Below are positions 1 through 64,000 of a stretch of DNA of 64,000 nucleotides, in pieces. Each line of letters starts with the position of its first letter. Positions within the stretch are counted from its first letter, which is position 1. The stretch spans positions 1 through 64,000 of the forward strand of contig JAQXJP010000007.1 of assembly GCA_029008875.1 (NCBI GenBank), written 5' to 3'. The notes below the pieces were generated by a model, which worked only from the letters and a program-made list of their open reading frames with translations, was not told the origin of the DNA and made no database searches. This DNA comes from Lachnospiraceae bacterium. GTDB taxonomy: Bacteria > Bacillota > Clostridia > Lachnospirales > Lachnospiraceae. Position numbers and translations under genes: made by a program.

Positions 1-108
1 TCGAATTGCAGTTGCCAGATTGGAGTTTACTCCATCGATTCCGATTTTTGCCAATATGGATGTGAGCGCGGCAAACACCGCAGATAAAATTGCAAACAGT
101 AGCCACAT
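1..108 (-). CDS. EamA/DMT-family transporter, N-terminal fragment
   Basis: The gene runs off the left edge, so only its first 36 codons are present. They are read from an ATG at 108-106 with GGAGG (116-120) 7 nt upstream. The peptide opens with a hydrophobic helix (MWLLFAILSAVFAALTSILA) followed by KIGIDGVNSN, the way EamA drug/metabolite transporters usually begin: helix 1, a KxG loop, then helix 2. Substrate cannot be inferred. Only the start is seen, so another small multi-helix membrane protein is possible. Confidence 0.6.
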   Translation of the reverse strand, partial: MWLLFAILSAVFAALTSILAKIGIDGVNSNLATAIR

Positions 109-165
109 ATGTATTCCTCCTTATCTCTGACAGAACAAGAGTTTATCCATGGTAATTTTCAATCA

Positions 166-831
166 TCAGCCCCGAATATCCTTGACACACGCGACCTCAT
201 CTTCCCCCACGCTGCAGCAAAGAAAGAGCACGGACACTCCCGCTTCTCTTGCTTCTTCCAAGGCCTCCCCGAACTCCGGGTGCATCTTCACATTTGCCCG
301 CACTTCTGTGATTCCTTCCATCTGTATCACAAATGCGATAGACGCGCGGTAGCCTTCCTCCACAGCCTTTGTCAGCTCCCGCAAATGCTTCACGCCCCGC
401 TCCGTGGGTGCATCCGGAAAATAGCCGATTCCATCCACCTCAAGGGTGCAACCTTTCACCTCCATGAGATATTTCTCCTGCCCCTTTTCCATATAAAAAT
501 CAACACGGGAATTCCCGAAGGTATATTCCGATCGAACATAATCGAACCCTTGGGTTGCCAACCACTCTCCCGCAATCTTGTTGGGAGCCTGGGAGTCAAT
601 GTTAATCCATCCTATCCCCGGCTTTTTCACGGTAATCAGATCATATTTTGTCTTGCGATTTGGGTTTTGTGCCTCCTCCAGAATGACATCCGCTCCCGGC
701 AACAACAATTCCCTGCACCTTCCCGTATTTTTTACGTGAACCGTCTCCGCCCTGCCCCCAATCTCCACATGGGCGATAAAGCGATTGGGGCGGTCGATGA
801 ATTTTCCGTGCACAATCCTTTGATATTTCAT
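166..831 (-). CDS. sfsA: SfsA, sugar fermentation stimulation protein / nuclease
   Basis: Full-length SfsA (221 aa; the family is about 220-240). The N-terminal part (residues 1-80) matches the OB-like nucleic-acid-binding half, with the VHVKNTGRC segment near 31-39. The C-terminal half has the PD-(D/E)XK nuclease-like residues: D111 in SRVDFYM, E124 and K126 in LMEVKG, then the family motif FPDAPTERG near 138. SfsA was named from maltose metabolism effects in E. coli; its role in Clostridia is not established. The start overlaps the stop of the upstream small gene by 4 nt (828-831), so the two are translationally coupled. Confidence 0.93.
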   Translation of the reverse strand: MKYQRIVHGKFIDRPNRFIAHVEIGGRAETVHVKNTGRCRELLLPGADVILEEAQNPNRKTKYDLITVKKPGIGWINIDSQAPNKIAGEWLATQGFDYVRSEYTFGNSRVDFYMEKGQEKYLMEVKGCTLEVDGIGYFPDAPTERGVKHLRELTKAVEEGYRASIAFVIQMEGITEVRANVKMHPEFGEALEEAREAGVSVLFLCCSVGEDEVACVKDIRG

Positions 832-1058
832 GGCATCATACCGCAGCCGGTTCGCCCGGGCATGTCATCCCCTTTTACATATCCGGCGCAAAACTCCATA
901 TTAATCTGACGAAGTTCCTTTTTTCCGTCAATATAGTCCTGATACATCTCCGCAAGGCCCGGCATACAGCCGTCACAGTTTGCCTCAATATTTCCCAGGG
1001 ATTCCGCTACAATTCGCTCTCTTTCCTCCCTTGTGGTCTCACTAATCAAATATCCCAT
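828..1058 (-). CDS. Small cysteine-containing protein, function unknown
   Basis: A 76-aa soluble protein I cannot assign to a family. It has a strong ribosome site (AAGGAGG, 6-7 nt before the ATG). Its C-terminal half holds four cysteines (CDGC near 28-31, plus two near 57 and 72) and a GLAEMYQDYIDGKK helix. The four cysteines could bind a metal, but the spacing matches no motif I know. It overlaps sfsA by 4 nt, so it is expressed with it; that coupling and the good Shine-Dalgarno sequence are the evidence that it is a real gene. Confidence 0.75.
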   Translation of the reverse strand: MGYLISETTREERERIVAESLGNIEANCDGCMPGLAEMYQDYIDGKKELRQINMEFCAGYVKGDDMPGRTGCGMMP

Positions 1059-1102
1059 GATTCCTCCTTAATTTCTTCCAAAATAACCTCTTCGGCAGTT
1101 TT

Positions 1103-1624
1103 TCAAAAAAATCCCTCTTCCAGCAGTTTTTCCAACACCAGCGCCTCACGCTCCATCATGTGCCTGGCAATGTCCGAGGTTTTGTCGCCGTGGTCGTGAT
1201 TCCGATTGGCTTCTATGGCAGACCGCGGGTCTGTCCAGACCAGGGTAAATTCCTCTTCGGCCTCATAGTCATCCAATCGCTGATGAACCGCCTCGTCCTC
1301 GACATCACAGAGATAATAGAAATTTTCCTGAATGAACAAGTCCTCAATTTTCCCCTTCTCTTTTCTCAATATATACCCGTATTCCCGGACCGACTCCGGG
1401 ACAACGCACAGCCCCACTTCCTCCATCACTTCCCGGATCAAGGTCTCCAAATGGGCTTCCCCTTCCTGTATGCCTCCGCCCGGGAATTTGTAATAATCAT
1501 ATTTTTTGCTGTGCACCAGAGCAATTTTATCTCCGCGGATAATCACTCCCCTGACGGAGGGCCTTCTCCCCACCGTTCCGTCCGACCTGTAATTTTTAAA
1601 ATCAAAGGTAAACAGTGTTCTCAT
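1103..1624 (-). CDS. NUDIX hydrolase
   Basis: A 173-aa protein of the NUDIX superfamily, which hydrolyses nucleoside diphosphates linked to another group. The full Nudix box GX5EX7REUXEEXGU is present at residues 50-72 (G50, E56, R64-E65, E68-E69, G71), so the metal-binding catalytic helix is intact. Substrate cannot be told from the sequence. An ATG at 1624 follows GGGGGAAGAG. It lies 26 nt after the antiporter stop and in front of the small protein and sfsA, a likely minus-strand transcription unit. Confidence 0.88.
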   Translation of the reverse strand: MRTLFTFDFKNYRSDGTVGRRPSVRGVIIRGDKIALVHSKKYDYYKFPGGGIQEGEAHLETLIREVMEEVGLCVVPESVREYGYILRKEKGKIEDLFIQENFYYLCDVEDEAVHQRLDDYEAEEEFTLVWTDPRSAIEANRNHDHGDKTSDIARHMMEREALVLEKLLEEGFF

Positions 1625-1650
1625 CTCTTCCCCCTACTTATTGTTTCCCA

Positions 1651-2829
1651 TTACCCTTTTTGCAAAAAGCGCCGGTAACTGATATCGATGGCAAAAGCCC
1701 CCAGCGGGGCAGTCAACACAATGGCAAGAACCGCCACCGTAAGAACCAAATCGCCGCATGCCAGCCCCATAGCTAGGGGAATCCCTCCAATCGCCGCCTG
1801 CACCGTGGCCTTTGGCGTATATGCCAGCATGGTAAACAGTCGCTCCTTCGAGCGCAATCCTGTCCCAAGCAGGCAGACAAAAACCCCGGCCATCCGAAAG
1901 ACCAAAGCACCAATAATCACAAGGAGAGCTCCGATTCCCACATTTTCCAGATACCGGATGTTCACCGTAGCGCCGACCAGGACAAATAGGAACACTTCCG
2001 CTGCAACCCACAGTTTGTTATATTTTACTGCCAATCTCTTTGCAACCGGTTCCCGGTATTTTTGCAAAGCAACTCCCAGAAACATAATGGCAATCAACGA
2101 AGAAAACGTGATGGCAGTACTTATGTAATCTTCCGCTGCCACAAGCAAAAAGGATAAGGAGAGAATGATCAGCACTTTGCTGGTGTCTCTCATATGTACC
2201 TTTTCAAAGAATCTTGCCAGAACAAATCCCGCCAACCCTCCAATCAGGATGCCCAGAACAATGGATACGGGAATATTCAAAAAGCGAATCACCGACACCC
2301 CCTGCCCCTGGGTTAACCCCACAAATGTAGTAAACAACACTATCACATAGACGTCATCCACCGAGGCTCCCGCCAAAATCAGTTGTGGTATCCCCTGCTT
2401 TGTGCCATATCCCTCCTCCATCACTTTCACCATCCGCGGTACAACCACCGCCGGGGAGACCGCCGCAAGGACAGCCCCCATGATTGCAGCCTCCAGCAGG
2501 CTCATTCCAAGCAGCCTCGGCGCCAGAAGCAGCATGCCGAGAAGTTCAAAGGTGGCCGGAACAAAACACATCATAACAGCGGGTCTTCCGATTCTTTTCA
2601 GCCCGGAAATATCCAGGCTAAGTCCCGCTCTTGTCAGGATAATAATCAGCGCAATCTTCCGAAGTTCCGGGGATATGGATAACAGGGAGGGATCAATCCA
2701 ATTCAACACATAGGGTCCCAACAGGATCCCGGTGAACAGCATTCCCAGCAGGCTGGGCAACTTGCATTTTTGACAAAGCCATCCCAGTGCCATGCCAATC
2801 ACCAAAATGAGTGCAATACTGAGCAACAT
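1651..2829 (-). CDS. Cation/proton antiporter (CPA family)
   Basis: A 392-aa integral membrane protein with about 12 hydrophobic segments and the layout of Na+/H+ exchanger domain proteins. It exchanges monovalent cations for protons across the cytoplasmic membrane. The conserved core includes the ASVDDVYVIVLF helix with paired aspartates in the middle and SLIAIMFLGVAL later. I chose the ATG at 2829 because GGAGG lies 8 nt before it; an in-frame ATG at 2844 has no such site. There is no C-terminal TrkA-N/RCK domain, so it is a short-form antiporter. Upstream is the 52-bp repeat array. Confidence 0.85.
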   Translation of the reverse strand: MLLSIALILVIGMALGWLCQKCKLPSLLGMLFTGILLGPYVLNWIDPSLLSISPELRKIALIIILTRAGLSLDISGLKRIGRPAVMMCFVPATFELLGMLLLAPRLLGMSLLEAAIMGAVLAAVSPAVVVPRMVKVMEEGYGTKQGIPQLILAGASVDDVYVIVLFTTFVGLTQGQGVSVIRFLNIPVSIVLGILIGGLAGFVLARFFEKVHMRDTSKVLIILSLSFLLVAAEDYISTAITFSSLIAIMFLGVALQKYREPVAKRLAVKYNKLWVAAEVFLFVLVGATVNIRYLENVGIGALLVIIGALVFRMAGVFVCLLGTGLRSKERLFTMLAYTPKATVQAAIGGIPLAMGLACGDLVLTVAVLAIVLTAPLGAFAIDISYRRFLQKG

Positions 2830-2923
2830 GATCTCTTCCTCCATGCCTTAATACAACGTACACCGAAAATATAGCACTTTCTCTTTTCTTTCGCAATTCT
2901 TTCCCCATTCATGTAGCGCCTTT

Positions 2924-3185
2924 TCCCCCGCTTACTTCTTCTCGCGGGGTATGAGCCGCTCATCTCCCCTTCCTATACCCCGCTTACTTTTTCTCGCGGG
3001 GTATGGGCCGCGCCTTTCTTCTTCCCATACCCCGCTTATTTTTTCTCGCGGGGTATGGGCTGTCTCTTTCTTCTTCCTATACCCCGCTTTCTTCTTCTCG
3101 CGGGGTATGGGCCGCTCATCTCTTCTTCCTATACCCCGCCTGTTCTTTTCCCGGGGTACACACAGCATATTTTCCTTCCCCATAC
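2924..3185. repeat. Tandem palindromic repeat array 1, 52-bp period
   Basis: Five units with a constant 52-bp period (CCCC of each core at 2926, 2978, 3030, 3082, 3134). Each has a palindromic core of about 28 nt, arms TACCCCGC and GCGGGGTA around a 12-nt pyrimidine-rich loop, then a 24-nt segment shared within this array (TGGGCCG... ending TTCCTA). The last unit is degenerate. Because 52 is not a multiple of 3, reading frames rotate from unit to unit, so the open frames across it are probably not genes. It fills the space between the groEL terminator and the antiporter. The same core and period recur at 61777-62102. Confidence 0.93.
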
Positions 3186-3225
3186 CAAAGGAAGACAGAA
3201 AGATTCCATCTCAAGCATTGCAAAG

Positions 3226-3262
3226 AAAAACCCCTTCCGCATCACACGCGGAAGGGGTTTTT
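3226..3262 (-). terminator. Intrinsic terminator of groESL
   Basis: A perfect hairpin: AACCCCTTCCGC, 7-nt loop, GCGGAAGGGGTT, flanked by A and T runs on both sides. It lies 56 nt after the groEL stop, so it can end the operon; the symmetrical A/T runs let it work in both directions. Confidence 0.92.
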
Positions 3263-3317
3263 GAAATTCATCCAGCCAATCAACCGGCACGTAGCCTCAA
3301 TGCAAATTGTTTTTTGT

Positions 3318-4961
<1,644 letters not shown>

Positions 4962-5029
4962 TTATATTCTATACTGACTTATTGAAAAAATAATTGCTTC
5001 TTGTGAATATCGTCTGATTCTTCCGATAA

Positions 5030-5314
5030 TTATTCCACAACCGCAAGAATATCATTCTGTCTTACGATAATGTATTCCTGACCATCAAGCTTTACTTCGG
5101 TTCCCGCATATTTGGAATAGATCACCTTCTGACCTTCCTTCACCTGCATTACCACTTCCTTGCCGTCAACCATTCCTCCGGGTCCGACTGCAATCACCTC
5201 TGCCTCCTGCGGTTTCTCCTGGGCACTTGAAGTGAGAATAATTCCTGACTTTGTGGTCTCTTCTGCTTCCAGCTGCTTTAATACAACTCTGTCTGTTAAT
5301 GGTACTAACTTCAT
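5030..5314 (-). CDS. groS: Co-chaperonin GroES (10 kDa)
   Basis: Full-length GroES (94 aa), the lid of the GroEL chamber. It begins MKLVPLTDRVVLKQ and carries the mobile loop (about residues 17-32, EETTKSGIILTSSAQEK) and the GPGG segment. AAGGAGG precedes the ATG. It is the first gene of the groESL operon; its leader contains the CIRCE operator. Confidence 0.99.
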   Translation of the reverse strand: MKLVPLTDRVVLKQLEAEETTKSGIILTSSAQEKPQEAEVIAVGPGGMVDGKEVVMQVKEGQKVIYSKYAGTEVKLDGQEYIIVRQNDILAVVE

Positions 5315-5338
5315 TTCTGTAAGCCTCCTTTAAATTTG

Positions 5339-5365
5339 TTAGCACTCAATTAAACCGAGTGCTAA
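5339..5365 (-). promoter_or_regulatory. CIRCE operator (HrcA-binding)
   Basis: A perfect CIRCE element: TTAGCACTC, 9-nt spacer, GAGTGCTAA. In Firmicutes this binds the heat-shock repressor HrcA, itself stabilised by GroEL, so groESL is expected to be heat-inducible. It lies between the predicted -10 box and the groES ribosome site. hrcA is not in this window. Confidence 0.97.
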
Positions 5366-5379
5366 ATCGTTCTGTAAAT

Positions 5380-5408
5380 AAAATATCACTGCTGATTTTC
5401 AATGTCAA
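5380..5408 (-). promoter_or_regulatory. SigA-type promoter of groESL
   Basis: On the minus strand: TTGACA (5408-5403), a 17-nt spacer, TATTTT (5385-5380), directly upstream of CIRCE. An imperfect hairpin (ATATCACTG 5383-5391 with CAGTGATAT 5409-5417, followed by TTTTATTT) overlaps it and may also act as terminator of the upstream GH53 gene. Confidence 0.8.
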
Positions 5409-5445
5409 CAGTGATATCAGAAGTTTATATTTATTTTATTTTCTC

Positions 5446-6750
5446 TTAATTGACGGTTCCGTATTTCAGATACTTAAACACCTTGAGAGACTCCAGCGGA
5501 TGGCCCTCGAAATCAAACATTGCCTGATTGTCCCAGGAGCATCCTCCATAGTATTTTCCGGCGTCGTTGGGATCATACTGACCGGCATAGCTGCTGGCCC
5601 ATCCGCTTCCGTACTGTTCCCATTTTGCGGAGTTGTTCTCTGTGGGCGCTCCCACCGGAATCCATACGCCCTCCCAGTAGAACACCCCGCTGGCCCCGGC
5701 TTCGCTTGCCGCCGCGCAGATGTCACGCACCATGTCAGCCTGTCCCTGAACGGACACCTCGTATCCATCCACCCCATCGGAATAACTGTTACCCGCGCCA
5801 TCTCCGTCCTCGGAGGTATAGGGATAGGAGGTTTCTGCAATCACCACCTTCTTGCCGTACTTTTGCACGATATTGCTCACCACTTCCTGCATATTTTCCA
5901 TGGTTCCGTCCCAGTACGGATAGTAAGACAATCCCATGACATCATAATCCACTTCGTATTTTTCCAACAGAGCCGCATTATGGTCAATCATATACGCCTG
6001 ATCGATGGTAGTGTAATGAACCACAATCTGAATTTCCTTATCATAGTTATCGGAAATCTCTCTCACTGCATCGCTTCCCGACTTCAACAGCTGCATTATG
6101 GTAATGGGATTCTTCTCCCCCGACAGACCGTTGTTGATCTCGTTTCCGATCTGAACCATTCCCACATCCACACCGGCATCCAGGATCTCGGTCAGGCTCT
6201 CAATGGTAAAATCATGCAGCGCCTCACCCTTTTCTTCCGGCCCCATATCCTCCCATGCCTTCGGTGCAAACTGCTTCCGCGGGTCTGCCCAGAAATCCGA
6301 ATAGTGAAAATCGATACATACCTTCATTCCATACTTTGTGGCTCTTTTCCCCAGTTCGATCGCCGTGGCCACATCATTGTTGCCGCCGCCGTATCCGTTT
6401 CCCTCTGCATCGTAGGGATCATTCCACACGCGAATCCGGATATAATTCACTCCGGACTGGGCAAGGGTCATAAAGACATCCTGCTCCTCCCCCTCGTAAT
6501 TGTAATAGGTAACTCCGCTGTTTTCTTCCACGAGCACGGATGAGGCATCCATTCCCCGAATAAAATCATCTGCGAGATTGGCAATGGGTTCCACGGTAAT
6601 ATCCGCTTCCTCCGCCTCGGTGGGCAATTCGAAGGACATCTCCTTCAAATCCGGCACCTTGTTTTTCCCCACACTGCAACCGGATACTGCACCAGCCAAA
6701 AGCCCCACACACAATACCGCCGATAACGCCTGAATGATTCCTCGTTTCAT
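5446..6750 (-). CDS. Secreted arabinogalactan endo-beta-1,4-galactanase (GH53)
   Basis: A glycoside hydrolase family 53 lipoprotein of 434 aa. It cleaves beta-1,4-galactan side chains of pectin outside the cell. The start at 6750 has GGAGG 8 nt upstream and gives a lipoprotein signal peptide (MKRGIIQALSAVLCVGLLAG) with a lipobox VSGC at about Cys25. The retaining catalytic pair is visible: acid/base E204 in GNEINNG and nucleophile E306 in VIAETSYP. An ATG at 6810 would add 20 polar residues and hide the signal peptide. It is divergent from an AraC regulator, its likely activator. No galactan transporter or beta-galactosidase lies next to it. The B. subtilis counterpart is GanB. Confidence 0.94.
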   Translation of the reverse strand: MKRGIIQALSAVLCVGLLAGAVSGCSVGKNKVPDLKEMSFELPTEAEEADITVEPIANLADDFIRGMDASSVLVEENSGVTYYNYEGEEQDVFMTLAQSGVNYIRIRVWNDPYDAEGNGYGGGNNDVATAIELGKRATKYGMKVCIDFHYSDFWADPRKQFAPKAWEDMGPEEKGEALHDFTIESLTEILDAGVDVGMVQIGNEINNGLSGEKNPITIMQLLKSGSDAVREISDNYDKEIQIVVHYTTIDQAYMIDHNAALLEKYEVDYDVMGLSYYPYWDGTMENMQEVVSNIVQKYGKKVVIAETSYPYTSEDGDGAGNSYSDGVDGYEVSVQGQADMVRDICAAASEAGASGVFYWEGVWIPVGAPTENNSAKWEQYGSGWASSYAGQYDPNDAGKYYGGCSWDNQAMFDFEGHPLESLKVFKYLKYGTVN

Positions 6751-6868
6751 TTGATTTATCCTCCTTTTTTTGAACCCCGACTTATGTTTAAGATACATCA
6801 TTGACAGCATTTACTCAATGAATTATACTCATCAAAAATTGATATATTCTCATATAAAGAGGTACAAA

Positions 6869-7648
6869 ATGATTGAAATTGTCAAAATGGGCGAAGATGC
6901 ATATCACGATGAGACTTTTACGGTGGACCGTCCAAACGGATTCCCTGAATATCTTCTCATCATCTCCAGAACCCCCGGCCGTTTTCTGGTGAATGGCGCA
7001 TGGGCGGATTATCCTGCAAACTGCGCAGTTATCTTTAAACCCTATCAAAAGCAGGCTTATACCGCAAGCGGCGACTGCTACATCGATTGTTGGATGCATT
7101 TCACTTCGGATCGCATGATTTTGGATGACCATTTTCCGTTCGGAACCCCCATCCCCTTGCAGCAGCCGGAGGAGATTTTTCAATTGTTCCACATCATCTG
7201 TTCCCAGTACTATGGGGTATCCTCCCACCGGGATTCCCTTCTGAACCAGTTGGTGGACTCTCTGGCCTACATGATTTCCGACGAAAATAAAACTGCCCCT
7301 CTCCCGGAGATCTATTACCAGCTCATCTCCCTTCGAAAAGAGATTTACTGGAAGCCTGCCGAGAAATGGACAGTTCCCTATATGGCGAAAAAACTCAACA
7401 TCAGCGCCGGATATCTGCATGCTATCTACCAGGAATATTTTCATACCACCTGCATGAAGGAGGTTATCATCAGCAGGATCAAATACGCCTGTGAACTGTT
7501 GGCATCCTGCAATCTGTCGGTTTTGGAGGTCGCAGAACAATGTGGATACAACAGCGTGGAACACTTTATCCGCCAGTTCAAATCCTCCATGGGCATCACC
7601 CCCGCCCAATACCGGAAAAAGCACGCCGTCCGTCAAATCAACCCGTAG
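6869..7648 (+). CDS. AraC-family transcriptional regulator
   Basis: About 259 aa with an N-terminal cupin-like sensor half (to about residue 130) and a C-terminal double helix-turn-helix (last 100 residues, including LSVLEVAEQCGYNSVEHF and the closing GITPAQYRKKH). I chose the ATG at 6869 because GAGG lies 6 nt before it; the ATGs at 6770 and 6818 have no such site and would run into the divergent galactanase promoter. The ligand is probably a sugar from galactan breakdown, inferred from the neighbour only. Its 3' end overlaps the convergent HAD gene by 16 bp. Confidence 0.9.
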   Translation: MIEIVKMGEDAYHDETFTVDRPNGFPEYLLIISRTPGRFLVNGAWADYPANCAVIFKPYQKQAYTASGDCYIDCWMHFTSDRMILDDHFPFGTPIPLQQPEEIFQLFHIICSQYYGVSSHRDSLLNQLVDSLAYMISDENKTAPLPEIYYQLISLRKEIYWKPAEKWTVPYMAKKLNISAGYLHAIYQEYFHTTCMKEVIISRIKYACELLASCNLSVLEVAEQCGYNSVEHFIRQFKSSMGITPAQYRKKHAVRQINP

Positions 7649-8418
7649 TGCTCCATAGCGAGGTACAATCCATCTTCATGAATATCCGCCGTCACGTACT
7701 CCGCGGCATCCATGGCCGGTTTTGTAGCATTGCCCATGGCAATCCCATGTCCCACATACTGCAGCATGTCCAGATCGTTGATGCTGTCCCCAATGGCGTA
7801 GGTATCCTCCAGCGGGACCTGCAAATAATCACACACCCACTGAATTCCGGTGGCTTTGGACGACCCCTTGGGCACAAATTCCACCACGTTCTCCGTGTGC
7901 TCCAAAATATCAAAATCCTTGGAGATTTCCCGTTTGATAGTATCGTAATCCGTTGTGGGTAACACATCCGCAGAAAACTTATTAATCTCTATATCTTCCG
8001 TATATCCATCGAGGGGAACCGCTCTCTCCTGCATTTCCTCAAACAGATATGCCACAAAGGGATCCTCCTCAAAGCCATGTTTGGAAATCCAGTGTTTTTT
8101 CGGCCCCTCCAGAACCACCGGCATATGGCAGGCATCCAGCACCTCCACAATCTCACGAACCCGTTCCGGGGAGATCAAATTGGAAAAGAGTACCTTGCCC
8201 TCCATCTCCACATGATTTCCGCAAGCGGCCACAATTCCGTCAAAGCCCAGAGCCAAAAGTCTCTCATCCTGAATGTTTCCTCTTGCTCTTCCGCTACACA
8301 AAAAAGTCTTATGGCCGTTTTCCTTTAATTTTTCAATCGCCACCCTTGTGCTTTCCGGAATCTCCATGTGCTCGTCCCAAAGGGTTCCGTCTATATCAAA
8401 AAATATCAGTTTTGGCAT
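7633..8418 (-). CDS. Cof-type HAD hydrolase (sugar/nucleotide phosphatase)
   Basis: A HAD-superfamily phosphatase of about 261 aa. Motif I FFDIDGTLWDE is at the very start when the ATG at 8418 is used (GAGAGGAAG upstream). The Cof/type-IIB cap domain is in the middle. Motif IV is YAIGDSINDLDML and is followed by GIAMGNATKPAMDAAEYV, the standard end of the Cof subfamily. Such enzymes dephosphorylate sugar phosphates, FMN or PLP; the substrate is not predictable. Its 3' end overlaps that of araC by 16 bp. Confidence 0.9.
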   Translation of the reverse strand: MPKLIFFDIDGTLWDEHMEIPESTRVAIEKLKENGHKTFLCSGRARGNIQDERLLALGFDGIVAACGNHVEMEGKVLFSNLISPERVREIVEVLDACHMPVVLEGPKKHWISKHGFEEDPFVAYLFEEMQERAVPLDGYTEDIEINKFSADVLPTTDYDTIKREISKDFDILEHTENVVEFVPKGSSKATGIQWVCDYLQVPLEDTYAIGDSINDLDMLQYVGHGIAMGNATKPAMDAAEYVTADIHEDGLYLAMEHYGLI

Positions 8419-8434
8419 TTTTCTTCCTCTCCAC

Positions 8435-8476
8435 ACAAAAATATGTCTCCTATTTTACACAAAACAGGAGACATAT
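8435..8476 (-). terminator. Intrinsic terminator of the CPBP-GntR-ABC operon
   Basis: On the minus strand an 11-bp stem (ATATGTCTCCT / AGGAGACATAT) with inner TTTT/AAAA pairing, followed by TTTTTG. It lies 66 nt after the last ABC permease gene and immediately before the HAD start. Confidence 0.85.
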
Positions 8477-8541
8477 TCAAGAATAGCACAGACACAAAAT
8501 TGCTATCATTTCCACATCAAGTTCTTTGCATGTTTTCCTTA

Positions 8542-9201
8542 TTACAGACTTCCGTCCAGTTTTTTCATCATGGACTTGTAGGTCATGGGATCCAACTCAT
8601 GCTTGTAGAAAACGCGGTTGACCAACATTCCTACCAACATGCCCAAAAGAACAAGCACATATCCCGCAAGGTAATACACCCAAACCGCAAGGTGAAGGCT
8701 CTTATCCCCGTAAATATATGCTCCGCAGGGCATAAACAAGCCCCACACACATACAAGTAATAAGAAAAACGCTGCCCAATAGTGCTTATACATCAGCGGT
8801 GTGATAGCTTCCGTGAGAAATACAACCGCTGCCACCAACAGAACAATGGTGTAGCTCACATCCGCATTTGCCGGGGTGATTGCAGCATAGATTCCGTGAA
8901 TCAGGGCAACCACCGTAAAGCAGAACAGCTCTGACAGAAAAATCAGGAAACCAAACATATCCACCGTAATCTTGCGGTAAAACGGAGATGCTTTCACTGC
9001 GGAAGGCACCGTCACAAGCAAAATCATCTGAGCCGGAACGGTACCGATCAATGCGATATAGAATCCTCCCAGCACATTGGAACAGCCGGTACAGATTTCG
9101 ATTCCGATTCCAATGGCAAGAAAAACGAGTGACATCGCAATCTGTCTCTTCACTCCTACGGAATAGGAGATTAGTTTTATGGATTTTTTCAAATTATTCA
9201 T
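8542..9201 (-). CDS. ABC exporter membrane protein (second subunit)
   Basis: A 219-aa polytopic protein with about six hydrophobic segments, no recognised catalytic motif, and a polar tail ending MMKKLDGSL. It overlaps the preceding membrane-protein gene by 8 nt, and that gene follows an ABC ATPase, so the two probably form the membrane part of one transporter of the YtrBCD/Bcr type. Substrate is unknown. It is the last gene of the operon. Confidence 0.78.
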   Translation of the reverse strand: MNNLKKSIKLISYSVGVKRQIAMSLVFLAIGIGIEICTGCSNVLGGFYIALIGTVPAQMILLVTVPSAVKASPFYRKITVDMFGFLIFLSELFCFTVVALIHGIYAAITPANADVSYTIVLLVAAVVFLTEAITPLMYKHYWAAFFLLLVCVWGLFMPCGAYIYGDKSLHLAVWVYYLAGYVLVLLGMLVGMLVNRVFYKHELDPMTYKSMMKKLDGSL

Positions 9202-9829
9202 CGTAATAACTCCTCTTCATAAAATGTCCTGCCAGTTTTATCTCCGCAAAAAGCATGGCAATCGCAACCATTACGCTAAACAATGCGGAAATCCAGTTTC
9301 CTATCGGAAATAAAACCCAAAATACCACGACAACCGCGCCCGTAATTCCCCCTTCCAAAACAATGGCAAACATGTGAGCCTGTGTGGTTAAAAAGAATCG
9401 ATTGATCATGACGCTCAATGTCTCAAGGGCCGCAAGTACCCCCCAGCCCGTCAACAGACTCCATATGCTGGCCGGTGTAAAAGCAATTCCTGTCACAAAA
9501 GTGATTATCCCGCACACAAGCAGCCACAAGTAGATGTGCACCCGGTCTGCAGCCACCCCGAGGAGCATGGTTTTCTCTCCGTAGAAGCTGGCCTGACATG
9601 CGGCAATCTGTCCGCCCTCCTTGTTGTGAAGCCCCGCAAATACCGAAATATCACCGTACAAGGGCACCATACCCACAAAGGAGAGTACAAGCAGGGACAC
9701 CGTCGTTTTCGTTCCGTAACCCAGCAGTGCAACCGCGGTATTTACCGCCAACAGCAGCACGAGGAATCCGCCCATCAGGAGGCGGTATTTCCGGGAGGTA
9801 AAAATCGTATATGCTTTCAACAATTTCAT
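9194..9829 (-). CDS. ABC exporter membrane protein (first subunit)
   Basis: About 211 aa with six hydrophobic segments (for example YRLLMGGFLVLLLAVNTAV at the start). The ATG at 9829 has AGGTGAT upstream; a GTG at 9838 directly abuts the ATPase stop and is the alternative start. No family signature was recognised beyond the ABC-permease-like layout. It sits between the ATPase gene and the second membrane subunit and overlaps the latter by 8 nt. Confidence 0.78.
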   Translation of the reverse strand: MKLLKAYTIFTSRKYRLLMGGFLVLLLAVNTAVALLGYGTKTTVSLLVLSFVGMVPLYGDISVFAGLHNKEGGQIAACQASFYGEKTMLLGVAADRVHIYLWLLVCGIITFVTGIAFTPASIWSLLTGWGVLAALETLSVMINRFFLTTQAHMFAIVLEGGITGAVVVVFWVLFPIGNWISALFSVMVAIAMLFAEIKLAGHFMKRSYYDE

Positions 9830-9838
9830 CTCTATCAC

Positions 9839-10747
9839 CTACCCCTGCAACTTGGTATTTGCCTTCATAATCGCAACGGTAATCTGGGATAAGGTAGGCT
9901 GCTCGGTGGCAATATCCATCCCCGCGAGTTTATCCAGATTTTCCGCAAGACATATTCCCTCAAAGCCATAGCGGTTTACGGAGATGGAATAGAGAATCTG
10001 CTTTGCCTTTTCCACGTCTGCTTCCTCACCCTTGACAACAATATATTTTTCTTTGAGTTCCTCCACAAAGCCCTGTTCCACTACCTTTCCGTGCTCCAGG
10101 AAAATTGCATAATCTGTCACCTGCTCCATGTCAGCCACATTGTGGGTGGAGCAGAAAATCGTTCTCTCCCCGTCCCTGCTTACCAGATAGTCCCGCATCA
10201 TCTCGCAAAGTTTATCTCTCATAAGCGGGTCCAAAGGAGATGCCGGCTCATCCAAAATCAGGCATTCCGTATCTCTGGCCAGGGCAAACGCCATGGCCAG
10301 CTTCATTCTATTACCGCTTGACAAATCGGAAACCTTTTTGGAATACTCGATTTTCCCATCATTGGTCATGCCGATTTCCATCAGGATTCTCTCAAATTCA
10401 TTGGCATCGAAACGGTCAAAAAGCATTCCACCCAGATCCTTCACCTGCCGAATGGTCCAGCTGGGCAAAAAGTAGAGATTGGGTCCGGTATATCCGATAT
10501 TCTCCTTTACTTCCGGATTCTTCTCCCGATCCATGTCACTGTATTTTCCGAAATAAGTAATCTCGCCGGTATAATCCCTACGGATTCCCGCAAGACAATT
10601 TAACAGTGTGGTTTTTCCCGCACCATTCTCCCCGATTAAAGCGGTGCAATATCCCCTGGGGATCACAAGTTCCGGTACATCCAACGTAAACCCTTTAAAC
10701 TTCTTGACCAGATTATGACATCTGATCTCCGGTGTAATCATTTCCAT
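9839..10747 (-). CDS. ABC transporter ATP-binding protein
   Basis: 302 aa. Walker A is GENGAGKTT near residue 38, the signature is LSSGNRMKLA (a divergent LSGGQ), Walker B is CLILDEPASPLDP, and the H-loop is FCSTHN. The C-terminal extension of about 80 residues is typical of the GntR-linked YtrB/BcrA class. It energises the two membrane proteins that follow. GGAGAAAC precedes the ATG. Substrate is unknown; relatives act in antibiotic or cell-wall stress responses. Confidence 0.93.
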   Translation of the reverse strand: MEMITPEIRCHNLVKKFKGFTLDVPELVIPRGYCTALIGENGAGKTTLLNCLAGIRRDYTGEITYFGKYSDMDREKNPEVKENIGYTGPNLYFLPSWTIRQVKDLGGMLFDRFDANEFERILMEIGMTNDGKIEYSKKVSDLSSGNRMKLAMAFALARDTECLILDEPASPLDPLMRDKLCEMMRDYLVSRDGERTIFCSTHNVADMEQVTDYAIFLEHGKVVEQGFVEELKEKYIVVKGEEADVEKAKQILYSISVNRYGFEGICLAENLDKLAGMDIATEQPTLSQITVAIMKANTKLQG

Positions 10748-10793
10748 TTTTGTTTCTCCTTTTCTTCTTATCTCATATTCTTCCTAGTCAATC

Positions 10794-11174
10794 TCAAATT
10801 TCCATGTCCGACATTCTCATCAATGCCGCCAGGGTATCAAACACTTCATCGTCCTTCATTCCCGCGATTTTTGCAGCGGAAATTGCCTCCATCAGGGCGT
10901 CCTCCACCCTGCGCCTGTGCTGTTCCTTGAGCAGATCCGTGTTCATGGCATTCACATAAAAGCCCTTTCCCTGCACCGCCGTGATGAGGCCCTCCTTTTC
11001 CAGTATCTCATAGGCCTTCATGGTGGTAATCACACTGATGGATAACTCCTTCGCAAGGGATCGGATGGATTGGAGATATTCTCCCTCCTTATATTTTCCC
11101 GCCAGAATCTGCTCTCGAAAGTTGTCTGCAATTTGCTGGTAAATCGGTACTCCCGAATTCTGTAGAATCTTCAT
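10794..11174 (-). CDS. GntR-family regulator, YtrA type
   Basis: 126 aa. It has the N-terminal winged helix of GntR proteins (PIYQQIADNFREQILAGKY, LAKELSISVITTMKAYEILE) and a short C-terminal tail of about 45 residues, as in the YtrA subfamily that autorepresses ABC operons. It lies between the CPBP gene and the ABC ATPase. The palindrome over the operon promoter at 12362-12376 is its probable operator. Confidence 0.92.
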   Translation of the reverse strand: MKILQNSGVPIYQQIADNFREQILAGKYKEGEYLQSIRSLAKELSISVITTMKAYEILEKEGLITAVQGKGFYVNAMNTDLLKEQHRRRVEDALMEAISAAKIAGMKDDEVFDTLAALMRMSDMEI

Positions 11175-11199
11175 ATATCCCTCTTTCTCTTTGCCTGTC

Positions 11200-12156
11200 T
11201 TATTGTTTCACTTTGCTGCTCTTTTTCCATGGCTCCAGATACAGAAGTACAATTCCGATCACCATCACGGCAGTAACCGCCAGGCCCCCTTCCAATCCGA
11301 AAGCTCCTCCGTTAATCAGTTCCCGATTCTCCGCAAATGTGCAATCCAGAACAGAAGCCATCTTGCCGTTTCCGCTCACCTGAATTCCATAGAAATTGCC
11401 CTGGACAAAGTTCCAAACCGAATGCACCGCTCCGATTCCCCAGATATTTCCTCTCCGCACAAAGTAGAGGGAAGCAAAGATTCCAAACAACACCAGGTTA
11501 ATAAATGCCAACACAGAGATTCCGGCATTCAGCAGGTGAAGCGCCGCAAACACCAGAGCGTTGGTAAGAATCGCCACCCAGAGGGGATATTTTCTGGCGA
11601 TGGAGCACATCATGTAGCCTCTGCAAAGCACCTCTTCCGCCATTCCCTGAATCATAAATCCGATTGCATACAGAAGAAGAATCCATCCTCCCTTGGCAAA
11701 AGTAAAGGATAATGAGCCGGTAGCCAATGCAATCAACACCGCAATGGAAAAAGCGCAAAATCCCACAACAATTCCAAGACCGTACTCCTTCAGGAAATTT
11801 CCCTTGGTGAAGCCGAGCTTTCTGGGACTTCTCTTCTGAATCAGCGCGCACATTCCCAACACAATGGCAATCATAATGATTTCGGAAACCAGACTGACCA
11901 CCATAAATTTGTCACCGGAAAGTGCATTCACGGAAGCCAATGCAGCCGCCTCCATATCCTGGGCCTGGATTGCCGCCTGATAAGCGGAATCCCCAAACAA
12001 TACAATAATCTCATAGGGCATAATCACGAGCATCTGCCCCAGACTGCACAGGATAAAGATTCCGATAAACAACAGAATCTCCAGAATGATATTCCATCCC
12101 TTCTTCTCCCCGTAGAACTGTGTCATCCCTTCTTCATGTTTCAAATTCAGTTTCAT
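11200..12156 (-). CDS. CPBP-family intramembrane metalloprotease
   Basis: 318 aa with about eight hydrophobic segments. It carries the CPBP (Abi/Rce1-like) motifs: EEVLCRG near residues 174-180 and a later ALHLLNAG with the second metal-binding histidine. These membrane proteases clip prenylated or small peptides, including bacteriocins, in some systems; the substrate here is unknown. The ATG at 12156 has AAGGAGAG 6 nt upstream and is preferred over that at 12174. It is the first gene of the GntR-ABC operon, so it is probably co-regulated with the exporter. Confidence 0.9.
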   Translation of the reverse strand: MKLNLKHEEGMTQFYGEKKGWNIILEILLFIGIFILCSLGQMLVIMPYEIIVLFGDSAYQAAIQAQDMEAAALASVNALSGDKFMVVSLVSEIIMIAIVLGMCALIQKRSPRKLGFTKGNFLKEYGLGIVVGFCAFSIAVLIALATGSLSFTFAKGGWILLLYAIGFMIQGMAEEVLCRGYMMCSIARKYPLWVAILTNALVFAALHLLNAGISVLAFINLVLFGIFASLYFVRRGNIWGIGAVHSVWNFVQGNFYGIQVSGNGKMASVLDCTFAENRELINGGAFGLEGGLAVTAVMVIGIVLLYLEPWKKSSKVKQ

Positions 12157-12614
12157 AATTCTCTCCTTCGTCATTGTTTTTTGTTCTTTTCATTCTTTTT
12201 CAATACTATTCTTTTTCCTTCGTTGTATTCTTCTTAACAGCGGCACAATGACTCACATAACTGTATATATAGCTGTTTTCGTATCTGCTTGCACAACTTC
12301 TATAAAGACCACTTGCATAGCTTCTATACATCTGTTTACCAACTGCGTCTAAACTGTTTATGTGTTATATATACACCTATAACAATATCGTGTCAACATA
12401 ATTTTTGGAAAATTTTTGAAAAAAATATATTCTCGAGTATTTATTTCTTCTCTTTCAATATTTCTTTCCAACGTCAGCCTCGCATTTTTATATGGTAAAA
12501 ATAAATAATTTCGACGTTCGATTTTTATGTAACATGCGCTCTACCATATATTTTTTCTATGTGTTAGCATATCTATTACCCCGTTAACACACACTTACCA
12601 AAGGAGGTATTTAT
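12157..12614. other. AT-rich intergenic stretch between divergent genes
   Basis: About 460 bp, clearly richer in A/T than its surroundings. It holds the CPBP operon promoter and leader, including a near-repeat of TTGCACAACTTCTATA and TTGCATAGCTTCTATA at 12290-12330, and the ribosome site AAAGGAGG (12600-12607) of the plus-strand nuclease-like gene. No other gene is seen. Confidence 0.7.
12362..12396 (-). promoter_or_regulatory. Promoter of CPBP-GntR-ABC operon with overlapping operator
   Basis: On the minus strand: TTGACA (12396-12391), 17-nt spacer, TATATA (12373-12368). The -10 box is covered by a near-palindrome GTGTATATATAACAC (12376-12362), the GTGT-n7-ACAC type expected of YtrA-like GntR repressors. 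Binding there would block transcription. The leader to the CPBP start would be about 200 nt. Confidence 0.72.
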
Positions 12615-13400
12615 ACGAATCCAAAACAAATCAAAAAAAATATTCATACCCTGACACAGCAAATTAATCAAATGTATCATCAGCTCACATTCTATCCGCC
12701 GGGTGAATTAATCGCCCATCAAAACGGGCCTTACATCAAATTCTTTCTCAAATCGGATAAAGATTACCGCTATATTCCCAGCAAGGATCGAGAGATTAAA
12801 AAACTGTACGCCCAAAAGAAGTACCTTCAGGCACAAATCCAAGACTTTCAAGCAGAGCAAGAACTCCTGCTCACCTATCTGACCAATCACGAGAAATATG
12901 CTTCGAAAGCGGAATCTCTCCTATCCGTTCAATCCCATTACCGCGATTTGCTCATTGACACTTTCTCCACACTGGATTTCCCCGCTAAACAATGGCTCTC
13001 CGAAGAATACCCCACGAATCCCAACTTCCCCGAACAGTTGAAATATCCTTGTCCATCCGGTATATATGTCCGTTCCAAATCTGAGTTACTGATTGCAACC
13101 GCACTGTTCTCACACCACATTCCTTTTCGTTATGAGAATGAGTTGATACTGGACGGTATCCCGTACTATCCGGATTTCACCATCCTTCACCCATCGACCG
13201 GAGAAATCGTTTATTGGGAACACTTTGGGTTAATGAATGATCCCGGATATGTCAAAAAAGCGTCCCGAAAGATTGAGCATTACATTTCCTGCGGTATATA
13301 CCCGGGAATGAACCTTATCACTACATATGAATCCGATGAAATTATTTTTTCTCCCCCAATTATTGAGCAAACCCTTCAACATTATCTCGCTCTGGAGTAA
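12615..13400 (+). CDS. PD-(D/E)XK nuclease-like protein, probable ACG start
   Basis: A 261-aa protein if started at ACG 12615, which sits 7 nt after AAAGGAGG; the first in-frame ATG (12672) has no ribosome site. The frame upstream of that ATG reads (M)NPKQIKKNIHTLTQQINQ, fitting a coiled coil that continues through residues 50-90. The C-terminal half looks like a PD-(D/E)XK fold: E157 in RSKSELL, PD187 in YYPDFTI, and YWEHFG at 201-206, where the usual E-x-K reads E-H. The order resembles a family I associate with Lachnospiraceae (GELI..QNG near the start, YWEHFG near the end). Function is unknown. It lies alone in an AT-rich, repeat-rich stretch. Confidence 0.72.
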   Translation, partial: TNPKQIKKNIHTLTQQINQMYHQLTFYPPGELIAHQNGPYIKFFLKSDKDYRYIPSKDREIKKLYAQKKYLQAQIQDFQAEQELLLTYLTNHEKYASKAESLLSVQSHYRDLLIDTFSTLDFPAKQWLSEEYPTNPNFPEQLKYPCPSGIYVRSKSELLIATALFSHHIPFRYENELILDGIPYYPDFTILHPSTGEIVYWEHFGLMNDPGYVKKASRKIEHYISCGIYPGMNLITTYESDEIIFSPPIIEQTLQHYLALE

Positions 13401-13582
13401 TTGGCGTTTTTGTCCAATCACCCCTTGACTCAGTTGACGCTTTGGCAATCAGTCCCTTGGCGGTTGGCGCTTTGCAATCAGTCCCTTGGGCAGTTGGCGC
13501 TTTGACAATTAGTCCCTTGACAGTTGACTTCTTGAACCAATTACCACTTTGGCCGATTGTCCCCTTGGCCCAATCAACACTT
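13401..13582. repeat. Degenerate 30-bp minisatellite
   Basis: Five to six degenerate copies with a 30-bp period. Clear unit starts are GTTGACGCTTTGG at 13433, GTTGGCGCTTTG at 13463, GTTGGCGCTTTGAC at 13493 and GTTGACTTCTTGAAC at 13523, each followed by a CAATCAGTCCCTTGG-like part. It begins just after the nuclease-like gene's stop. The period is a multiple of 3 and the minus strand is open, but there is no ribosome site. Confidence 0.85.
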
Positions 13583-13677
13583 TGGGCTAAATGACGCTTT
13601 ACGGAGTTTTTTCGCCCAAAATATCGTATCCGATTGTTTGAAAAAACAGAGTTTGGGCAAAAAGGCTGTTTTTCCAA

Positions 13678-13736
13678 AATTTATGCCCAAATATTTCTGA
13701 AAAAACGAATTTTTGTCAATCTTTTGGGCATAAATT
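13678..13736. repeat. 14-bp inverted repeat in AT-rich intergenic DNA
   Basis: AATTTATGCCCAAA (13678-13691) and its exact complement TTTGGGCATAAATT (13723-13736) flank a 31-nt loop. Further copies of TTTGGGC/GCCCAAA are scattered over 13550-13800. Purpose unknown. Confidence 0.75.
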
Positions 13737-13875
13737 CACCTTTTAGCATGGAAAAACCCAATTCTCTGAAAAAATAGTATTTTTCTTCCATATTTTGGGC
13801 GCAAAACATCATAATTTACCTTCAAAACCCAATCCACTATAATGAGCTTCTTATCATCCACAAAATGCCAAAACA

Positions 13876-13990
13876 CTCGTCTATTGCCCGGCATCTTCCC
13901 ATCAAAATGAGTGCAAAACGCTCGTCTATTGCCCGGCATCTTTCCACCAAAACGAGCACGAAACACTTGTCTATTGCCCGGCATCATTTC
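13876..13990. repeat. Three 45-bp direct repeats containing GCCCGGCAT
   Basis: CTCGTCTATTGCCCGGCATC starts at 13876 and 13921, and with one change at 13966: an exact 45-bp period. Each copy includes GCCCGGCAT, which is also the left arm of the adjacent gltD terminator (14001), so the repeats could pair with the terminator's other arm. Confidence 0.88.
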
Positions 13991-13993
13991 ATC

Positions 13994-14030
13994 AAAAAAA
14001 GCCCGGCATACATTTCGTATGCCGGGCTTT
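13994..14030 (-). terminator. Intrinsic terminator of gltBD
   Basis: A strong hairpin, AAAGCCCGGCATAC / GTATGCCGGGCTTT, with a 5-nt loop and a run of 7 T on the minus-strand transcript. It lies 20 nt after the gltD stop. Confidence 0.94.
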
Positions 14031-14049
14031 TGGCCAAACAATCCATTTG

Positions 14050-15543
14050 TTATTGAATGGACAGATAAGAATATCCCATCAAGCTCTCGTCCACCTCACG
14101 AGCCACCTCGCGCCCCTCGCGAATAGCCCACACAACCAGAGACTGTCCGCGGTGCATATCCCCTGCGGTAAATACGTTCTTTACGTTGGTAGCATAATGC
14201 CCTTCCTCGGTGGCCACATTGGTACGCTGGTTCAATTCCACACCGAATGCCTTGGCGATATAGCTCTCAGTACCCAGAAATCCCGCTGCAATCAGCACAA
14301 GTTCAGCGGGGATTTTCTTCTCGCTTCCCTCAACCGGAACCATATTGAAGCGGCCGGTCTTCTCATCCTTCTTGGATTCCAGGCTCACAATGGTGATTTC
14401 CTTGAGGTTTCCGTTTTTATCCTTGTGGAATTCCTTAACCGTGGTCTGATAAATTCTCGGATCGCTGCCGAATACTGCAATGGCCTCCTCCTGACCATAG
14501 TCGGTCTTAAGGACCTTCGGCCACTCCGGCCACGGGTTGTTTGCTGCTCTGCTTGTGGGAGGGCAAGGCATCATCTCAAGCTGTGTCACGGATTTTGCTC
14601 CCTGACGGATTGCCGTTCCTACGCAATCGTTTCCGGTATCACCGCCGCCGATGATAACCACGTTCTTGCCTTTGGCAGATACGAATTTTCCATCGGCAAG
14701 TCCGGAGTTGAGCAAACTCTTGGTGGTCTGTGTCAGGTAATCCACCGCAAAATAGATTCCCTTCGCATCCCTTCCTGTTGCACTGATATCTCGGGGATTT
14801 TTGGCTCCGCAGGTTAGGATGACGCGATCGTATTCCTTGAGCAGCTGTGCCGCCTTTACATCGACGCCCACGTTACATCCGGTGATAAATTCAATCCCTT
14901 CCGCCTTCATGACATCGATTTTGCGGTCAATAATGTGCTTCTCCAATTTCATGTTCGGAATCCCGTACATCAGCAGTCCGCCCACACGGTCCTCTCTCTC
15001 GTACACGGTTACGGAATGTCCGCGCTGGTTCAATTGATCTGCCGCAGCAAGACCTGCAGGTCCCGCTCCGATGATGGCAACCTTCTTGCCGGTGCGAACC
15101 CGGGGTGGCTTGGGTGCCGCATACCCCATCTCATAGGCAGTCTCAATCACACCGTGCTCGTTATCCCTCACGGAAACCGGGTCTCCCCAGTGTCCGCAGG
15201 TACATGCCTTCTCGCAGAGCGCCGGACATACCCGGGAGGTGAACTCCGGAAAATTGTTGGTCTTGTGAAGCCGATTGTACGCCTGCTCCCAGTTTCCGGT
15301 GTACACCAAATCGTTCCACTCCGGAACCAGATTGTGAAGGGGACAACCGGACGTCATTCCCGCAATGGTCATACCGGACTGGCAGAATGGCACGCCGCAA
15401 TCCATGCAGCGCGAAGCCTGTTTTTGCTGTTCTTCCTTTGAGAGGAACACATGGAACTCATCGAAATTCTTGATTCGCTCTGTTGGTTCTACCGCACGTG
15501 CATCAATTCTCTCATATTCCATAAATCCTGTTGGTTTTCCCAT
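14050..15543 (-). CDS. gltD: Glutamate synthase (NADPH) small subunit GltD
   Basis: 497 aa, full length. It passes electrons from NAD(P)H through FAD and [4Fe-4S] clusters to GltB. Seen: N-terminal cluster cysteines ([31 protein letters not shown]), the FAD dinucleotide fold [15 protein letters not shown] near residue 155, and the NADPH fold [12 protein letters not shown] near 290. It follows gltB by 15 nt and closes the operon. Confidence 0.98.
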
Positions 15544-15558
15544 CTTGTGATCTCCTCC

Positions 15559-18500
15559 TTACGCTCTTGTCACGGCATAAAATGCCTCAATCATTGCCTG
15601 TTCTGCGTTCAAGCCCTTCTCTTCCATCTGGACAATTGCCATCTGCATCTTATTGTAGTCAAAAGGAATAACCTTCTTGAATTTGGGAAGATATTCGCTA
15701 AAGTGGTCGAGAACCTCCTTACCCTTCTCGGAATTTGTCAAAGTCACATGCTCTTTGATCATTTCCTTCAATTCCAGCACATCGTATTTGTTGGTTACTT
15801 CCTCGGTAAATACCATGGACTTGTTGGTGCGCATATACAGATCGTTGTCCTCGTCCAGCACATACGCGATACCACCGCTCATACCGGCCGCAAAGTTCTT
15901 GCCGGTTTTGCCGAGCACCACCACGCGGCCGCCGGTCATGTATTCGCATCCGTGATCGCCGACACCTTCCACAACCGCTGTGGCCCCGGAATTTCTTACG
16001 CAGAATCGCTCGCCGGCAACACCGTTGATAAATGCCTTACCGCTGGTTGCCCCATAGAGCGCCACGTTACCGATGATGATATTCTCATCCTTTTTGTATG
16101 TGACTCCGGTCGGCGGGTATACCACAAGCTTACCGCCGGACAATCCCTTGCCGAAGTAATCGTTGGAATCTCCCACCAACTCCAGGGTCAATCCCTTGGG
16201 GATAAATGCTCCAAAGCTCTGTCCACCTGCACCGTTACACTTGATAATGAAGGTATCCTCCTCCAATGTATCATCGTATCTCTTGGTAATCTCTGAACCG
16301 AAAATGGTTCCCAGGGCACGGTTGGTGTTGGTCACCTCAATATCAATCATACGCTTTTGCTTCTTCTCCAACGCCGGCTCCAGCTGCTTCAGAATCTCGC
16401 TCAAATCCTTGGTCTTATCCAGTTCAAAGTCATAGATTTGCTTCGGATCAAAAATTACTTTCTGCTTGGTTCCCGCAAACGGATTGCTTAAAATGTTGCT
16501 CAAATCAATCTGTGCCTCGCGGCCGGTCAAATCCTCGCGAACCTTCAGCAAATCGCTCCGTCCCACAAGTTCATCCACGGTTCTGCAACCCAATTTTGCC
16601 ATATACTCCCGCAGTTCCTCCGCGATGAAGCGCATGAAGTTTTCCACATACTCCGGCTTGCCGGAAAAACGCTTACGGAGCTCCGGATTCTGGGTGGCAA
16701 TACCTGCCGGACAGGTATCCAGGTTACAAACTCGCATCATGACACAGCCCATGGTTACAAGTGGAGCTGTTGCAAAGCCAAATTCTTCCGCACCGAGACA
16801 TGCCGCAATGGCAACATCGCGACCGCTCATCAGTTTTCCGTCGGTCTCAATGCGCACTTTGTTGCGAAGTCCGTTCATTAAAAGGGTCTGATGTGCCTCC
16901 GCAAGACCGAGCTCCCAAGGGAGTCCCGCATTGTGGATGGAGCTGCTGGGAGCTGCACCGGTTCCTCCGTCATATCCGGAGATTAATACCACCTGTGCTC
17001 CCGCCTTGGCAACACCGGCCGCGACGGTTCCAACCCCCGCCTCAGACACCAGTTTTACGGAAATTCTAGCGTCACGGTTTGCATTTTTCAAGTCGAAAAT
17101 CAACTGCTCCAAATCCTCGATGGAGTAAATATCATGGTGAGGAGGAGGTGAAATCAGGGATACACCCGGTGTGGAAAGTCTGGTTTTGGCAATCCAAGGA
17201 TATACCTTCTTACCCGGAAGGTGTCCGCCCTCTCCCGGCTTTGCTCCCTGGGCCATCTTTATCTGGATTTCCTGAGCGCTGGTCAGGTAGCGGCTGGTTA
17301 CACCGAATCGACCGGATGCCACCTGCTTGATGGCAGAGCACCGGTTCAGTCCATCCGGCCCAACCGTCAGACGGCTCTTGTCCTCGCCACCCTCACCGGT
17401 GTTGGATTTTCCGTGCAGATTGTTCATGGCAATGGCAAGTGTCTCGTGGGCTTCCTGTGAGATGGAGCCGTAGGACATGGCACCGGTCTTAAATCTTGTC
17501 ACGATGGAATCCACGCTCTCCACTTCCTCGAGGGACACTCCCTTTCTCGGGAATGCAAAATCCATAAGTCCGCGAATGTTGGTACTCTTCTGTTCCTCGT
17601 CCACCAGGGCCGTATACTGCTTGAACATCTCGTAATCCCCGCGCTGGGTGGATTGCTGAAGCAGATGGATGGTAGCCGGATTGTACAGATGTCTGTCCGC
17701 ACCACTTCTCATCTTGTGGCGTCCCTTGCTCTCAAGGGTCAAGTCCGTACCCAGTCCCAGCGGATCGTAGGCAGCGGAATGCAGCGTGTTCACATCATCT
17801 TCGATATCCTTCAGGGTGATGCCTCCGATTCGGCTCACGGTGTTGGTAAAATACTTGTCGATGACGGACTTGTCGATTCCAATCGCCTCAAAAATTTTGG
17901 ATCCCTGGTAGGACTGAATGGTGGAAATCCCCATCTTGGCTGCAATCTTGACGATACCGCTGATAATTGCATGGTTGTAATCGTCCACTGCCGCATAGTA
18001 ATCCTTGTCCAGCATATGCTCATCCACGAGCTGTTTCACGGTATCCTGTGCCAGGTAGGGGTTGATTGCCGTTGCGCCAAAGCCAAGCAGCGTGGCAAAA
18101 TGATGTACTTCTCTCGGCTCTCCGGATTCCAGAATTAAGGAGAGAGAGGTTCTCTTTTTGGTCTTAACCAAGTACTGCTGGAGTGCGGAAACCGCAAGCA
18201 GAGAAGGAATTGCCACATGATTGTCATCCACACCGCGGTCTGAAAGAATCAGAATGTTTGCCCCCTCGCGGAAGGCACGGTCCGCCTCGATGTACATGCG
18301 GTCAATAGCTTTTTCCAGGCTGGTATTCTTGTAATATACAATGTCGATGGTAGCGACCTTGAAGCCGTCCACCTTCATGGCACGAATCTTCATAAGATCC
18401 GTGTTGGTCAAAATCGGATTGTTGATGCGGAGCACCTTACAGTTCTCCGGCTTCTGTTCCAGTACGTTTCCTGCCGAACCGATGTACACCGTGGTGGAGG

Positions 18501-20112
18501 TAACAATTTCCTCACGGATGGAGTCGATGGGCGGATTGGTAACCTGCGCAAACAGCTGCTTGAAGTAGTTAAACAAGGGCTCTCTGTTGCCGGAAATCGC
18601 CGCAAGGGGTGTGTCCGTACCCATGGCTGAGGTTCCCTCGATTCCGGTGAGGGCCATGGGCAGAATGGCATCCTTCAGGGATTCGTAGGTGTATCCGAAG
18701 GCTCTCTGCATTCTCTGGCGCTCTTCCTTGGTGTATTCCGGCACACGACCGTTTGGAATCTTCAGGTCCTTCAGCTGTACGATATTGCTGTCCAGCCACT
18801 CGCCGTAAGGGCGCATTCCCGCATAGGACTCCTTCAGCTCGTCGTCATCAATCACCCGTCCCGCAACGGTGTCCACCAAAAGCATTTTTCCGGGGCGCAA
18901 ACGATCCTTGGTCACAATTTTGGTCGGGTCAATGTCAAGAACACCCACCTCGGAGGACAAAATCAGATAATCATCATCTGTGATATAGTAACGGGAAGGA
19001 CGAAGTCCGTTGCGGTCCAAAACCGCCCCCATCAAATCCCCATCGGAAAACAGAATGGATGCCGGTCCGTCCCAGGGCTCCATCATGGTGGCGTAATACT
19101 GGTAAAAATCCTTCTTTTTCTGTGACATTACCGCATTGTTGGCCCAAGGCTCCGGAATCATAATCATCACCGCAAGAGGCAAATCCATTCCGCTCATCAC
19201 CAAAAACTCCAGCGTGTTATCCAACATTGCGGAGTCAGAGCCCTCTGTGTTGACCACCGGGAGAACCTTCTGGAATTCTCCCGCCAGTTTGCTGCTGGAC
19301 ATGGTCTCCTCTCTGGCAAGCATCTTGTCCGCGTTACCGCGGATGGTGTTGATCTCGCCATTGTGCACGATAAAACGGTTCGGATGTGCTCTCTCCCAGC
19401 TGGGATTGGTATTGGTAGAGAAACGTGAGTGCACGGTTGCGATGGCAGATTCATAATCCGGATCCTGGAGATCGGAGAAGAACTGACGCAGCTGCTCCAC
19501 CAGGAACATTCCTTTATATACGATGGTTCTGCTGGAGAGGGACACCACATAACTTCCATCGTTGGACTGCTCAAATACGCGTCGAGCCACGTAGAGCTTC
19601 CGGTCAAAATCCAACCCTTTTTCCACGTTTGCCGGTCTCTTGATAAACGCCTGCATAATGCGCGGCATACAAGCTCTGGCCTTTTCGGAGAGTTTGTCCG
19701 GATGTGTAGGGACTTCTCTCCATCCCAAAAACTCCATACCCTCCTTTTCCACAATGACCTCGAACATCTTCTTGGCCTGATTTACTTTCAGTTCCTCCTG
19801 CGGGAAAAAGAATTGTCCGACACCGTAGTCCCGCTCCCCTCCCAATTCAATTCCGAGGGATGCGGTTGCCTTCTTGAAGAATTTGTGGGAAATCTGAAGC
19901 AGAATACCAACACCGTCACCGGTGGTTCCGTCTGCATCCTTTCCTGCTCTATGTTTTAAGTTCTCTACGATACTAAGTGCATTCTCGACAGTCTCATGGG
20001 TCTTGATACCCTTGATATTGACAACCGCTCCGATACCGCAGTTATCATGCTCAAATCTGGGATCATACATGCCCATCGCTGTTGCTGTACTTTCATTCCA
20101 CTGTTTTTCCAT
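15559..20112 (-). CDS. gltB: Glutamate synthase large subunit GltB
   Basis: 1517 aa, the normal length. With GltD it makes two glutamates from glutamine and 2-oxoglutarate and, with glutamine synthetase, assimilates ammonium. The N-terminal glutaminase domain has its nucleophile at Cys25 (DNCGIGAVV); the 24-residue propeptide is expected to be removed. Then come the central domain, the FMN-binding synthase domain with cluster cysteines (CNLDTCPAGIATQ, near 1120), and the C-terminal GXGXG beta-helix (residues about 1270-1460). The gltBD pair is flanked by terminators. Confidence 0.98.
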   Translation of the reverse strand: MEKQWNESTATAMGMYDPRFEHDNCGIGAVVNIKGIKTHETVENALSIVENLKHRAGKDADGTTGDGVGILLQISHKFFKKATASLGIELGGERDYGVGQFFFPQEELKVNQAKKMFEVIVEKEGMEFLGWREVPTHPDKLSEKARACMPRIMQAFIKRPANVEKGLDFDRKLYVARRVFEQSNDGSYVVSLSSRTIVYKGMFLVEQLRQFFSDLQDPDYESAIATVHSRFSTNTNPSWERAHPNRFIVHNGEINTIRGNADKMLAREETMSSSKLAGEFQKVLPVVNTEGSDSAMLDNTLEFLVMSGMDLPLAVMIMIPEPWANNAVMSQKKKDFYQYYATMMEPWDGPASILFSDGDLMGAVLDRNGLRPSRYYITDDDYLILSSEVGVLDIDPTKIVTKDRLRPGKMLLVDTVAGRVIDDDELKESYAGMRPYGEWLDSNIVQLKDLKIPNGRVPEYTKEERQRMQRAFGYTYESLKDAILPMALTGIEGTSAMGTDTPLAAISGNREPLFNYFKQLFAQVTNPPIDSIREEIVTSTTVYIGSAGNVLEQKPENCKVLRINNPILTNTDLMKIRAMKVDGFKVATIDIVYYKNTSLEKAIDRMYIEADRAFREGANILILSDRGVDDNHVAIPSLLAVSALQQYLVKTKKRTSLSLILESGEPREVHHFATLLGFGATAINPYLAQDTVKQLVDEHMLDKDYYAAVDDYNHAIISGIVKIAAKMGISTIQSYQGSKIFEAIGIDKSVIDKYFTNTVSRIGGITLKDIEDDVNTLHSAAYDPLGLGTDLTLESKGRHKMRSGADRHLYNPATIHLLQQSTQRGDYEMFKQYTALVDEEQKSTNIRGLMDFAFPRKGVSLEEVESVDSIVTRFKTGAMSYGSISQEAHETLAIAMNNLHGKSNTGEGGEDKSRLTVGPDGLNRCSAIKQVASGRFGVTSRYLTSAQEIQIKMAQGAKPGEGGHLPGKKVYPWIAKTRLSTPGVSLISPPPHHDIYSIEDLEQLIFDLKNANRDARISVKLVSEAGVGTVAAGVAKAGAQVVLISGYDGGTGAAPSSSIHNAGLPWELGLAEAHQTLLMNGLRNKVRIETDGKLMSGRDVAIAACLGAEEFGFATAPLVTMGCVMMRVCNLDTCPAGIATQNPELRKRFSGKPEYVENFMRFIAEELREYMAKLGCRTVDELVGRSDLLKVREDLTGREAQIDLSNILSNPFAGTKQKVIFDPKQIYDFELDKTKDLSEILKQLEPALEKKQKRMIDIEVTNTNRALGTIFGSEITKRYDDTLEEDTFIIKCNGAGGQSFGAFIPKGLTLELVGDSNDYFGKGLSGGKLVVYPPTGVTYKKDENIIIGNVALYGATSGKAFINGVAGERFCVRNSGATAVVEGVGDHGCEYMTGGRVVVLGKTGKNFAAGMSGGIAYVLDEDNDLYMRTNKSMVFTEEVTNKYDVLELKEMIKEHVTLTNSEKGKEVLDHFSEYLPKFKKVIPFDYNKMQMAIVQMEEKGLNAEQAMIEAFYAVTRA

Positions 20113-20343
20113 AGCTCGTATCCTTTCTATTTTTTTTAGTTTTCAAAAATCATTTTCCAATTAGAATTTTATCGCTAGAAAACACCCTATTTCAACATGA
20201 TATTTTTGGAAATTGTCAGATAATATATAAATTCAAAAAAATAATGTAATATTTTCAGAATTATTCTTGAGTTTTTCCATCAAAATATCCATTTTGGTGC
20301 AATTCAAAAAAACATATAGAAAAAAACCTTATTTTCTAAAGTG
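20113..20343. other. AT-rich leader/promoter region of gltBD
   Basis: About 230 bp of strongly A/T-rich sequence upstream of gltB. It must contain the gltB promoter, but I could not settle on one pair of -35/-10 boxes. No T-box, riboswitch or ORF is recognised. Confidence 0.5.
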
Positions 20344-20384
20344 TAAAAAAGACACAATCCGGCGCTTTTTACCGAATTGTGTCT
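20344..20384 (-). terminator. Intrinsic terminator of azlCD
   Basis: The minus-strand transcript folds AGACACAATTCGG with CCGGATTGTGTCT (one G-U pair), followed by TTTTTT. It lies about 40 nt after the azlD stop. Confidence 0.9.
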
Positions 20385-20421
20385 AAATTGTGTATTTCAA
20401 AATCGATCTTGTCCAAGAATC

Positions 20422-20742
20422 CTACGTCAAAAAGCTCATGGCCAGCTCTGCCAGGTAAACCGTCACACATGCGGCGACCGCAACAACGGTCAGGCTCTTG
20501 TTGCGAAGGGCAAAGATCACGGCAACCAGAAGTCCCAGCACCGCCGATACCACATAATCCGTCACATAGAAAATAGCCGGGAGTGTCATGGCTGTCAGCA
20601 CCGCGTATGGGATGTAGTACAGAAAGGATTTGATAAAGCGATTTTCAATTTTCCTGCTCACCGCTGCAAAGGGAATCGCACGAATCAGATAAGTGGACCC
20701 GGCAAGCACCAGCAGGTATGTAAAATACTGAAAATTATCCAT
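20422..20742 (-). CDS. azlD: AzlD-type branched-chain amino acid exporter, small subunit
   Basis: 106 aa with four hydrophobic helices and the AzlD opening (YLLVLAGSTYLIRAIPF). It is the small partner of AzlC in the LIV-E family that exports branched-chain amino acids and their analogues. The ATG at 20742 has AGGAGGTG 4 nt upstream; the longer frame to 20826 would add a basic non-membrane stretch overlapping azlC. It overlaps azlC by 8 nt. Confidence 0.92.
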   Translation of the reverse strand: MDNFQYFTYLLVLAGSTYLIRAIPFAAVSRKIENRFIKSFLYYIPYAVLTAMTLPAIFYVTDYVVSAVLGLLVAVIFALRNKSLTVVAVAACVTVYLAELAMSFLT

Positions 20743-21481
20743 GGCGCACCTCCTGCTCCCCGGAATTCTCGCCACCTGCACATTGCGTCGGTTCATTATC
20801 CGCAGCCGGGAAGACAATCGCCCCAATCACAGCCGCGGCAACGGCGCACGCGCTGATGGCGATTCCCCCGGAAACATGGGACAGCACCGGGACATAATAA
20901 AACAGGCAGCTGAATATGGCGGACAACACAACCACGCAAATCACTGCAATGCCTTTTTTCATCTCCGGCACAACAATCGCCACAAACATTCCGTAGATGG
21001 CGATGCTCAACGCACTCATAAGTCTGGCGGGAAGCACGTTCCCGAGAAGTGCCCCCACCAGGGTTCCAAAGGTCCAACCCGCAAAAGGCAACACGGAAAG
21101 ACCTGCGAAAAAGGATCTGCTCACCTCTTCCTCCCGGCTCGCCACGGCAAAAATCTCATCCGTCATCATAAATCCGAAGATCCATCGCCAGATTCCCGCA
21201 AATTTGCTATCCGTCTTCTGGGACAGGGAAATGGCCATAAAGGAATAGCGCACGTTGATGGTCAGCTGGGAAACCAGCATCTCCAGATACTGCCCCGGAT
21301 GGATCATCACCCCAATCCCCGCCAACTGCCCTGCAGAAGTAACGGTTGTCATGGAAATCAGCACCGCCTGCCACCAGTGCAGGCCGTAGCTGACCGCCAT
21401 AATTCCAAATGTAAACGATACGGACAGATAGCCGAGCCCGATGGGGATTCCGGCCTTCAGCCCTCTTTTAAAATTACTCAT
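20735..21481 (-). CDS. azlC: AzlC-type branched-chain amino acid exporter, large subunit
   Basis: 248 aa, membrane protein of the AzlC/YgaZ family. It starts with the typical RGLKAGIPIGLGYLSVSFTF helix and carries the MTDEIFAV segment near residue 110, common in the family. It acts with the overlapping azlD product. The last 20 residues are charged and unrelated to the core. Confidence 0.93.
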   Translation of the reverse strand: MSNFKRGLKAGIPIGLGYLSVSFTFGIMAVSYGLHWWQAVLISMTTVTSAGQLAGIGVMIHPGQYLEMLVSQLTINVRYSFMAISLSQKTDSKFAGIWRWIFGFMMTDEIFAVASREEEVSRSFFAGLSVLPFAGWTFGTLVGALLGNVLPARLMSALSIAIYGMFVAIVVPEMKKGIAVICVVVLSAIFSCLFYYVPVLSHVSGGIAISACAVAAAVIGAIVFPAADNEPTQCAGGENSGEQEVRHG

Positions 21482-21539
21482 AATCTCTTCCTAACCACAA
21501 TAATCACAATAATCAATCACGTCACAATGGTGTGCGTGG

Positions 21540-22307
21540 CTAATTAACCTTTCTCATATACAAGGACAAAGCTGCAACGCCAAGCAATCCCAACCCGAGG
21601 GCAAGCATCCAGGCAGACAAACTGCCATCCAGAGTCCACTCCAGCGCCCCCGTCTCTGTGCGGAGAACCGCCACCAGGTTTGAGGCCATATGCGCCACAA
21701 TGGCGCCATACACATGTCCGGTTTTTTCCACAAACAGTGCCAGCAGCATTCCGACGAAAAATGCAAAGATAAATTGCACCCAATTAAAATGCATGATTGC
21801 AAAGAGAAATGCCGATAACACCACCGCGGGCAAGCAGCCCATCATTTTGCGCAAGCGCTCAAATATCACCCCACGGTAGATCAGTTCCTCCAGAATCGGG
21901 GTGAGAAAAGCGGAACCAATCAATTCCAACGCCAACGTGCTGCCGAAGAATTTGCTGTTTGCCTCCGCAAAGCCTTCAGACGCTGCGGCAAGAGGTGACA
22001 TACAAAGGATATTGTTCAATGCCACCGAAACGCTGACCGTGATAAACAAAATGCACAGTATGTGGGTCGTGATGCGCTTTCCATTCCGTTCTATGGTTTT
22101 TCCCGAATGATCCGGACGGTAAAACATCATATAAATGATGGGCAGCGTAACTCCGGAGGCGATGATTTCACACAGCATATACCTCTGTGTACTATCCCCC
22201 AAAAACTGCTGTGCCACAAACATCACCAGCACTACCATGGCCCAATACATGAGAAGCGGGTACAGGATGCTCCACACCTTAAACTCCCCCAGACTGGTTT
22301 TTCTCAT
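21540..22307 (-). CDS. CPBP-family intramembrane metalloprotease
   Basis: 255 aa with about seven hydrophobic segments. The motifs are ILEELIYRGVIF (glutamate pair and arginine) near residue 140 and FAIMHFNW near 170, so the catalytic set of the CPBP family is intact. Target unknown. It overlaps the upstream HAD gene by 4 nt (ATGA), with AGAGGTGAAG before the ATG. It is the second CPBP protein in this window. Confidence 0.9.
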   Translation of the reverse strand: MRKTSLGEFKVWSILYPLLMYWAMVVLVMFVAQQFLGDSTQRYMLCEIIASGVTLPIIYMMFYRPDHSGKTIERNGKRITTHILCILFITVSVSVALNNILCMSPLAAASEGFAEANSKFFGSTLALELIGSAFLTPILEELIYRGVIFERLRKMMGCLPAVVLSAFLFAIMHFNWVQFIFAFFVGMLLALFVEKTGHVYGAIVAHMASNLVAVLRTETGALEWTLDGSLSAWMLALGLGLLGVAALSLYMRKVN

Positions 22308-22951
22308 AATTTCTTCACCTCTTGCGGCAATTGGCGCATGTCATCAATGATGCAGATTGCGCCCGCCTCTTTCATTGCATTCAAATCTCCAAACCCAAAA
22401 CTCACACCGATGCTCCTCATGTGCACCAGATTTGCCCCCTCGATATCGTAGATGGTATCTCCCACCAGCACCATCTCCTCCTTGGGAATATCCTGCCATC
22501 TGCGCAGAACCTCCAGCAGCACCTCCTCCTTGGTTCCGATTCTCCCGTCGTGGGTTGCCCCCACAACCTCGTCAAACAAATCCAGAATCTCTAAATGTTC
22601 CATGATTTTGCGGCAGGTTTCCTCCGGCTTGCTGGATGCAAGTCCAATCAGGTATCCATCCTCCTTAAGTTGGGCTATGGTCTCACTCACATAGGGATAC
22701 AGCTCACATTCACTCCAACCGATCTTCTCATAACGCTGCCGATATACTGCCACAGCCTCCTGGGACATCTCTTCGGAAAAACCATAGAAGTTGCGAAAGC
22801 TCCCAGCCAAGGGCGGGCCGATAAACTTCTTTAAATTCTCCAGATTCGGCACCTCAATCCCGTAATGGGCAAGCGCATACTGCGCGGACTTCGTGATGCC
22901 CTCCGAGGAATCCACAAGTGTTCCGTCAAAATCAAACAATACTGCTCTCAT
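22304..22951 (-). CDS. HAD-IA phosphatase (phosphoglycolate phosphatase-like)
   Basis: 215 aa. HAD motif I FDFDGTLVDS at residues 6-15, helical cap 18-85, motif II LASSKP near 103, motif III lysine in GTKEEVL, and motif IV VLVGDTIYDIEGA near 160. It belongs to the Gph/PpaX-like group; the likely substrate is a small phosphorylated metabolite. It is coupled to the CPBP gene by a 4-nt overlap. Confidence 0.88.
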   Translation of the reverse strand: MRAVLFDFDGTLVDSSEGITKSAQYALAHYGIEVPNLENLKKFIGPPLAGSFRNFYGFSEEMSQEAVAVYRQRYEKIGWSECELYPYVSETIAQLKEDGYLIGLASSKPEETCRKIMEHLEILDLFDEVVGATHDGRIGTKEEVLLEVLRRWQDIPKEEMVLVGDTIYDIEGANLVHMRSIGVSFGFGDLNAMKEAGAICIIDDMRQLPQEVKKL

Positions 22952-23045
22952 TTGTTCACATCCTTATTTTTTACATTTTTTCATTTACCTATTGCATTAT
23001 TGCACATATTCACTATAATGAAAACCACAAAAACAATATTTTATC

Positions 23046-23163
23046 GGCAGAGTAGAATCTCATGCGTGAAGTGCCACATGAACAGGGAGTTGACTTGTGG
23101 ACGAAAAGTGTCAGACCAATGGATGTCTGACGCTTGCGGTATTTGATTCGCATCCCGCTGCTA
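23046..23163 (+). ncRNA. THF (tetrahydrofolate) riboswitch
   Basis: The characteristic conserved blocks appear in order: GGCAGAGTAGAATC, GCGTGAAGTG, ACAGGGAG, GGACGAAAAG, a variable stem (GTGTCAGAC / GTCTGACGC), CTTGCGGT and GATTCGCATCCCGCTGC. GAATC pairs with GATTC and CAG with CTG to form the closing helices. THF-I riboswitches sense reduced folates and commonly precede folT. Downstream, CCTCCTT (23202-23208) is complementary to the folT ribosome site AAGGAGG (23234-23240), so control is probably by hiding the ribosome site. Confidence 0.95.
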
Positions 23164-23201
23164 CATATCAGTTGAATTACGCGCGCCATTTCGCGCCAAT
23201 A

Positions 23202-23240
23202 CCTCCTTATGTGTAGTTTAGGAAAACTGCTGAAAGGAGG
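23202..23240 (+). promoter_or_regulatory. Expression platform sequestering the folT ribosome site
   Basis: CCTCCTT at 23202-23208 can pair perfectly with AAGGAGG at 23234-23240. CTACAT at the riboswitch 3' edge (23161-23166) can instead pair with GTGTAG (23211-23216), giving two exclusive structures. There is no U-run, which favours translational rather than transcriptional control. Confidence 0.72.
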
Positions 23241-23247
23241 ATTTTTT

Positions 23248-23832
23248 ATGTCAAAGCTCAAAGAACTGTATCTGAATTCCATGCGAGAATTCAAATCACC
23301 GAAAACCCTTGCCCTGATCGGACTCATGGCTGCCCTTGCCATGGTGCTGAATCTGGTGGCCTCCATCTCCATCGGGCCCTACATCAAAATCGGGTTTTCC
23401 GGTTTGCCCAACCGAATCGTGGAAGCCTTGTTCGGTCCCTTTGTAGGCTGCATCTTCGGAGGTGCTCTCGACATCTTAAAATTTCTTATCAAGCCGGACG
23501 GAACCTTCTTCCCCGGATTTACGTTTGACGCCATGCTGGCCGGAATTCTCTACGGTTCCATCCTGTACCGCAAGGAAATCTCCCTTCCGAGAATCTTCTG
23601 TGCGGAGCTTCTGGCAAAAGTAATCGTAAACTGCGGATTCAACACCTATTGGATCTCCGTGCTATATGGAAAGGGCTTTTTGGCTCTGCTGCCCTTACGC
23701 CTATTGAAAAATGCAATCATGCTTCCCATTGACACTATCATCGTGTTTATCTGCCTGACCTTCGTGGCTCAACTGACACATAAATTCCGGGTGGTGCCCT
23801 TCAAGCGGCGCACTGCTGAGTTAAGCAAATAG
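23248..23832 (+). CDS. folT: Folate ECF transporter S component (FolT)
   Basis: 194 aa, the substrate-binding membrane subunit of an energy-coupling-factor transporter for folate. It has about five or six helices. The family pattern is seen in LIGLMAALAMVLNLVASISIG near the start, then PNRIVEALFGPFVGCIFGGALD and FTFDAMLAGILYG. It needs the shared EcfA/EcfT module, which is not in this window. The ATG at 23248 follows AAAGGAGG. The THF riboswitch directly upstream confirms folate as the cargo. Confidence 0.93.
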   Translation: MSKLKELYLNSMREFKSPKTLALIGLMAALAMVLNLVASISIGPYIKIGFSGLPNRIVEALFGPFVGCIFGGALDILKFLIKPDGTFFPGFTFDAMLAGILYGSILYRKEISLPRIFCAELLAKVIVNCGFNTYWISVLYGKGFLALLPLRLLKNAIMLPIDTIIVFICLTFVAQLTHKFRVVPFKRRTAELSK

Positions 23833-23865
23833 TTTCATATAATTCGTGATTTACAAATGTTCAAA

Positions 23866-23896
23866 AGGCTACCACACTGAAACAGTGAGGTAGCCT
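23866..23896. terminator. Hairpin between convergent folT and SDR genes
   Basis: A long stem AGGCTACC-A-CACTG / CAGTG-A-GGTAGCCT with an AAA loop. On the minus strand it is followed by TTTT, so it best fits a terminator for the SDR gene, but it could also stop folT transcription. Confidence 0.8.
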
Positions 23897-23948
23897 CCAA
23901 GCATCGTAAAATATTATCTGATCTCACAGGATTTCTGATCCCACATCA

Positions 23949-24713
23949 TTACAACGAACTGCCAAAATCAGAGACAATCGCCTGCCCTGTAATCGCTCTT
24001 GACTCATCTGTTGCCAGGAAAAGCAGAATGTTAGCCACATCTTCAGGCATGCATGGCTGAATTTTCAGGTCAGAGTGTTTCCCCATCTGTCCGAACATAT
24101 CCGCATCCATATTGGCAGGATTCATACTTGCCACCATGGGTGTGACAATGGTTCCCGGGCAGACGGCATTGCAGCGAATCCCGGTGCCTGCAAATCGCAG
24201 TGCGGCATGCTTTGTGATACCGATCACTGCCGCCTTGGATGCCACATAGGCAGCACCGCCGCAACCCATAACACCTGCTACGGAAGCCACGTTGACAATG
24301 GAGCCGCCGCCTGCTTCTAGCATTTTATTGCTGGCAGCACGCATGCAGTACATCGTTCCCTTCGTATTGATATCAATCACACGATCCATATCCGCATCCA
24401 CGACCTTATCGATCGGCTTTAAGCCCTCTTCCAATACGCCTGCACTGTTAATCAGTACATCCACCTTGCCATAGGTCTCCACGGTTTTTGCAATCAGATG
24501 ATCGGCATCCTCCGGCTTTGAGATATCACATACCACCGGCAGAACCTCGCCGCCTGCTTCTCTAACTTTTGCTGCCACCTCTTCCAACTGCGGTTGACGG
24601 CGGGCGCTGATAACCACCTTTGCGCCTTCCTTTGCAAAAAGAACTGCTGTGGCAGCTCCCACCCCGGAGTTTCCCCCGGTAATAATTACGACTTTGTCTT
24701 GCAAACGTCCCAT
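23949..24713 (-). CDS. Short-chain dehydrogenase/reductase (SDR)
   Basis: A classical SDR of 254 aa. The NAD(P)-binding TGGNSGVGAA is at residues 12-21, the NSAG motif near 88, catalytic Ser in NVASVAG near 140, and YVASKAA (Tyr/Lys) near 153. Start 24713 has GGAGGG 5 nt upstream; the open frame continues upstream to 24986 but without a ribosome site and with non-SDR sequence. Substrate not predictable. It lies downstream of the flavin reductase-rubredoxin gene. Confidence 0.92.
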   Translation of the reverse strand: MGRLQDKVVIITGGNSGVGAATAVLFAKEGAKVVISARRQPQLEEVAAKVREAGGEVLPVVCDISKPEDADHLIAKTVETYGKVDVLINSAGVLEEGLKPIDKVVDADMDRVIDINTKGTMYCMRAASNKMLEAGGGSIVNVASVAGVMGCGGAAYVASKAAVIGITKHAALRFAGTGIRCNAVCPGTIVTPMVASMNPANMDADMFGQMGKHSDLKIQPCMPEDVANILLFLATDESRAITGQAIVSDFGSSL

Positions 24714-24807
24714 AGTAACCCTCCTTATACCATATACATTTATTTGGTTCCCCCACATTAACTTTATCGCGTCCATCATCGGATGACAAGCAGAAAGCCA
24801 ACACAAA

Positions 24808-25428
24808 CTAGCTGACTTTTTCAAAATCTGATGCCGGATGTTTGCACAGAGGACATATAAAATCTTCCGGCAACTCCTCCCCCACATATTCATATCCGCA
24901 AATCCGACAACGCCACACCGTCTGTCCCTTCTCCGTGGTGCGCACCTTCTCCGGCTTCGGCTTAATATTCTGTTGATAGTACTCATAGGTTACTGAAGGT
25001 GCATCGTTTAGTACCTCCATATCTGTGATTGTACCAATAAACATGGTATGCGACCCAAGATCCTCCGTCTTTTCCACCTTGACGGAAATATATGCGTTAG
25101 TTCCCTCCGTCACGTACGGTATTCCATTGGCGCCTCTCTTCCAACCATCGAAGTTCTGAAACTTGTCCACATCTCTCCCCGACTGAAATCCAAAACGCTG
25201 AAACAGGTTAAACACAGCGTCCCTGGAAATGACGGATACTGTAAACTCTCCTGTCTCCTTAATCATATCATGGGTAAGGTTGGACTTGTTTACCGCAATA
25301 CTGATCTGATTCGGTTCAGACGCCGCCTGAATGGCAGTATTGATGATACATCCATTGTCCTTATCTCCCTGTTTTGCTGTCAGTACAAACAATCCGTATG
25401 TGAGCTTGTACATTGCTTTGTTGTTCAT
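24808..25428 (-). CDS. Flavin reductase-rubredoxin fusion (high-molecular-weight rubredoxin)
   Basis: 206 aa in two domains. Residues 1-150 form a flavin reductase-like FMN-binding split barrel (NKSNLTHDMIKETGEFTVS in the FMN region). Residues 165-205 form a rubredoxin with two CxxC pairs, CRICGYEYVG and CPLCKHP. This is the architecture of Hrb of Moorella, which supplies electrons to flavodiiron proteins for oxygen or NO reduction in anaerobes. The partner flavodiiron protein is not adjacent. GGAGGG precedes the ATG. Confidence 0.9.
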   Translation of the reverse strand: MNNKAMYKLTYGLFVLTAKQGDKDNGCIINTAIQAASEPNQISIAVNKSNLTHDMIKETGEFTVSVISRDAVFNLFQRFGFQSGRDVDKFQNFDGWKRGANGIPYVTEGTNAYISVKVEKTEDLGSHTMFIGTITDMEVLNDAPSVTYEYYQQNIKPKPEKVRTTEKGQTVWRCRICGYEYVGEELPEDFICPLCKHPASDFEKVS

Positions 25429-25462
25429 AGTAATCCCTCCAATATATTTTGTTGACTTATTA

Positions 25463-27697
25463 TTATCTCTTTACACCCTTGGTATCCCGGTTACCGATAT
25501 GAAGCCGGTTCAGGCTCATCTCCTTGCCCTTCACCTCAATCACTTCATTGTCGCCCTCCGCCAACAGGTAAATATGGCTCAGTGTATCTCCCTTGTCCAG
25601 TTTCATTCCCCGGACACCTGCAGCCGCCTTCTTCTTCTCCGGAATCTGATCCACCGGAATGCGCAGGAATACTTCCTTCTCGGAACGCATGACAATGGTC
25701 TCCGTCCCGTCAACCAGAGCGGCAATCAGTAGCTCATCTCCCTCGTTTAATTTGGTAGCTGCTGTGGTGCGTTTTGCAACGTCAAACTCTGCGCCCTCCA
25801 CCAACTTCAACATGGAGGTCTTCGTGCCGAATACCATGCGCTTTGTCACCATTTCCGCAAGGCTGCACACCGATACAAAATGTTCCACCTTACTGTCATA
25901 ATTGCTGACATTGTCAATGGGGGTTCCCTTATCCTTGGTCTTGCCGGCCGGGAGATCCTGTACTTTCAGAATATGCATATTTCCCTTATCTGTAAAAATG
26001 CATACCTTTCCGCGGCTCTTCACAGTAAACACAAATTTACTCTCCACATCCACCGCATCCCGGTTTCGCTCATACAGAGAAATTTCCATGGTCTTGGCAT
26101 ATCCGAACCGATCCATAACGAAGATGACATCGTGTTCCTCAATCGGTTTTTCCACTACCACAGCTTCCGCCAGGTTGTCGATGGCGGTTCTGCGCCCTCT
26201 GGCGTATTCTTTCTTGAAGCCCTGCAGTTCCTTGATGATCACCTTGGCCATGGAAGAACGCTTGGTCAGGATATCGGAATACAACGCAATGTTGGCTAAT
26301 GTCTGCTCATGATCCTTCATCAGGGCATCGATCTCCAAACCAATCAAGCGCTGCAAACGCATCTTGAGAATCTCGTCGGTCTGGCGCTCTGTAAAATGCA
26401 GTTGCTTTGCCATTTTTTCGGATTCCTTGGACTTGAAGGTGATACCGGATACGTCCCCCTTCGTCAGGCAGGCTTTGGCGTCCTCCACCCGCTTACTTCC
26501 TCTCAGAATCTCAATAATCAAATCGATGACGTTGCAGGCTTCAATCAAGCCTTCCTGCACTTCCTTCTTGTCCATTTCCTTGGCAAGGAGAGTCTTGTAC
26601 TTTCTGGTGGCAATCTCGTACTGGAAATTCACATGGTGCTTGATGATGGATACCAGTCCCAAAGTCTCCGGGCGTCCACCTGCCACGGCCAGCATATTTA
26701 CCCCAAAGGTATCCTCCAGTTTGGTCTTCTTGAACAGGAGATTCATAAGTGCATCCGTATCCGCGCCCTTCTTCAGTTCCAGCACAATGCGGATTCCCTC
26801 CTTGGAGGACTGGTTGGTAATGTCCACGATATCGTTGGTCTTCTTGGTCTCCACCAGGGCGTACACATCGTTTAAAAACTTGCCGATGTTGGCCCCAATC
26901 ATGGTGTAGGGAATCTCTGTGATGACAAGCTGCTCCTTGCCTCCTTTGAGTTTCTCCACTTCCACCTTACCGCGAATCTTGATTTTCCCAACTCCGGTTT
27001 CATAGATTTCCAGAAGTTCATCCTTGTTGGCCACAATTCCGCCTGTGGGGAAATCCGGTCCCGGAATATACTGCATCATCTCCTCCGTGGTAATGTCCGG
27101 ATTCTTCATGTAGGCAATCACACCGTCAATACATTCTCCCAGATTGTGAGGCGGGATGCTGGTGGCCATACCGACCGCGATTCCCTCCGCTCCGTTGATC
27201 AAGAGGTTGGGAACCTTCACCGGCAGTACTGCCGGCTCTTTTTCCGTCTCGTCGTAGTTGGGCACAAAGTCCACCACGTCCTTGTCCAAATCCGCCAGAT
27301 AAGCTTCCTGAGTCACCTTCTGCAGACGGGCCTCCGTGTAACGCATGGCAGCGGCTCCGTCTCCCTCGATGGATCCAAAGTTTCCGTGGCCGTCCACAAG
27401 GGGCATTCCCTCTTTAAAGTCCTGGGCCATCACCACCATGGCTCCGTAGATAGAGCTGTCGCCGTGGGGATGATACTTACCCATGGTATCACCTACGATA
27501 CGGGCACTCTTCTTAAATGGCTTATCATACCGCACCCCAAGCTCGCTCATATCATAGAGAATACGTCTCTGTACCGGCTTAAAACCGTCCCTCACATCCG
27601 GCAATGCACGGGCGATGATAACGCTCATGGCATAGTCGATATATGATTTTTGTAAATGTTCCGAATATTCGGTCTGTATAATATTACCTTCCGGCAT
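25463..27697 (-). CDS. parC: DNA topoisomerase IV subunit A (ParC-type)
   Basis: 744 aa type IIA topoisomerase breakage-reunion subunit. It has the quinolone-site region [12 protein letters not shown] near residue 80, the catalytic tyrosine in AMRYTEARL near 117, and a six-bladed C-terminal domain (from about 490). I do not find the GyrA box (QRRGGKG) in the first blade, which argues for ParC rather than GyrA; gyrase genes usually lie near dnaA in this group. It follows parE by 25 nt. Confidence 0.88.
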
Positions 27698-27722
27698 GTT
27701 ACTATCTCCTTCTTACCCTTTT

Positions 27723-29648
27723 CTACACATCCAAATTCGCATCATTTGCATGCTCATAGATAAAGGCTTTTCTCGGCGGAACCTCCGTTCCCATCAAAAG
27801 CGCTGTCATATCGGATGCCATGCGCCCGTCCTCAATCTCAATTCTCCGCATTCTGCGGGTCTCCGGGTTCAATGTGGTCTCCCACAGCTGTTCCGCGTCC
27901 ATCTCTCCCAGTCCCTTGTATCTCTGCAACGTAAAGCTTCCCGCTTTATGGGTCCGGCGGTACGCTTCCAGCGCAGCATCGTCATACAGATATTCCTCTT
28001 CCCCCTTGCTTGGAATCACCTTGTACAGAGGCGGCATGGCCACGTACACGTGTCCCTCGAAAATCAGCTCCGGCATAAAACGGTAGAACAATGTCAAAAG
28101 CAATGTGGAGATATGAGCTCCATCCACGTCCGCATCCGCCATGATCACAATCTTATCGTAGCGCAGCTTGGAGATATCAAAGTCGTTGCCATAGCCTTCC
28201 GAAAAACCGCATCCGAAAGCGTTAATCATGGTCTTAATCTCCGCGTTGGCCAACACCTTGTCAATACTCGCCTTCTCCACATTCAAAATCTTGCCTCGTA
28301 TGGGCAGAATCGCCTGATACATACGGTCTCTGGCAGTCTTGGCGGAGCCTCCCGCGGAATCTCCCTCCACAATGAAGATCTCGCATTTGCTGGGGTCCCT
28401 GCTCTCACAGTTGGCCAACTTCCCGTTGGAATCGAAAGAAAACTTCTGCTTCACCAACAGATTGGTCTTGGCCTTCTCCTCGGTCTTGCGAATTTTTGCC
28501 GCCTTCTCCGCGCAGGAAATCACAGCCTTCAGCGTCTCCAGATTCTTATCAAAGAAAAGCTGCATCTGGTCACCGGTAATTTTTGCAGTGACACGGGACG
28601 CGTCCTGATTGTCCAGTTTGGTCTTGGTCTGTCCCTCAAACCGGGGATCCGGATGTTTGATGGTGATCACCGCCGTCATTCCGTTGCGGACGTCAGCTCC
28701 CGTGAAATTCACATCCTTCTCCTTGAGAATTCCAAGTTCCCTGGCATAGTTGTTGATGATGGTGGTAAAAATGGTCTTGAATCCGGTGATGTGGGTTCCG
28801 CCCTCGGAGTTGTAGATATTGTTGCAGAATCCCAGGATATTCTCATGGAATTCCGTGGTGTACTGAATCGCAGCTTCCACCGTGATTCCCTCACTCTCAC
28901 CTTTGAAGTAGATGACATCGTGGAGGGTTTCCAGCCCGTGGTTCATATCCTTGACAAATCCCACAATCCCCGCAGGTTCATGGTATTCGATATGTTCCAC
29001 TTCCTCCCCTCTCCGATCCTCATATATGATGGTAAGGTTCGGATTCAAGTATGCCGTCTCATGCATACGGCTTTTTACTTCGTCTTCCTTGAATCGGGTC
29101 TTCTCAAAAATCTGGGGGTCCGGAAGGAAATTAATCTTTGTTCCGGTCTTTTTGGTCTTGCCCAGAGTAGGAAGCAATCCTTTTTCCAATTTCACCACAG
29201 GGACACCGCGCTCATAGCGGTCATGGTGAATATATCCCTCCCTGCTGATCTCCACATCCATGTAGGTGGAAAGAGCGTTTACCACCGAGGAGCCTACACC
29301 GTGAAGACCACCACTGGTCTTGTATGCGGAATTGTCGAATTTTCCTCCTGCATGCAGTGTGGTAAATACAACCCGGGCGGCGGATACTCCCTTTGCGTGC
29401 ATTCCCACCGGAATTCCTCGCCCGTTGTCCTCCACCGTACAGGAGCCGTCCTTCTCCAAGGTCACCCAGATGGTATCGCACACTCCCGCCAAATGCTCAT
29501 CCACAGAGTTGTCGACGATCTCATATATCAAATGATTGAGACCCTTTCTGGACACACTGCCGATATACATTCCCGGCCGTACACGGACTGCTTCCAGTCC
29601 CTCCAGTACGGCAATACTTTTCTCGTCGTATGCCTGTTGCTTTGCCAT
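27723..29648 (-). CDS. parE: DNA topoisomerase IV subunit B (ParE-type)
   Basis: 641 aa ATPase subunit with the GHKL motifs: EIVDNSVDEHLAG (N-box), VEDNGRGIPVG, and GLHGVGSSVVNALS; then the TOPRIM parts IVEGDSAGGSAK and MADADVDGAHI. Start 29648 (MAKQQAYDE) has GGAG upstream; the open frame extends 14 codons further without support. It pairs with parC downstream to decatenate chromosomes. A PucR-type regulator ends 4 nt upstream. Confidence 0.9.
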   Translation of the reverse strand: MAKQQAYDEKSIAVLEGLEAVRVRPGMYIGSVSRKGLNHLIYEIVDNSVDEHLAGVCDTIWVTLEKDGSCTVEDNGRGIPVGMHAKGVSAARVVFTTLHAGGKFDNSAYKTSGGLHGVGSSVVNALSTYMDVEISREGYIHHDRYERGVPVVKLEKGLLPTLGKTKKTGTKINFLPDPQIFEKTRFKEDEVKSRMHETAYLNPNLTIIYEDRRGEEVEHIEYHEPAGIVGFVKDMNHGLETLHDVIYFKGESEGITVEAAIQYTTEFHENILGFCNNIYNSEGGTHITGFKTIFTTIINNYARELGILKEKDVNFTGADVRNGMTAVITIKHPDPRFEGQTKTKLDNQDASRVTAKITGDQMQLFFDKNLETLKAVISCAEKAAKIRKTEEKAKTNLLVKQKFSFDSNGKLANCESRDPSKCEIFIVEGDSAGGSAKTARDRMYQAILPIRGKILNVEKASIDKVLANAEIKTMINAFGCGFSEGYGNDFDISKLRYDKIVIMADADVDGAHISTLLLTLFYRFMPELIFEGHVYVAMPPLYKVIPSKGEEEYLYDDAALEAYRRTHKAGSFTLQRYKGLGEMDAEQLWETTLNPETRRMRRIEIEDGRMASDMTALLMGTEVPPRKAFIYEHANDANLDV

Positions 29649-29652
29649 AGTT

Positions 29653-30759
29653 TTATACTCCTTTTTCTCTCTGTGCGCGCACATGGGCAATGACCATCAT
29701 TGCAAGCTTAAATGTCATGGCGTCATCGAAGGAGCGAATGTCCAGCCCCAAGGCCTTCTCAATCCGTTCCAGACGATACACCAGCGTATTGCGGTGCACA
29801 TATAATTGTCTGGCAGTTTCCGAAATATTCAGATTGTTCTCGAAAAATTTGTTGATGGTGGACATGGCCTCCTCGTCATCCAAAATATCCGGAATCTGCT
29901 CCCCGAACACTTCCTTAATATACATGTCACACAAACTGAGGGGAAGCTGATAAATTAATCTTCCGATGCCCAGTTTGCTGTAAGATACCGTGTCGCATTC
30001 CGCGTAGAATACTTTGCCCACCTCAATGGCCATCTTGGCCTCCTGGAAGGACTGAACAATATCCGATACCTGTTCTACCACGCACCCGTATCCCACGCGC
30101 ACCTTAATCATAGCCTCCATATGGAGGTTGTCCAACAGGCGGATGGCGATGGACTCCAAGGTCTCATCCAACTCCTCCTGTGCCACCGCAGACATATCCT
30201 TGACCAAAATGACGCTGTGTTCATCGATGCTGGTGACAAAATCACCCGCCTTCAAATCCGACAGATTCTTCACCAGTTCCATGACAATATCATTGGATTT
30301 TTTCCCGGTATCAATCACAAACACGGCCCTTTTTGCCGGTTCCACATGCAACTTCTTGGCCTGTGAGAAAATATCCACGGTCAGCATGTTACCCAACAAC
30401 ACATTCTGTATGAAATTGGTTCTATCATATTGTGCTGCAAAACTGGCTGCAATATTACGCAATTGGCATACCGCCATCCTTCCGACGGTCATTGCATCTG
30501 CGGAAGTCTGCTCCATGAACAGCACGTACGCAATCTCCCCATCTAGACACACTTTGTAAACGCACCAGCCGTCCCTTTGCACTTCATCATCGTTCCCCGC
30601 TGCAAACTCTGCCGCATCGGAACCGAATCCCTCGTCCGCGCCCGTAGTGGATGCCAGATAGGTTCCCGAATCCGAATACAAAACCAAATGTAATCCTGTA
30701 ATCTCATAAATTTCATCCATCGCAATCTGCAATTTCTGATGTGCTCTCAAGCTCGTCAT
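29653..30759 (-). CDS. PucR/CdaR-type transcriptional regulator
   Basis: About 368 aa with a C-terminal PucR helix-turn-helix (NISETARQLYVHRNTLVYRL near residue 325), a central GGDEF-like CdaR region (residues about 150-280), and an N-terminal sugar-diacid-type sensor half. CdaR relatives respond to sugar acids; the ligand here is unknown. Start choice is uncertain: ATG 30759 gives a 9-nt gap from GGAG, while ATG 30765 and TTG 30780 are alternatives. It sits just after the msmX terminator and 4 nt before parE. Confidence 0.87.
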   Translation of the reverse strand: MTSLRAHQKLQIAMDEIYEITGLHLVLYSDSGTYLASTTGADEGFGSDAAEFAAGNDDEVQRDGWCVYKVCLDGEIAYVLFMEQTSADAMTVGRMAVCQLRNIAASFAAQYDRTNFIQNVLLGNMLTVDIFSQAKKLHVEPAKRAVFVIDTGKKSNDIVMELVKNLSDLKAGDFVTSIDEHSVILVKDMSAVAQEELDETLESIAIRLLDNLHMEAMIKVRVGYGCVVEQVSDIVQSFQEAKMAIEVGKVFYAECDTVSYSKLGIGRLIYQLPLSLCDMYIKEVFGEQIPDILDDEEAMSTINKFFENNLNISETARQLYVHRNTLVYRLERIEKALGLDIRSFDDAMTFKLAMMVIAHVRAQREKGV

Positions 30760-30782
30760 ACACATTTTCTCCAAGGTCAAAA

Positions 30783-30816
30783 TAGAAAACCGGGTGTAAA
30801 TTCCTCTACACCCGGT
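30783..30816 (-). terminator. Intrinsic terminator of msmX
   Basis: A perfect 10-bp stem, ACCGGGTGTA / TACACCCGGT, followed on the minus strand by TTTTCTATTTTG. It lies 31 nt after the msmX stop and just before the regulator start. Confidence 0.92.
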
Positions 30817-30846
30817 CGTAATTTACAACTATTTAATTTTACAAAA

Positions 30847-31959
30847 CTAGTTTGTAATTGTCAATTCGGTTTCTTTGTCGAACACGTGAATCTTGGAAGG
30901 ATCCAGAGCCAACTTGATGTGATCACCGTAACGAGCAGGCGTATCAGCGGAAACACGAGCGGTCATATTAGCACCTGCTATAGTGTAGTACAACAATACT
31001 TCGGCACCGAGCAACTCGTATCCGGTCACATCGGACTCAACTACAGATCCGGCAAACTTTGCGATGGACTCTGAATCATCAGAGATATCTTCCGGTCTGA
31101 TTCCAAGGATAACTTCCTTGCCATTGTATCCGCCATCAATAAGCTTCTTAGCCTTTGCTTCCGGAAGCTCGATAGAGTAGTTATCGAAGTTAAGGGTAAC
31201 CTTTGATCCCTCAACCACGCACTTAGCGTCCACAAAGTTCATCTGAGGTGATCCGATAAATCCTGCTACGAACAGGTTCTGCGGCTGGTTGTACAGCTTC
31301 TGCGGAGAATCAACCTGCATGATAACGCCGTCCTTCAATACAACAATTCTGGTACCAAGTGTCATAGCCTCGGTCTGATCATGTGTAACGTAGATGATGG
31401 TAGCTCCCAAACGGTTGTGCAGAGAAGCAATCTCAGATCTCATCTGTACACGAAGCTTTGCATCCAAGTTGGAAAGTGGCTCATCCATAAGGAATACCTT
31501 AGGATTACGAACGATTGCACGACCCATGGCAACACGCTGTCTCTGTCCACCGGAAAGAGCCTTCGGCTTACGGTCAAGCAACTTCTCGAGGTCGAGGATT
31601 CTTGCTGCCTCTTCAACCTTTGCCTTAATCTCATCCTTCGGAACTTTTCTAAGCTTCAGTCCGAATGCCATATTATCAAAAACGGTCATATGAGGATACA
31701 GAGCGTAGTTCTGGAATACCATTGCGATATCACGATCCTTCGGCTCGATATCGTTCATTCTCTTGCCATCAATGATCAAATCGCCGGAAGAAATCTCCTC
31801 AAGACCTGCGATCATACGAAGTGTGGTAGACTTTCCACATCCTGAAGGTCCAACGAAGATGATAAACTCCTTGTCTTCTACATCCAGGTTGAAGTCCTTA
31901 ACAGCCTCAAAGCCGTTATCATAAACCTTACAAACGTTCTTCAATGATAAACTTGCCAT
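30847..31959 (-). CDS. msmX: Multi-sugar ABC importer ATPase (MsmX/UgpC type)
   Basis: 370 aa, the CUT1-class ATPase. Walker A is GPSGCGKST, the signature is [14 protein letters not shown], Walker B is [15 protein letters not shown], and the H-loop is [11 protein letters not shown]-terminal regulatory OB/TOBE domain covers residues 240-370. In Firmicutes one such ATPase often serves several sugar importers that lack their own, which fits its solitary position between two unrelated genes. AGGAGG precedes the ATG. Confidence 0.93.
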
Positions 31960-32097
31960 TTTAAAAATACCTCCTGAGTATTAAAACAATGATACCCTTG
32001 CGGGCTTGATAATATTATACTATCCAATGTCCACAAAATGCGCCATTGGCAAAACGCCAAATATTTGAATCGGTTATTGGCGAATTGACGAAAACGA
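31960..32097 (-). promoter_or_regulatory. msmX promoter region with a small palindrome
   Basis: A good minus-strand -10 box, TATAAT, lies near 32015-32025, without a clear -35. A palindrome TTGGC-AAAAC-GCCAA (32046-32060) and a third half-site TTGGCG at 32086 lie upstream of it. They could bind a regulator or be a weak hairpin after the PRTase-like gene. Unproven. Confidence 0.4.
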
Positions 32098-32739
32098 TTA
32101 AAGCTTCGAATATCCAAAGCCGTTTACCATGGCCTCAATGCGCTGTCCCTTTTGACAGAATGGACAATCATGCACCGCATATGCCTCGTAGTTCATCACA
32201 TCCTCACGATCAAAAATCCGCTCAATCTCCACTCCCTCCACTTGGTCGATGGTACTGAATATGGATGCCACGCACACCACGGTTCCCCCGTAATAGCGAA
32301 TACATTCCAAGGCTCTCTTGATGGTCTCCCCCGTGGTGGTGGTAGCCAGAAGAAGCACCACATGCTTTCCTTCCACCGCTCCCTTGTTGTTGTCCCGGAA
32401 TAGAATCTGATTATTATTGTTGATCTCCGGCGAAACCACGTACAGTGTCTCGTGGCGGTTGATGGACATGATGCCGCTCTTTTCCAACTCATCGCTCAAA
32501 AATGCGCCGATCATCTCCGTTCCGTCCATACAGATAATGGTGTCGATATAGGATGTCTTCGGCATCTTTGTATTCAAAATCTTCGCCGCTTCCTTCGCCT
32601 CGGATACACGGGTTTTGATACTGGTCACATCCACATAATAATTGATGTGGGAATGGCTGGTTGCAAAATGCCCCGGTATCGCGTGAAGCACCAGGGAACT
32701 ACTCTGGTTGCAGTGAAATTTAATCATTCTTTCTTCCAT
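32098..32739 (-). CDS. Phosphoribosyltransferase-like protein (PyrE-like)
   Basis: 213 aa with a PRTase type I fold outline similar to orotate phosphoribosyltransferase. The PRPP loop region reads VVLLLATTTTGETIKRA near residue 135; the usual acidic pair (as in VMLVDDVITAG of PyrE) is replaced by Leu-Ala, so catalysis is doubtful. A CPFC motif near the C-terminus (residues 195-198) suggests metal binding. Databases may label it orotate phosphoribosyltransferase; the motif argues for caution. GGAGGG precedes the ATG at 32739. dut lies just upstream. Confidence 0.72.
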   Translation of the reverse strand: MEERMIKFHCNQSSSLVLHAIPGHFATSHSHINYYVDVTSIKTRVSEAKEAAKILNTKMPKTSYIDTIICMDGTEMIGAFLSDELEKSGIMSINRHETLYVVSPEINNNNQILFRDNNKGAVEGKHVVLLLATTTTGETIKRALECIRYYGGTVVCVASIFSTIDQVEGVEIERIFDREDVMNYEAYAVHDCPFCQKGQRIEAMVNGFGYSKL

Positions 32740-32753
32740 ATAAAAATCCCTCC

Positions 32754-33188
32754 TTAATTTTTTCCGGTGCTGCCAAATCCGCCTCTGTCATCATTTCCCA
32801 GATGTTCCACTTCCTCGAACACAATCCGGGGCTGATTCTCCATAATGCGGAACTGGGCAATGCGATCGTTCACATGCACCACCGTATCTCTGGTGGCATA
32901 AACCGGCATGCGCCACATATCGTTATCTCCGCAGTAGGAACAATCCACCACCCCCATGCTGTTCGCCTGAATCAATCCCCAGGTCTTAAATGTGGAACTG
33001 CGGGGAACCAGATGGGCCTCATATCCCTTGGGAAGTTCCATGGCGATGCCGAGAGGAATCAATTTGAACTCCCCGGCCTTCAGTTCCACTTCCTCCGAAG
33101 CCCTCACATCAATCCAATCGGATTTTCCGTCAATGTATGTAAGTCTCTCAATCTCATCCGAAAAATATTTAATCTTAATCCGCTCCAT
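32754..33188 (-). CDS. dut: dUTP diphosphatase
   Basis: 144 aa trimeric dUTPase, which removes dUTP and supplies dUMP. Conserved motifs: [13 protein letters not shown] near 60, [11 protein letters not shown] near 79, [10 protein letters not shown] near 107, and the C-terminal arm GGFGSTGKN that closes the active site. The last motif is complete, so the gene is intact. It precedes the PRTase-like gene by 14 nt. Confidence 0.95.
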
Positions 33189-33228
33189 ATTCTTTCTCTA
33201 CACTTTCTTATATTTTTATCTCTGTAGT

Positions 33229-34239
33229 CTAGTTCCACTCCAGGTGCGCGTGCTCCACCCGCTTATCCCTCTGCATCAGTTCCGCAACCACTTCCTTGGC
33301 GGTCTTGTGGTCGAACAGCACCTGATTCACACCCTCGATAATCGGCAGTTGAACATGATATTTTTGAGAAAGAGCAAGCGCTGCTTTGGCGGAATAAATC
33401 CCCTCCACCACCATCTTGACTTCCTTGGTGGCTTCCTCCATGGTATATCCCTGCCCCATCAGCATTCCGGCTTTCCGGTTGCGGCTGTGCTTACTCTCAC
33501 AGGTGACGATCAAATCCCCGATTCCGGTAAGTCCCGCAAGGGTCTCAGCGTTTGCTCCCATCTTGATGGCCAGCCGGCTGATCTCCGCAATTCCTCTTGT
33601 GATGAGGGCCGCCTTGGTATTGTCTCCGTAGCCAAGTCCATCCGCCATTCCTGCCGCAAGGGCAATCACGTTTTTGAGGGAACCGCCCAATTCCATTCCC
33701 AACATGTCCGGGCTGGTGTAGACGCGGAACACTTCGTTCATAAACACATCCTGAATCAACTCCGCCGTTGCCTTTGTGTGGGCGCCTGCCACCACGGTGG
33801 TGGGAAGCCCGATTCCAACCTCCTCCGCGTGGGATGGACCGCATAAAACCGCAACGTCGGCATTTTTGATCTCATCCTCCACCACATCGGAGATAGTCAT
33901 AAGAGTATCCTCCTCGATTCCCTTTGCCACACAGACAATAATCTGGCCGTCCTTCACATAGGGAGCCATGCTTTTGGCTGTGCTTCTGGTATATACCGAC
34001 GGCACGGCAAGCACCAGCATATCGCTGTTCTTTACCGTCCTCTCCAAATCTGTGGTGAAGGAAATGCTGTCCGCCAGCTTTACCCCCGGCAGCTTATCCA
34101 CATGCTCATGCTTCTCCAAAAGCATGGCAATCTCCGATTCCACAATGGACCACACCAACACTTCATGTCCGTTCTCCGCCAACACCACCGACAAGGCGAT
34201 GCCCCAGCTTCCGGCACCGATTACACCAATTTTCTTCAT
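33229..34239 (-). CDS. gpsA: Glycerol-3-phosphate dehydrogenase [NAD(P)+]
   Basis: 336 aa. It reduces dihydroxyacetone phosphate to sn-glycerol-3-phosphate for phospholipids. The N-terminal dinucleotide fold is GVIGAGSWGIALS, the family motif is LCGPSHAEEV near 130, and the catalytic lysine region is GSLKNVIALAAG near 185. It lies in der-plsY-gpsA order; plsY uses its product. AAAGGAG precedes the ATG. Confidence 0.97.
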   Translation of the reverse strand: MKKIGVIGAGSWGIALSVVLAENGHEVLVWSIVESEIAMLLEKHEHVDKLPGVKLADSISFTTDLERTVKNSDMLVLAVPSVYTRSTAKSMAPYVKDGQIIVCVAKGIEEDTLMTISDVVEDEIKNADVAVLCGPSHAEEVGIGLPTTVVAGAHTKATAELIQDVFMNEVFRVYTSPDMLGMELGGSLKNVIALAAGMADGLGYGDNTKAALITRGIAEISRLAIKMGANAETLAGLTGIGDLIVTCESKHSRNRKAGMLMGQGYTMEEATKEVKMVVEGIYSAKAALALSQKYHVQLPIIEGVNQVLFDHKTAKEVVAELMQRDKRVEHAHLEWN

Positions 34240-34257
34240 TGGAATTCTCCTTTTTTC

Positions 34258-34902
34258 TTATTTTTTAAAAGAAAACTTATTCTCATTGCCATGAATCAAT
34301 CGGCCGATATTCGCCCGATGACGCCATATGGCCATGGCGGCAAAGCACGCGGCCACAATATCAAATTCCATAACGTAAGCGGGCGCCACGCCCAAAATCC
34401 CCATGTAATTGAACGCAAACACGCTGCCCAAAAACAATAGCATAATGATAATGGATGCAAGAGAGACATATCTGGTCAAAAGAACCACCAAGATAAAAAC
34501 CACCAGACAAACCAAGGTAAACCACCACGGGCAGAGGGAGATAATCACCCCTGCGGTGCAGGCAATTCCTTTTCCACCTTTAAATTTCAAAAAGAAGGGG
34601 AAATTGTGTCCCAAAACTGCGCCGAACCCGGCATACAGCTCCAATAGTTTCACCCCCTCCGGGTAGGTTCCGCGGAACAGGAAGTAGACAATCACAACCG
34701 CTGCCACTGCCTTAAAGCAGTCCCCCAGCAGCGTAATCGCTCCGGCCTTTACACCAAGCACACGGAGGGAATTGGTGGTGCCGGCATTTCCGCTTCCCTG
34801 GGTTCGAATGTCAATTCCCTGACTTTTCCCATAGAAATAACCGGTCTGCAACAGTCCGCAAATATATCCGATTGCCACTGCTATCACTCTTGCAATAATC
34901 AT
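34258..34902 (-). CDS. plsY: Acyl-phosphate:glycerol-3-phosphate acyltransferase PlsY
   Basis: 214 aa membrane enzyme that acylates glycerol-3-phosphate with acyl-phosphate, the first step of phospholipid synthesis. The three PlsY motifs are seen: GSGNAGTTNSLRVLG near 36, GHNFPFFLKFKGGKGIA near 98, and a later RHRANIGRL near the C-terminus. It lies 2 nt after der and just upstream of gpsA. Confidence 0.97.
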   Translation of the reverse strand: MIIARVIAVAIGYICGLLQTGYFYGKSQGIDIRTQGSGNAGTTNSLRVLGVKAGAITLLGDCFKAVAAVVIVYFLFRGTYPEGVKLLELYAGFGAVLGHNFPFFLKFKGGKGIACTAGVIISLCPWWFTLVCLVVFILVVLLTRYVSLASIIIMLLFLGSVFAFNYMGILGVAPAYVMEFDIVAACFAAMAIWRHRANIGRLIHGNENKFSFKK

Positions 34903-34904
34903 CC

Positions 34905-36230
34905 TTACTTTTCTTCCTTTCGTTCACGAATAATAAATTTTAATGCAGTCCCCCGGAAACCAAAGGTGTCACGAATTCGGTTTTCCAGATAGCGGGTATA
35001 TGAAAAATGCATCAATTCTTTATCATTTACAAAAATCACAAAGGTGGGGGGCTTCACCGCCGCCTGGGTGATATAGTAAATCTTGAGGCGCTTGCCCTTG
35101 TCCGTGGGGGGTTGCTGCATGGCAACTGCTTCCGCCACAATCTCATTGAGCACGCCGGTGGCAACCCGCATGCTGTTGTTCTCAATCACCACATCAATCA
35201 GTTCAAAAATCTTGCCCAGCCGCTGTCCGGTTTGTACGGAGATGAACAGAATCTCAGCGTATGGCATGAAGCTTAAGACATCCCGGATGTCCTGGGTGTA
35301 CTCCTTGACGGAATTATTGTCCTTTTCCACCGCATCCCACTTGTTGACCGCGATGATGATTCCCTTGCCTCTGTCATGTGCAATTCCCGCAATCTTGGCA
35401 TCCTGTTCGGTAACTCCTTCGGTTGCATCAATCATGATGATAACCACATCGGCCCGCTCCACCGCCGCAACCGCGCGAATAATGCTGTATCGCTCAATAT
35501 CTTCCTTAATCTTATTCTTGCGCCGAAGCCCAGCCGTGTCGATAAAGGTATATTCCCTTCCGTTGTAGCGGATATCGGTATCGATGGCATCCCGGGTGGT
35601 TCCCGCGATATCGGATACGATCACACGATCCTCCTTGGCCAGCTTGTTGATTAGGGAAGACTTTCCCACATTGGGTTTTCCCACAACCGCAATCTTGGGC
35701 TTCTCATCCTCCTCCAGGTCCTCGGTGGGCTCCGGGAAATACTTGGTCACCTCATCCAGCATATCGCCCAATCCGAGACGATCCGTGGCGGATACCGCAA
35801 AGGGCTCTCCGATTCCCAGATTGTAGAACTCGTACACATCCGGCATATATTTCTCGAAATTGTCCACCTTGTTCACCACAAGCACCACCGGCTTGTGGGA
35901 GCGTCGGAGCATATCGGCCACCTTGGCGTCCGAATCCTGCAATCCCTGATGAACATCCGTCAGAAACATGATCACATCCGCCGTGTCGATGGCAATCTGG
36001 GCCTGCTCCCTCATCTGTGACAGGATAACATCCGAGCTATCCGGCTCGATACCGCCGGTATCAATCAATGTAAAATTATAATTCAGCCATGTCACGTCCG
36101 CATAGATGCGATCCCGGGTTACCCCCGGCGTGTCCTTGACGATGGAAATCCGCTCCCCCGCAAGGGTGTTAAACAGCGTGGATTTTCCCACATTGGGACG
36201 TCCGACGATGGCTACAATGGGTTTACTCAT
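34905..36230 (-). CDS. der: Ribosome biogenesis GTPase Der (EngA)
   Basis: 441 aa with two tandem G domains: [12 protein letters not shown] with DTPG at the N-terminus and [12 protein letters not shown] with DTAGL near residue 180; each has NKVD/NKWD. A C-terminal KH-like domain follows. Der is needed for 50S subunit assembly. AGAGGAACC precedes the ATG. Confidence 0.98.
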
Positions 36231-36242
36231 ATTGGTTCCTCT

Positions 36243-37583
36243 CTATTCTGCGATTCCAAGCATCGCATTCAGCAAATCCTGACCGCTTGATTTTACAATA
36301 TGGATAGGGGCTTGTAAAGTTTTTTCCGCCTCCTCCACCGTGATATCATCCAGAAATACATTTTCTCCCATGCGAAGCATATTGCAGGGGATTCCGATAT
36401 ATTCTCCCAAATTCAGATCTCTGGTCTGGGCAATCAAATCCTGGCCGGTAATCAGTCCTGAGACCGTGATTCGCTCGCCGAAAAAATCGTTGCGGATATC
36501 CACCACCTGAATATCATACTGGGGAAAGGCTTCCATAAATTTTCCTGCCAAATCCCGGATGAAGGGTGCCGCCAGCTTCCCGGATATGAAGGTCGCGCGG
36601 TGCCCGGCTTTTTTTTCTGTGTTATTTGCTTCTTTTTCCCGGTATTCCGCCAGCGCTTCCTCAAACTCCGTCATGAGAAGCCGAAGCATTCCCACTCCGT
36701 TTTCCAACTGCAGATATCCGTCATAGCGCTCCTCCTCCGGAAGTGGAAGTTCCGCAGTCAGATACCATTCGTCGCTTGCCTGAACAAAATGCACTCCGTA
36801 TTTTTCCATGCAGTATTGCTGCCATTTTTCGATGATGGCGATCACCTGGCGGGCATCCTCTTTCTCGAAGGGTTTCAGTTCACATAACCCCTCCCTGTAT
36901 TTTGACAGGCCTACAGGGACCACGGACAGGCTCTCCATGTACGGGAGGTATTTGGTCAAATCCCCGATGGTTCGCTCCAGCTCGGCCCCGTCATTGTAGC
37001 CCTTGCACAGCACAATCTGACCATTCATCTCAATCCCCGCCTCATACAGGCGGTCGATTTTCTTCAGCGCCTCCCCCGCAAAGCGGTTGTGTAGCATCTG
37101 CACCCGCAATTCGGGATTGGTGGTGTGCACCGAGATATTGATGGGTGCCAGCTTGTAGTCGATGATTCGCTGCAGATCCTTATCCTTCATATTGGTGAGT
37201 GTCACATAATTCCCCTGCAAAAAGGATAGTCTGGAGTCGTCATCCTTAAAATACAATGTCTCGCGCATCCCCGGAGGCATCTGGTCGATGAAACAGAAAA
37301 TGCATTTATTGGAGCAGGACCTATAGTCGTCCATCAGTCCGTTCTCAAATACGATGCCCAGATCGTCATCATAATCCTTTTCGATTTCCAGCTCCCATTC
37401 CTCCCCGTCGGGCTTGCGCACGAGGACTTCCAGATATTCATCATGAATCAGGTAATGGTAATCAAACACATCCTCTATCTCATGCCCGTTGATCGCCACC
37501 AGTTCATCGCCAGGCGCAAGGTCCATCTCCCATGCGATGCTGCCCTCTTCGATTCTATCAATAATGTGTTGCCTTCTACTCAA
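36243..37583 (-). CDS. DUF512 radical-SAM-type protein with PDZ domain
   Basis: About 446 aa if started at TTG 37583, which has AAGGAG 6 nt upstream. An N-terminal PDZ-like region (residues 5-75), then a radical-SAM cysteine cluster CSNKCIFC near 92-99, and the C-terminal DUF512 domain. The family is common in Clostridia and Cyanobacteria, often beside der as here, but its reaction is unknown. The frame remains open to 37628 without a ribosome site. Confidence 0.9.
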   Translation of the reverse strand: MSRRQHIIDRIEEGSIAWEMDLAPGDELVAINGHEIEDVFDYHYLIHDEYLEVLVRKPDGEEWELEIEKDYDDDLGIVFENGLMDDYRSCSNKCIFCFIDQMPPGMRETLYFKDDDSRLSFLQGNYVTLTNMKDKDLQRIIDYKLAPINISVHTTNPELRVQMLHNRFAGEALKKIDRLYEAGIEMNGQIVLCKGYNDGAELERTIGDLTKYLPYMESLSVVPVGLSKYREGLCELKPFEKEDARQVIAIIEKWQQYCMEKYGVHFVQASDEWYLTAELPLPEEERYDGYLQLENGVGMLRLLMTEFEEALAEYREKEANNTEKKAGHRATFISGKLAAPFIRDLAGKFMEAFPQYDIQVVDIRNDFFGERITVSGLITGQDLIAQTRDLNLGEYIGIPCNMLRMGENVFLDDITVEEAEKTLQAPIHIVKSSGQDLLNAMLGIAE

Positions 37584-37663
37584 AATATACTCCTTAAACG
37601 CCCCGCACAGGCGAGGCTGATTATACAAAATTATCTTACTATATTTGCGCTATAAAATCAAAC

Positions 37664-37825
37664 GGGGACGTATTTTAGACGAATGGGGACGTATCTTTTT
37701 CACTCCGGGGACGTATCTTTCGCGCGCGGGGACGTATCTTATACACAAAAAGAACACACTTTCCATCAGAAAATGTGTTCTTTTTGTGTATAAGATACGT
37801 CCCCGCGCGCGAAAGATACGTCCCT
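37664..37825. repeat. Cluster of GGGGACGTATCTT boxes forming a perfect 51-bp inverted repeat
   Basis: Four direct boxes (starting near 37664, 37685, 37707, 37728; 21-22 bp apart) and two inverted boxes (37793, 37813). The outer part is an exact 51-bp inverted repeat, 37708-37758 against 37774-37824, with a 15-nt loop. Its inner AAAAAGAACACA / TGTGTTCTTTTT stem works as a bidirectional terminator for the permease gene ending at 37828. The box arrangement is like REP-type elements, but no transposase is near. Confidence 0.92.
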
Positions 37826-37827
37826 AC

Positions 37828-39747
37828 TTATTCTTCCAATACCAGTTCATCCACCGATTCCAGCAGTCCCGTGTCCAGAAGAGCATCAATGATATTGGTG
37901 CAATCCTCATTAAAGCATATCCAAATATCGGAGTTGTTATACATGGCATCCTCCATATAGCCGCTCTCGTCATCCCCATAGTAATAGACGAAAGCACCCA
38001 CATTTGCGTAATAGGAATCCGACTGTTCTATTTCATCCATGTATTGCCGCTGTGCCCTTACCTCCAGATAGGCCGCATAGGATTTTTTCCCGCCGCCCAG
38101 AGCCTTCGGAGGATAGAGGATGCTCGACTGCAGATTTCCCTCCTCCACATCCCGCTGGATTGCCTTTACCAGTTTTTGTACATCAGCGCCGTCCGCTTCC
38201 CGGTTTTCGGAGTAATACCAGTCGGAGTCATAGATTTGAAGGCTGGCGTAATCGTACTGATCTTCCATCTCATAGAGTCCCGGTAAAAATCCCGGCACAA
38301 AATGCTCCGGATCCGACTCAAAAGCCAACAGCTTCTCCGTCAATGCCAAGGTCTCATCCTTGATCGGGTAATTGTAACGGCGGGAAACCGTCTTTCCATT
38401 CTTCAACTTGTAGGTGATGGAAAACCATCTGCTCTCCTCGTCGCCGTTTGCGTATTCCCTCATAACGTCCCGGTTCTCCACCGCCAGCCGGTGCATTTCC
38501 ATAACGCTGTCGATTTCATCCCCGTTCACCTTCACGTTGATGTAATCATCCACGGAAACACTCTCAATCTGGTCTGCCTCAGGAATATAGCAGGTTTCCT
38601 TGTACGCTTCATAGTAGCTTCCGCCGAAAATTGCAAGCATAAGCACCAGGAAGGCTGCCCCTTCCCCGAAAAGGCGCTTGGAAAACACCTTGAATTTCTT
38701 CTGCACAAACATTTCCGCAATCAAAAATCCCAGTGCGCCGAACAGGGTCCATTCCACAAGATAGAATGCCACGCTGAAATGGTTCATCGCGTCGTATACC
38801 ACATACTCCCCAAGCCATGCCAAGAAAACGCCGATGCCGATGCCGACACCCCATCGCAATACCGGCTTCAGGCAGGAGAATACCACCAGATCCCCCGCTT
38901 TTTCCATCTGCCGTTTCTTGTAAATCAGATAGCTTGCGGCAAGGAGCACCAATCCCACCGCAAAATAGATTGCAACCGCTCCGCCGCCCACGAAGGTGAT
39001 TCCGTCACAACGGTAGATTTTATCCACCCCATCAAGGGCATAGTGCACCCGGAAAAACACCCGGCGCATCAGGTAGTACAGCGGTGACAACCAACTGGCC
39101 TCAAACACGCGAAAGCCTTCAAAACTCAAACCGTATCCCATGCTGACCACCACCAGACGAACCAGCGCGCAGATACCCACATAAATCAGATTCCCTACGA
39201 GGAAAAACACCGGGACCGCAAACATCTGTCCCGTCAGCATTACGCAAAACACAACCAAAGAAAACATAAAAACAGCATAGGCAACCATAACCACTAGCCA
39301 GATTCCCAAATATTCCACATGGGGAGCGCCAAATCCCAGACACACCATCACTCCAAACAAAAAGGTGAGAATCAGCGGCACAATCAAAAACGCCAGCCCT
39401 GTAATCAGATTGGTGACATACAACTCTCCCCTGGTCACCGGAAAGGCGTGCATCATATTTGCGCTTCGGGCCTGAAACAGATAGTGGAACACCGCCATTC
39501 CCGTCAACAAAGCCATGGCGCACACAATCAGCAATCCGGTCTGCAGATCCAGCACATTCCCCACAACCTCATAAGCATCGCTCTGTGAAATTTCCCGGTT
39601 CCACTTCAGAATATATTGAAACCGCAGCCACAGAGAACCCGGTATCGTAAAGAGCAGTGCCAGCAGGTAGATTGCCCAAAGGGGCCAAAACAGCGTCACA
39701 TTCTTGCGAAACAGGGTAAAATTAAAACAGGATGTCTTTGACTTCAT
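37828..39747 (-). CDS. ABC-2-type permease with large C-terminal region
   Basis: 639 aa. An ABC-2-like membrane part (about seven helices in residues 15-385) and then a soluble C-terminal region (from about 400) of unknown function. Start 39747 has GGAGG 8 nt upstream. It overlaps the ATPase gene by 26 nt. HAFPVTRGELYVTNLITG near residue 95 is typical of the DUF6449-like/ABC-2 permeases linked to GntR operons. It exports an unknown substrate or takes part in envelope-stress sensing. Confidence 0.82.
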   Translation of the reverse strand: MKSKTSCFNFTLFRKNVTLFWPLWAIYLLALLFTIPGSLWLRFQYILKWNREISQSDAYEVVGNVLDLQTGLLIVCAMALLTGMAVFHYLFQARSANMMHAFPVTRGELYVTNLITGLAFLIVPLILTFLFGVMVCLGFGAPHVEYLGIWLVVMVAYAVFMFSLVVFCVMLTGQMFAVPVFFLVGNLIYVGICALVRLVVVSMGYGLSFEGFRVFEASWLSPLYYLMRRVFFRVHYALDGVDKIYRCDGITFVGGGAVAIYFAVGLVLLAASYLIYKKRQMEKAGDLVVFSCLKPVLRWGVGIGIGVFLAWLGEYVVYDAMNHFSVAFYLVEWTLFGALGFLIAEMFVQKKFKVFSKRLFGEGAAFLVLMLAIFGGSYYEAYKETCYIPEADQIESVSVDDYINVKVNGDEIDSVMEMHRLAVENRDVMREYANGDEESRWFSITYKLKNGKTVSRRYNYPIKDETLALTEKLLAFESDPEHFVPGFLPGLYEMEDQYDYASLQIYDSDWYYSENREADGADVQKLVKAIQRDVEEGNLQSSILYPPKALGGGKKSYAAYLEVRAQRQYMDEIEQSDSYYANVGAFVYYYGDDESGYMEDAMYNNSDIWICFNEDCTNIIDALLDTGLLESVDELVLEE

Positions 39748-40627
39748 AATTGTTTCCTCCCATTTCATAGATAAAGATTTCTTCCAGGGTGAGGGGAAGC
39801 ACATCCACGATAGCCATCCGATCCCCCTCTGTCATGATTGCTCCCGCTGCCTCCTTGGGGTTGCCCTTTACGATCATGGTGTACACACGCCCGGTGTTGG
39901 ACATGTGAAGCACCTCAAATTCCGGGGAAAGTTTCGGCATTCCCACCTGGCAAGCCACCTGTATCTTGCTGATGTTCCCCTGCAACTCGCTCAGGGAACG
40001 CTCCACGATAATTTTTCCCTTGTTCATGATGCCCACATGGTCGCAGACATCCTCCAACTCCCGCAGATTGTGGGAGGATACCAAAACCGTCATTTCCATC
40101 TCCCCCACCGCGGAGATCAGAAGGTTCCAGATCTGTCGACGCATCACCGGGTCCAGTCCGTCCACCGGTTCATCCAAGATCATAATCTCAGGCCTGCAGG
40201 AAATGGCAAGCCAAAACGCCACCTGCTTTTGCATTCCCTTGGACAACTGACGAATGTTTCTCCGCATATCAATATTCGGAAAATACTCCTGCATACGAAA
40301 AAACATTTTCTCGTCAAAACTGGGATACAATCCCCGATAAAATTTCATCATCTCCCTGGTATCTGCCTGGGCAAAAAAGAAAAAATCATCCGGAATAAAA
40401 GCGATTCTCTCCTTCACCCTGCGATTCTCAAAAATCGGTTCCCCCGCGATGCGGATATCCCCCGCATCCTGGCGATAGATTCCTGTGAGATGGCGAATCA
40501 GGGTGGATTTCCCCGCTCCGTTTGGTCCCACGAGACCATAGATATTTCCTTTTCCGACATGCATATTTACGCCGTCCAGGGCGCGAAATCCGTCGAATTT
40601 CTTTACCACCTGTTCTACTTTAATCAT
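39722..40627 (-). CDS. ABC transporter ATP-binding protein
   Basis: 301 aa. Walker A is GPNGAGKST near residue 36, the signature is LSKGMQKQVAF (divergent), Walker B is IMILDEPVDGLDP, and the H-loop is SSHNLRE. A C-terminal extension of about 80 residues follows. It overlaps gntR by 8 nt and the permease by 26 nt, making a tight three-gene unit. Confidence 0.93.
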   Translation of the reverse strand: MIKVEQVVKKFDGFRALDGVNMHVGKGNIYGLVGPNGAGKSTLIRHLTGIYRQDAGDIRIAGEPIFENRRVKERIAFIPDDFFFFAQADTREMMKFYRGLYPSFDEKMFFRMQEYFPNIDMRRNIRQLSKGMQKQVAFWLAISCRPEIMILDEPVDGLDPVMRRQIWNLLISAVGEMEMTVLVSSHNLRELEDVCDHVGIMNKGKIIVERSLSELQGNISKIQVACQVGMPKLSPEFEVLHMSNTGRVYTMIVKGNPKEAAGAIMTEGDRMAIVDVLPLTLEEIFIYEMGGNNYEVKDILF

Positions 40628-40997
40628 GGTTCTCCCTCCGCACTTGTATTTGCGTCACACGCCCAATCAGTTCTTCCCCCGACACGGATAAAAAGAACAA
40701 TTCCGAAACCAGCGCATCGAAGGAATCCAACAATTCCTCCGTTCTCTCCTGTGTAACATGAATCTCCTCCGCCACAAAAGTGCCTTTTCCGTTTTCCGAA
40801 CGGAGATATCCCTCCGCCTCCAAATCCCGGTAGGCTCTGGAAATCGTATTGGGATTGATGGTCAGTTTGGCCGCCAGTTCCCGGACGGAAGGAAGCTTCT
40901 CTCCCGGAAGCAGTGCCTCTGCCACAATCAGTTTTCGAATGCCATCCTTCACCTGCTCATAGATAGGTTTTGCATCTCGATAGTTTAACTGAATCAA
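40620..40997 (-). CDS. GntR-family regulator, YtrA type (TTG start)
   Basis: 125 aa with the winged helix PIYEQVKDGIRKLIVAEALL and LAAKLTINPNTISRAYRDLE, plus the short tail of the YtrA subfamily. The start is TTG at 40997, 8 nt after GGAGGG; the nearer ATG is followed at once by TAA, so TTG is the only workable start. It heads a three-gene operon and probably represses it through the palindromes at 41021-41078. Confidence 0.9.
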   Translation of the reverse strand: MIQLNYRDAKPIYEQVKDGIRKLIVAEALLPGEKLPSVRELAAKLTINPNTISRAYRDLEAEGYLRSENGKGTFVAEEIHVTQERTEELLDSFDALVSELFFLSVSGEELIGRVTQIQVRRENHD

Positions 40998-41020
40998 TTA
41001 CATATCCCTCCCACAAAAAT

Positions 41021-41090
41021 ACACTCTATCAAAAACGATAGAGTGTACTATCACAATTGATACACTATCAGTGTATCACATACCCTTCAA
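41021..41090 (-). promoter_or_regulatory. Promoter and operator palindromes of GntR-ABC operon
   Basis: On the minus strand, TTGAAG (41090-41085), 17 nt, TAGTGT (41067-41062). The palindrome TGATACACT-ATC-AGTGTATCA (41058-41078) covers the -10. A second inverted repeat ACACTCTATC / GATAGAGTGT (41021-41046) lies downstream and is followed by ATTTTTG, so it could also be a terminator for the M42 gene. Confidence 0.7.
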
Positions 41091-41119
41091 AATACAATGA
41101 AGTTAAAGGGAAGAAATTC

Positions 41120-42166
41120 TTAGGATTTTCTTAATGTGTCCGTGTACGCGGCAATCAGCTTCAGCGTGTTCTCCACACCGTCCCTGTGGCTGCGCTCGTA
41201 TCCGTGGGAGGCATACACCCCAGCCCCAATCAGACCGTGTCTGATATCATATCCCGCCGTCAGGGTGCAATCCACATCGGAACCGTAATAGGGATACACA
41301 TCCACCGCGTAGCCCAGCTTCTCCCTCTTGGCCGCCGCCATCAGGTTGGATACCACCTCGTAATTGTAGGGTCCCCTGGAATCCTTGGCGCAGATGGACA
41401 CCAGATGCTCGTCGCATTTCAGCCCGTCGCCCACGCAACCCATATCCACAGAGATCATCTCCGTCACGCCCGCCGGAAGAGATGCGGCGCCGCCGTGGCC
41501 CACCTCCTCATACACGGTAATATGGTGGTAAATCCTCTTTTGGGGTTGCACCTGTTCCTCCTTCAAGTACTTTGCATATCCCAGCAGAATTCCCACGCTC
41601 AATTTGTCATCCAGAAAACGGCTCTTGATGTATCCGGACTCTGTCACCCGGGTTCTGGGGTCAAAGCACACGATATCCCCATTCTCAATGCCCAGTTTTC
41701 TGGTATCCTCCTCGGATTTTACCGGCTCATCGATGACAACCTCCATGTCCTTGTATTCCCGCTTTGCGTCACTGTAGTCACCGTTCACGTGGATGGAGGC
41801 ATTGTCCAGCTGGAAGGTTCCCTCGTAGATACCGTTGTTCTTGGTGATGATTTTTACATTTTCCGCCTCCCCGTTGTTGGGGTTCATTCCACCCAGCGGG
41901 GAAAGTCGTAAGTACCCGTTACTTTTAATCTCACAGACCATTCCCCCAAGCGTATCGGTATGGGCGGCAAGCACCAGTCCGTCCTCCTTATCTTCTCCTC
42001 CCAGATCCACAATCACACCGCCCTTGACGGTTACTGTGGGCACGAATCCCAGGCTCTCGTACTCCTTACAGATAAACTCTACCGCGTTTGCCGTGTAGCC
42101 GGTGGGACTGTCGATGGACAACAATTTTTGTGTCACATCCATGATATAGTCCACATACTTTTTCAT
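41120..42166 (-). CDS. M42-family metallopeptidase (glutamyl/leucyl aminopeptidase)
   Basis: 348 aa. It has metal- and catalytic-site residues of family M42: AAHTDTLGG near 67, RFLDDKLSVG near 183, catalytic pair in TVYEEVGHGG near 216, DMGCVGDG near 240, and YASHGYERSHRD near the C-terminus. These form large cytosolic aminopeptidase assemblies; M42 was once named endoglucanase. Start 42166 has AAGGAGAT 6 nt upstream; ATG 42184 has none. It lies 19 nt after pgeF. Confidence 0.92.
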   Translation of the reverse strand: MKKYVDYIMDVTQKLLSIDSPTGYTANAVEFICKEYESLGFVPTVTVKGGVIVDLGGEDKEDGLVLAAHTDTLGGMVCEIKSNGYLRLSPLGGMNPNNGEAENVKIITKNNGIYEGTFQLDNASIHVNGDYSDAKREYKDMEVVIDEPVKSEEDTRKLGIENGDIVCFDPRTRVTESGYIKSRFLDDKLSVGILLGYAKYLKEEQVQPQKRIYHHITVYEEVGHGGAASLPAGVTEMISVDMGCVGDGLKCDEHLVSICAKDSRGPYNYEVVSNLMAAAKREKLGYAVDVYPYYGSDVDCTLTAGYDIRHGLIGAGVYASHGYERSHRDGVENTLKLIAAYTDTLRKS

Positions 42167-42185
42167 GTCATTATCTCCTTCCATT

Positions 42186-43052
42186 TCACGGGCGAATCAT
42201 CAAAAAAGCGCCCAGATTTCCCCTCTTGCCACAGCTTGCCCGATGGGAAAAAAGCAATTGCGGGTTACAGCAGGTACAGATATCGGTGGTTATGATATTC
42301 TCCGGCAAAACTCCCGCCTCCCGCAGCACAATCTCGTTTGCCCTCCAGAGGTTCAGCAAATACTTGGGATTTCCGTCCCCATCCGGCCCTTTCTCCGCCA
42401 GTATTTCTTCCTCCATCCCTTCGAAAGCCTTGGAAAAAGGTACCGCAACGTCCTCCCCCACCTCATAGCAGGCTCCACAGATGGATGGTCCGATGGCCAC
42501 AATGACATGGGCGGGTTCCGTCCCAAACTCCCGGTGCATGGCTTCCACGGTGCATTTTCCCATGCGCTCCACCGTCCCCCGCCACCCGGAATGGCTAAGA
42601 CCGATGGCACGGTGAACCGGGTCCACAAAATAGAGAGGAACACAGTCCGCGTAAAAAGTGGCAAGCGCAACTCCCGGCTCATTGGTGATCAGGCCGTCCA
42701 CGTCGGTGTAAGGCCTGGGCTTTGTCACTCCGTTGCCCCCATCCGCTTTCCCCACCCGAATCACGTTGGTGGTGTGGGTCTGGTCCGACGTCACAATCTG
42801 ATCCGGGGTTATCCCCAGAAAATCCGCAATTCTGCCGTAGTTTGCCGCAACCTTCCGCTCCTCATCCCCTCTTGTAAAGCTCAAATTCAGGGAGGCGAAC
42901 ATTCCCTCACTGACGCCTCCCATTCTTGTGGTAAAACAATGGGACACCATCCCGGTCTCGTTGATTTTCCGAAACTGCAACAGGGGGAGTTCATATTTGC
43001 CGAAGGCATCCTCCCCGCGATGGATGGCCCATGAAAAAACCGATTGCTTCAT
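42186..43052 (-). CDS. pgeF: Peptidoglycan editing factor PgeF / laccase-domain protein
   Basis: 288 aa of the YfiH/DUF152 family (laccase domain). Metal-site motifs: SDQTHTTNV near 86, FYADCVPLYF near 133, and HSGWRGTVE near 153. Family members remove wrongly placed L-Ser from muropeptides in E. coli or oxidise purine nucleosides; the activity here is not proven. It follows yraN by 19 nt. Confidence 0.93.
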   Translation of the reverse strand: MKQSVFSWAIHRGEDAFGKYELPLLQFRKINETGMVSHCFTTRMGGVSEGMFASLNLSFTRGDEERKVAANYGRIADFLGITPDQIVTSDQTHTTNVIRVGKADGGNGVTKPRPYTDVDGLITNEPGVALATFYADCVPLYFVDPVHRAIGLSHSGWRGTVERMGKCTVEAMHREFGTEPAHVIVAIGPSICGACYEVGEDVAVPFSKAFEGMEEEILAEKGPDGDGNPKYLLNLWRANEIVLREAGVLPENIITTDICTCCNPQLLFSHRASCGKRGNLGAFLMIRP

Positions 43053-43071
43053 ATGATAATATAATTTCCTT

Positions 43072-43443
43072 TCATCCTACAAATTCAAAAGCATTTTCCA
43101 CATGCTCTAACCTGCCGTCCCCATACACTGCAATCACATCGAAGCGGAAGCTTTGATCCTCCCCAAGCCCCCGCACGGAGCAGTAGAATAATGCCACACG
43201 GCTAATCTTTCTCTGTTTTTGATAGTTGACTGCCTCCAAAGGATTGCCGCAAGCGGCACTGTTTCGAAACTTCACCTCGTGAAAGACGATGGTATCCCCA
43301 TCCCGGGAGATAATATCAATCTCCCCGTACCGATTCCGGTAATTGCGTTCCAGAATAAGGTGACCTCTGCTCTCCAGGTAATCGGCCGCCATCTGCTCGT
43401 ACCCCGCGCCAACGCTCCGGTTGTTCCTCCTACAGGTATCCAT
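43072..43443 (-). CDS. YraN-family (UPF0102) endonuclease-like protein
   Basis: 123 aa. The PD-(D/E)XK core is intact: GEIDII (acidic pair) near 45 and VFHEVKFR near 56, with the family opening GAGYEQMAADYLESRG. The function is uncertain; the fold suggests DNA processing, and the gene is near rnhB in many Firmicutes. It overlaps the FlhB-C-like gene by 14 nt. Confidence 0.92.
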   Translation of the reverse strand: MDTCRRNNRSVGAGYEQMAADYLESRGHLILERNYRNRYGEIDIISRDGDTIVFHEVKFRNSAACGNPLEAVNYQKQRKISRVALFYCSVRGLGEDQSFRFDVIAVYGDGRLEHVENAFEFVG

Positions 43444-43750
43444 CCAATTTTCCCTTCATGCGATCCATATCGTCCACGAACACCAAAATCTCCGCCACCA
43501 CCTCGTACAATTCCGGTGGAATCATATCCCCGATTTTCAGTTTTGACAGGGTGTCCGCAAGTTTTCCGTCCTTGTACAAGGGAACGTCATTCTCCTTGGC
43601 GGTCTCGATAATCTTGTCCGCCACTGCCCCCGTTCCGGTGGCAAGAATTTTGGGAGCCTGCTCCCCAGGAACATATGCCACTGCCACTGCAGTTTTCTTA
43701 TCCTCGTCTTTTTTGGGAAAGAGAGGTCGAAACCCTTTTTCCTGTGCCAT
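43430..43750 (-). CDS. Orphan FlhB C-terminal-like protein (YlqH-type)
   Basis: 106 aa covering only the cytoplasmic export-switch part of FlhB/EscU. It has AVAVAYVPGEQAPKILATG near 20 and VPLYKDGKLADTLSKLKIG near 56; the self-cleaving NPTH motif of full FlhB is absent at the expected place (the sequence reads VAYVPG). B. subtilis ylqH is the equivalent, after ylqG in the rnhB cluster. Its role is unknown and it is not in a flagellar operon. It lies 1 nt after the FliK-like gene. Confidence 0.88.
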   Translation of the reverse strand: MAQEKGFRPLFPKKDEDKKTAVAVAYVPGEQAPKILATGTGAVADKIIETAKENDVPLYKDGKLADTLSKLKIGDMIPPELYEVVAEILVFVDDMDRMKGKLDGYL

Positions 43751-43751
43751 A

Positions 43752-45536
43752 CTATGCCCTCATATCAAAGGAATAACGGTGTACCAGCCCGGCGGATGGA
43801 GTATCCTTTTTCAAAAAGTCTTCCACAAAATTCACGCTCTTCCCCTCGTTTGCAACCGTGACATTACAATTGTAACCCTTTTCCCTAAGCCTTGCCTCCA
43901 ACCGGGGGACATATGCGTTCACCAGATTGTAGGTCTTGTCATTGTCAAAATAAAACTTGGTATCCACCTGTTTGCCCCGCATGCGCACGGAGACGTCCGT
44001 AGACCCCAGATGATCCATATCCAAGTGTAAAAAAGCCGACAGTTCCTCGCCCCCGGCCTGCAGATTCTTCTTGTTGGTGTAGACATACAACTCCCCGCTG
44101 GCGTTCTGCCCGGAAAGTTTCAGAGGAATCTGCACGTAGGTGTAGGCCTGGTTAATCTCGTTCATGAACTGGATATTGTTGCGAATATCCGCGGCAAGCT
44201 GGGAGATGTTCTGTGACTCCTGCCCGCTCACCTTCACGATGCTCTCAATCCGCTCCAGCTGGCTCTCCATCTTCTCGTAAAGTTTGCTCACCTTATCACT
44301 TACGCCCAAATCTTTCGGCTTTAAGAGCCACTGCTGCTCCATGGCATCCCTGACCAGCGCCTGGAATCCCCTGCCGGAAAACAGTGCCAACAGCAATTTT
44401 TGCTCCATAGCGCCGGAGTTGGCCAGCATATCCCGGATGGCTCCCAGCACTGCTACCGTGCTGTCCGTCGCCGCAAACTGCACACCGCTTAAGGGAACCG
44501 AAGTTTCCCCGTTTTCCCCTTCCGCAGCCTGAAGTTCCTGCCCCAGAAGATGATTAATCTGGGCATTCAACTCCCTCAATTCCCCTTTGCTCATGACGCT
44601 CCCCAGGGTGAAAGGAATCGGAAGCAGTTGTCTGTTATCCGCGGTGATGGTCTCTCCCTGTCCGCCCTGATTGGCTTCCACGCCCGGGCCGGCTTCCTCG
44701 CCTGGTTTCTCTGCCGGATTGCCCTCCGCCAATGTCTCTACAGCGGTAGCCTCTACAGGATTGCCATCCGCATCCAACATCTCGTCAGCCACCAGATTCA
44801 GGGACTCCCCGTTTATCATCTGTGCCAATTCCCCGGGAATCTCCACCTCGCCGGATAGACCTTCCGTGATGACGGAAAGCATCTCCCGCCCCATATCCTG
44901 TATCTGTTTAGCCGGGAGATTCTCGGAGATGAGTGTCTTGGGAAGCTCCATAATAAAATCATCCATAGCGCTCACAATCGCCTGTTTATCCGCCATGTAA
45001 TTCTGGAATTGGGAAGTGAATTCCGTCGTTGTGGGAATTCCCAGCTTTTGCATCTGTACCAGCGTCTGCACATCCACATCCCCGTTGGCCGAAACCACAC
45101 GGTACATCTCATTCAGGCTGGCCTTGTCGATGGACATCTGTTGCTCCATCATGGCATTCACCATGGACAGATTGCGCCCATCCACCGAGAGACCGGCAGC
45201 CTTCAGCGCATCCATCAGTGTGATGTTCATGCTGTTGCCCGCAACCGTGTAGGGTTTGATGGAAATAGTGCCCCCCTCGTTGGACTTCACCTGGAAAAAC
45301 ATGGACTGTCCCACAGTCAAAGACACTTTTCCCTCCAAACGGGCGGTGACCGTCTGTCCGTTGGAAAGCCCCAGCACTACCTGCCCGCTTTTCACGGAAT
45401 TCACCGTTCCCTCGAAGATATTGCCGGCCCCCATATCCTTGATGGAGGACACAATCTTGCTCACCCCGGTGGTGCCCGTCATCTGGGGTCTCTCCGTAGA
45501 ATTATGATATTGTCCCACCAAATCAGATATCTGCAT
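43752..45536 (-). CDS. FliK-like hook-length-control-domain protein (YlqG-type)
   Basis: 594 aa. The first 60 residues are Gly/Ser-rich; residues 60-270 are helical; 270-310 is a low-complexity Ala/Glu/Gly stretch. The C-terminal 140 residues resemble the Flg_hook domain of FliK (QIPLKLSGQNASGELYVYT, then LGSTDVSVRMRGKQVDTKF). The adjacent FlhB-C-like gene supports a FliK/FlhB-type pair. Its place after rnhB matches ylqG of B. subtilis; it probably has no part in a standard flagellum operon here. Confidence 0.75.
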   Translation of the reverse strand: MQISDLVGQYHNSTERPQMTGTTGVSKIVSSIKDMGAGNIFEGTVNSVKSGQVVLGLSNGQTVTARLEGKVSLTVGQSMFFQVKSNEGGTISIKPYTVAGNSMNITLMDALKAAGLSVDGRNLSMVNAMMEQQMSIDKASLNEMYRVVSANGDVDVQTLVQMQKLGIPTTTEFTSQFQNYMADKQAIVSAMDDFIMELPKTLISENLPAKQIQDMGREMLSVITEGLSGEVEIPGELAQMINGESLNLVADEMLDADGNPVEATAVETLAEGNPAEKPGEEAGPGVEANQGGQGETITADNRQLLPIPFTLGSVMSKGELRELNAQINHLLGQELQAAEGENGETSVPLSGVQFAATDSTVAVLGAIRDMLANSGAMEQKLLLALFSGRGFQALVRDAMEQQWLLKPKDLGVSDKVSKLYEKMESQLERIESIVKVSGQESQNISQLAADIRNNIQFMNEINQAYTYVQIPLKLSGQNASGELYVYTNKKNLQAGGEELSAFLHLDMDHLGSTDVSVRMRGKQVDTKFYFDNDKTYNLVNAYVPRLEARLREKGYNCNVTVANEGKSVNFVEDFLKKDTPSAGLVHRYSFDMRA

Positions 45537-45578
45537 AGCAACCTCACATCACATCAAAACTATCTTATGTATCGGCAA

Positions 45579-46340
45579 TCATATAAAATTCTTAATGAAA
45601 GAGGCGCGGTGAATCGGGGATGGTCCCACTTCTTTCAGCGCCGCAATATGGTCCGGTGAACCATAGCCTTTATTGGATGCGAAATGGTATTCCGGCATAA
45701 TCTTATCATACTCCACCATCAGTCGGTCCCTGGTAACTTTTGCTATGATGCTGGCAGCACCGATGGAGATGCTTTTTGCATCTCCCTTGATGATGGGAAC
45801 CTGTTTGATCTCCACCTTCGGAATGGTCACCGCATCATTCAGCAGCAAGGTGGGTGCAACCTCAAGTTTTTGAATCGCCTCCCGCATAGCCTCATAGGTG
45901 GCCTGAAGAATATTAATCTCATCAATTCTCTGGGGACTTGCCATTCCGATTCCTGTTGCAATGGCTTTTTCCATGATGACATCGTACAATTCCTCTCTCT
46001 TTTTCTCGGAGAGTTTCTTGGAGTCATTGATGTAGAGAATATCACAGTCCTTGGGCAAAATCACTGCGCCCGCCACAACGGGCCCGGCCAAAGGACCTCT
46101 GCCCACCTCGTCGATTCCGCAGATGAACTCGTAATCCGCATACTGCCTCTCGTACTCCCACAGCTTGTCCATGCGTGCCAGCTCCTGATTGTATTTTTCC
46201 AGTCGCTTCCGGGCGGTCTCCACCAGTTTCTGCACGCCGCCTCGCTTATCGGTGCTATATTCCTCAATAAATTCTTCCAGTTTTCTCTCATCGGTAACTG
46301 CCAACTGCTCTTTGATGGCTCCGACTGCCAACTCTGCCAT
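45579..46340 (-). CDS. rnhB: Ribonuclease HII
   Basis: 253 aa. It removes RNA from RNA-DNA hybrids and single ribonucleotides. The active-site block GIDEVGRGPLAGPVVAGAV lies near residue 75, with further acidic residues in YINDSKKLSEKKRE and later KGDAKSISIGAAS. Start 46340 (ATG) has GGGAG 9 nt upstream; a TTG at 46355 is less likely. An N-terminal extension of about 70 residues precedes the core, as in Firmicute RnhB. Confidence 0.96.
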   Translation of the reverse strand: MAELAVGAIKEQLAVTDERKLEEFIEEYSTDKRGGVQKLVETARKRLEKYNQELARMDKLWEYERQYADYEFICGIDEVGRGPLAGPVVAGAVILPKDCDILYINDSKKLSEKKREELYDVIMEKAIATGIGMASPQRIDEINILQATYEAMREAIQKLEVAPTLLLNDAVTIPKVEIKQVPIIKGDAKSISIGAASIIAKVTRDRLMVEYDKIMPEYHFASNKGYGSPDHIAALKEVGPSPIHRASFIKNFI

Positions 46341-46372
46341 ACGCTTCTCTCCCAATGTACCTTATCTGTCTC

Positions 46373-47212
46373 TCATCTGCGATCCAAAGTAATGCGCCCC
46401 AAGGCACCGCTTCGAAATTCATCAATCAAAAGAGCTGCAGCCTTGCTGTAATCTATCTCTCCGCCCTTGCCAACACACATTCTCTTGGCGGCTATCCCGT
46501 ACAGAATTGCCACATTCTCCTCTTGCTCATCCACCTCGTAGCGCGCAGTCAAAACACCGGGGTAATCCCTCTTTAGGCAGTCGATCAGCGAAATGGCAAG
46601 CTCATCGACATTGAGAATCTGGTCATTCATTGATCCCACAAGGGCAAGACGAAGCCCCACCGTCTGATCCTCAAACTTCGGCCACAGGATTCCCGGAGTA
46701 TCCAAGAGTTCCACATCCTTGTTCAGGCGAATCCACTGCTTTCCCTTGGTGACACCCGGCTTATTCCCGGTCTTGGCCACCGCTTTCCCCGCATAGGAAT
46801 TGATGAAGGTGGATTTTCCCACATTGGGGATTCCCACCACCATAGCCCGCACCGGCCGGTTTTTGATTCCGCGCTTTCGGTCCCGCTCTATTTTCTCCTT
46901 ACAGGCCTCCATCACCGCCTCTGTAATCTGCTTCATCCCGTTTTTGCGACGAGCGTCCAACGCCACCACGAAGAAGCCCTGTTGCCGGAAAAATTCACTC
47001 CACTTCCCGGTCTGGGCCTCGTCCGCCAGATCCGATTTGTTCATCAAAATCAGGCGGTATTTATTTTTTCCAAGTTCATCGATGTCCGGATTGCGGCTGG
47101 ACACGGGAATTCTCGCATCCACCAGCTCAATCACCAGATCGATCAGCTTGATATCTTCCTGCATCTGCCTTCTGGCCTTGGTCATATGACCCGGATACCA
47201 TTGAAAATTCAT
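46373..47212 (-). CDS. rbgA: Ribosome biogenesis GTPase RbgA (YlqF)
   Basis: 279 aa circularly permuted GTPase required for late 50S maturation. The order of motifs is permuted: LMNKSD (G4) near 57 comes before GIPNVGKSTFINSYAG (G1) near 128 and LLDTPGILWP (G3) near 172. It ends with a C-terminal ANTAR-like domain. It lies 11 nt after lepB, followed by rnhB, the standard order. Confidence 0.97.
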   Translation of the reverse strand: MNFQWYPGHMTKARRQMQEDIKLIDLVIELVDARIPVSSRNPDIDELGKNKYRLILMNKSDLADEAQTGKWSEFFRQQGFFVVALDARRKNGMKQITEAVMEACKEKIERDRKRGIKNRPVRAMVVGIPNVGKSTFINSYAGKAVAKTGNKPGVTKGKQWIRLNKDVELLDTPGILWPKFEDQTVGLRLALVGSMNDQILNVDELAISLIDCLKRDYPGVLTARYEVDEQEENVAILYGIAAKRMCVGKGGEIDYSKAAALLIDEFRSGALGRITLDRR

Positions 47213-47223
47213 ATACTCTCTCC

Positions 47224-47835
47224 CTATCTCACAAAGCCCATGTTGCCCAAAGAGACAAACCGGAACCAGGCCTTGCCGATGATATATTCTTTGCGCACCA
47301 TACCGATGTTGGCATAGCGGCTGTCCTCACTGCTGTTGCGGTTGTCCCCCAGAACGAAATATTCATCCTCGCCCATGGTCAGCTCATCCTCCGCCATTCC
47401 CGCATCCTCGATTGCCACCACATCCGTTTCCTCAAGGTAGCGCTCCCCGTTTACATACACCGCACCGTTCTTAATCTGTACCGTATCTCCCGGTCCTGCG
47501 ATGACCCGGCGCACATAATAGTGGGATTTCTCATTTCCGTTTGGCAAAAACACGACGACATCCCCGGATTTGGGTCTGGAGATTGCGTAGGCAAAACGGT
47601 TGATCAAAATCTGATCCCCGTTGTTCAGCTGTGTCTCCATGGCCTGCCCCACCACGTTGGTGGAGAAACCGAAGGAAGTCACGCACACATATGCCAGCAC
47701 AATCACAAGAGCAATTTCCGCAATCCACATCACCACTTCCCGGAATAGGGGCAGGTTAAATTTTCTCCTCTGTCGTCCAAAGTTTAATCCACTGCGTCTT
47801 CTCACAAAACTTTTCCTCACATTGAAATAATCCAT
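47224..47835 (-). CDS. lepB: LepB-like protein lacking the signal peptidase catalytic dyad
   Basis: 203 aa with the signal peptidase I (S26) architecture: one N-terminal membrane helix (about 34-52) and an extracellular beta domain. Structural boxes are kept (GDVVVF near 91, VIAGPGD near 111, VLGDNRNSSEDSR near 161), but box B reads GQAMETQL with Ala65 where the nucleophilic Ser should be, and box D reads YVRRV with Arg109 where the catalytic Lys should be. It is therefore probably inactive as a protease, perhaps a scaffold or regulator; a working lepB is expected elsewhere. It lies between rplS and rbgA. Confidence 0.85.
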   Translation of the reverse strand: MDYFNVRKSFVRRRSGLNFGRQRRKFNLPLFREVVMWIAEIALVIVLAYVCVTSFGFSTNVVGQAMETQLNNGDQILINRFAYAISRPKSGDVVVFLPNGNEKSHYYVRRVIAGPGDTVQIKNGAVYVNGERYLEETDVVAIEDAGMAEDELTMGEDEYFVLGDNRNSSEDSRYANIGMVRKEYIIGKAWFRFVSLGNMGFVR

Positions 47836-47862
47836 TTTATTTTACTATATTTTCAGCAAAAT

Positions 47863-47890
47863 AAAAAGGGCTGTTTCCACAGCCCTTTTT
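47863..47890 (-). terminator. Intrinsic terminator between rplS and lepB
   Basis: A perfect palindromic hairpin, AAAAAGGGCTGT / ACAGCCCTTTTT, with a 4-nt loop. It ends most rplS transcripts, so the downstream genes may depend on read-through. Confidence 0.94.
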
Positions 47891-47901
47891 CGCGGTTTTG
47901 A

Positions 47902-48255
47902 CTATTTTACCAACTCTTTAACCTTAGCAGCCTTACCAACGCGATCTCTCAGGTAGTACAGCTTCGCACGGCGTACCTTACCCTTGCGAACTACTTCTAC
48001 CTTCTCAACGTTCGGAGAATGGAGTGGCCAGGTCTTCTCAACGCCAACACCGTTTGACAACTTTCTAACGGTGAAAGTCTCACGGTTGCTGCCGTTTTGC
48101 TTCTTGATAACAGTTCCCTCGAAAATCTGAATTCTCTCGCGGTTACCTTCCTTGATCTTTCCGTATACCTTAACGGTATCGCCTACGGAAAACTCAGGAA
48201 CCTCAGCCTTCAGCTGCTCAGCTTCAATGTTCTTAATAATCTCACTTGCGTTCAT
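47902..48255 (-). CDS. rplS: 50S ribosomal protein L19
   Basis: 117 aa, full length, with the L19 landmarks [32 protein letters not shown], and [16 protein letters not shown]. It binds at the 30S-50S interface. It follows trmD as in other Firmicutes. The 124-nt leader (48256-48379) may hold an L19-type control structure; I could not confirm the consensus. Confidence 0.98.
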
Positions 48256-48379
48256 CTTGTGACCTCCTAATCATTTTGACGTTCTTAATGCTACTGACTT
48301 TCGCAACAGAGGACCATCGCTCATTTATTCACAACATGAACAATTTACCACAGTTTACCGCCAAAATCAAGCATTTATT

Positions 48380-49903
48380 TTATTTCTTGTGCATCCAGTA
48401 AATCAAGCCCTTTGAAAGATACAATCCCATCTTCCTCTGCACCGCCAGGGAAGCCTCATTCCCCACAATCACCTGCCCGTAGGGAGTCCATCCCTTTTCC
48501 AGGCAATCGTTGGCCATGTACGTCTCCAGCGCCATTCCGATGTGCATGCGCTGATACTTGGGAGTGACTTCCAGCATTCCGATGCTCCCCTCCTCATGGA
48601 AGCCGATAAACCCGGCCAATTCCTCGCCCAAAAAGGCACCGTAGATTGCCCCGTCCAGGACACGGCTCCGGACGTAGGCGTAATCTTCCTCATCCTCCGC
48701 GCGATGATACCAGTCCGCAACAACCTCCCAGTATTCCGGGGTCAATTGCCGAATGGTAAGCCCCTGGTCGGTGGGCTTGCCATCCGGGCGGTAAAGCCCC
48801 GTCACGGGGAGCTTCTCCCTGCGGGTACACACAGCCTGATAGCAGGGGCAGCTCACCTCAAAGCCCATCTGCTCCAGCTCCTGCATCACCACCTGCTGGT
48901 GGGTGCAAATGCAATCATTTTTCTCCAGAATTTCGGGGTATCTTTGGAAGATATTATCCAGGTGATACTTTCCTGCAAGGCTTTCCTGAACATGAGGATC
49001 CTCACAATCCCAGCCCTCGGTCAGCCATGTGTGAAAGAGAACTCTGCTCCCCCGATCCTGAATCAGTATCTCATCATTCTCCCAGCAGAGCAGTTCCCCA
49101 CGCCCCCTGGATATGCACTCCAGCATATCGATGTGGAGCCTCTTATCCGCCTCTTTCATGCATGCAAATGCGGCCTGCAATTTCTCGTATGCAGCATACA
49201 GATCCGGCCTGCGCTCACGGGTGCGAAGTTTAGATTGCTCCAGTCTCCATTTTTCAATCTCCCTGGTGTTGCCGGACAGCAGCACCTTTGGCACCTGCCT
49301 TTTGTGCCACACCTCCGGTCTGGAATACTGGGGATATTCCAAAAGGTCCCCGTGGAAGGACTCAAACTGGGCCGACTCCTCATTCCCCAGCACCTCCGGC
49401 ACCAATCTGGAAACCGCATCCACAATCACCATGGCCGCCAGTTCTCCTCCCGTCAGCACATAATCCCCGATGGACACATAGTCGGTAACCGTCTCCTCCA
49501 GCACCCGCTCATCGATTCCCTCATAGTGCCCGCAGAGAATCACCAGATCCCGGCAGGAGGCAAACTCCTCCGCCATCTTCTGGGTAAAGGGTCGTCCCTG
49601 TGGAGTCACATAGACAGTGCGAACTTGGTTTGCGACTTCGGAGAAATCATCTGCGCCCTGTCTCTTTGCAATCCCCGTCATCACCGACTGCCAGGCATCG
49701 TACACCGGCTGGGCCTGCATCAGCATTCCGGCTCCGCCGCCATAGGTGTAATCGTCCACCCGGCGATGTTTATCCTCGGAAAAATCCCGAATGTCAACCG
49801 CCTCGATATTCAATTTTCCCTGTTTGATAGCCCTCCCGGTAATGCTGGTGCCAAGGCCCTGCATAATCATATCCGGAAAAAGCGTCAACACATGAAAATT
49901 CAT
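48380..49903 (-). CDS. trmD: TrmD-GNAT fusion: tRNA (guanine37-N1)-methyltransferase with acetyltransferase domain
   Basis: 507 aa, about twice the usual TrmD. Residues 1-235 are a complete TrmD (LTLFPDM, YGGGAGMLM near 54, CGHYEGIDERV at 124-134, SIGDYVLTGGELA near 144, YSRPEVW near 193), which makes m1G37. Residues 260-507 match GNAT acetyltransferases (GFIGFHEEGSIGMLEVTP near 431, acetyl-CoA loop QRMHIGMAL near 451, GNEASLAVQRKMGL near 481). No stop lies at the junction, which includes a possible ancestral start (MLECI, 260). Start 49903 is 2 nt after the rimM stop. Confidence 0.92.
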   Translation of the reverse strand: MNFHVLTLFPDMIMQGLGTSITGRAIKQGKLNIEAVDIRDFSEDKHRRVDDYTYGGGAGMLMQAQPVYDAWQSVMTGIAKRQGADDFSEVANQVRTVYVTPQGRPFTQKMAEEFASCRDLVILCGHYEGIDERVLEETVTDYVSIGDYVLTGGELAAMVIVDAVSRLVPEVLGNEESAQFESFHGDLLEYPQYSRPEVWHKRQVPKVLLSGNTREIEKWRLEQSKLRTRERRPDLYAAYEKLQAAFACMKEADKRLHIDMLECISRGRGELLCWENDEILIQDRGSRVLFHTWLTEGWDCEDPHVQESLAGKYHLDNIFQRYPEILEKNDCICTHQQVVMQELEQMGFEVSCPCYQAVCTRREKLPVTGLYRPDGKPTDQGLTIRQLTPEYWEVVADWYHRAEDEEDYAYVRSRVLDGAIYGAFLGEELAGFIGFHEEGSIGMLEVTPKYQRMHIGMALETYMANDCLEKGWTPYGQVIVGNEASLAVQRKMGLYLSKGLIYWMHKK

Positions 49904-49905
49904 GG

Positions 49906-50415
49906 CTAATCTCTGAGTCCTTTCATCAAATGTACCGTCATCACGCCCTCCTCCAGATTCACATCCAGAATGCACTCCGGAATGTTGGGAAGGAGCAAAT
50001 CCTGCACGCCCTTTTTGCTCACAACATAGACATCATTGGCACCGGTCTCCAGGACATCCGACAGAACCCCAAGTTCCTCACCCTCGTCCGACACAACCGC
50101 AAGGTCGATCAGGTCTGCAATGTAATATTCCCCCTCCTCCAGAGGGATGGCGTTCTCTCTTGTCACCCAGAGGGTTGCCTTTTTGAAGCGCTCCACATCA
50201 TTTATATTGTCAAATTCCTTGAACTTCAAGATCACAAGATTCTTGAAGAACTTCACGGAAGCAATCTCCAATTCCATCTGTTGTCTTCCGTCATCCAGAA
50301 TCACTGTCTTCAATTTTTTGAATCGCTTGGGATCCTCGGTGGTGGGAAATACCTTCACCTCGCCCCGCACGCCATGGGTTGTGGTAATCACACCAACCCG
50401 CAACAAATCTTCCAT
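49906..50415 (-). CDS. rimM: 16S rRNA processing protein RimM
   Basis: 169 aa. RimM assists 30S head maturation. It begins LLRVGVITTTHGVRGEVKVF with the N-terminal beta barrel, and the PRC barrel covers about residues 95-168. Start 50415 has AAGGAGAT 6 nt upstream; the longer open frame to 50574 runs into the khpA terminator. It is coupled to trmD. Confidence 0.96.
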   Translation of the reverse strand: MEDLLRVGVITTTHGVRGEVKVFPTTEDPKRFKKLKTVILDDGRQQMELEIASVKFFKNLVILKFKEFDNINDVERFKKATLWVTRENAIPLEEGEYYIADLIDLAVVSDEGEELGVLSDVLETGANDVYVVSKKGVQDLLLPNIPECILDVNLEEGVMTVHLMKGLRD

Positions 50416-50438
50416 TCCCGTATCTCCTTCTGATAAAG

Positions 50439-50472
50439 AAAAAAGTACCGCTCCAACTGCTTGGAGCGGTAC
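50439..50472 (-). terminator. Intrinsic terminator/attenuator between khpA and rimM
   Basis: A perfect 12-bp stem, GTACCGCTCCAA / TTGGAGCGGTAC, with a 4-nt loop, followed by TTTTTT on the minus strand. It lies 5 nt after the khpA stop. Confidence 0.94.
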
Positions 50473-50476
50473 AGGA

Positions 50477-50707
50477 TTACTGCATAATTTCCACAATAAT
50501 CTTCTTGTCTTCCTTTGAAGCTGCGGCCTTAACAACGGCGCGGATCGCCTTGGCGATTCGGCCCTGCTTGCCAATTACCTTGCCCATATCAGACTGTGCA
50601 ACGCGTAATTCCAAAACAATTGCCTTTTCATTCTCGGTCTCGGTAACTACGACCTCGTCCGGATTGTCCACTAATGATTTTGCAATTACCTCAATCAATT
50701 CTTTCAT
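50477..50707 (-). CDS. khpA: KH-domain RNA-binding protein KhpA (YlqC)
   Basis: 76 aa, one KH domain with the GxxG loop as VIGKQGRIAKAIR near residue 44. With KhpB it binds RNA and affects cell elongation in Gram-positive bacteria. It lies between rpsP and rimM, the usual place. Confidence 0.96.
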   Translation of the reverse strand: MKELIEVIAKSLVDNPDEVVVTETENEKAIVLELRVAQSDMGKVIGKQGRIAKAIRAVVKAAASKEDKKIIVEIMQ

Positions 50708-50725
50708 TACGTCACCTCACAAATC

Positions 50726-50971
50726 CTATTTCTCGATACCGGCATTCTTGAAGATTCTAGCAACGGTCTCAGTCGGCTGTGCGCCGTTTGCTAACCACTT
50801 CTTTGCCAACTCTTCGTTCACATGATACTCAGTAGGATTCTTGGTTGGGTCATAAGTTCCGATCTCCTCGATGCATCTTCCGTCTCTCGGTGAGCGGGAA
50901 TCTGCAACAACGATTCTATAGAAAGGAGCCTTCTTCTGTCCCATTCTTCTTAATCTGATCTTAACTGCCAT
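50726..50971 (-). CDS. rpsP: 30S ribosomal protein S16
   Basis: 81 aa, full length, with [20 protein letters not shown] and [18 protein letters not shown]. Early 30S assembly protein. It follows ffh and is the first gene before khpA-rimM-trmD. AAGGAGGTG precedes the ATG. Confidence 0.98.
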
Positions 50972-51006
50972 TGTGTTTCACCTCCTTGAAATATTTGTAG
51001 ATATAT

Positions 51007-51058
51007 ATTCAAAAGATATCTAGCTTTTGAATGCACAAGCGGATTGCTCCGCGCTGTG
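51007..51058 (-). other. Two hairpins between ffh and rpsP
   Basis: ATTCAAAAG / CTTTTGAAT (51007-51032) and GCGGA-TTGC-TCCGC inside flanking CACA/TGTG (51034-51058). On the minus strand both lie between the ffh stop and the rpsP ribosome site. They may act as a weak terminator or in S16 leader control; unproven. Confidence 0.5.
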
Positions 51059-51064
51059 TTCACA

Positions 51065-52432
51065 TTAAAACGGAAATCCCTTAAACATTCCGCCAATACC
51101 GCCTCTGCGACCCTTTTTGCCGCCCATGAGCCCCGGCATCTGCTTCATCATCTTCTTGGTCTGCTCAAACTGCTTCACCAGGCGATTGACCTCCGCGATG
51201 TCGACTCCGGCACCCTTTGCGATACGATTCTTGCGACTGGGATTGAGAATATTCGGATTGCGTCTCTCCTTCAAAGTCATGGAATATATGATAGCCTCGG
51301 TTCTGGCCATCTGCTTCTCGGCCTGATCCGTATCGATATCCGGCATCTTGCCGCCGAGTCCCATCCCCGGCATCATTCCCATCAGACTGGACAAGCCGCC
51401 CATCTTCTTCATCTGGCTCATGGACTCCAGATACATCTCAAAGTCGAACTCGTTCTTGCGCATCTTCTGTTCCAGTTCACGCGCTTTTTCCTCGTCGATG
51501 TTCTCCTGGGCCTTCTCAATCATGGAGAGCACATCGCCCATGCCGAGAATTCTGCTGGCCATTCGATCCGGATAGAACTGCTCCAAATCCGACAGTTTCT
51601 CACCCATTCCCGCGTAGAGGATCGGTTTTCCGGTTACTGCACGTATGGAGAGAGCTGCACCGCCTCTGGTGTCGCCGTCCAACTTTGTGAGTACCACGCC
51701 GTCGATTCCGATTTTCTCATCAAAGGTTCCGGCCACATTCACCGCATCCTGACCTGTCATGGCGTCCACCACCAAAATGGTCTGAAATACATCCACCGCT
51801 TCCTTGATCTCCACAAGCTCCGCCATCATTTCCTCATCTACATGAAGACGACCGGCGGTATCGATAATCAGGACATTACATTCCTGCTTCTTGGCATGTT
51901 CCACTGCCGCTCTTGCTATGTCCGCAGGCTTTACCTTATCTCCCATAGCAAAAACCTCAACGCCCTGCTTCTCCCCGTTGATCTGCAACTGCTCAATGGC
52001 AGCCGGGCGATACACGTCACAGGCGGCAAGCAAGGTCTTCTTTCCTTTGCTCTTGAGCTTTCCGGCAATTTTGGCGGTTGTGGTGGTCTTACCTGCACCC
52101 TGAAGGCCCACCATCATGATCACAGTCAATTCCTTGCCCGGGCGAAAAGCAATCTCCGTCGTCTCGGAACCCATGAGCTTGATCATCTCTTCGTTTACAA
52201 TCTTGATGACCATCTGTCCGGGATTCAGCCCATTCATGACATCCTGACCGATTGCCCGCTCCTGCACGTCCTTCACAAACTGCTTCACAACCCGGAAGTT
52301 CACATCCGCCTCCAGGAGAGCCATCTTGACTTCCTTGAGGGCTGCCTTGACATCGTCCTCGGTCAGTCTTCCCTTGCTGCGAAGGTTCTTAAATACATTC
52401 TGAAGTTTTTCGGAAAGACTATCAAATGCCAT
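51065..52432 (-). CDS. ffh: Signal recognition particle protein Ffh
   Basis: 455 aa. It has the N domain, the G domain (GLQGAGKTTTTAKIAG near 108, DTAGRLHVDEEM near 190, TKLDGD near 247), and the Met-rich M domain that binds 4.5S RNA and signal sequences (GGLSSLMGMMPGMGLGGK near 328; tail with GKKGRRGG). Start 52432 has GAGGG upstream. It follows a diguanylate cyclase gene rather than directly ylxM. Confidence 0.98.
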   Translation of the reverse strand: MAFDSLSEKLQNVFKNLRSKGRLTEDDVKAALKEVKMALLEADVNFRVVKQFVKDVQERAIGQDVMNGLNPGQMVIKIVNEEMIKLMGSETTEIAFRPGKELTVIMMVGLQGAGKTTTTAKIAGKLKSKGKKTLLAACDVYRPAAIEQLQINGEKQGVEVFAMGDKVKPADIARAAVEHAKKQECNVLIIDTAGRLHVDEEMMAELVEIKEAVDVFQTILVVDAMTGQDAVNVAGTFDEKIGIDGVVLTKLDGDTRGGAALSIRAVTGKPILYAGMGEKLSDLEQFYPDRMASRILGMGDVLSMIEKAQENIDEEKARELEQKMRKNEFDFEMYLESMSQMKKMGGLSSLMGMMPGMGLGGKMPDIDTDQAEKQMARTEAIIYSMTLKERRNPNILNPSRKNRIAKGAGVDIAEVNRLVKQFEQTKKMMKQMPGLMGGKKGRRGGIGGMFKGFPF

Positions 52433-52482
52433 ACTTTTCCCTCTATACTTCCTTGTGACCTCGAATAGAGTAACACACGCCG

Positions 52483-52518
52483 AAACAGGTGTCAAGCATT
52501 TTTTCTTGACACCTGTTT
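52483..52518 (-). terminator. Hairpin after the diguanylate cyclase gene
   Basis: A perfect 14-bp stem, AAACAGGTGTCAAG / CTTGACACCTGTTT, loop of 8, located 9 nt after the GGDEF gene stop. Only three T follow on the minus strand, so termination may be partial and ffh may be reached by read-through. Confidence 0.75.
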
Positions 52519-52526
52519 TATTTCCG

Positions 52527-53894
52527 TCATACTCTTCTTCTGTCCATCCCCATCTTCTCGTAATATGCTGTCTTGTCCATGTACATCTGCTTCTCGGCTT
52601 CTGCCAAGGCTTCCTCTATCTGCTGTCTTCCTCCCGTATGTTGGGCAGTTCCCACAGCCATAGCAACCTGATTCTTTTGCAGCTCCTCCCGCAGGCACTG
52701 AAGCCGGTCCGACAACTCCTGCTCCGATATATTTGGAATTAATGCAACAAATTCATCTCCGCCCACACGGAACAATCCTTCCATCGGAAAAACATTCCGC
52801 AGGCACTGACATGCCCGAAGCAAAAGCTCATCGCCCGCCACATGCCCCTTCGTGTCGTTGGTCCGCTTCAATCCGGTCACGTCACAATACACAACAGCGA
52901 CACCTGTGTTCGTTTGCATCTTCTCCAGGTACTCGTACATTGCCCGGCGATTGCCCACACCGGTAAGCTGGTCCGTGTGGCTCATATTCTTCAATTCCTT
53001 GATCAAATTCCGCCTCTTGAGGCAGGAAACAATAAAGTATCCCATGATATCCAGCATATCCTGGGCATAATCCAGGGACTCACCCGGAGGGTTGTCCACC
53101 CCGTAGAATCCAATCACTTTCCCCTCATTCCGAAGAGAAACTACCGCAAGGGAATGGATATCCTGACGCTTCAGATTCTCGTATTGCAACGGATCTTCCT
53201 CTTTGATGTCCTCCAAATCTTCAATCCGAACATTCTCATTCTCTTCGAATATCCGGTACCAATTGGCGCAGACCTCCGGCGGCAGATCCTGGAGATTGTC
53301 GATTTCCGGGGTCACCCCGCTTGCCACCCACTCGTAGGTATTGTCATCTCCGCCGCATTCATTCCGTTCAAAAACGTAGGTTCTCTCCCCCTGCAACGCC
53401 TTCCCCAGATATTCCAGAATCACCTCGATGGACTTATCGGGCGTGGGTGCCTGCAAGGCGATTCGCAGGCCTTCGTTTGCCAGGGTTTCCAGATTCTGGT
53501 ACTCCCGAATTCTCCTGTCCTGACGCTCCTGAGCACTGACATCAATTGCCATCTCAAGGCGATACCTTTTTCCACCCTCCTCAATCATGGTGTCCTTCAA
53601 TGCCACATGCTTGCCGATAATGGGATTATAGCAGTTCCATTCCTTGAAATTGCCCGGTGTCAGTTCTTCATTGTTGCAGATGGCACAGGGGGTACTGTTG
53701 CCCTGGAGCAATTCGTAGCATCGCTTCCCCGCAAGTTCCTCCATAGAACGGAATCCATACTGTTCCCTTATCTTTTTGTTCATGTACACCAATTCGTAAG
53801 TGTCCATATCGGTGACATATACATACTCGTTCAGATTCTCAAAAAATTCCCAAATTTTACCCATTTTTTTAGCTGCTTTCTCTTTGGCTTTCAT
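52527..53894 (-). CDS. PAS-GAF-GGDEF diguanylate cyclase
   Basis: 455 aa soluble protein. An N-terminal PAS domain (residues about 15-130, YVYVTDMDTYELVYMNKKI) contains a CAICNN cysteine pair, then a GAF-like domain (about 135-285), and a GGDEF domain (about 300-450) with intact RVGGDEFV near 370. It should make cyclic di-GMP. No RxxD inhibitory site was found just before it. It lies between ylxM and ffh, an unusual position. The start at 53894 has a weak ribosome site. Confidence 0.9.
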   Translation of the reverse strand: MKAKEKAAKKMGKIWEFFENLNEYVYVTDMDTYELVYMNKKIREQYGFRSMEELAGKRCYELLQGNSTPCAICNNEELTPGNFKEWNCYNPIIGKHVALKDTMIEEGGKRYRLEMAIDVSAQERQDRRIREYQNLETLANEGLRIALQAPTPDKSIEVILEYLGKALQGERTYVFERNECGGDDNTYEWVASGVTPEIDNLQDLPPEVCANWYRIFEENENVRIEDLEDIKEEDPLQYENLKRQDIHSLAVVSLRNEGKVIGFYGVDNPPGESLDYAQDMLDIMGYFIVSCLKRRNLIKELKNMSHTDQLTGVGNRRAMYEYLEKMQTNTGVAVVYCDVTGLKRTNDTKGHVAGDELLLRACQCLRNVFPMEGLFRVGGDEFVALIPNISEQELSDRLQCLREELQKNQVAMAVGTAQHTGGRQQIEEALAEAEKQMYMDKTAYYEKMGMDRRRV

Positions 53895-53905
53895 TAATTA
53901 CCGGT

Positions 53906-54250
53906 TCACATCAGTTTCAGTATGTCGTTGGAGATTTCCGCAACCATCTCCACCAGGTGTTCCTCCTTGGAGTCCTTGAACTGCTCCGTCAATGTATGAA
54001 TCCTCTCCACGTCATTTTTCACCGAGATAAATTTCTCCACCAAATGAAGCTTTGATTCATAGCCCTCCAGTTTTTTCTCGCAACGCTTCACCATATCGGC
54101 AACGCCCTGACGGGAGATTCCCTCCTCCGACGCAATCTCACCCAGGGACAAATCGTTGAACACGAAATCCTCATAGATGCGCCGCTGATGTTCATTGAGC
54201 ATCTCGCCGTAAAAATCATACAGATACGCCTGTTTCAATTTGTCATCCAT
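53906..54250 (-). CDS. ylxM: YlxM-family DNA-binding protein
   Basis: 114 aa, sigma-factor-like helix-turn-helix ([20 protein letters not shown] near 33-52). It is the normal partner of ffh in Firmicutes, thought to be a regulator of the SRP operon. GAGGAGCAAG precedes the ATG. It is separated from ffh by the diguanylate cyclase gene, only 11 nt downstream. Confidence 0.94.
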
Positions 54251-54339
54251 ACTTGCTCCTCAAACATACTCTTCCTGATTTTCCATCAGCATTATAGCAA
54301 ATATCCGGTGTATGATTCAATAAATATATGGATTGGATT

Positions 54340-55587
54340 TCATTTTTCGCTTCCCTGTTCCAGCGCCCTTACCCGCTTCATCCGAAGCAGGCCAACCGCC
54401 ACGACACCCAGTAGAATGCCCGACACCTGTATGATTCGCGCGGCGCCTCTTCCCACTCCTATTCCGCTGACATTTCCCGCCAGATCAGCCAGAAGCCCGG
54501 AGAAGCCGTAGGCGAACACATAACCCAGTTGGGACAAAAATCCGATAAATCCCCAGGCTCTTCCCAGCAGATTTTCCGGGATATTGGCCCTCACCAGATA
54601 ATCCAGGCAACTGTTGGCAAAGGGGAGCATGGCAAAGAATGCGAATCCGAAAACACAAATCAGATATATGTTTTCCCAAATTCCGAAAGCGAACATAAAA
54701 ACTCCCGCCAGGGCAAGGGCGATGCATAAAACTCTGCTGTAGTTTTTGCGAATGCCGCGCATTCCCAGAATTAAACTTGATACCAGCATGCCGCAGGCGC
54801 ACACTGTCTCTCCGATTCCAAGAGTTTTGGCATCCACAAAAGATAGGAGGAGCGGTTCCGCAAGCACCTGAAAGACTCCCAGGAACAATGTCATCAGTGC
54901 CGATACCATAATCAGCACAAATACCCCTCTTCTTGTGTGAACGGCTCTCCATCCCTCCTGCAGACTCCTGAAAAAAGATTCACCCACCGGATTCTTCCCG
55001 GTCTCAATCCCATGTCTGACAACCGCGGTGGAGATCACCGTCAGCACGAAAGTCCCCATGTCAATGAGCAATAGAAGCGTCACATCTCTGACCGCGAGAA
55101 GCATTCCCGCAAGAATCGGGGAAATCAGATATCTGGCGCTCCCCGCAAGGCTCACCAGGCCGCTGGCCTTGGAAAACTCCTCCTTCGTCAACAGATCCGA
55201 CACCGTTGCGCGGTAGGCCGGCTCCAACAATGAGGAAAAGACGGAGCTGACAAATACCCCGATGCAGATTTGCGCCAGAGAAGCGCCTCCACGCAGCATG
55301 CACAACAGGATATACCCGATCCCCAGTGCAGAGCATCCGTCCCCCAGCATCATGAGGAGTCTCCTGTCGTAGCGGTCCGCCAGCACTCCCGCCGGCACAC
55401 TCAGCAGAAGCGTCGGAAGAAAGCCCAGCAGCGTTACAAGGGCCATACCCGTTGCACTTCCCGTCTGCTGAAACACATAGACACCCAGGCCAAAGCTTGT
55501 CAAGCCTCCTCCGATGGAGGAAACCAGTTCTCCCGACCACAGAAGAAGAAATTTTCGAAATCCCCTTGTCATCTTATTTGTATTCAT
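54340..55587 (-). CDS. MFS efflux transporter (macrolide-efflux type)
   Basis: 415 aa with 12 predicted helices. MFS signatures: GVLADRYDRR near 66 in loop 2-3 and an RNIPENLLGRAWGF-like motif in the second half. It resembles MefA-like drug exporters. It lies downstream of TetR and the response regulator; the operator at 55606-55622 lies just upstream. Confidence 0.88.
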   Translation of the reverse strand: MNTNKMTRGFRKFLLLWSGELVSSIGGGLTSFGLGVYVFQQTGSATGMALVTLLGFLPTLLLSVPAGVLADRYDRRLLMMLGDGCSALGIGYILLCMLRGGASLAQICIGVFVSSVFSSLLEPAYRATVSDLLTKEEFSKASGLVSLAGSARYLISPILAGMLLAVRDVTLLLLIDMGTFVLTVISTAVVRHGIETGKNPVGESFFRSLQEGWRAVHTRRGVFVLIMVSALMTLFLGVFQVLAEPLLLSFVDAKTLGIGETVCACGMLVSSLILGMRGIRKNYSRVLCIALALAGVFMFAFGIWENIYLICVFGFAFFAMLPFANSCLDYLVRANIPENLLGRAWGFIGFLSQLGYVFAYGFSGLLADLAGNVSGIGVGRGAARIIQVSGILLGVVAVGLLRMKRVRALEQGSEK

Positions 55588-55605
55588 AATTCTACTCCTT
55601 TACTG

Positions 55606-55622
55606 ACCGACTATCTGTCGGT
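55606..55622. promoter_or_regulatory. TetR-type operator
   Basis: ACCGAC-TATCT-GTCGGT inside TGACCGAC...GTCGGTTGA, a typical TetR-family operator shape, in the 70-bp gap between tetR and the MFS gene. Confidence 0.75.
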
Positions 55623-55657
55623 TGATGTGAAAAATAAAAAGAACATGGCTGCTCTTT

Positions 55658-56302
55658 TTATTTGGTATCCGTGAAAGTTCCGTAAAAAATTGGGAGAAGC
55701 GTCTCCGTCAAGGCCCCTTCCTCTGTTCCGAGAATCCTCTCCGTATTGAAAATAAATCCGGCGATTTTCTGCTGGAGAACATCCTGGGAATGACCCGCCA
55801 AAGTGTCAAAAGCGGTATTGGCATAAAGCATAATCATCTCCGCCGCCTCAGCCGGGTAATCCGTGTGAAAAATCCCCTGGGCAATTCCATCATGCAGAAT
55901 TACCACAATGATTGGATTTACTCTGGAAAGCAGCTGTTCCTGCATTTTCTGGTGCATGAGAGCGTTCTGGGGCCGATGCACCTGCTCCATAATCATGTGC
56001 CCCACCTCATTCTCAACATTGAGCGCCCGGATGGTTTTTTGGATCCTCTCCAACACCGGCGCGGAGTGATCCCCGGCAATTTTCTCCGCCCTGGCGGTGG
56101 TCTGCTCCACAATGCGCTCGATCATGGCATCCAGGATATCTTCCTTGGACTTGAAATGATAGTACAAGGTTCCCCGCGCAATGCCGATTTCGCTTAAGAT
56201 GTCATTGGTGCTGGTGTGATCAAATCCCTTTGTGCAAAACAGTCTCTCCGCCACATCCAAAATCTCATTTTTTCGCTCTTGCGCATCCTTAACGATTCTC
56301 AT
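55658..56302 (-). CDS. TetR/AcrR-family regulator
   Basis: 214 aa. The N-terminal helix-turn-helix is typical (ILDVAERLFCTKGFDHTSTN, ARGTLYYHFKSKEDIL); the rest is the ligand-binding part. It is the likely repressor of the MFS exporter. It starts 15 nt after the response regulator stop. Confidence 0.92.
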   Translation of the reverse strand: MRIVKDAQERKNEILDVAERLFCTKGFDHTSTNDILSEIGIARGTLYYHFKSKEDILDAMIERIVEQTTARAEKIAGDHSAPVLERIQKTIRALNVENEVGHMIMEQVHRPQNALMHQKMQEQLLSRVNPIIVVILHDGIAQGIFHTDYPAEAAEMIMLYANTAFDTLAGHSQDVLQQKIAGFIFNTERILGTEEGALTETLLPIFYGTFTDTK

Positions 56303-56317
56303 CTCACATGCACTCCG

Positions 56318-56680
56318 CTACTGTGCCGATAAGCACATCTGAATCGCAGCGCGGATATCCTCCAAATTGAAGGGCTTTGCAATGCAGGTAACCGCGCCCT
56401 TCGCCTTGGCCTCCTCCATGATGGTCTGCATTCCCGCAATGGCAGAACAGATTACAACTTTGGCATTGGAATCCATCTTTTTCAGTTTTTCCAGGACATC
56501 CAGCCCGTTATCATCCATGATAATATCCAGAAAAACCACATCCGGTTTTTCCTTCTCGTATATCTCCAGCAATTCCTCGCCGGAGTTGGCGCCGATCACC
56601 GTGTGTCCCAGTTCCTCCACCAGCTCTCCCAGCATTTCGCGGATCAAACTGGCATCATCCGTTATCACTATTTTGGCCAT
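56318..56680 (-). CDS. CheY-like single-domain response regulator
   Basis: 120 aa, only a receiver domain. Acidic pocket IVITDDASL (D8/D9), phospho-acceptor D52 in VFLDIIMDDNG, and Lys in CIAKPFN near 103. No output domain. No histidine kinase is adjacent. It may be part of a transcription unit with tetR and the MFS gene. Confidence 0.92.
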   Translation of the reverse strand: MAKIVITDDASLIREMLGELVEELGHTVIGANSGEELLEIYEKEKPDVVFLDIIMDDNGLDVLEKLKKMDSNAKVVICSAIAGMQTIMEEAKAKGAVTCIAKPFNLEDIRAAIQMCLSAQ

Positions 56681-56779
56681 ATTTTCTTCCCTTCTTCAGC
56701 ATCTGCCACCACTCTACGAGATTATTTTCGCAGAGGTTCTGTGTCCCATTATATGCCAAAAAATATGGGTTCGTCAAAC

Positions 56780-57472
56780 TCATTTGTTTCTCTTTTTATA
56801 TATTGCAAAAAAGAAAATTAGAATCAGCAGAATATTGCACGCCAATATGCATCCGGTTTCCCCGGTGATTCTTAGGTTATGCAAATCCGATATCAACAAA
56901 AAAAGCTGTTGCGTGAAAATGTATTTCGCCAACTTGCCTATGGTGTCGTTGAACATGGAAAGCATGGGCAAAAATGCCAACACCAGCATAATGGGAACCG
57001 TGATGGACGTCGCCATCATTTGGTTTTTGCTGAACACTCCCGCAGTGGCTCCCAACAGGAAGGAACAGCAATGGCCCACAAACATTACCAGCAGAAACAG
57101 AAGTAAGTCCTTTCCGCCGTATCCGCCTGCAATTCCCATGACCAGGGAACCCACCATGCAGATGCTTACTACATAGATTGCATTTCCCATCAGATATTCC
57201 CCAGCCCTCACATTGCACATCTGAAGTACCCGCAGGGTATTCTTTTCCTTTTCCTCCGAGATGATTGCAGCCGCGCTGGTAAGAGGAGCCATGCCCACAT
57301 ACATGATTGCAAACAGATTCGTGAAAAAGTGCCGGGGCAAATCCTGTATGCTTACGGCATTTTCCATAATGATTGTCAAAAGCGGAAACATCAGAAACTG
57401 AATGAGAATGGTTTTATTTTTCACGGTATCCTTGATCTGTTTCCACAAAATAGCCCTGATATGATTCGTCAT
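56780..57472 (-). CDS. ABC-2-type exporter permease
   Basis: 230 aa with six hydrophobic segments and the ABC-2 membrane-type pattern (ISEEKEKNTLRVLQMCNVRAGEYLM near residues 71-95 in the loop). It overlaps the stop of the truncated ABC ATPase by 4 nt (ATGA), so it was made with a full ATPase originally. The gene itself looks intact, but its partner is broken. Confidence 0.86.
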   Translation of the reverse strand: MTNHIRAILWKQIKDTVKNKTILIQFLMFPLLTIIMENAVSIQDLPRHFFTNLFAIMYVGMAPLTSAAAIISEEKEKNTLRVLQMCNVRAGEYLMGNAIYVVSICMVGSLVMGIAGGYGGKDLLLFLLVMFVGHCCSFLLGATAGVFSKNQMMATSITVPIMLVLAFLPMLSMFNDTIGKLAKYIFTQQLFLLISDLHNLRITGETGCILACNILLILIFFFAIYKKRNK

Positions 57473-57785
57473 TTTTCCAACTTCCTTCCGGTTAATTCCA
57501 TAAAAATTGTTTCCAGGTTCGGTTCTGAGGAATGTATGGTCTCCACCTCATCCCGCAGGAAAAACTCACAAATTCTCTCCCCGCAGGAACGATCATGCTC
57601 CAGTAGGACTTCCTCCCCGTTTTTCAGGCGAATATGTATTTTTTTCTGGTGATTGTAGCGCCTGCAAATCTCATCCGGTGCCCCAAACTCAACGATTTTT
57701 CCCTCGTTCAGGAGCGCAATATGGTCGCAGAGTTTCTCCGCCTCATACATGTTGTGGGTGGTGAGAAAAATGGTGGCCCCCCCCC
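57469..57785 (-). pseudogene. ABC ATPase remnant (C-terminal part only)
   Basis: Only the last 105 or so residues are left, from just before the H-loop (TIFLTTHNMYEAEKLCDHIA) to the C-terminus; Walker A, signature and Walker B are gone. The break lies at a run of 9 G (minus strand, 57777-57785) next to a DUF3021-like remnant in another frame. It cannot hydrolyse ATP, so the permease downstream has no local motor. Confidence 0.85.
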
Positions 57786-57895
57786 TGCGCTGCTTCCCCG
57801 AAGCAACAGCCCAAAACACAAATGTTCAGGATGGAGACTCCCCAGACAATCAGTATCTGTGCCAGATAGTCAAATATGGTATCTTTTCCGTTCAT
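57743..57895 (-). pseudogene. DUF3021-like membrane protein remnant
   Basis: ATG at 57895 directly follows the LytTR stop. It reads MNGKDTIFDYLAQILIVWGV then SILNICVLGC, the first helices of a DUF3021-type protein, before running into the G9 tract and the ABC remnant in a different frame; a stop follows at 57743. DUF3021 genes normally follow LytTR genes. The family call is moderate; the truncation is clear. Confidence 0.65.
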
Positions 57896-58208
57896 TTATA
57901 TTACCCCCATTCTCTTCTTGATCTCATCCGCATATTGTCTGGACATCATAATCTGTTCCCCGTTCTCCAGAGTCAGACGGAGCTTTCTCTCCACATCATT
58001 TCTTATGGATTTGATGAATTTCAGGTGAACCAGACAGAACTTGCTCACCCGCCAACAGATAATTCTCGTTTTCCTTTGTGACAGCCAGCTGCTGATTCAT
58101 CATCTGCAGCATCGCAACCATATTTTCAACGTCCGGTGTCACCAGCTTGCAACTGATTTTTATCTCGGTGTCATCCAACTTCTCATCTACATTTACCGTA
58201 ATTTTCAC
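57896..58208 (-). pseudogene. LytTR-domain regulator, internally deleted and frameshifted
   Basis: From GTG 58208 (AGGAGG upstream) the frame reads MKITVNVDEKLDDTEIKISC to NENYLL, the N-terminal part of a small LytTR protein. It then jumps to another frame that reads VSKFCLVHLKFIKSIRNDVE to SRQYADEIKKRMGVI and TAA, the end of the LytTR domain. About 40-45 residues of the middle are missing with a frameshift, so it is a pseudogene. These proteins are usually about 147 aa and control the following DUF3021 and ABC genes. Confidence 0.88.
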
Positions 58209-58270
58209 GCCAAACACCTCCTGCTTGAGAGTGTATCATAAATTCTTTTTTACACAACGCATCACCGCGC

Positions 58271-58299
58271 AAGTTGCCGTTTCCGGCACATAAGTTGCC
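58271..58299. promoter_or_regulatory. Paired LytTR-type direct repeats
   Basis: AAGTTGCC at 58271-58278 and again at 58292-58299, 21 bp apart. LytTR proteins such as AgrA bind two 9-bp direct repeats at this spacing. It lies about 65-90 bp upstream of the LytTR pseudogene. Confidence 0.65.
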
Positions 58300-58300
58300 A

Positions 58301-58339
58301 AAAAATCCCCGGGACCTCGCATGGAGGTTCCGGGGATTT
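58301..58339 (-). terminator. Intrinsic terminator of the GNAT gene
   Basis: The minus-strand transcript forms AAATCCCCGG... / CCGGGGATTT with one mismatch, followed by TTTTT. It lies 23 nt after the GNAT gene stop. Confidence 0.9.
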
Positions 58340-58361
58340 CCGTCTTTTCATATTCTGATTC

Positions 58362-58877
58362 CTAATCCGCTAAAATCGCATACACGTAGGTATCCTGCCA
58401 CATAGGTTGCCCCTGTTCATCCTTGAAGAAGAACACATTCTGCCGGAACTCCGCCTCTCTGGTAAAATGCAATTTTTCCAACAGCATCCATGAGCAGGTA
58501 TTTCTGGGATCGCACTCCGCAATAATCCGATGAACCCCCTGGGAAAAAGCCTCCTCCATCACTGCCTGAATCGCTTCACTGGCGTATCCTTGTCTCTGAT
58601 AATTTTTATTGACAATGTACCCCACTTCCCTCGCCATAAAATCCCGCTTACCCAGATACACATTCCCAATTACTTTTCCGGTTTCCTTCTGTTCCATGGC
58701 ATAGAATTCCTCGCTCCCCAGTCGGTACTGCAGATGCTCTGTCCCGTTTTCATAAGTAATCCCCGGGTATGCCTCGAATTGCTCCTCTCTTCTCTGTGAC
58801 AGAAATTCGTACAAATCATCATAGTCCCTCTGTTCAAATCCCCGCAGAATCAACCGGGCTGTCTCTATCTTTTTCAT
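58362..58877 (-). CDS. GNAT-family N-acetyltransferase (RimJ/RimL-like)
   Basis: 171 aa. It starts with the GNAT opening IETARLILRGFEQRDYDDL and has the acetyl-CoA loop QRQGYASEA near 96 and NTCSWMLLEKLHF near 127. RimJ/RimL-like enzymes acetylate protein N-termini, antibiotics or small molecules; the substrate is not predictable. Start 58877 has AGGGG upstream. Confidence 0.9.
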   Translation of the reverse strand: MKKIETARLILRGFEQRDYDDLYEFLSQRREEQFEAYPGITYENGTEHLQYRLGSEEFYAMEQKETGKVIGNVYLGKRDFMAREVGYIVNKNYQRQGYASEAIQAVMEEAFSQGVHRIIAECDPRNTCSWMLLEKLHFTREAEFRQNVFFFKDEQGQPMWQDTYVYAILAD

Positions 58878-59017
58878 AACCAATCCCCTTTTCCAAATAA
58901 CATGTCTTCATTTTAGCCATTCCCCGGAGTGAGGTCAACTGTTACCCCGGCATACAGGCTTGCAATGTATGAAAAATAATGTTACCACTCCCTGGCTTAC
59001 CACAAGATAATCCTTTT

Positions 59018-59115
59018 TTACGGTTACATTTTACTTTCGCCGGCATATAACCGTAACCGGTAGCCTTTCCTTACGGTTATAATTTTCTATTGACATTTCC
59101 CGAAATATAACCGTA
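59018..59115 (+). promoter_or_regulatory. Four TTACGGTTATA-type boxes upstream of the ABC operon
   Basis: Boxes in alternating orientation: TTACGGTTAC (59018-59027), TATAACCGTAA (59046-59056), TTACGGTTATA (59071-59081), TATAACCGTAG (59105-59115). The second and third form a large inverted repeat. A TTGACA at 59090-59095 lies between the last two. The regulator is unknown. Confidence 0.75.
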
Positions 59116-59349
59116 GTCATCCTGCTTAACATGCGATTAGTCAGACATCTCGACCTGATTTTCGGAGTTAGATTAAGCTATGCGGCAGTAGGAACCCTTT
59201 TCCGAAAAGGGATTTTGGGGAAAAAAGCGATATAACCCTGCGGAAGGTATTGCTTGTTACCCAGCGTTATATGTTATATTGGCAGAGTAGGTGATTACAA
59301 AAACACCAAAAACTTTGCCGCCGGAAAAGGCGACGGATTGGAGATGAAA
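59116..59349 (+). other. Long leader of the ABC exporter operon
   Basis: About 230 nt between the last box and the ATPase start. It holds a CCCTTTT / AAAAGGG hairpin near 59198-59213 and a GCCGCC / GGCGAC-type hairpin near 59320. No known riboswitch or T-box consensus is seen. Confidence 0.5.
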
Positions 59350-60066
59350 ATGTTAGAGATTAAAAACTACACCAAAATTTACGGAAAAGACAAAGTTGCC
59401 GCCGATCACGTCAACCTGACGGTGCAAGACGGGGACATCTTCGGGTTTATCGGTCACAACGGAGCCGGAAAAAGTACCACCATCCGCGCTGTTGTGGGTG
59501 TCATGGATTTTGATGAGGGGGATATCTTGATCGACGGTCACTCTGTCAAGAAAGAGCCCCTGGAGTGTAAAAAGATTACCGCATATATTCCGGACAATCC
59601 GGATTTGTACGAACACCTCACTGGAATCCAGTATCTGAATTTTATAGCGGATGTATTCCAGATCACCGCCGACGAGCGGGAGTCTTCCATCAAAAAGTAT
59701 GCCGATTTATTTGAGATCACGGAAGCGCTTGGCAGCTTGATTTCCTCTTACTCACACGGCATGAAGCAAAAGCTGGCTATCATATCCGCCATTATTCGCA
59801 AACCCAAGCTGATGGTTCTCGACGAGCCCTTCGTGGGGCTGGATCCAAAGGCTTCCCTGACGCTCAAGAATATCATGCACGAGATGTGCGAAAACGGCTG
59901 CGCGATTTTCTTCTCCACCCATGTGCTGGAGGTGGCACAGAAGTTGTGCAATAAAATCGCAATTATCAAGCAGGGCAAGATTATCGCATCCGGTGCGATG
60001 GAGGAGCTGATTGGTGACAAATCACTAGAAGACATCTTCATGGAGGTTGTGGAACATGAGAATTAA
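59350..60066 (+). CDS. ABC transporter ATP-binding protein
   Basis: 238 aa. Walker A GHNGAGKST near 37, signature YSHGMKQKL (divergent LSGGQ), Walker B LMVLDEPFVGLDP, H-loop FFSTHVLE. Start 59350 has GGAG 6 nt upstream; an ATG at 59344 lies too close to the ribosome site. It overlaps the permease gene by 11 nt. Confidence 0.94.
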   Translation: MLEIKNYTKIYGKDKVAADHVNLTVQDGDIFGFIGHNGAGKSTTIRAVVGVMDFDEGDILIDGHSVKKEPLECKKITAYIPDNPDLYEHLTGIQYLNFIADVFQITADERESSIKKYADLFEITEALGSLISSYSHGMKQKLAIISAIIRKPKLMVLDEPFVGLDPKASLTLKNIMHEMCENGCAIFFSTHVLEVAQKLCNKIAIIKQGKIIASGAMEELIGDKSLEDIFMEVVEHEN

Positions 60067-61639
60067 ACTGTTGTTAAAAACCCTGCTGACCTCCACCAGC
60101 AGCCGCAATATCTTAAAATATGAAACGGATTCCAAGAAGAGAAAAAACGTGATCAACGAACTTGCAGGAAAAGGGATTCTCTACTTTTTCCTGATGGGAT
60201 ATCTCATCTTAACTGCGTATGGTTACGGCTACATGAGCTTGACAGAGCAGCTTCCTCTGTTGAATGCGATTGTCATCAGCGTCATGGTTTTCATTTTTGC
60301 CCTGATGAAGGTAAACGGTTACCTGTTTGCATTTAAGGATTACGACATGTTGATGTCCCTGCCATTCTCCGTCCGGGAGATTGTATCCTCCAAATTTCTG
60401 TACATGTATGTCAAGGACCTGCCCTGGGTTATGAGCGTGTCCGTGGCTCTGGAGATCGGTTACGGCATCCTGGAAAAACCGTTTTTTACCACTTACATAC
60501 TGTGGACGTTGTTGAGCCTTCTGCTCCCCATTATCCCGCTGATTGCCGCAACCATTCTCGGGACTCTGGCGGCAGCTATCGGTTCCCGCTTCCGATTTAA
60601 GAAAGCCTTTCAGAGTATATTGATTTTTGCTTTTCTCATTCTCTGCGTGGGCGCGGGATTCTTTTCCGATCGGATTGCTCAAACCGCGGAGATGAACGAG
60701 ATTATCACAGACGCCACCGCGGCCCTGCGTCCAATTGCCACCTACTACCCGCCCACTGCCTGGTTTCGCGATGGGGTTTTGCATGGGGATATTCCCAGTA
60801 TCTTGCTACTGATTGGAGTTTCCTTTGTGACCTTTGAGATTACTTTTTTGATTGTCAGCCGGTTTTACAGGCAGGTCAATTCCCGTCTGATGACGTCCGC
60901 CACAGCCAAAAAATATACCATGAGCCACCTGAAAACGAAATCCGCGGAACGCAGCATTGCCGCCAACGAATTCCGGCGACTCATTCACTCCACCGTATAC
61001 CTCACCAACATCGGATTCGGCGTGGTATTGGTGGTGGTGCTATCCGTTGCTGCCCTGTTCGTGAATATCGATCAGGTAATTCAATCCATGTTTCCCGGAG
61101 TTCCGTTTACCAAAGAGTTCCTGTTGCCCGGAATCCCTCTTTTTGTCTATTTCTTTGTAGGAATGGTGTCCTCCGGCTGCTGCACTCCTTCCCTGGAGGG
61201 CAAGAGCAACTGGATCCTCCAGAGCCTTCCTCTGGAAAACAGAACAATCTATCGGGGTAAGATGCTGTTCAACATGCTCCTGTTTGCCCCCGCCGGAATC
61301 CTGGGTTGTCTCTGCCTCGGCATCAAATTCGGCGGTAATTTCCTGTGCATTCTGGCACTTGTGTTGTGCGAAATTGCTCTCTGCGCTTTTTCCACCACTT
61401 GGGGCATGGTTTGCGGAATCAAATTCCGCAAGTTGGAGTGGACCAACGAGATTGAGGTGGTAAAACAAGGAAGTGCTATTGCCATCTACCTGTTCCCAAA
61501 CATGCTTGTGACCATGCTGCTCCTCGCATTGTTCATCGGTCTGGGGCAGCTTACCGGCCCCATCCTAAGCAACCTGGTTCTCGCACTTTTCGCATCCGTT
61601 TTGGCATTTCTGTGCTACCACAAGGTCATCCGGATGTGA
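60056..61639 (+). CDS. Large ABC exporter permease
   Basis: 527 aa with about 12-14 hydrophobic segments; a long-form ABC exporter permease. It begins MRIKLLLKTLLTSTSSRNIL, and a YDMLMSLPFSVREIVSSKFL segment near residue 100 is typical of this class. Start 60056 has GGAGG upstream and overlaps the ATPase gene by 11 nt. Substrate unknown. Confidence 0.85.
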   Translation: MRIKLLLKTLLTSTSSRNILKYETDSKKRKNVINELAGKGILYFFLMGYLILTAYGYGYMSLTEQLPLLNAIVISVMVFIFALMKVNGYLFAFKDYDMLMSLPFSVREIVSSKFLYMYVKDLPWVMSVSVALEIGYGILEKPFFTTYILWTLLSLLLPIIPLIAATILGTLAAAIGSRFRFKKAFQSILIFAFLILCVGAGFFSDRIAQTAEMNEIITDATAALRPIATYYPPTAWFRDGVLHGDIPSILLLIGVSFVTFEITFLIVSRFYRQVNSRLMTSATAKKYTMSHLKTKSAERSIAANEFRRLIHSTVYLTNIGFGVVLVVVLSVAALFVNIDQVIQSMFPGVPFTKEFLLPGIPLFVYFFVGMVSSGCCTPSLEGKSNWILQSLPLENRTIYRGKMLFNMLLFAPAGILGCLCLGIKFGGNFLCILALVLCEIALCAFSTTWGMVCGIKFRKLEWTNEIEVVKQGSAIAIYLFPNMLVTMLLLALFIGLGQLTGPILSNLVLALFASVLAFLCYHKVIRM

Positions 61640-61699
61640 CATGTGAAGTAAAGGAAGCTATTAAGGAAATCGAAAAGAATATAATAAAGGAGTACAGCG

Positions 61700-61742
61700 A
61701 AAAACGCCCAAAGGTTTATAAAACCATTCGGGCGTTTTTTCT
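61700..61742 (+). terminator. Intrinsic terminator of the ABC operon
   Basis: AAAACGCCC / GGGCGTTTTTT with inner GGTTT / AAACC pairing, about 60 nt after the permease stop. Confidence 0.88.
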
Positions 61743-61776
61743 TTTGGTCTGGAATTTTTTCTCAAGTTGCGAGAGT

Positions 61777-62102
61777 TTACTCCGGGGTATCCGCAACCAC
61801 TCTTCACTTTCTATACCCCGCTGATTTCTTTTCTCGGGGTATATACAACCACTCTTCACTTTCTGTACCCCGCTGATTTCTTTTCTCGGGGTATATACAA
61901 CCACTCTTCGCTTTCTGTACCCCGCTTACCTCTTTTCCCCGGGGTATATACAACGACGGTTCGCCTTCTGTACCCCGCTTGCCTCTTTTTCCGGGGTATA
62001 TACAACGACGGTTCGCCTTCTGTACCCCACTTGCCTTTTTTCCCGGGGTACATACAACCACTCTTCACTTTCTATACCCCGCTGATTTCTTTCCAAGCGA
62101 TT
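61777..62102. repeat. Tandem palindromic repeat array 2, 52-bp period
   Basis: Five complete cores (CCCC at 61816, 61868, 61920, 61973, 62025) with partial cores at both ends (61777-61793 and 62075-62102). The period is 52-53 bp. Each core is TACCCCG, 14-nt pyrimidine-rich loop, CGGGGTA (28 nt), then a 24-nt segment shared within the array (starting TATACAAC). The last core has lost its right arm and ends at the PHP gene's stop codon. Core and period match array 1. Confidence 0.94.
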
Positions 62103-62867
62103 CTATTCCCCAATATCTAACTTCTCAATCACGTTCAGCCCAAGTTCCCTTGCCATCTGCTCACTTTTCTCCACTGCCCAATCCACCAATGCATCCGTGG
62201 AATGGCAATCTGCGCCGATTATGACACGAATATCTGTCTTGGCAACTTCCTTCCAAAATGACATGGCGGGATAGCTTGTCTTCTCCCTCCGAAGTCCATT
62301 GGCATTCCACTCGAGAATATAGTCATGCTTCACGCAGTCGTTCAGAATGAGGTCAAATGCCCTTGCCATGTGGATGTCCTGCTCAAAATCATTGACGAAA
62401 AACAGGTCCGGGTGGGCCCAGTACGCAAAATAGCCGGTGGACATCCCCTCCAGGGATGATTCCACATATTTTATGATGTCCTCCGTGCAGTGCATGTCAT
62501 TGTAGACATTGGCACAGGCAAAATCACCTGCGCGGTAAAAATGCTGACCGAGAATCAGATAATCAAATCCCTGCTTCGTCAAAAGGCGCTCATAGTATTT
62601 GTCATAGTCCGGAAAATACTCCCCTTCCGCTCCCAGAAAAATGCGTAAGGAATCTTTGTATGTATCCTTCAGTCGATTGGTTTCCTGCACATATTCTCCC
62701 AACTGTTCATATCTCATGCGCATTCCAAATCCATCCCCCGGGAACGGCAGATGATCCGACATCCCCAGCTCCGTAAACTCAAGTTCCATGGCCCTGCGCA
62801 CGTATTCCTCCAGGTTTCCTCCTGCATGACCGCACAGTTCATTATGTGTATGGTAATTTGTCCTCAT
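62103..62867 (-). CDS. PHP-domain phosphatase (histidinol-phosphatase HisJ/HisK-like)
   Basis: 254 aa with the PHP metal-binding motifs: NYHTHNELCGHAG at residues 4-16, GMSDHLPFP near 35, GAEGEYFPDY near 79, LGQHFY near 106, AHPDLFF near 152, and IIGADCHS near 217. HisK-type enzymes dephosphorylate histidinol phosphate in Firmicutes; other phosphoesters are possible. No his operon is adjacent. Its stop abuts repeat array 2. Confidence 0.88.
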   Translation of the reverse strand: MRTNYHTHNELCGHAGGNLEEYVRRAMELEFTELGMSDHLPFPGDGFGMRMRYEQLGEYVQETNRLKDTYKDSLRIFLGAEGEYFPDYDKYYERLLTKQGFDYLILGQHFYRAGDFACANVYNDMHCTEDIIKYVESSLEGMSTGYFAYWAHPDLFFVNDFEQDIHMARAFDLILNDCVKHDYILEWNANGLRREKTSYPAMSFWKEVAKTDIRVIIGADCHSTDALVDWAVEKSEQMARELGLNVIEKLDIGE

Positions 62868-62877
62868 TTTTCCCCCA

Positions 62878-64000
62878 CTATATCATGGTGCGGACCACCT
62901 TAGGCAGGTATCCCTTCTTCTCCAGCGCGCCAAGGATTTGCTCCTTGTGCTCGGTTCCGAAGCACTCCAAGGTTATGCGGAGTTCCACCGCCGCACTTCG
63001 ATTGGTGGATACAAACTGGTTGTGCTCCAATTTGATGACATTTCCCTGCTCATCCGCCAAGGTCTGGGAAACCTTGGCCAGTTCACCCGGTTTATCCGGC
63101 AGTAGCACGGAAACCGTAAAAATTCGATCTCTGAAAATCAATCCCTGCTGTACCACGGAGGACATGGTGATGACATCCATGTTGCCCCCGCTTAAGATGG
63201 AAACCACTCTCTTGTCGGTGACATCCAAATGCTTCAGCGCTGCGACGGTGAGAAGGCCGGAATTCTCCACAACCATCTTGTGGTTCTCCACCATATCCAG
63301 AAATGCAGCGATTAATTCATCGTCCTCAACCGTAATGATTTCGTCCAGATTTTTCTGGATGTACGGGAAGATATTGCTTCCCGGGGTCTTCACTGCGGTG
63401 CCGTCCGCAATGGTGTTCACGCTGGGAAGTGTGGTCACTTTTCCCGCCGCGAAGGACGCCTGCATGCAGTTTGCGCCGGCCGGCTCCACTCCGATCACTT
63501 TAATCTTGGGATTCAATAGTTTGGCAAGGGTGGACACTCCGGTTGCCAATCCGCCTCCGCCGATGGGAACCAAAATATACTCCACGAGAGGCAGTTCCTT
63601 GAAGATTTCCATGGCGATGGTGCCCTGTCCGGTTGCAACCGCAAGGTCATCGAAGGGATGGATGAAGGTATACCCTTCCTTCTCTGCCAGCTCATAAGCC
63701 TTTGCGCATGCCTCGTCGTACACATCCCCATACAGCACCACTTCCGCACCGTAGCTCTTGGTACGATTTACTTTGATCAACGGTGTTGTGGTAGGCATGA
63801 CAATCACTGCCTTGCACCCGTAACATTTCGCCGCATATGCCACGCCCTGGGCATGATTTCCCGCAGATGCGGTAATCAACCCCCTTTCTCTCTCCTCCTC
63901 GGAGAGGGTGCTGATCTTGTAGTAAGCGCCACGAACCTTGTAGGCTCCGGTAAACTGCATGTTTTCCGGTTTCAGATAGACCTTGTTACCGGTCTGTGCA
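62878..64000 (-). CDS. ilvA: Threonine ammonia-lyase (cut at the 5' end)
   Basis: The gene runs off the right edge; the translated part covers about 373 residues. PLP lysine is in TGAYKVRGAYY, the SAGNHAQGVAYAAKC motif and a glycine-rich PIGGGGLATG loop follow, and a C-terminal ACT-like regulatory region (last 80 residues) completes the short (TdcB/IlvA-type) form. It makes 2-oxobutyrate from threonine for isoleucine. The frame is open up to the right edge; the true start is beyond it. Confidence 0.92.
   Translation of the reverse strand, partial: AQTGNKVYLKPENMQFTGAYKVRGAYYKISTLSEEERERGLITASAGNHAQGVAYAAKCYGCKAVIVMPTTTPLIKVNRTKSYGAEVVLYGDVYDEACAKAYELAEKEGYTFIHPFDDLAVATGQGTIAMEIFKELPLVEYILVPIGGGGLATGVSTLAKLLNPKIKVIGVEPAGANCMQASFAAGKVTTLPSVNTIADGTAVKTPGSNIFPYIQKNLDEIITVEDDELIAAFLDMVENHKMVVENSGLLTVAALKHLDVTDKRVVSILSGGNMDVITMSSVVQQGLIFRDRIFTVSVLLPDKPGELAKVSQTLADEQGNVIKLEHNQFVSTNRSAAVELRITLECFGTEHKEQILGALEKKGYLPKVVRTMI

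Follow-up and report, generated by a model that had tools for sequence, protein, structure and literature searches.

The stretch of DNA analyzed here (the window, 64,000 nucleotides) carries two tandem arrays of the inverted half-sites TACCCC and GGGGTA, and a related array elsewhere in the host genome (G000) adjoins the gene for a putative nuclease. Genes of this nuclease family adjoin inverted half-site arrays far above the control level, and the periods of these arrays favor whole helical turns. The best reading of these observations is that the arrays would be binding and cleavage platforms of the partner nuclease that were amplified and dispersed, in the manner of REP elements and their RAYT enzymes but without a HUH transposase. 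The two window arrays are probably orphans, copied from a phased tandem dyad array that would have its home between a comEC-like gene and the nuclease gene, where the nuclease would bind and cut and where repair would amplify the units and seed them elsewhere.

Anatomy and distribution of the arrays

The initial annotation had described five units with an exact 52-bp period and a second array with the same type of core. Both descriptions are confirmed. TRF placed the first array (array 1) at positions 2926-3158 with a period of 52 and 4.5 copies, its core starts (2924, 2976, 3028, 3080, and 3132) are spaced exactly 52 bp apart, and the half-sites of the second (array 2) extend over 61784-62080 with steps of 52, 52, 53, 52, and 52 (Table 1). 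The first core of array 1 (2924) is degenerate and reads TCCCCC, the interior of the final core (3132) is one base shorter, and a degenerate half-site follows the array at 3183-3188. In the host genome, TACCCC-N10-18-GGGGTA was found 34 times, a few of them as single sites and not in arrays, versus 2 times for the reversed control pattern, and the pairing of the two half-sites is therefore above chance.

Table 1. Coordinates of the arrays and nuclease genes (window positions unless a contig is named)
Feature	Position	Strand	Remark
Array 1, five TACCCC-N15/16-GGGGTA cores	2924..3158	.	period 52
Array 1 read as four complete GGGGTA-N24-TACCCC units	2946-2981, 2998-3033, 3050-3085, 3102-3137	.	
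Array 1, decayed end unit GGGGTA-N24-TACCAA	3153..3188	.	2 mismatches
Array 2, six GGGGTA-N24-TACCCC units	61784..62080	.	steps 52/53
Nuclease paralogue	12609..13400	+	start is a guess
Alternating GCCCAA/TTGGGC half-sites, downstream of paralogue	13486..13729	.	chain of 7
Proposed home-array nuclease gene	G000:C18:59002-59799 (outside window)		266-aa protein, PD-(D/E)XK-like C-terminus

The natural unit is probably GGGGTA-N24-TACCCC plus an N16 linker, since among arrays away from contig ends 17 of 23 begin with GGGGTA and 14 of 23 finish with TACCCC; array 1 itself does neither. In 30 array rows taken from seven genomes, 121 of 135 longer gaps measured 24 nucleotides and the other 14 measured 23, and 117 of 123 shorter gaps measured 16; because exact half-sites were required and gaps of 20-28 and 12-21 were permitted, conservation of the arms is built into these counts and that of the gap lengths is not. 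The 24-nucleotide segments had been described as shared inside each array and different between the two. The first part stands, with a mean identity of 80% for the N24 segments within arrays. The second needs correction, as the segments are not unrelated: the spacers of arrays 1 and 2 are 55% identical versus 33% after shuffling over the 40 spacer positions of the consensuses, a value that 0 of 300 shuffles reached. The palindromic core and regular spacing do resemble a CRISPR array, and the caution in the initial annotation that the spacers are not unique is borne out by the same mean identity (0.80), for which reason a CRISPR array was rejected.

Seven arrays of this anatomy are present in the host genome, comprising the two in the window, two on contig 18 (at 1281 and 59876), and those on contigs 24, 35, and 36. 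A strict three-half-site pattern, run over 84,980 species with a single genome per species, matched 27 stretches. Six MAGs titled Lachnospiraceae or Agathobacter account for 22 of these; the Agathobacter MAG is apparently G016, with which its contig and coordinates agree. The other five stretches (two Streptomyces, Microcystis, Planctomycetota, and Muricauda) were set aside: L067 and L075 resemble other GC-rich repeats, L058 holds one unit, and in L066 and L072 the array script found no unit. Of 392 genomes sampled within the order, 1 matched the strict pattern, a four-half-site pattern allowing up to 3 mismatches matched 3 of 62 genomes of the genus, and the exact array pattern was not found in viral contigs. 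The seven host arrays and the 22 stretches in six MAGs agree with the earlier suggestion of a dispersed, homogenized family, and they show that the core is not confined to the two window sites, as had been considered.

Variants of the pattern were also seen. G027, a genome of the same genus, gave no match to the 52-bp pattern; one of its contigs has, at two places, TACCCC/GGGGTA pairs separated by 83 bp, or roughly eight turns of DNA (L091, G027:C3:80326-80435 and 89896-90005). At L228 and L230 (bin.3) and on G012:C22 and C35, TGCCCC recurs with GGGGTA across several units; in these arrays, perfect dyad symmetry is dispensable, or one arm has drifted and been homogenized.

The putative nuclease and its adjoining arrays

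One of the host-genome arrays on contig 18 sits between a comEC-like gene and the gene for a putative 266-aa nuclease. The order comEC-array-nuclease is found in G000, G016, RGIG406, and SUG40, where the encoded protein has some 260 residues. The array and nuclease gene of bin.3 stand at a contig start, and in RGIG905 comEC and an array run up to a contig end. The names comEC, groEL, argC, and glyA are what we take the genes to be from their translations or sequence and were not assigned by a tool.

The partner protein is a putative PD-(D/E)XK-like nuclease, as judged from its residue pattern. Among 55 homologs, E158 (100%), D188 (98%), E203 (100%), and K220 (96%) are conserved, and the E...D...E catalytic pattern of the PD-(D/E)XK superfamily is present. 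The residues directly after E203 are H and F, so the classical motif lysine is not at its usual place. An AlphaFold2 model built from four sequences (pLDDT 74.7, pTM 0.49) contains a long helix at residues 58-105, the last residues of which fall below a pLDDT of 50. With this weak model, the best Foldseek match had an E value of 0.012 and none was below 0.001; among the top matches, alongside others that are not restriction-like, are several entries that we take to be restriction-like (Bax1, R2, DrdV, MunI, and Cas4). Pfam gave no match at its cutoff (best DegS, 25.1 bits versus a cutoff of 27.6, in one member), NCBIfam gave no match, PHROGs gave weak matches only (e.g., phrog_29037 "endonuclease," E = 0.007), and sequence searches of the PDB gave nothing below an E value of 0.04. 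The C-terminal half of the protein matches the end of the PADLOC PDC-S68 models (E = 3.6e-29; down to 9.4e-30).

Of the 62 genus genomes, 30 encode homologs of the nuclease, often several each, and a profile search placed the family in 39 of 391 genomes of the class and in 22 of 223 genera. Two MAGs count against the proposed partnership: in bin.16, which has 11 array stretches, the best homolog is 40% identical and no TACCCC array was seen in the part of its flank that was covered, and in RGIG905 no nuclease match was found. The search of 50,697 phage records gave three weak matches, and no relative was confirmed in viral contigs. Seven plasmid records (H4-H10) match part of the nuclease, mostly its C-terminal half, and six of these are annotated as AAA family ATPase or RecQ helicase. 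A phage or plasmid origin was rejected on these weak or partial matches and on the count of 0 exact arrays in viral contigs.

The association between gene and array was scored as the length of the longest chain in which a 6-mer alternates with its reverse complement, within 1.5 kb on each side of the gene. A chain of at least 5 was found at 28 of 65 distinct genus genes (68 loci minus three duplicates), at 24 of 61 when the TACCCC seed genes were left out, and at 14 of 21 genes in an independent class set of strong loci that had not been used before, versus 0 of 120 control windows of 3 kb that came from hand-picked places in 20 regions of 14 genomes (Fisher values of ≤1.2e-13 for the genus counts). 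Dinucleotide-shuffled flanks gave a chain of 5 in 4 of 860 cases, and the eight weaker class loci that were excluded (L259-L266) gave one in 1 of 8. No chain of at least 5 was present at 37 of the 65 genus loci or at 7 of the 21 class loci, which counts against the model. The 42 arrays have 37 different best words, or 34 arm types after the merging of four TACCCC-type words; 33 lie mainly upstream and 9 mainly downstream of the nuclease gene, at a median distance of 156 bp, and four of the nuclease genes are bracketed by chains built from one and the same word. At L133, L154, and L244, similar array blocks stand on both sides of the gene, and by eye the flanks at L133 and L154 look like direct copies. 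The arms vary widely in type, and each of the three types that were searched across the genus is confined to few genomes. Patterns with up to 2 mismatches placed GTCAAC arrays in 2 and TGACCC arrays in 1 of the 62 genus genomes, in each case beside the nuclease only; no orphan copies of either type were found in these genomes, which counts against the model.

Phasing, turnover, and competing explanations

Distances between half-sites on the same strand cluster at 51-54, 61-63, 71-73, and 80-84; other values, such as 46, 56, 65, 77, and 96, also occur. With the 34 arm types weighted by type, the vector strength was 0.58 at 10.4 bp with a phase of 0.13 bp, near whole turns, and 0 of 2,000 jittered nulls did as well. 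The peak is broad, and its maximum lies at 10.0 when every distance is taken and at 9.6 when only the modes are, which counts against the model. When distances of 50-56 were removed as possibly shared by descent, the remaining 25 arm types gave a vector strength of 0.49 with a maximum at 10.4-10.5 (0 of 3,000 nulls). Several single arrays mix two distance classes, such as 51 and 82 in L122 or 62 and 71 in L147. Periods that favor whole turns point to binding of duplex DNA, since they are expected of proteins that sit on one face of a duplex and not of RNA.

Close relatives do not carry the same set of arrays. RGIG406 and bin.3, whose partner nucleases are 96% identical, differ in two of the four known RGIG406 orphan arrays, which are missing in bin.3; the flanks there are 92-94% identical, with 7 and 0 bases between the matches versus 550 and 625 in RGIG406. 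The third orphan array is present in both genomes with 8 versus 13 half-sites, and the fourth, also found in both, is divided in bin.3 between two contigs that each end in an array. The two empty bin.3 sites may be deletions, the outgroups having no synteny there, and no clear target duplication was found at either; both points count against the model. None of the six orphan sites of G000 is common to arrays of other genomes, as judged from flanks of up to 2.5 kb.

Spacer sequences retain some similarity between arrays. Array pairs from the same genome have a mean spacer identity of 0.53 versus 0.32 after shuffling, with 43 of 64 pairs significant at 0.01 or better (only 8 of 15 within G000); pairs from different genomes have 0.41 versus 0.30, with 29 of 212 at 0.01, and these count against the model. 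The spacers of array 2 are similar to those of the nuclease-side array (P = 0.007). Those of array 1 retain no residual similarity to this proposed home array (0.35 versus 0.32 shuffled; P = 0.40), which also counts against the model. The comparisons support common descent for many of the arrays, with array 1 tied in only through other arrays (array 2 and L084), since it lacks similarity to the nuclease-side array.

In the proposed mechanism, the nuclease, probably as a dimer formed through its long helix (or as a filament), would bind duplex DNA at paired half-sites that share one face of the helix and would cut within or beside these sites. Recombinational repair of the break would add units and homogenize the array, and rare repair events would seed a copy of the array elsewhere, such that the nuclease locus would be inherited vertically while the arrays turn over.

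Several other explanations can be set against the same observations. It is unlikely, in our judgment, that the arrays are autoregulatory operators, with the nuclease or its N-terminal part only binding the upstream array to control its own gene and with the orphans serving as decoys or other operators copied by ordinary recombination. The mainly upstream position of most arrays, their median distance from the gene, and a helical phasing compatible with cooperative binding would suit such a role, but it does not fit the arrays that lie mainly downstream, the genes with same-word chains on both flanks, the orphan arrays that adjoin unrelated genes, or the absence of two of the four examined orphan arrays from the sister genome. 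A role in defense or self-nonself discrimination, in which the nuclease would attack foreign DNA and the chromosomal array, as a kind of self tag, would sequester or license the enzyme, is quite improbable. It draws on the resemblance of the C-terminal domain to the end of the PDC-S68 models and to parts of the plasmid proteins annotated as AAA family ATPase or RecQ; the PDC-S68 similarity is, however, limited to this C-terminal part, the viral contigs held no exact array pattern, the phage records gave only the three weak nuclease matches, and the presence or absence of arrays between sister genomes would go unexplained.

The arrays might instead act in transcripts, as tandem hairpins of a structured RNA or as protection of mRNA ends, and this we consider very unlikely. 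Segments of array 1 fold better than their shuffles on both strands (z = -9.5 and -10.3), as do those of array 2 (z = -4.4 and -2.8, with 2 of 200 shuffles folding equally in the latter case), and by eye the purine-rich strand agrees with a codirectional flanking gene in 5 of the 7 host arrays (L082 is mixed and L086 opposite). Palindromes fold on both strands by construction, however, no array matched Rfam at the gathering score, and the periods track the DNA helical repeat, for which RNA offers no reason. The guesses of the initial annotation thus divide: a protein-binding array and a mobile minimal element both fit, and a structural RNA is disfavored by the helical phasing. Ordinary replication-slippage repeats with no partner protein, for which the nuclease link would be coincidence, agree with the tandem homogeneity within arrays and are barely credible given the chain counts at nuclease genes versus controls, with the class set independent, and given the helical step common to different arm types.

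Relation to known systems and other features of the window

The closest way of life is that of REP/BIME elements and their TnpA_REP (RAYT) enzymes, or REPtrons, which are described as short palindromes adjoining an enzyme gene, with dispersed intergenic copies and tandem alternation of direct and inverted forms (PMC3733652, PMC8266576). The likeness lies in palindromic repeats that adjoin an enzyme gene (28/65 and 14/21 versus 0/120) and in the tandem alternation. Dispersed copies give a mixed picture, with the seven arrays of G000 and 11 stretches in bin.16 on one side and no orphans for the GTCAAC and TGACCC types on the other. The differences begin with the enzyme, which is PD-(D/E)XK-like here, whereas RAYT combines HUH with a Tyr. 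An H-hydrophobic-H motif was found in 2 of 55 nuclease homologs, at different positions, and no Y1 transposase was among the 25 of 28 Pfam families listed as matched by 24 members. The half-sites here are widely spaced with periods that favor whole DNA turns, and the host genome holds seven arrays of several units, not hundreds of elements. The conserved GTAG/CGTC foot is not a general feature, since, of 135 TACCCC-type units taken together with their 10-bp margins, 21 contain GTAG/CTAC and 23 contain CGTC/GACG. Because two defining features fail, the HUH enzyme and the tetranucleotide foot, the arrays were not filed under REP/RAYT, and a known REP family, which the initial annotation had considered, does not account for them.

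TIGR-Tas systems offer a second comparison; Tas proteins carry a Nop domain, and TIGR-Tas spacers vary. In contrast, the spacers here are similar inside an array, and no Nop domain was among the 25 of 28 Pfam families listed as matched by 24 homologs. What is shared is a tandem array beside the gene for a nucleic-acid-targeting protein (PMC12045711). The PDC-S68 proteins, which are PADLOC candidate defense proteins, have a related C-terminal domain, but their models span 1202-1273 positions, whereas the proteins here, which come with an array, are about 260 residues long and helical in their N-terminal part.

Taken further, the arrays may represent an undescribed minimal class of mobile DNA in Clostridia, in which each kind of phased half-site array would have a restriction-like nuclease of its own that binds and cuts it, amplifies it, and seeds it at new sites; we rate this reading as slightly less likely than not. 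Such a class would follow the REP/RAYT way of life through a different enzyme and by recognition of double-stranded instead of single-stranded DNA. To our knowledge, the HUH transposases are the only kind of enzyme so far described as a partner of dispersed palindromes in bacteria. If a second, unrelated family of enzymes does have arrays of its own, this would mean that array-plus-nuclease partnerships evolve repeatedly, would account for many tandem palindromes in Clostridia, and, with 34 arm types counted, would supply dozens of naturally matched nucleases and long, spaced recognition sites. The portions of open PMC papers covered describe no such nuclease-array partnership, and a prior description is possible, most subscription papers and bioRxiv preprints being outside this scope.

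The window also contains a paralogue of the nuclease gene (Table 1), which was not taken as the partner of array 1 because it has its own flanking arms, GCCCAA/TTGGGC. The same-strand steps of this chain are 71 four times, 46 once, and 96 once, and a stricter fixed-spacing pattern for these arms had no match at 13486..13729. In the region 12588-12672, the frame of the paralogue is open through the ribosome binding site GGAGGTATTTATACG, with no ATG, GTG, or TTG before an internal ATG. In a simple scan of 65 nuclease genes, a ribosome binding site was followed in frame at a normal distance by ATT, ATA, or ATC in 20, ATG in 14, TTG in 6, and GTG in 1, with no call in 24; loci with such an ATT, ATA, or ATC codon after the ribosome binding site include L150, L152, L147, and L185, and only 7 of the 65 lack any in-frame ATG, GTG, or TTG from -60 to +15. 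Rare start codons might keep expression of the nuclease low. Two more tandem repeats lie near the window nuclease, at 13431-13526 (period 30) and at 13869-13997 (period 45). By eye, an inverted pair CTCGT/ACGAG surrounds each unit of the latter, which may be another palindromic array. A known RNA was rejected as an identity for the arrays: Rfam 15 gave no array match at the gathering score, and its match in the window lies elsewhere, a THF riboswitch at 23046-23162 (RF01831, 74.8 bits).
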